From the IMG/VR virus record IMGVR_UViG_3300030117_007448, positions 2,603 to 23,978 of that record: a DNA stretch of 21,376 nt; one strand, written 5' to 3'. The position numbers and the translations under genes were made by a program. This document shows, piece by piece, positions 1 to 21,376 of the stretch. Position 1 is the first letter of the stretch. Every line of letters begins with the position of its first letter. This DNA is from a virus. The notes under the pieces are model-generated. The model had not been told where the DNA came from and searched no databases. It saw only the letters and a program-made list of their open reading frames with translations.

Positions 1-531
1 ATATCTGTACTGCGAAATGACTAAATGATCTTGAGACTGTCCAGTTTTATCATAAATTGCATCAATTGGATATTTTCCTGCACCACCTTCATCTTTAAAA
101 TATCTATCTACATCTGTAGTTTTGAATTTTTCTTTTATATATTCCATCGCTTCTTCTTGCTCAAGTTCAAATTTTGTGCCTGGTTCAAATATTTTAGGTT
201 TTACATTTTCAGGATTTGATCTAACTGCAGCGTCTACTATAAATCTATACGTTTCTATTATCTGATCTTGACCATAAAGTTCTCCTTTCCTCTCATCAAA
301 AAATCCAGTTTCACTAGACCATACTAACTCAGGTTGATTTATTTGACTTCGTTGATCCATAGGAGGACTATAAGCAATTATGACCTCACCAGATTCTCTA
401 TTATAGAATGCTTGATTATGTCTAGACTGAAATTGTACACCGTTTCCATCCCACGTTACATCCTCCAGTAGTTGTCCCTGACCAATCGCTTCCCAAACGG
501 TATCTTCTTTTATTAAATCCTTATACTCCAT
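1..531 (-). CDS. Unknown phage protein, 5' part (runs off left edge)
   Basis: An open frame of 177 codons starts at ATG 529-531 on the minus strand and continues without a stop to base 1, so the C-terminal part lies outside the window. It begins MEYKDLIKEDTVWEAIGQGQ. It is rich in charged and polar residues and shows no signal peptide or membrane segment. I do not recognise a family. The start lies 6 bases after the stop of the 274-residue gene, so the two are very likely co-transcribed with the gp4-like nuclease. No clear Shine-Dalgarno sequence precedes the ATG, which suggests translational coupling. A structural or head-related role is only a guess from the neighbours. Coding status is well supported by the uninterrupted frame and tight spacing. 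Confidence 0.75.
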   Translation of the reverse strand, partial: MEYKDLIKEDTVWEAIGQGQLLEDVTWDGNGVQFQSRHNQAFYNRESGEVIIAYSPPMDQRSQINQPELVWSSETGFFDERKGELYGQDQIIETYRFIVDAAVRSNPENVKPKIFEPGTKFELEQEEAMEYIKEKFKTTDVDRYFKDEGGAGKYPIDAIYDKTGQSQDHLVISQYRY

Positions 532-537
532 GTTTGT

Positions 538-1362
538 TTAATTGTTTGTCGTATCATCCCAAACGGTTTGAAGGTCAACTGAGAATCCAGTATCTCTTCT
601 TACAAAGTCTTCAGTTACCAATTTAGCGATGTCTCTATACTCCCCAGGATTTGCTGGAATACGGTATATATTAATCATGTTACCAATAATATAGGAGTGT
701 AATCCTTTCTTTGGTAGACTACTAGCATCGATTGCTGTATTATTTAGCAAACTTTCTGAAATAGTATCACGGTAGTCAGGATTAAGGTAGTGAACATTAT
801 AACCAAGTATCTTATTATCATCAATTAAACCTAACATAAACGCAAGTGGTCTCTTATCCCAGTATTCATATCTTTCTGGAAACCTTGCATCATAATCAAA
901 GAATAAAAAATCTCCCATTTTTATATCGTCTGTATCAATTTTAGCATCAACAAAACTTAATTCTGCTCTTAACTCTTCGGCATACCAATCAATATCAGTA
1001 TCAGGTGTACGAAGTCCTTTTTCCATGACAGCATCGCCAATTGTTTGTCTTGTTTGTAACTCTTGTTCTATCTCTCTCTGTTCTCTTGCCTCTATTACTT
1101 GTCTTTTTTTCTCTTCTCTTCTTTCCTCTAAGGTTTGTGCAGCAATCTGCCTTTGCTCAGATCTTCTAATTCTTGCTTTATATTTTACATTCGCACCTAT
1201 TGCTTTTATTAAGTCTGATTTTCTTTTGTTCCCTAAGTTTCCAATATTCATATTATAGAATAAAGTAATACCTCTCAATTCAGCAAGACTATATCTTTCT
1301 AATGGAAAAGTAGTTCCATCAAGACGACTATAAATTTGTGCTTCTCTTTCTGCTTTACTCAT
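538..1362 (-). CDS. Conserved phage protein with SAP/HeH-like N-terminus and coiled coil
   Basis: 274 residues. The start ATG (1360-1362) overlaps the stop of the gp4-like gene by four bases, and an AGGA Shine-Dalgarno (complement of 1368-1371) supports it. Residues about 22-57 (YSLAELRGITLFYNM, then NKRKSDLIKAIG) resemble a SAP or Rho-N helix-extended-helix fold, often a nucleic-acid-binding module. Residues about 60-115 are a highly charged Arg/Glu/Gln helix, probably a coiled coil. The C-terminal half has a compact alpha/beta-looking segment, FLFFDYDARFPERYEYWDKR then LGYNVHYLNPDYRD. I recall similar wording from small conserved T4-like phage proteins of unknown function, but cannot name a family. 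Its position with the head-completion nuclease suggests a head or DNA-packaging role. That is inference only. Confidence 0.85.
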   Translation of the reverse strand: MSKAEREAQIYSRLDGTTFPLERYSLAELRGITLFYNMNIGNLGNKRKSDLIKAIGANVKYKARIRRSEQRQIAAQTLEERREEKKRQVIEAREQREIEQELQTRQTIGDAVMEKGLRTPDTDIDWYAEELRAELSFVDAKIDTDDIKMGDFLFFDYDARFPERYEYWDKRPLAFMLGLIDDNKILGYNVHYLNPDYRDTISESLLNNTAIDASSLPKKGLHSYIIGNMINIYRIPANPGEYRDIAKLVTEDFVRRDTGFSVDLQTVWDDTTNN

Positions 1363-1799
1363 TTGATTCCTAAATCATCCTCTGTCATAATTTTAAACTC
1401 ATAACCACGATCAGCACAGAACTCTTTTGCTGCTTTCCACTTTGCTTGATTGACTACCCAAGTTTGCACTGAGTATGCCCATGTTTTAGTTCTCCTCTTT
1501 GGATTTTGAGGTGGTCTTTCTACTTGCCTTTTTGGTTTGACTTCAACTACCATCACCCTTTTCTTTTTGTTTCGGTCATAGTATTTAATAAAAAAGTCAG
1601 GGAAGTATCTATGAACTCGATTATCCTTTGGTGATATGTATGGTATCCAGAACTCTTCAGACTGCCATTCACTTACACTTTCTGTAAGATCGCAGTAGTT
1701 CATAAATTTTCTTTCCCAAAGAGACCTGTAGATTATATTAGTGGGATCACCTTTATACTTTTTTGGGTGTCTGGGCCTAAACTTTCCATTATATGACAT
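1359..1799 (-). CDS. gp4: Head completion nuclease, T4 gp4-like (TnsA-type fold)
   Basis: 146 residues when started at ATG 1797-1799, giving MSYNGKFRPRHPKKYKGDPT. An in-frame ATG at 1862 would add 21 residues, but it lies inside the divergent gene beginning at 1832 and the extra residues are unlike the family, so I reject it. The protein matches the T4 gp4 (gp50/65) head completion proteins, which are related to TnsA/PD-(D/E)xK endonucleases and act on DNA-filled heads before tail joining. Likely catalytic residues are E29 (SLWERKF), D68 (YFPDFF) and E86/K88 (VVEVKPK). A basic Arg/Lys/Pro stretch follows at about 88-105. It leads a leftward operon and overlaps the next gene by four bases. No Shine-Dalgarno is visible. 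Confidence 0.9.
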   Translation of the reverse strand: MSYNGKFRPRHPKKYKGDPTNIIYRSLWERKFMNYCDLTESVSEWQSEEFWIPYISPKDNRVHRYFPDFFIKYYDRNKKKRVMVVEVKPKRQVERPPQNPKRRTKTWAYSVQTWVVNQAKWKAAKEFCADRGYEFKIMTEDDLGIK

Positions 1800-1831
1800 A
1801 CATAGTATTGTATAACTATAAAAATATTTAG
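1800..1831. promoter_or_regulatory. Divergent intergenic region, possible back-to-back late promoters
   Basis: Only 32 bases separate the leftward gp4-like gene from the rightward gp48-like gene. The stretch is almost entirely A/T. It contains TATAAAAATA (1817-1826, plus strand) and, on the minus strand, CTAAATA (1831-1825), both close to T4-type late promoter boxes (NATAAATA). The plus-strand box is so near the ATG at 1832 that a transcript from it would have almost no leader. The leftward box leaves about 25 bases before the gp4 start. Assignment rests on position and resemblance only. Confidence 0.35.
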
Positions 1832-3250
1832 ATGGCAGACATAAACCAATCTGTACTACCATTATATAAGAAGATAAATGATGCTCAAAGAGATCTATTT
1901 CCCTTATCTCTCACTGCTGAGTTTAAGGTATCTCTAAATCTTGGATATGATACTGATATTAGCACTTCCCCAAGTTTGAGTTCATGGTTAACTAAATGTG
2001 GTGTAGCAAATAGTCCACAAGATTTAGCGAGATATGATTTCTTTGCATCAGATGTAACATTACCTGGTGCATCTTTTGATATGGCAGAAAGTATGGGAGA
2101 TAGACAAGGAACTATAGAAAGATTTGCTCAAAGGAGACTATATGCACCATTAAGTGTTTCATTTTATGTTGATGCAGATTACAATATAATTAGATTATTT
2201 GAAGAGTGGATGAACTTTATGAATCCAATCCATAATGATCAAGGAAGATATGAAGGATCATTTCAAGGACAGAGTGGATATGAAGGAAGAAATAACTATT
2301 ACAAGTTCAGATATCCAGATGATTATAAGAGAAATATAATAGTAACAAAATTTGAAAAAGACTTTTATCAAGGTCTGAATATGAATGAAACTCGTATTGG
2401 TAGATTTGCTAAGAGTAGAAGTGGTGACAATTTAATTCCTGGATCTCTTTTAATGTATCAGTTCATTGATGCATTTCCAAGTAATGTTGTTGCAATACCG
2501 TTGTCATATCAAGGCACAGATATAACAAAAGTTACAATTGAATTTCAATACCTTAGATACAATACGATTACAAACAATGATAAGAGTGATTTATATTCTG
2601 AAAATGTATTTGGACAAGATGTTATTAAAAATTATGATAACTCTGTGATAGGTCAACTAAATGCAAGTGCAGCAAAATCATCGACTGTTGTTGGATTTGT
2701 AAATGGTGAACCATATAGTGGACCTTATCATGTACATGAAAGAGATGATGGTACAGTAATTAAAATGACTGGTGTTGAGCATTCAGGTGTTGCACATAAC
2801 ATTATATACTCTACAGCAGAGGAGAGTTTAAGTGGTGCTGTTAACACAACCACAACTTCTGATGATAATGAATCTAATAATAATGAATCTAATAATAATG
2901 AATCTAATAATCAACAACAGGCAGACACTACACCACCAGAAGCACCGACCAATCTATCCATTACAACTGTAGCAAGTGATAATACACCGACAATCATAGG
3001 TGATGCAGAGGCTAGCAGCACAGTCAAAGTATTCAATGGATCTAATCAGATCGCTACTGCAGGTGTAGGTTCAGATGGATCATTCTCAGTTACAATTCCT
3101 AGTGCATTGGCAAATGGAACATATACCTTTACTATCACCGTAACAGATGCTGCAGGTAATGTTTCCAACTCTTCTAATATTTCGCATACGATTAATGTTC
3201 CAAGTTCAGGTAATGGTAATGGTAATGGATACTCATCACCAGGTTACTAA
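1832..3250 (+). CDS. gp48: Baseplate tail tube cap-like protein (gp48 type) with C-terminal Ig-like domain
   Basis: 472 residues, longer than T4 gp48 (about 360). Residues 1 to about 310 look like a tail-tube-fold protein: DFFASDVTLPGASFD, then FAQRRLYAPLSVSFYVD and FEEWMNFMNP, a pattern shared by tube and tube-initiator proteins (gp19/gp48/gp54) of T4-like phages. Such proteins cap the baseplate hub and start tube polymerisation. gp54 is the main alternative. A low-complexity linker with three perfect NESNN units follows at about 346-360. Residues 365-456 (DTTPPEAPTNLSITT to SHTINV) match bacterial Ig-like domains of adhesins, and the last 16 residues are Gly/Asn/Ser-rich. The added Ig domain would be exposed on the tail. 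No Shine-Dalgarno precedes the ATG. The assignment as tube cap is fairly secure, the exact gp number less so. Confidence 0.8.
   Translation: MADINQSVLPLYKKINDAQRDLFPLSLTAEFKVSLNLGYDTDISTSPSLSSWLTKCGVANSPQDLARYDFFASDVTLPGASFDMAESMGDRQGTIERFAQRRLYAPLSVSFYVDADYNIIRLFEEWMNFMNPIHNDQGRYEGSFQGQSGYEGRNNYYKFRYPDDYKRNIIVTKFEKDFYQGLNMNETRIGRFAKSRSGDNLIPGSLLMYQFIDAFPSNVVAIPLSYQGTDITKVTIEFQYLRYNTITNNDKSDLYSENVFGQDVIKNYDNSVIGQLNASAAKSSTVVGFVNGEPYSGPYHVHERDDGTVIKMTGVEHSGVAHNIIYSTAEESLSGAVNTTTTSDDNESNNNESNNNESNNQQQADTTPPEAPTNLSITTVASDNTPTIIGDAEASSTVKVFNGSNQIATAGVGSDGSFSVTIPSALANGTYTFTITVTDAAGNVSNSSNISHTINVPSSGNGNGNGYSSPGY
2867..2911 (+). repeat. Three perfect 15-bp tandem repeats in the gp48 linker
   Basis: The unit AATGAATCTAATAAT occurs three times without mismatch at 2867-2881, 2882-2896 and 2897-2911, encoding three Asn/Glu/Ser units. 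The unit is a multiple of three, so copy-number change by slippage would lengthen or shorten the linker before the Ig-like domain without breaking the frame. A shorter in-frame repeat, GGTAAT three times at 3209-3226, encodes the Gly/Asn tail of the same protein. Confidence 0.95.
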
Positions 3251-3283
3251 AACCCTGCTATATACAATACTGAATAAAATATT

Positions 3284-4009
3284 ATGCCTTTACCAAAAAT
3301 TACGACCCCGACATATGAGTTGGTTCTTCCATCAACTGGAAAGAAGATTAAATATAGACCATTCTTAGTCAAAGAAGAAAAAATTCTAATACTTGCATTA
3401 GAAAGTGAAAATATAAAACAGATAACAACTTCAGTAAAATCAATACTGAAAGAGTGTATTCAAACAAGAGGAGTGAAGATTGATACTCTTCCTATTTTTG
3501 ATATTGAATATTTGTTTTTAAATGTAAGAGGTAAATCTGTTAGTGAAGCACTAGAATTGATAGTAACATGCCCTGATGATGGCAAGACTACTGTTCCTGT
3601 CAAGGTTTATATTGATGAGATAGGAGTTATTAAGGATCCTGATCATAGTAATGATATTAAGTTAGATGATAAATTGACATTAAGATTAAAATACCCATCT
3701 CTCGATGAATTTATAAAAAATAATTTTGATTTTAATTCAAGAGATGAAGGTGCACTACAACAATCTTTTGAAATAATCGCTACATGTATCGATCAGGTTT
3801 ATAATGAAGAAGAGTCATGGGCAGCATCTGACTGCACTAAGAAAGAACTTATAGAGTGGGTTGAAACACTGAATACAAATCAATTTAAATTAATCGAATC
3901 ATTTTTTACTTCTATGCCTAAATTATCTCACACTATTAAAGTTAAAAATCCAAATACGCAAGTTGAAAGTGACGTGACGTTGGAGGGTCTAGCATCTTTT
4001 TTCGCTTAA
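3284..4009 (+). CDS. gp26: Baseplate hub subunit, T4 gp26-like
   Basis: 241 residues (T4 gp26 is about 208). The N-terminus, LPKITTPTYELVLPSTGKKI, followed by YRPFLVKEEKILILALES, is the typical opening of the T4 gp26 baseplate family in marine T4-like phages. The middle carries a short beta-rich part ending in a Cys (ELIVTCPDDGKTT), and the C-terminal half is helical (LIEWVETLNTNQFKLIESFF). In T4, gp26 takes part in hub assembly. Here the gene is followed two bases later by a small gp51-like gene and then by tape-measure-like genes, the same arrangement as tail assembly chaperone pairs in other phages. A -1 slippery heptamer lies at 3997-4003, three codons before the stop. It begins 33 bases after the preceding gene. 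I see no convincing Shine-Dalgarno. Confidence 0.85.
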   Translation: MPLPKITTPTYELVLPSTGKKIKYRPFLVKEEKILILALESENIKQITTSVKSILKECIQTRGVKIDTLPIFDIEYLFLNVRGKSVSEALELIVTCPDDGKTTVPVKVYIDEIGVIKDPDHSNDIKLDDKLTLRLKYPSLDEFIKNNFDFNSRDEGALQQSFEIIATCIDQVYNEEESWAASDCTKKELIEWVETLNTNQFKLIESFFTSMPKLSHTIKVKNPNTQVESDVTLEGLASFFA

Positions 4010-4040
4010 GTATGTCTCATATGGATCTTGAGTCATACTT
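3997..4040 (+). promoter_or_regulatory. Candidate programmed -1 frameshift site joining gp26 and gp51
   Basis: In the gp26 frame the end reads TCT TTT TTC GCT TAA. T3997 plus the next two codons form T TTT TTC, a canonical X XXY YYZ slippery heptamer. A -1 slip continues as CGC TTA AGT ATG TCT, directly into the gp51-like frame with no stop. A hairpin begins four bases later: 4008-4014 (AAGTATG) pairs with 4034-4040 (CATACTT), then after a T-T mismatch 4016-4019 (CTCA) pairs with 4029-4032 (TGAG), leaving a 9-base loop. The fusion would be 240 + 3 + 62 = 305 residues. All of this is visible in the sequence. That it works in vivo is inference. Confidence 0.6.
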
Positions 4041-4200
4041 CAAACTTAATTTTGCTTTGATGCAACACCATAAATATAGTTTGACTGAAATTGAAAATAT
4101 GATACCTTGGGAAAGAGATATCTATCTTGGATTATTGAATCAATATATTGAGGAAGAAAATTTAAAGGCACAACAGCAACAAACAAATTATGGAACCTAA
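4012..4200 (+). CDS. gp51: Small baseplate hub assembly protein, gp51-like
   Basis: 62 residues, beginning MSHMDLESYFKLNFALMQHH and containing SLTEIENMIPWERDIYLGLL. It is mostly helical with a Gln-rich tail. Small proteins of this kind directly after gp26 in cyanomyoviruses have been labelled gp51, the hub assembly catalyst, although T4 gp51 is far longer (about 249 residues), so the equivalence is weak. The MIPWERDIYL pattern recalls second-frame segments of tail assembly chaperones that are made by frameshifting. The gene starts two bases after the gp26 stop with no Shine-Dalgarno, in the -1 frame relative to gp26. It may be translated mainly as a gp26 fusion, by coupling, or both. It overlaps the next gene by 11 bases. 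ATG 4021 is an alternative start. Confidence 0.7.
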   Translation: MSHMDLESYFKLNFALMQHHKYSLTEIENMIPWERDIYLGLLNQYIEEENLKAQQQQTNYGT

Positions 4201-5698
4201 ACTTCCTAAAATTAAACCCAACATTCAACCTAACAAAATAGTTAGAGGGAATAGAGGAAGTTATGGTGGAGTAAAATCAAAAGGATTAAATCCTTTAGTT
4301 AGAAATATCACAGATAGCGATAATCTTTTTTCAAAGATGCAGGATATTAATCCTGAAGTTAGAAATAAAAGAGGAACAAGAACTCTGTTCAACATGATAG
4401 GAACTTTTGGAACAGAGAGAAATGAAAAAATAATTAGGAAAAATCTACAACTATTAAGAAATACATTAGTTGAAACTTTTGAAATTGCGAAACTTTTACG
4501 CATGAACGCAGCGAGTGGATCTGGCGGTGCTGGTCTTGCGATTGCTGGTGCTGCTGGTCTTGGTGGTTTAGCAGGTTACGGATTAGCAGCTTCAGGTGGA
4601 CTTGAAAAAATGTTGGGACTTGATGAAGATGATAAAAAAGAGGATAAAGAACTTGCTGATAAAGAAAAAGAAGAGGTTGATGTTTTAGTATCTGAGGCAG
4701 AAGAACTACTTAAAAATAAAGAAGAGTATGATGAAAGTAAACTTGATTCTAATTTAGAAAAATCATCGAATAATTTAATAGAACGTGTCAGTGGTGGATT
4801 TAATGAACTAGTTTTAGGTTTAAATAAACTAGTAAAAGGTGAGGGTATTGTAGAAGTTTCAAATATTAAAACAGAAAGTAATGATAATAAATTAGAGGTT
4901 GTACAGAAGTCAGAAAAAACGACTGAAGTAGATGATTTAGTTAGTGGAATAAAAAATTCTTTTAAAGATCAATTAAAAACTGAAATTAAAATGGGTGAAT
5001 CTAATAATGATTATGGTGCGATGTATAGTCGAGACCGTGATACTTTTGATCGTGGTGATGAGGATATAACTGGAATGACAATTAGTGAGTTAGATCAATT
5101 ACAGACAGATTATATTAATCATCAAAAGGAACTTGGATATGATTCTAGTGAGATAAGTGCTGCAATGGGTGCATATCAAATGTTAAATCCATTAAAGGTT
5201 GCAGAAGAAATGGGTTTAGATCCAGAAACAACTGTCTTTAATAAAGAGACACAAGATATGATGGCAGATTACTTCTTAAATTATGCAGGATTAGAGGAGT
5301 TTAAAGCGGGAGAGATTACTGCAGAGGAATTTAATAATAGATTAGCAGAACAGTTTGCATCTATTGAAACCACGAGTGGTGAAGGTGTGTATGATGATGA
5401 TGGAATTAATAAAGCAAATACTAATATACTTGAACTTATCAAATCTCAAGAATCAAAATATAAAGATTTAAGTGAAGGTATACTTTTAAAGGGTAAAGGA
5501 AAAGGTGAAGTTATTATAATTGATAACACTAAAGAAGTGCAACCAATTAGTCCTGGTAGAAGCGGAAAAGCAACGATCATGAGCAATAGTGATCCAGGTC
5601 GAGCAGCATCAAGTGGACCTACACTTACATTTTTGAGTTCTTCAAATTCTGATGCATCTAATATTTCAACTAAGTCTGTAATAGGATTGATAGGATAG
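4190..5698 (+). CDS. Structural/tape-measure-region protein with lysozyme-like domain
   Basis: 502 residues. Residues 1-100 are basic and helical. About 105-137 is a Gly/Ala-rich hydrophobic stretch (GLAIAGAAGLGGLAGYGLAA). About 143-250 is an acidic coiled-coil-like segment. About 262-410 resembles a phage muramidase or transglycosylase domain: MGESNNDYGAMY with E270 as probable catalytic Glu, then DITGMTISELDQLQ, SAAMGAYQ (327-330 GAYQ), MGLDPETTVFNKETQDMM and FNNRLAEQFASI. This order matches lysozyme-like domains that read GES...MTIGE...GRYQ...TP..QD. The C-terminus is Ser-rich. In T4 the tail lysozyme is in gp5. Here gp5 lacks it, so this protein may cut peptidoglycan during infection. It follows the assembly genes, where a tape measure is expected, so it may do both jobs. 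No Shine-Dalgarno is seen; the start overlaps the previous gene. Confidence 0.75.
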   Translation: MEPKLPKIKPNIQPNKIVRGNRGSYGGVKSKGLNPLVRNITDSDNLFSKMQDINPEVRNKRGTRTLFNMIGTFGTERNEKIIRKNLQLLRNTLVETFEIAKLLRMNAASGSGGAGLAIAGAAGLGGLAGYGLAASGGLEKMLGLDEDDKKEDKELADKEKEEVDVLVSEAEELLKNKEEYDESKLDSNLEKSSNNLIERVSGGFNELVLGLNKLVKGEGIVEVSNIKTESNDNKLEVVQKSEKTTEVDDLVSGIKNSFKDQLKTEIKMGESNNDYGAMYSRDRDTFDRGDEDITGMTISELDQLQTDYINHQKELGYDSSEISAAMGAYQMLNPLKVAEEMGLDPETTVFNKETQDMMADYFLNYAGLEEFKAGEITAEEFNNRLAEQFASIETTSGEGVYDDDGINKANTNILELIKSQESKYKDLSEGILLKGKGKGEVIIIDNTKEVQPISPGRSGKATIMSNSDPGRAASSGPTLTFLSSSNSDASNISTKSVIGLIG

Positions 5699-5702
5699 AA
5701 AC

Positions 5703-7118
5703 ATGGTATCAGCAGCACCAGTCAGAGTATTAAGAAAGAGTACGTTGAGTTCACCCCTAGTGAAAGCAGCGAATAAAATAGTAACTTCTCCTACTTTTAA
5801 TAGAGCAAAGACAATAGACTTTGATAAAAAAAATGAGTATGATAGATTTATAAAATTTATTGAATCGAGTAACAGAGAATTATTAAGAATTAAAATACCA
5901 ACTAGAGAAGAGATTGCTAAACGTGGTGCAGATGGTGATAAAAAAAGTGGATTTCCTGTTCTTCAAACATTATTAGGTGCAGATTTATTACGAAGATTGT
6001 TGAGAAGACTTCGTAAACCACCCATGCCAAAATGGATCAAACGTCCATTGATACGTCTGAAAAGATTAATAAGAAATATACTGAAACCATTTCGACAACT
6101 AAGAAGATTTATTCAAAGTATCCCTAGTAAAATACGGAAATTTGCAGACGATGGATTTAAAACTTTAAGTAAATATTTTGATGATGCTATCATTGCAATA
6201 AAAAATTTACCGAAAGCAAAATGGATTACAAATTTAATAACGAAAGGAAAATCATTTATAGATGATGGTGTTAAAATTGGTAAAGAGTTTCTCACAAATA
6301 GTAAAGTTATTCAGGGTGCACAAAAGATAGTAAAGAAAGCGAGTCCAAAATTAGCATCTATGGGACTAGGTGAAATTACAATTATTGGTGGCATAGTAGC
6401 AGATGTAAGTGCAGGATTCTATAGATTATCAAAAGGAGATAAAACAGGTGCTGCATTATCTTTCCTCAGTGCGATTCCTCTTATTGGTTTACCTGTTGCT
6501 GCAGTTGATATTGCAAGAGATTTCAATGCTTTTGATGATGATAGCACGTTCTTAGGTAAATTAGATTTTCTTGATTGGTTGAAAACAAATAAAGACAATC
6601 CAAATTATAAGGATACGAGAACCGATGAACAAAAGCAAATAGATGAAGACCTTGATGAATATCTAAGGAAAGAATATGAAAAAGATATAAAACAACAATT
6701 GAAAGATTTGAAAGGTGTAGGAGGTACACAAGCAAAAGGAACAAGAAATAGATTAAACAGAGAGTTAGAAGGATTAGATGAACTAACTAGCACACAATTA
6801 AGAACTAAAACAAAATATGTGGTGGAAGATGATCTTAAACTTTTCCGTAAAGATGCATCTTCTCATGAAGACATAAAAAAATTCCTTGATAATGTAGAAA
6901 AATCAGAATCTACAGAAGGATCATCTATCTTTATTAACAATACTCAGACATTTTTACTTCCACTTAATAGTAGCAGTCAACAAATGTTTAGTGGAGGAGA
7001 AGGTAGTAGTATTCCTAATATTAATGTAACAAATAATGTTTTTGACATCGATTTTTCTGAATTAAATAGTAACATGATGGATGAATTAACACTAGTAAAA
7101 CTTTATAGCGGTAGTTAA
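5703..7118 (+). CDS. Tail structural protein, candidate tape measure component
   Basis: 471 residues. An AGGA at 5692-5695, seven bases upstream, supports the ATG. Residues about 95-150 are extraordinarily basic (clusters such as LLRRLLRRLRKPP and IRLKRLIRNILKPFRQLRRF). About 150-215 forms amphipathic helices with Lys. Two hydrophobic stretches follow at about 222-240 (LGEITIIGGIVADVSAG) and 250-271 (AALSFLSAIPLIGLPVAAVD), like a membrane-inserting hairpin. About 300-400 is a charged helical region, and the end is Ser/Asn-rich and beta-like (SIFINNTQTFLLPL). Basic helices with internal hydrophobic segments suit a tape measure packed in the tube lumen and released into the host membrane (T4 gp29 is 590 residues). 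I see no recognisable gp29 motif, so the call rests on composition and position between the assembly genes and the gp27-like hub. Confidence 0.75.
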   Translation: MVSAAPVRVLRKSTLSSPLVKAANKIVTSPTFNRAKTIDFDKKNEYDRFIKFIESSNRELLRIKIPTREEIAKRGADGDKKSGFPVLQTLLGADLLRRLLRRLRKPPMPKWIKRPLIRLKRLIRNILKPFRQLRRFIQSIPSKIRKFADDGFKTLSKYFDDAIIAIKNLPKAKWITNLITKGKSFIDDGVKIGKEFLTNSKVIQGAQKIVKKASPKLASMGLGEITIIGGIVADVSAGFYRLSKGDKTGAALSFLSAIPLIGLPVAAVDIARDFNAFDDDSTFLGKLDFLDWLKTNKDNPNYKDTRTDEQKQIDEDLDEYLRKEYEKDIKQQLKDLKGVGGTQAKGTRNRLNRELEGLDELTSTQLRTKTKYVVEDDLKLFRKDASSHEDIKKFLDNVEKSESTEGSSIFINNTQTFLLPLNSSSQQMFSGGEGSSIPNINVTNNVFDIDFSELNSNMMDELTLVKLYSGS

Positions 7119-7121
7119 GTA

Positions 7122-8468
7122 ATGGCAGAACCAATATCAACGATACTTTATAATAGAGCAGCAATTACTTCTTTGGATGAAAAACAAACTGTTGATCTAA
7201 GTAAATCGATTATATCTTTTGATTACTATGAAGACATATTGCAACAGTCAATTACAGCGACAATAAGAATAGAATCAATGTATAGTTACGTTAATCAACT
7301 ACCTATACGAGGAGGAGAAAGAGTTGATATTGATTTGTTAGTATCTTTTGGTGAAGTTACAGGCCCAGACGCTGGTTTTAAATTAACAAATGATACACCA
7401 TTATATGTCTATAAAGTAAGTGACTGGAATACACAAAGGATGATTGAAAGTTGTACTCTTCATTTAACATCAATTGAACATTTTTCAAATCAAAGTACAA
7501 GGTGTAGAAAAAAATATAATTTTAATAGTATTAGTGATCATGTAGAAGATATTTTGAAAAACACATTACAAACAAAGAAAGATATTAAAGTAGAAGCAAC
7601 TGCAAATTCATACACATTTATTGGTAATAGTAAAAAACCATTTTATACTTTATCATGGTTAGGAACTAAATCGATATCACAAGTCACTGAAAAGAGTGGA
7701 GTATCTGGTGAAGGTAAGTATGCAGAAAATAAAGGTACTGCTGGATTTTTATTTTATGAAAATAAAAAAGGATTTCATTTCCGAAGTATTGATAGTTTAG
7801 TGTCGAATACTCAGGTTCAAGATAAAAAAACTGATTTAGAACCAAAACAATATTATCATGTCGGTGGTAAAGTAATTGAAGAAAACAAACTTTATAATAG
7901 TCTTAAAATTTTAAATTATAGTCTCGAAAAAAACATTGACCTTAAAAAATCACTGTCGATTGGAATGTATTGTAATCAATTTTATTACTATAATACTCAA
8001 TCAAATGAATTATCTCTTTATAACTACAAATTAAAAGAGGAGATAAAAAATGCAACTAAATTAGGAAATGAAGAATCAATAACAGTTAATAGTGAATATG
8101 CAGATGTACCTACAAGGACTATGTTCAGAACTTCTGATCATGGTGTTTTAAATCCAAGTGGATCATTAACTGAATCTCAATCAGATAGTGGTGGTGATGC
8201 AGTTATGGCAAAATCTGCATCAAGAATAAACTTATTGTTCACACAGGCACTAAATATTATGGTACCACTGAATGTGGAATTAGCAGTTGGAGATTTTATC
8301 TACTGTGAATTTCCTAAACTTGAGGGTGGAGATGCAGTTGAAGTTGATGATCAAATGAGTGGAAACTATGTTATTAGAGAATTGCGTCATCATTTCGCTG
8401 GAGGGCAATGTACTACATCTCTCAAACTTATGAGAGATTCTTATGGATTGTATGGTCCAAATCAATAG
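7122..8468 (+). CDS. gp27: Baseplate hub protein, T4 gp27-like
   Basis: 448 residues (T4 gp27 is 391). The N-terminal part has the early beta-barrel pattern of hub proteins: DLSKSIISFDYYEDILQQSI followed by ATIRIESMYSYV and ERVDIDLLVSF. The middle reads KPFYTLSWLGTKSI, then GTAGFLFYENKKGFHFRSID, which is characteristic of gp27-type hubs in myoviruses. The C-terminal part (RINLLFTQALNIMVPLNVEL then GDFIYCEFPKLEG and GNYVIRELRHHFAGGQ) is the barrel found in gp27/gpD-type hub proteins. Trimers of gp27 form the ring that holds the gp5 spike and adapt three-fold spike to six-fold tube symmetry. Some cyanophage annotations may use a VrlC-like name for this gene. It starts three bases after the previous stop and lies just upstream of the OB-fold gp5-type gene, its expected partner. 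Confidence 0.75.
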   Translation: MAEPISTILYNRAAITSLDEKQTVDLSKSIISFDYYEDILQQSITATIRIESMYSYVNQLPIRGGERVDIDLLVSFGEVTGPDAGFKLTNDTPLYVYKVSDWNTQRMIESCTLHLTSIEHFSNQSTRCRKKYNFNSISDHVEDILKNTLQTKKDIKVEATANSYTFIGNSKKPFYTLSWLGTKSISQVTEKSGVSGEGKYAENKGTAGFLFYENKKGFHFRSIDSLVSNTQVQDKKTDLEPKQYYHVGGKVIEENKLYNSLKILNYSLEKNIDLKKSLSIGMYCNQFYYYNTQSNELSLYNYKLKEEIKNATKLGNEESITVNSEYADVPTRTMFRTSDHGVLNPSGSLTESQSDSGGDAVMAKSASRINLLFTQALNIMVPLNVELAVGDFIYCEFPKLEGGDAVEVDDQMSGNYVIRELRHHFAGGQCTTSLKLMRDSYGLYGPNQ

Positions 8469-8477
8469 GAGACAATT

Positions 8478-8705
8478 ATGAAAACTATCGAAGAGCACAT
8501 TCAAAAAGACAAAGAGATCCTCGCAGATCCAAATACTTCTGAACCAATGCGTCATCATATAGAAGAGGAGTTGCATGAACTTGAGGTTTATGAAGAGCAT
8601 CATCATGATGAAATAGTAGCAGGAGATCACCATGATCCAAATGCACTCGAACTATTTTGTGAGATGCACCCTGATGAACCAGAGTGTTTAGTATATGACG
8701 ACTAA
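8478..8705 (+). CDS. Small His/Glu-rich conserved cyanophage protein
   Basis: 75 residues, beginning MKTIEEHIQKDKEILADPNT. A strong Shine-Dalgarno (AGGAGA, 8467-8472) overlaps the stop of the previous gene and sits five bases before the ATG. The protein is highly acidic, with His clusters YEEHHHDE and GDHHDP and two Cys near the end (LFCEMHPDEPECLVYDD). It has no signal peptide or membrane segment. The His/Cys/Asp pattern could bind a metal ion, but no known metal motif is complete. Small proteins of this character occur between the hub genes of T4-like cyanophages as I recall them, without known function. Its stop overlaps the next start by one base (TAATG), so the two are translationally coupled. 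A chaperone or minor component of the hub is a reasonable guess. Confidence 0.8.
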   Translation: MKTIEEHIQKDKEILADPNTSEPMRHHIEEELHELEVYEEHHHDEIVAGDHHDPNALELFCEMHPDEPECLVYDD

Positions 8706-11020
8706 TGTTAACTGAACAACTACTAAAAACAAATTTTTCTGGTAAGGACGGTTTCTCTTGGTGGATAGGTAGAGTTGCTCATCCATCATATTGGAAAATG
8801 CAGAACCTTGCCTCTGCTGCTGCAGGATCAGCATCACATAGAGTTAAAGTTAGAATTATAGGTTATCATCCTTGGGATGATACATTACCTGAAAGTGATC
8901 TTCCTTGGGCAAATGTGTTGATGGATCCTGTAACTGGTAGTGGACAGGGATCGATGGGAGATACTTTGAATTTAGTAGGTGGTGAAACTGCAATTGGATT
9001 CTTCAGCGATGGTGAGGAAGCACAGCAACCTGTGATTATAGGATTACTTCATAGGTCAGCAGAAGCTACAAATTCAATAACAGAAGAAGAAATACAATCA
9101 AGTGGTAGTAATCAGTTCAGACCATTCACAGGATACCCTGGAAAAAATCCTGCACCTACTAAGAAAACACCAGAGATAATTGAAGATCCAGTAATCGTAG
9201 AGAATAGTCCAAAAAGAGTTGAATCAGGAAAAGTAAAAAAAGATAACAAAAGAGAAAGCAGTAATGTATTGCATGATAAAGATGGAAAATTAATCGCTAG
9301 TGCAGCAGCTGCTGCTTTTGAAAGAGATAATACAAAGGAACAAGATAAACCCTCCACATGTGAGGACAATGTAGTTGGAGATATAGCACAAGCATTAACT
9401 GATTTTGTAGCGTTTGCATCTGTACTAGAGTCATTTCAAGGAAATTTTATAGATCCTTTGACGAATGCGATTGTAGATATGGAACAGCAGATTAGAGATA
9501 CTGCTAGAGCAGTACAGAGAATTGTAAAGAAAGCACTGAACAATATTCGTACTGGATTGATAAAAAGAATAATGAGTCTCTTCAAAATTTTTGCATCCAT
9601 TGGTAAAAAATTAAATCCACTTGATTTCTTTTTAGGTCCTGCAGCACAGAAAGCATTTAAGAAAATCATAAAAATAATATTCTGTTTATTTGATACTATC
9701 TTTGGTGACATTCTTCCCTTTATAACGAATTTAATTAAAGGTTTACTAGGAAGAGTGATTAATGTTGGTATCTGTGCTGTTGAACAATTTACATCAGGTA
9801 TAGTTGGTAAGTTGATGGATATGATTAAAAAAGTAACTGGTCCAATACTTGCTGGAATTAATTGGTTAACAGGAGGACTTGCAAATATCACCAATGTTTT
9901 ATCAAAAGTTAGTAGTTATGCAAGACAAATTATAGCATTCCTAGATTGTACTGGTGTTAAATGTAATAAACCAAGCAAATGGGTATCAAATTTTGGTGGT
10001 TCAGTTCAAGTTAAAGCAGATAATTGGAATAAGATACTGTCAAACACAGATTTCTTAAGTGGACTTCAAGAAGACTTAGCAGAGGTAGAGAAGAATTTAG
10101 GAAAACAAAAACTAGCAAAATGGATTGCTGGTGAAGATTTAGAATCAGCGAAAAAAGCAAATATTAATGGTTCTAATGTATATGATTTATTACAAACACT
10201 TGATAAAATAACCGACGGTAAGACATCAGAGTTGTTTGAGCAGGGTGGATTTGGATCAATCGAAGCAGCGATTGCATCATTCTCTCTCTTCGGTAATGGT
10301 TCAGATATATTCAGTGGTTGTAATAATAACACATATAATCCACAAACTCAAGATGATTTAAGTCCACTACCAGTTGGTGTTAAACATCCACAATGCATAC
10401 CACCAGCAGCAGAAATTAGAGGTGTGGGAACAGGTGCAGTTGTCAAACCGATAGTTGGAAACAACAGACAAATATTCTCGGTTGAAGTTTTAGATGGTGG
10501 AAGTGGATATGATAGTTCAACAAAAATTACTATTTTTGATAAGAGTGGACATGGTGAGGGTGCAAGAGGAGAAGTTATAGTTAAAGATGGTGCAGTAAAT
10601 AGCATTGTTTTAACAAGTCAAGGTTCTGGATACTGTGGTGGTGAAAATAATATTGATTTAAATGTTGGAGTTGGAACAGATATATCTGGAATTATAACAA
10701 GTATTCATGTCTCTGCACCAGGAATAGGATATACTAGTGGCGATTCATTTACCGTTGTTGGTTCTGGGATTACTGGTTCCTTGACAATTACTCCAAATGG
10801 TTCTATAATAGGAGCACAACTTCCGACCAATAATAATTTAGAATATGATAGTAGACCACTTATTATATTAAATACATCCGATGGTTCTAGTGCAAAATTG
10901 ACACCAATAATGAAATATAACGCTCAATTAATTACTGATCAAGATGGATCTACAGGTGTAAGACCATTAGTCGGAATCACCAGTGTGATTGACTGTCCAC
11001 CAGATGAGCATTTTAAGTAA
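8705..11020 (+). CDS. gp5: Baseplate hub/spike protein, gp5-type OB fold, no lysozyme domain
   Basis: 771 residues. Residues 1 to about 125 match the T4 gp5 OB-fold: FSWWIGRVAHP, HRVKVRIIGYHPWDD, DLPWANVLMDPVTGSGQGSM and GGETAIGFFSDGEEAQQPVI. A polar linker follows (about 125-220), then a long mostly helical region with hydrophobic helices (about 220-430, e.g. IIKIIFCLFDTIFGDILPFI). Residues 573-771 are a Gly-rich beta region with three related turns ending GGSGY (598-602), QGSGY (639-643) and PGIGY (672-676). In T4, a lysozyme and a triple beta-helix follow the OB fold. Neither is seen here; the lysozyme is apparently replaced by the domain in the 502-residue protein, and the spike by the next gene. 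Start is coupled to the previous stop (TAATG). Confidence 0.85.
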   Translation: MLTEQLLKTNFSGKDGFSWWIGRVAHPSYWKMQNLASAAAGSASHRVKVRIIGYHPWDDTLPESDLPWANVLMDPVTGSGQGSMGDTLNLVGGETAIGFFSDGEEAQQPVIIGLLHRSAEATNSITEEEIQSSGSNQFRPFTGYPGKNPAPTKKTPEIIEDPVIVENSPKRVESGKVKKDNKRESSNVLHDKDGKLIASAAAAAFERDNTKEQDKPSTCEDNVVGDIAQALTDFVAFASVLESFQGNFIDPLTNAIVDMEQQIRDTARAVQRIVKKALNNIRTGLIKRIMSLFKIFASIGKKLNPLDFFLGPAAQKAFKKIIKIIFCLFDTIFGDILPFITNLIKGLLGRVINVGICAVEQFTSGIVGKLMDMIKKVTGPILAGINWLTGGLANITNVLSKVSSYARQIIAFLDCTGVKCNKPSKWVSNFGGSVQVKADNWNKILSNTDFLSGLQEDLAEVEKNLGKQKLAKWIAGEDLESAKKANINGSNVYDLLQTLDKITDGKTSELFEQGGFGSIEAAIASFSLFGNGSDIFSGCNNNTYNPQTQDDLSPLPVGVKHPQCIPPAAEIRGVGTGAVVKPIVGNNRQIFSVEVLDGGSGYDSSTKITIFDKSGHGEGARGEVIVKDGAVNSIVLTSQGSGYCGGENNIDLNVGVGTDISGIITSIHVSAPGIGYTSGDSFTVVGSGITGSLTITPNGSIIGAQLPTNNNLEYDSRPLIILNTSDGSSAKLTPIMKYNAQLITDQDGSTGVRPLVGITSVIDCPPDEHFK

Positions 11021-11026
11021 AAGGTC

Positions 11027-11632
11027 ATGGCAGAATTAGTATCTACAGAAAAAATAAACGATTTAGTTAAGAAGTTAGTGGCAGATGAGGTTGGAAATTA
11101 CTTTCGTATGTCTAGACCTGGTTTTGAAATTGCTTCTGGATATAAGACTAATGGACATGGAGTTGCTGAATATTGTATGACCACTGACACTGCACAAGGA
11201 ATTCATTTTTATCAAGATGGGCAGTGTAAGATGAGTTCAAAAAAATCAATAGAAATATACTCAGGAGATAAGGCAGGAGAGGAAGATTTTTCAATTACAA
11301 TTCAGACATCACATGGTGATATCAAGGTAAGTGCAAAGCAAAATGATGTAGTAATACAAGGTAATCGAATTATGATTCATGCAAGTGAACTCCTTCAACT
11401 TAGATCTGCTGGTAAAATTGATATTGCTGCACCCTCGATTGATCTTTTTGGAGATGATCTTAATGTGATAGCAATTGATACTTTAAGACTTCTTGGTGGT
11501 AGCACTGAACTTTTTGCAGACAATTCTCTAGAAATATCTGAAGGTGTAGATCTATTGTTAAATACAGATATAGTTACTAGATTAACAAATCTTGCTGACG
11601 ACATTAAGAAATTACTACTGTTCTCGATATGA
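11027..11632 (+). CDS. Beta-helical central spike-like protein
   Basis: 201 residues. An N-terminal helix (about 1-25) is followed by a polar segment, then from about 85 to 180 by short alternating beta strands, typical of a triple-stranded beta-helix: FSITIQTSHGDIKVSAKQND, VVIQGNRIMIHASELLQLRS, KIDIAAPSIDLFGDDLNV and TLRLLGGSTELFADNSLEI. This resembles the C-terminal part of T4 gp5 and of VgrG spikes, although the strict VxGxxxxx repeat of T4 is not present. A final helix ends LTNLADDIKKLLLF. The gene directly follows the OB-fold hub gene (six bases apart) and overlaps the next by four bases (ATGA). It probably forms the membrane-piercing needle below the hub, made here as a separate chain. 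An AAGG lies only three bases before the ATG. Confidence 0.7.
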   Translation: MAELVSTEKINDLVKKLVADEVGNYFRMSRPGFEIASGYKTNGHGVAEYCMTTDTAQGIHFYQDGQCKMSSKKSIEIYSGDKAGEEDFSITIQTSHGDIKVSAKQNDVVIQGNRIMIHASELLQLRSAGKIDIAAPSIDLFGDDLNVIAIDTLRLLGGSTELFADNSLEISEGVDLLLNTDIVTRLTNLADDIKKLLLFSI

Positions 11633-12501
11633 GTAGAATTACAACTATACATTGCCCAAAGATTTTAGTTAGTCCTTTAGATACATCTATTGCGACTTTC
11701 TCGAACTTAGGATTTAACGCAGGAACATTAGTGAATTCTGGTGTAAGTTTCTTTGGTGGAACATTACAGTTAGGAGTTGCCAGAGCAGCAGTAAATATCG
11801 GACCACCGATTACCATTCCAGGAGTAGCACTACCATTTTCCTTATGGGTTGATGGTATTTCAGTTTTTGTTGGTGTAACTAATTTTATTGGTGCTAGATT
11901 TTCATTTGGATTTGTACAGAACAATGGATTCCATCAAACCAATGGTGCAAAACAAGCGAATGGTGCTGTAGTAAACAATGGCTTTGTGGTTGACAACGCT
12001 ATTCAAGTGGAAAATGGTTTCACTAGAATGAATTCAAACTATAGTTCTCCTGTTGGTTTTGGTGCAATCTTTACAGGAAGAGCATTAAGAAATAAAGGAT
12101 TCGATATACCACATCCAACTAAAAAAGGAACAAGAGTAAGACACATATGTGTTGAGGGTCCAGAGTCTGCTGTTTACATACGAGGTAGATTGACTGGTTC
12201 AAATATAATAGAATTACCAGACTATTGGGATGGATTGGTTGACCTAGATACTGTTACAATATCATTAACACAGATAGGATATGCTCAAGACTTGATTACT
12301 GAGGGTGTCAAGTGGGGTAAACAAGTTTATGTTAAGTCTGGAAACGGAACTACGATTGATTGTTATTATTCTATCTGGGCAAACCGAATAGGTCCACCAT
12401 TACATGTGCAGTATGAAGGAGAATCACCAGCAGACTATCCTGGGGATCAATCTGATCATTCGATTGCTGGATATGATTATGATGTTAGAGGAGGTAAGTG
12501 A
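11629..12501 (+). CDS. Tail/spike-associated protein with cyanophage fibre-type C-terminal domain
   Basis: 290 residues. Residues 1-95 are hydrophobic, Gly-rich and beta-like (MSRITTIHCPKILVSPLDTS, with PPITIPGVALPF). About 98-131 is a run of short NG-containing units (NNGFHQTNGAKQANGAVVNN), probably a beta-helix or fibre shaft. Residues about 158-275 form a recognisable module, FDIPHPTKKGTRVRHICVEG then PESAVYIRGRL, LPDYWDGLVDLDTVTISL and YEGESPADYPGD. I recall this as a C-terminal domain of tail fibre proteins in marine phages, with distant bacterial relatives beginning K.F.I.HP. Its position right after the spike-like gene suggests a tip or spike-associated protein; a PAAR-like tip is possible for the N-terminus but no PAAR motif is clear. 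Start overlaps the previous stop by four bases. Confidence 0.75.
   Translation: MSRITTIHCPKILVSPLDTSIATFSNLGFNAGTLVNSGVSFFGGTLQLGVARAAVNIGPPITIPGVALPFSLWVDGISVFVGVTNFIGARFSFGFVQNNGFHQTNGAKQANGAVVNNGFVVDNAIQVENGFTRMNSNYSSPVGFGAIFTGRALRNKGFDIPHPTKKGTRVRHICVEGPESAVYIRGRLTGSNIIELPDYWDGLVDLDTVTISLTQIGYAQDLITEGVKWGKQVYVKSGNGTTIDCYYSIWANRIGPPLHVQYEGESPADYPGDQSDHSIAGYDYDVRGGK
12488..12495 (+). promoter_or_regulatory. Strong ribosome binding site for the 638-residue gene
   Basis: GAGGAGGT lies five bases before ATG 12501, inside the end of the preceding gene. It is the best Shine-Dalgarno match I noticed in the window; many neighbours have none. It decides the start: GTG 12498 would leave only two bases of spacing. 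Confidence 0.85.
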
Positions 12502-14417
12502 TGGCAGAATTTAAAATAGGTGAAGTAAATAATTATTTCAATCAAGATGATGCTAATTCTATTTTTAGATTAGATGCTGCTGATGAAAATGTCAGTAAAG
12601 ATAAAAGAGATCAAAAAAGAGTTGAGATAATAGTAGAAAATTTAGAAAAGAAAATTAAAGATAAAAATAATCAAAGAGATCAACTTTTAGATCAACTTCA
12701 ATTGTTAGATATTCAAATAGATGCATACGATAGATTAATCATTGAGATTGATGAGAAAGTGCAACCTTTTTTAGATCCAATTAATACTCAAATAAATGCA
12801 GTCAAGGCAGCATATGATGCAAGAATCGCTGCTAATTGTGCTAATTCTTTAAAGTGGGTTGCTATTGCATGGGGAGAAGATGATAATGGTGATCAACTCA
12901 TAACATATGAGTGTCAAAGAAACGCACTACAAACTGTAACAAGGCAAGAAAGAATAGATGGAAGTATTGAAATAATTAGAACAGGAGTCACTGATCCTGG
13001 AACTATAGTTACTGGATATTATGCATATAAATTTTACAGAAAACCTTTGAATAGAGATTATGGTGCAAATTTAGTTGACGTTTTTAGTGGATCAGTCAGT
13101 ACAGGGTCAACAATTCTACAAGTAGAGCAGTCAGAATTTGATGCGACTGCTGGTGATGATGGATTAGAATTTAAAATTGGAGATGAGATAACCGATAGCA
13201 TAGAAAGTCCTAGTCTATTTTCTTTAGGAAGTCTTCCTGCGATTGTCGGAGTCGGAACCACCACAACCTTTAGTGGTATTACAACTACAATTCAAGGAAG
13301 TATATCTGTAGGATCAACTATTCTTTCATTAGTTGGTTTTGGAACTGTAGATATTGGTTTTACATCTGGAAATGTAGTAGATCGTTTAAACTCTGGTCAA
13401 TTTACATCTACAGCAGCAGATTTTGGTGCAAAGGTTGGATCTGGAATTGGTAAAACTGGAACTCTTCCGATTGATACAAAAGTTATTGCGATTGGTAGTG
13501 GTTCAACAAGTTATGAATATTATGATGCAACATTTAACAGTGGAGTTGGTTCAATTAGAACTCGAACTGAAAATGTAATGACATTAGTTTTAAGTTCTGC
13601 TGCGATTGGTTCAACAAGTCTTGGTTCATTTAATGTTGGTATCGTTTCATTTACACCATCTCTCATATTAAGTGAAGCAGCGACTGGAAATGGTTCTGGA
13701 GTTCAGTTTAGTGTAATTCGACCAGCAAAAGATCCAGATAGAGATTTTGATTTTCAAAAAAATCCAATGGATCCTGTTACAATTGGATTAATCACTGGAA
13801 GTAATGCAGGATTAGGACATACTGCACTCGTAGTTAACAATGCAGAACCCACAAGATCAATTGGTTGGCATCAAGTTAGAAATTATACTTTTAGACAATC
13901 TAATGGTGAGGTGAGAGAGTATGATCCCGAACCACCACAAGGTGGAGGAAGAGCAATTTACCACTCAGGAAATCAAGCATGGCCAATTGTTGTAACTGAT
14001 GATGGTGATGGTGGAACAGATGAGAGATATGCATATGAAGGAGAAAAAATAATTGTAGGTGCAACTGGAACTAATTCAGTTATCATTTCTGATCCAGATG
14101 ATGATGATGGTGTGGGTCCAGGGCCAAGTCAAAATCTTGGAACAACTAGTGTATCACCTGGTATAACTGGAAACTGCACCACTCTTGCAAACAACATAAC
14201 CACAGAAAATGCAGCGTTAGTTACAATCACAAATCAAAATTTACCACAGGCAAACAAATTTGCTGCACAAGCAAGAGCACTTAGGGAACTCAGAGATGAT
14301 ATGGAACTTGATGCTTATGGTTTACTGCAGGCTTCTGCAGCAACTCGTAAGGAGATAGATAGATTAACAGTTCTTCTAAATGAAATAAAAGGAGAGGAAT
14401 TAGAATCCTACGGTTGA
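12501..14417 (+). CDS. Structural protein with helical ends and beta-rich middle
   Basis: 638 residues from ATG 12501, overlapping the previous stop by one base (TGATG). A strong Shine-Dalgarno (GAGGAGGT, 12488-12495) sits five bases before this ATG; the GTG at 12498 is too close to it. Residues about 40-90 form a coiled coil (IIVENLEKKIKDKNNQRDQL), as do about 565-635 (NNITTENAALVTITN to KEIDRLTVLLNEIKGEE). Between them lies a Gly/Ser/Thr-rich beta region with GYYAYKFYRKPLNRDYG and strand-like units such as VSTGSTILQVEQSEFD and GSISVGSTILSLVGFGTVDI. Pairing of the two terminal helices could make an elongated trimer or bracket. I do not recognise a named family. The location after spike genes and before the giant fibre-like gene suggests a baseplate or fibre attachment component. 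Confidence 0.8.
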   Translation: MAEFKIGEVNNYFNQDDANSIFRLDAADENVSKDKRDQKRVEIIVENLEKKIKDKNNQRDQLLDQLQLLDIQIDAYDRLIIEIDEKVQPFLDPINTQINAVKAAYDARIAANCANSLKWVAIAWGEDDNGDQLITYECQRNALQTVTRQERIDGSIEIIRTGVTDPGTIVTGYYAYKFYRKPLNRDYGANLVDVFSGSVSTGSTILQVEQSEFDATAGDDGLEFKIGDEITDSIESPSLFSLGSLPAIVGVGTTTTFSGITTTIQGSISVGSTILSLVGFGTVDIGFTSGNVVDRLNSGQFTSTAADFGAKVGSGIGKTGTLPIDTKVIAIGSGSTSYEYYDATFNSGVGSIRTRTENVMTLVLSSAAIGSTSLGSFNVGIVSFTPSLILSEAATGNGSGVQFSVIRPAKDPDRDFDFQKNPMDPVTIGLITGSNAGLGHTALVVNNAEPTRSIGWHQVRNYTFRQSNGEVREYDPEPPQGGGRAIYHSGNQAWPIVVTDDGDGGTDERYAYEGEKIIVGATGTNSVIISDPDDDDGVGPGPSQNLGTTSVSPGITGNCTTLANNITTENAALVTITNQNLPQANKFAAQARALRELRDDMELDAYGLLQASAATRKEIDRLTVLLNEIKGEELESYG

Positions 14418-14442
14418 CACTTAGCGTGATCAGTGGTAGAAT
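14414..14442 (+). promoter_or_regulatory. Near-consensus sigma70-type promoter
   Basis: TTGACA (14414-14419) is followed after exactly 17 bases by TAGAAT (14437-14442). The -35 is a perfect consensus match and the -10 differs at one base (TATAAT). Transcription would begin near 14449, about 15 bases before the 58-residue gene. The -35 overlaps the stop codon (14415-14417) of the preceding structural gene. Host sigma70-type promoters are used by early genes of cyanophages, so this may let the small gene be expressed apart from the late cluster. Confidence 0.7.
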
Positions 14443-14463
14443 AAATTACCAAGCATATCAAAC

Positions 14464-14640
14464 ATGGAAATCAAACGCAATGATTTGAGAGAGTTACAAT
14501 ATCTTCAAGAAGATATGGCAGAACATTTCTGTGATCACTTTGGAGTGAGTGGGGAAACTTACTGGACATGTGTTGAATCAGTTGCTCAAGTAAAACTACT
14601 TGAGAACAGAGGTCAGTTAAAGTTTGATGATTTTTCATAG
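14464..14640 (+). CDS. Small conserved-looking protein of unknown function (58 aa)
   Basis: 58 residues, beginning MEIKRNDLRELQYLQEDMAE and ending LENRGQLKFDDFS, with the stop at 14638-14640. It looks like two or three amphipathic helices, with Cys at 23 and 36 and Trp at 34 (GETYWTCVESVAQVKL). It lacks membrane segments. The gene has its own near-consensus sigma70 promoter 22 bases upstream and is followed by a cluster of late-type promoter boxes, so it stands apart from the structural operon on both sides. Small acidic helical proteins expressed early in phages often modify or bind host proteins, but nothing here shows that directly. There is no Shine-Dalgarno in the short leader. An antisense frame on the minus strand over the same bases is less plausible because it has neither promoter nor expected orientation. 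Confidence 0.7.
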   Translation: MEIKRNDLRELQYLQEDMAEHFCDHFGVSGETYWTCVESVAQVKLLENRGQLKFDDFS

Positions 14641-14779
14641 GAAAAGTAAAATCCAAGTTTGATTTCATAAATACTGGAAAAAATTTTTCGGCCATTTTTT
14701 AGGAAAATACCGTTTTAATAAATATCCTTATTTCTTTATTCATAAATAAATCAGAAGAAAAAATTAGTGTGTTAATACA
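14641..14779 (+). promoter_or_regulatory. Intergenic region with three T4-late-type promoter boxes
   Basis: This 139-base gap, the longest in the window, contains CATAAATA (14666-14673), AATAAATA (14717-14724) and CATAAATA (14741-14748), all matching the NATAAATA late promoter box of T4-like phages. The last lies 31 bases before the ATG of the giant gene, giving a leader of roughly 20 bases. Late promoters of this type are read by host polymerase with phage gp55 and gp33. A self-complementary GAAAAAATTTTTC at 14677-14689 lies between the first two boxes and is not a convincing terminator. Confidence 0.6.
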
Positions 14780-17700
14780 ATGCCTCTTTCTAGGTTAGAA
14801 AATTTTTTAGTTAACACTGATGGTAATATTTTATATGTTAACCCATCAGACTTGGATGCAACTGACAGTTTTGACAATAGAGGAAACTCCCTAACAAGAC
14901 CTTTTAAAACAATTCAAAGGGCTCTTTTAGAATCAGCGAGGTTCTCATATCAAGCGGGTGCAAATAATGATAGGTTTGATAGGACAACAATCATGTTGTA
15001 TCCTGGACAACATTTGATTGACAACAGACCAGGTTTGTCGATTAAGGATAATGGCGGAACAGTACAATATTACGATCAGAATGGAAGTGCAATATCAGCA
15101 GGAACAGCAAATGTAGAACTAACTAATTCTTCTGTATTCGATTTAGGAAACGCATCTAACGTTCTTTATAAGTTTAACTCAGTAGATGGTGGTATTATAA
15201 TTCCAAAAGGTACATCCATAGTTGGTATGGATTTACGTAAGACTAAAATAAGACCTTTATATGTGCCCGATCCAGAAGATGCTTCAATCGAAAGATCTGC
15301 AATCTTTAGAGTGACTGGTGCATGTTACTTCTGGCAGTTCAGTATTTTTGATGCAGATAGGGCAGTATTCTATAATAAAGATTATTCTAAGAAGGCATCT
15401 CCTAAGTTCTCTCACCATAAACTAACCTGTTTTGAGTATGCAGATGGTGTTAATAACAAAACATTAACAGGAACAACTGATCTAGAACAGTATTACTTCA
15501 AAGTGATGAATGCTTATGGAGATGATACGAAGAATAGACAGATCACTAACTACCCTGATAAGAAAGACTTTGAACCTAATACTCCTGAATTTAAGATTGT
15601 TGGTGACTTACAAAGCGATGCACTTGGAATAGCAGAGGTAACTGCAATAGCCGATATCGCAAGTATAACAGTAGGAGTAGATCAAGTACATAATTTAAGT
15701 GTAGATGATAGAATCATAGTCGCTGGTATCAGTTCCTCATTGTATAATGGTATCTACAATGTTGTTGGAGTTACAAGTGAAAGAAAATTTAGTTATCAGT
15801 TACCATCAACTCCAAATGATTTAGTAATTACAATGGGTGGTGGAGAAAAAGTAAAACTATCATCAGACACTGTTGCTGGTGCATCTCCATATATCTTTAA
15901 CCTATCTTTACGTTCTGAGTTTGGAATGTGTGGATTGAATGCTGATGGTGCAAAGGCAACTGGATTTAAATCTATGGTTGTTGCACAGTTTACTGGTATT
16001 TCACTACAGAAAGATGATAATGCATTCGTAATATATGATGAGGCAACAGGAGATTATCAAACAAATTCACAAACAACACTACAAAACCGTCCTTTACATA
16101 GTAATCAAGACGCAACTTACAAAACATCATATGATAACTTCCATGTCAAGGCAGCAAATGATGGATTTATTCAGGCAGTTTCTGTGTTTGCGATTGGATT
16201 TGCACAACATTTCCTAACAGAAAGTGGTGCTGATCAGTCAATTACAAACTCTAACTCTAACTTTGGTGCGAAGTCACTGGTATCAGCAGGATTTAGAAAG
16301 GAAGCATTTAAGAGAGATGATACTGGATATGTTACTCACATTGTTCCACCAAAAGATTTACAGGATGTTGAATTTAACTCAGTGTGGAGAACACTTGATG
16401 TTGGTATCACAACAAGTCCAACTGTAGGATCTGCAACCACTTCTAAATTATACATTGCAGGTGCGACTGATGAAGATAATCCACCTTCAACAATTGTAAA
16501 TGGTTACAGAGTTGGTGCAAGGAAAAATGAGAAGTTATATCTAAACGTAAACGTTGGAGGAGTTGAGTCAGTACAAACAGCACCAGTTCTTATGCAAGTT
16601 GCATCTGGTGATGGACCATCTTCAGAGAAAAGATTCCCAGTATCTAACGTGAATAGTGGTGCTGATACTTTAAACTTTGCATCAGCACATAACTTTATCA
16701 CTGGTGAAACTGTAAGAGTTTATAGTGATAATGGTTATACTCCAGATGGAATCGAAAATGAGAGTATAATATACTTTGCAATTAATAGTAGTTCAACTTC
16801 AATCAAGTTAGCAAAGACAAGAAACGCAGCAGATGCAGGAAATGCAATTGATATTAAAAATGCTAACGGTGGTTTCTTAGAAGTTGTAAGTAGAGTTACA
16901 GATAAAGTTCCTGGAGATCCAGGTCATCCTATTCAGTTTGATACTGCTAATGGTAATTGGTTTGTAACAAGTTCAAATACAACAACTACAAATAAAATAT
17001 TCTCTGCTTTAGTTGCCAATCCAAAAGAGATTGCAGATGCAAATTCTTCTACTTATATCTTGAGACAACCAGAGAATCGTGATGCAAGAGATAGAATTTA
17101 TAAGTTACGTTATGTAATACCAAAAGATTATAGAGGTGTAAACGTTGCAAAAGCACCTGAAAAGTATTACACACTTCAGGAATCATCCACAACCACTGAA
17201 GATGCATCAATTGAAAATGTAAATTCAAATAGAAACCCAAGAATTATATCTGGTATTAGTACAAGTGGAACTCTTGTGACTGTAACTACTGAGTTACCCC
17301 ATGATTTACATATTAATGATAGAGTATTCCTCAGTAATATTAAGAGTAGCACTAACACAACCGCAGCAGTCAACGCTGGATTCAACGGATACTATAATGT
17401 AGTAACAGTTCCTTCCACTAAATCATTTACTTACAATGTTGTTGGAGACGGTGGAACTTTTGATGCCACATCTGATCAACCAAGATTTGCAAGAAATGAA
17501 TACAATACAACCTATTTTATTGAGGATGTTGATGAGATACAAGAGTATATTCCAAACGTAGGAACTTTAGATAACGGTCAAGATGGTGTCTACTATCTAA
17601 CTTGTCAAAAGGTTACTGTAAGTCCAACAGTATCTGAGTTCTCAGGACTTAAATTAAAACAGGAAATTCAAACTTTATTCCCAACTCTTGATAAGGACAA

Positions 17701-20700
17701 TCAGGACAATGATCCAGTACAAGCAGTATCATTTGCATCTAATAAAACTTTAGGAAAGACAAGTGTAAATGATTCCCTTAACAGCAGCACAAAAGAAGTT
17801 GCAATAGATTATTTAAATGATATTGGTGTTGGTCTTGGTGTTACATCAGCAGCATCAGACAATGTTGGTGTTACAACTCTATTCACAGATTCAAATCATA
17901 ATTTAAATACAATTACTGGAATTACAATTACAAATGGTGGAACTGGATATGCTGTTGGTGATAATATAACACTAGTCAGTCCATTTATTGTTGGTAGAGA
18001 TGCTACAGTTAATATTACGTCTGTTGGTTCAGGTAATAGTATTACTGGAGTTTCAATTGTTGATGGCGGATCTGCATATGGTGTAGGTAATACAGTTAAC
18101 GTATCTACTGGTAACGCAAATGCGATTCTAACAATTTCAAATATCAATAGCAATGTTGGTGATATAGTTCAGGTTGTTGGAGTTGGAACAACAAGTAATA
18201 GATTCAACAGTAACTTCAATGGATTATATAAAGTCACAAGCATTCCTGGTCCAAATTCATTAGTTTATAATGCAGGATCTAATCCTGGAATTTATACCAC
18301 AGGAAATGGTATTGTATTCTTTGGTGATGAAGCAAAGTCTGTGTCAGCAATCGCAGGTATCACAACGACACTTGCTGGTATTGTAACTGTAACAACTAGC
18401 ACTGCTCATGGACTGTCTCTTGGTAACAAAGTAAAAATTACAGGAGTGACTGGAACGGGTTCGACAATATTCAATAATGACTTCATAGTTAAAGAGAAGA
18501 AGAGTCTCACACAGTTTACAATCAAAGCATCAGTCGGTATACCAACCACAGGTGTTGCATCTGCAGAGGTTTATAAGTATAATCTTGGTGCGTATGGTCA
18601 AGATTCTTCACTACAAACTGAAAGAATTGGTGGTAGTTTAGTTAATATGACTGCTGGTATCAGTACTACTACAAGTGCAGGTATTGGAACGAATGAAGTT
18701 ACTACACAAATTACAAATACAATTGGATTATCCAAAGGCGACTTCCTTCAGGTTGACAACGAGATTTTAAGAATTAAAGCAGTTGATTCTGGTGTACAGT
18801 TAACAATCATTAGGGGTCTTCTTGGAACTAGATCAGTTCCTCATGCTTCTGGATCATTAATTAAGAAGATTAATATAATTCCATCTGAGGTTCGTAGATA
18901 TTCTAGTACTCGATCATCTGGACAGACCTTTGAATATGTTGGATATGGACCAGGTAACTACTCGACTGCACTACCACAACTTAGAGAGAAAACAATTACT
19001 CTTGAAGAGGAGTTTCTTGCAATTGCAAGAGAAACAAATGGTGGTGTGATTCGATACACTGGTATGAATGACCGTGGTGATTTCTTCAAAGGAGATGATA
19101 GATTACAACCAAGAGAGAATGTTCTTGGTGAAGACATCTCAGATCTAACAGCAACATTTGATGATGTTTATATCCGTAATACACTTACAGTTGGTGGTGG
19201 TGCAAATCGTAACTTACCATCTGAGTTCAGAGGACCAGTCAACTTTGGTAACAAAATTACATCAACTTCTGAAGATGGTATTGATGCAATCAAGTTACTA
19301 CTTCAAGGAACTTCAACTCTTAATCCTTCATTCCAAGTTGGTGAGGATGCAAATCCATCATTGATTGTTAATCAAGGAACTCAAAATGTTGGTATCAAAA
19401 CATTTAATCCTTCATATGAGTTTGATGTAAATGGTACAATCCGTGCAAACGTGTATGAGAACTTTAAGTTAAGTGATCTACCAGATGCAACTGAGGAAGT
19501 AACATTCAAGAGAAATCGTTTCTTAAAAGTTAAAGATGATCAGACTGGTTATGAATTAGTTGATGGTCATGAGATCGAGTCTTATAGATTGAGAAGTTAC
19601 GGTGTAAGTAACGACCCAACCATATACGTTGGTACTGGATCTACTGTAGGTGGTAAAACACAGATCGCTGGTATATCAACTGCTAAGTTCTATGTTGGAG
19701 AGAAGGTGAAGGTATTTGGTATCTCAACTTCAACTGATGCTGGTTTAGTTCCTAATCCAGTTCCAGGAAACTTTAGTATAGAGAAGGTTGGAACTGCTGC
19801 AACAGTTAATACTTACTACTATTGGGCTGCTGAATATGTTTATAGAAGTGGTAAGGTTGGTATCTGTTCTGCAATCGGACCTACAATCGGTATTGGACAT
19901 ACAACTCTTGATAACTTTAATGATTTAAATCATAATGTCATTACAATGGCAAGATCAGGTGTTAATAATGGACTATTAATATATCGTCAGCAACATGTTG
20001 GAGTTGGTGTTACAGCAACCAGAGACATTGGACAGTCAAAACTTATTGGAATACTTGGTCCAAAAGAATTAGGATCCGCTACTAATAATATCAAGTGGCA
20101 AGACTATGGAACATACGATCAAACTACATGGTCACCAAACGGAACACTTAATGAGTATGATGCTGATCAGATTCACTTCCCAAATATTGGAACTGATGCT
20201 CAGAGAAGAGGATGGTTGATCGATACAGTTCAGTCAATTGGAATTAATAATATTGTTTTGACAGGTCAAGGATTATTGAACATTGGATTTGGAACTGGAA
20301 CAGCGACAACAGCAGAGGTTAAAGTTGTTCATGATAATACTTATTCACTAAGTAATGCAATTGATATTACAGTTGCAGACGGTGGTAACTATCTAAATCT
20401 TCCTAGTGGAACTTACCTAACAAATAATTTAGTTCTACCTACAGGATTCACTCTTAAAGGTAATGGTAAGAATACAATAATTAAACAGCAGTACTTTGCT
20501 CATGATTCAAGTGATGGGCATGGAAATAATTTAGTGTTCAGTGGTAACTTTGTTGGTGTAGGAACTGATAAGGACATAGATTCAGATCCAACTTCAACTG
20601 ACATGACAATTCAGGATGTAACAATTGATGGTAACTCTGGAAATAATATTAGATTTGGTGAACCATTAGTAGAGAACTCATCAAATAGTTTCCTAGTGTA

Positions 20701-21376
20701 CTTTAAGAATATAACTTCATCATTAATTAAGGGTGTAGAAGTTAGAAACTCACCTTCACATGCGATACAAGTACAGAACTCTACTCGACTTTCAATAGAA
20801 AACTGCTCGATTGTAGATGGAGGTATCACAGATAGATACACATTCTTCCCAATCTATGCACAGGATTCTGATGTATTAAGATTAAATGATTCAGTGATTG
20901 AAAACTTCTCAGGACCTGTTGACTTGTCTGCAACTTCAGTTGTATCAACTGGAGGAAATATTATTCGTAACTCTGGAACTGGTCTTAGAATGTATGCTTC
21001 TGGTAAGGTTACAACCACAAATAATATTTTACTTGGACCATCTGATGAATTCTTGCCTTCACCAGATATATTTGATAGTGATTTCAATTCAGTTAACGTT
21101 ACAGTTGACAGATCAACAGACTTTGACGGACCTGTTATGCAGTATATCAGAGATGGAAATCCATTTGATATTCGCAGCACTAGAGTTAGAATTGTTGATG
21201 TTGGAATTGGAACAATTGTTGGACAAGGAACAACAAATGAAACACTTGGAACTAAGTTCATGAAGTTTAATGTTCCAACACCTGATGTAGGTACATTCGG
21301 AAGAGAAAATGGATACCTACAATTAACATTAACTCCAGCACAAACTGCAACTCTTGGTTTGACATCCTCACTTGGA
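14780..21376 (+). CDS. Giant beta-rich tail/baseplate structural protein (open at right edge)
   Basis: Reading from ATG 14780 gives 2199 codons with no stop to the window end, so the gene is 3'-partial. The start MPLSRLENFLVNTDGNILYV, with NSLTRPFKTIQRALLESARF, recalls large structural proteins of marine T4-like phages. Residues about 15-220 resemble the start of a pectate-lyase-type beta-helix (PFKTIQRAL, TTIMLYPGQHL, IIPKGTSIVGMDLRKTKIRP). About 288-1254 carries recurring modules with H-x-L...D-R/K-V followed by NGxYxV and FxY, plus two GG-[ST]-x-Y turns at about 1053-1090. About 1295-1365 reads LSKGDFLQVDNEILRIKAVD then IIRGLLGTRSVPHASG. Around 1535-1555 is a fibre-like VGIKTFNPSYEFDVNGTIRA. 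About 1855-2085 is a second right-handed beta-helix (LPSGTYLTNNLVLPTGFTLK, VTIDGNSGNN, IENCSIVDG, IIRNSGTGL). It is likely a fibre or peripheral baseplate protein that contacts cell-surface glycans. The exact role is unknown. Confidence 0.85.
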   Translation, partial: MPLSRLENFLVNTDGNILYVNPSDLDATDSFDNRGNSLTRPFKTIQRALLESARFSYQAGANNDRFDRTTIMLYPGQHLIDNRPGLSIKDNGGTVQYYDQNGSAISAGTANVELTNSSVFDLGNASNVLYKFNSVDGGIIIPKGTSIVGMDLRKTKIRPLYVPDPEDASIERSAIFRVTGACYFWQFSIFDADRAVFYNKDYSKKASPKFSHHKLTCFEYADGVNNKTLTGTTDLEQYYFKVMNAYGDDTKNRQITNYPDKKDFEPNTPEFKIVGDLQSDALGIAEVTAIADIASITVGVDQVHNLSVDDRIIVAGISSSLYNGIYNVVGVTSERKFSYQLPSTPNDLVITMGGGEKVKLSSDTVAGASPYIFNLSLRSEFGMCGLNADGAKATGFKSMVVAQFTGISLQKDDNAFVIYDEATGDYQTNSQTTLQNRPLHSNQDATYKTSYDNFHVKAANDGFIQAVSVFAIGFAQHFLTESGADQSITNSNSNFGAKSLVSAGFRKEAFKRDDTGYVTHIVPPKDLQDVEFNSVWRTLDVGITTSPTVGSATTSKLYIAGATDEDNPPSTIVNGYRVGARKNEKLYLNVNVGGVESVQTAPVLMQVASGDGPSSEKRFPVSNVNSGADTLNFASAHNFITGETVRVYSDNGYTPDGIENESIIYFAINSSSTSIKLAKTRNAADAGNAIDIKNANGGFLEVVSRVTDKVPGDPGHPIQFDTANGNWFVTSSNTTTTNKIFSALVANPKEIADANSSTYILRQPENRDARDRIYKLRYVIPKDYRGVNVAKAPEKYYTLQESSTTTEDASIENVNSNRNPRIISGISTSGTLVTVTTELPHDLHINDRVFLSNIKSSTNTTAAVNAGFNGYYNVVTVPSTKSFTYNVVGDGGTFDATSDQPRFARNEYNTTYFIEDVDEIQEYIPNVGTLDNGQDGVYYLTCQKVTVSPTVSEFSGLKLKQEIQTLFPTLDKDNQDNDPVQAVSFASNKTLGKTSVNDSLNSSTKEVAIDYLNDIGVGLGVTSAASDNVGVTTLFTDSNHNLNTITGITITNGGTGYAVGDNITLVSPFIVGRDATVNITSVGSGNSITGVSIVDGGSAYGVGNTVNVSTGNANAILTISNINSNVGDIVQVVGVGTTSNRFNSNFNGLYKVTSIPGPNSLVYNAGSNPGIYTTGNGIVFFGDEAKSVSAIAGITTTLAGIVTVTTSTAHGLSLGNKVKITGVTGTGSTIFNNDFIVKEKKSLTQFTIKASVGIPTTGVASAEVYKYNLGAYGQDSSLQTERIGGSLVNMTAGISTTTSAGIGTNEVTTQITNTIGLSKGDFLQVDNEILRIKAVDSGVQLTIIRGLLGTRSVPHASGSLIKKINIIPSEVRRYSSTRSSGQTFEYVGYGPGNYSTALPQLREKTITLEEEFLAIARETNGGVIRYTGMNDRGDFFKGDDRLQPRENVLGEDISDLTATFDDVYIRNTLTVGGGANRNLPSEFRGPVNFGNKITSTSEDGIDAIKLLLQGTSTLNPSFQVGEDANPSLIVNQGTQNVGIKTFNPSYEFDVNGTIRANVYENFKLSDLPDATEEVTFKRNRFLKVKDDQTGYELVDGHEIESYRLRSYGVSNDPTIYVGTGSTVGGKTQIAGISTAKFYVGEKVKVFGISTSTDAGLVPNPVPGNFSIEKVGTAATVNTYYYWAAEYVYRSGKVGICSAIGPTIGIGHTTLDNFNDLNHNVITMARSGVNNGLLIYRQQHVGVGVTATRDIGQSKLIGILGPKELGSATNNIKWQDYGTYDQTTWSPNGTLNEYDADQIHFPNIGTDAQRRGWLIDTVQSIGINNIVLTGQGLLNIGFGTGTATTAEVKVVHDNTYSLSNAIDITVADGGNYLNLPSGTYLTNNLVLPTGFTLKGNGKNTIIKQQYFAHDSSDGHGNNLVFSGNFVGVGTDKDIDSDPTSTDMTIQDVTIDGNSGNNIRFGEPLVENSSNSFLVYFKNITSSLIKGVEVRNSPSHAIQVQNSTRLSIENCSIVDGGITDRYTFFPIYAQDSDVLRLNDSVIENFSGPVDLSATSVVSTGGNIIRNSGTGLRMYASGKVTTTNNILLGPSDEFLPSPDIFDSDFNSVNVTVDRSTDFDGPVMQYIRDGNPFDIRSTRVRIVDVGIGTIVGQGTTNETLGTKFMKFNVPTPDVGTFGRENGYLQLTLTPAQTATLGLTSSLG

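Follow-up and report, generated by a model that had tools for sequence, protein, structure and literature searches.

The stretch of DNA analysed here (21,376 nucleotides of the IMG/VR virus record IMGVR_UViG_3300030117_007448, hereafter the window) carries a gp26-like gene followed by a small open reading frame (ORF) that resembles gp51, and the features of this junction are collected in Table 1. The gp26 ORF ends in GCA TCT TTT TTC GCT TAA, in which positions 3997–4003 conform in frame 0 to the X_XXY_YYZ pattern of -1 programmed ribosomal frameshifting (XXY = 3998–4000, YYZ = 4001–4003), and the canonical slippery heptamer that had been predicted at the end of gp26 was thus found in the correct phase. 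The original prediction placed this site three codons before the stop, which holds if counting starts at the first codon of the slip site; after YYZ, a single sense codon (GCT) precedes the gp26 stop. Reading in the -1 frame from position 3997 gives FFRLSMSHMDLESYF... and meets no stop until 4198–4200, such that 240 aa decoded in frame 0 and 65 aa decoded in the -1 frame would make up a fusion of 305 aa, exactly the product that had been anticipated from a slip into the gp51-like frame.

Table 1. Features at and directly downstream of the gp26–gp51 junction (positions refer to the window).
Feature	Position	Strand	Remarks
gp26-like gene, putative short tail assembly chaperone form (TAC-N)	3284..4009	+	241 aa; PF12322 T4_baseplate E=1.8e-70, phrog_150 E=5e-77
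Candidate slippery heptamer T_TTT_TTC for -1 frameshifting	3997..4003	+	In phase; conserved among relatives
Frame-0 stop TAA	4007..4009	+	One codon past the heptamer; 0–3 sense codons in relatives
-1 frame extension, putative C-terminal part of the long form (TAC-NC)	4003..4200	+	65 aa post-slip; open -1 frame; C-terminus of T4 gp51 matched
Stem-loop, probable stimulator	4008..4040	+	7 bp, T-T mismatch, 4 bp, 9-nt loop
62-aa ORF, stand-alone 'gp51' reading	4012..4200	+	ATG at 4012; phrog_634 E=3.5e-29 for 4012–4197
Next gene downstream	4190..5698	+	502 aa; phrog_18972 only (function unknown); tape-measure-like by position alone

In-phase T_TTT_TTA heptamers occur twice more in the middle of genes of the window, at codon 152 of 538–1362 (-) and codon 91 of 12498–14417 (+), and these look like the background of AT-rich DNA. 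The motif alone is therefore weak evidence, and it is its conservation that carries the case. The heptamer, its phase, the one-codon gap to the stop and the -1 relation between the two frames are intact in all 80 of the closest IMG/VR loci (63–93% identity). Furthermore, T_TTT_TTN was found in phase and 0–3 sense codons ahead of the gp26 stop in 251 of 254 usable loci, whereas the gp26 gene bodies of the same relatives have such a site at 15 of 58,525 codon positions, by which chance, raised in the original prediction as the explanation to be excluded, is ruled out. In each of these 251 loci, as in the window, the -1 frame is open past the gp26 stop, giving an extension of 55–69 aa, and the heptamer reads TTTTTTC (197 loci), TTTTTTA (28), seven T (24) or TTTTTTG (2).

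The 254 loci share ancestry and such counts are not independent, the fair measure being a parsimony count. A tree built from 155 dereplicated gp26 genes requires 0 steps at the third positions of X and XXY, against a median of 40 elsewhere, and these are the only invariant third-position columns besides that of the ATG start codon; the heptamer and its phase have thus been retained despite synonymous drift, which had been named beforehand as support for the prediction, and to a degree beyond coding need. The first two positions of the X codon, on the other hand, underwent 28 changes (encoding S, N, A, D, T or G), while YYZ is TTC, TTT, TTA or TTG across loci, encoding Phe or Leu, and a Phe-Phe pair is therefore not the conserved item. 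This substitution pattern indicates that the constraint on the heptamer acts on nucleotides rather than on the protein. The observations that would have spoken against frameshifting (a broken heptamer, a stop between the frames or a different relative frame) were not encountered in the marine clade, where the heptamer is unbroken, the -1 frame has no stop and the two frames are offset by -1 throughout.

The reading in which gp26 and gp51 are ordinary neighbour genes, with gp51 translated from its own ATG by re-initiation and the run of T incidental, draws on the position of that ATG in the window (2 nt past the gp26 stop), on its retention in 75 of 158 dereplicated loci and on the fact that 26 and 51 are separate genes in T4. 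However, the other 83 loci have a different codon here (mostly CTN), and 64 of the 158 have no ATG, GTG or TTG for at least 8 codons, though the conserved SH..LE.Y region sits there; in these 64 loci, translation of the conserved N-terminal end of the domain would thus need a fusion or a non-standard start. Moreover, the frame is already open and conserved ahead of the first possible start, the synonymous sites of the heptamer show no change, and T4 gp51 corresponds to the complete fusion rather than to the small ORF; re-initiation at a separate gene is therefore very improbable. Judged by its start codons, the stand-alone 62-aa ORF is probably not the main product, and gp51 appears mostly not to be a separate gene but the end of a frameshift product. 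The 62-aa ORF matches positions 60–118 only of the phrog_634 profile, and it additionally matches positions 240–278 of phrog_150, a first sign, at the level of profiles, of natural fusions among the members.

The 'baseplate hub assembly' genes in the GenBank annotations of Melnitz (3250–3393) and S-T4 (1565–1699) begin at an internal ATG, these annotated starts lying inside the conserved domain because there is no start codon at its real beginning, while the annotation of Aeromonas AsFcp_4 omits the gp51-like ORF. What numerous records of cyanophages and marine phages call 'gp51' (baseplate hub assembly catalyst) would accordingly be the tail of a frameshift product and not a gene, calling for a correction of the annotation in many marine phage records.

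The T4 locus contains the same two protein families as that of the window. Residues 1–201 of T4 gp51 match PF12322 (3.9e-52) and residues 147–246 match phrog_634 (1.2e-23); in BLASTP comparisons, T4 gp51 matches T4 gp26 (2e-6), and its C-terminus matches the 62-aa ORF of the window (2e-5). Since T4 gp51 (249 aa) thus combines the gp26 family with the gp51 C-terminal part, T4 has a dedicated gene for the long form, and since T4 genes 26 and 51 are separate and divergent, no frameshift takes place here in T4, in contrast to what is proposed for the window. By these matches, the marine 'gp51' is the counterpart of the C-terminal part of T4 gp51 only, and not of the whole protein. The T4 literature counts gp26 and gp51 among the chaperones of hub assembly, gp51 being absent from the finished particle (PMC3004832). 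The poorly understood gp51 of T4 could then be read simply as the longer version of a chaperone that has gp26 as its short version.

Downstream of the heptamer, the predicted 7-bp stem, T-T mismatch and further 4-bp stem were recovered: positions 4008–4014 pair with 4034–4040, the mismatch is formed by 4015 and 4033, and 4016–4019 pair with 4029–4032. The structure begins 4 nt past the heptamer and has a minimum free energy of -11.7 kcal/mol (z = -3.4). Its conservation among relatives, likewise named beforehand as support, holds in the clade of the window, where the mean z just past the heptamer is -2.88 (n=78, 68% below -2) as opposed to -0.71 to +0.36 at eight control offsets; it does not extend to the Melnitz-like and P-RSM4-like groups, in which the mean z past the heptamer (-0.46 and -0.26, respectively) is similar to that in their own controls and no stem-loop was detected. 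Within the window group, 79% of cells are paired compared to 27–45% when the alignment is slid, although some lineages break the stem. Paired two-sided changes are present in columns 21/35, 19/37 and 20/36, but double changes, counted by themselves, are no more numerous than in the slid controls. RNAalifold returned no consensus structure for all 84 window-group sequences, and the hairpin is therefore not universal even in this group. These sequence comparisons lend moderate support to the stem-loop as a clade-specific stimulator. That the long form arises from slippage of RNA polymerase in the run of T is likewise very improbable: six or seven T in AT-rich DNA and a one-base insertion would give the same frame, but most loci have no more than 6 T, which is short for known transcriptional slippage sites, the register to the codons is preserved, and the stem-loop of the window group lies at the spacing expected for ribosomal stimulation.

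The heptamer arrangement was found in Kyanoviridae and Straboviridae (Aeromonas phage 65, Vibrio nt-1), and additionally in Stenotrophomonas DLP6 and Ps15, Aeromonas AsFcp_4, Vibrio VmeM-32, Rhizobium IG49 and AF3, Variovorax V45v66, and Sinorhizobium phiN3 and phiM9. Single-sequence scans of viral contigs with the gp26 of DLP6 and of nt-1 returned only two loci each. In Melnitz-like phages (L101–L117, L081), the stop codon abuts the heptamer (TTT TTT TA[AG]) and a clear stem-loop is absent; the adjacent stop may act as the stimulator in these phages. The 3' ends of gp26 in Ackermannviridae-like phages (L088, L090, L091, L264, L265 and L266) do not contain the T6 heptamer and have NTT_TTC or GTT_TTT, yet the -1 gp51-like extension stays open; the absence of the heptamer in these relatives counts against the recoding proposed below. 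A TAATG overlap is present at some of these gp26 ends, while others have no ATG. One tentative view, which we regard as possible rather than probable, is that the T6 slip site is ancient and has stayed constant across the T4-like superfamily, the T4 group excepted, its helper having been swapped by lineage: the clade of the window would rely on a stem-loop and Melnitz-like phages on a stop immediately behind the heptamer, while Ackermannviridae would have given up the heptamer itself and maintained the -1 frame by a slip of undescribed type on NTT_TTC or GTT_TTT.

On the comparisons described above, gp26 and the downstream 'gp51' ORF very probably constitute one recoded tail assembly chaperone gene, which would yield the short TAC-N and, via a -1 slip, the long TAC-NC. 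The short form carries the PF12322/phrog_150 domain, and the composition expected of the long form, i.e. the short form plus the gp51 C-terminal part, is seen in T4 gp51, which matches both. For the slippage itself, its efficiency and the binding partners of each form, we infer the following course. The majority of ribosomes would stop at 4007–4009 and release the short form of 241 aa, while in a minority the tRNA-Phe on TTT and TTC would shift back by one base and pair with TTT TTT, aided by the nearby stop and, in the clade of the window, also by the stem-loop 4–6 nt downstream. The slipped ribosomes would continue in the -1 frame to produce the 305-aa TAC-NC with its gp51-like C-terminal part. 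The mechanism would, by analogy and also by published assignment, resemble that of lambda G/GT: as with gpG and gpGT, the short form may coat the tape measure protein, and the long form may recruit tail tube subunits or the hub through its C-terminal part. The heptamer would also offer a concrete mutable site for testing tail assembly in cyanophages.

The principle of a frameshifted tail chaperone in T4-like phages is already published and is not new here. Vladimirov, Gautam and Davidson (2022, Virology 566:9-15) reportedly identified the tail assembly chaperones of T4-like phages and named 26 and 51. A passage in PMC12846349 credits Vladimirov et al. 2022 with poly-T frameshift signals in the TAC-N genes of T4-like phages, and one in PMC10885494 credits the same work with the finding that some T4-like phages carry separate short and long genes instead. 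As far as these passages describe them, those systems and the present one have in common a gp26-family short form, a longer form with the gp51 C-terminal part and a poly-T signal, the latter known from several T4-like groups, the window differing in being an uncultured marine fragment. The proposal of a gp26–gp51 chaperone pair in the original prediction thus agrees with the T4-like literature, as it does with the domains of T4 gp51, but the idea had been published before and the marine 'gp51' stands for the C-terminal part only. The present analysis contributes the depth of conservation, the synonymous-site test, the evidence for a clade-specific stem-loop and the annotation correction, and may overlap with Vladimirov et al. 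2022. Among other -1 frameshift chaperones, lambda G/GT and its relatives (Xu, Hendrix and Duda 2004) differ in that the lambda heptamer is G-rich/A-rich as opposed to U_UUU_UUC here. The TAC locus of the Vandenendeviridae/Andersonviridae (Pseudomonas phage Adele, PMC12846349) is similar in its -1 frameshift, its poly-T site (GTTTTT) and the mis-annotation of the downstream ORF as a separate gene, whereas the phage families are different and the motif is shorter.

Structural comparison was also performed. The predicted structure of gp26 (pLDDT 88) matched gp26 proteins of many phages in Foldseek; against the PDB, HK97 gp13 (2OB9) ranked 2 and 4, with E-values of 0.66 and 1.0 that are not significant and with low TM-scores. 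Sequence searches with gp26 and T4 gp51 against solved structures gave no credible match.

The next genes after gp26/gp51 in some relatives have weak tape measure matches or strong endolysin matches. An argument from Shine-Dalgarno sequences was dropped, as none was clear by eye at gp26 or at the next gene. Elsewhere in the window, 1832–3250 (+) encodes a tail-tube-like protein (phrog_45, Phage_TTP_2) with a C-terminal bacterial Ig-like domain (Big_13, 3.7e-15) behind a low-complexity linker. Finally, 14780–21376 (+) is a single ORF of at least 2199 aa that continues past the end of the window, and the many short ORFs listed within it represent overlaps with this large ORF.
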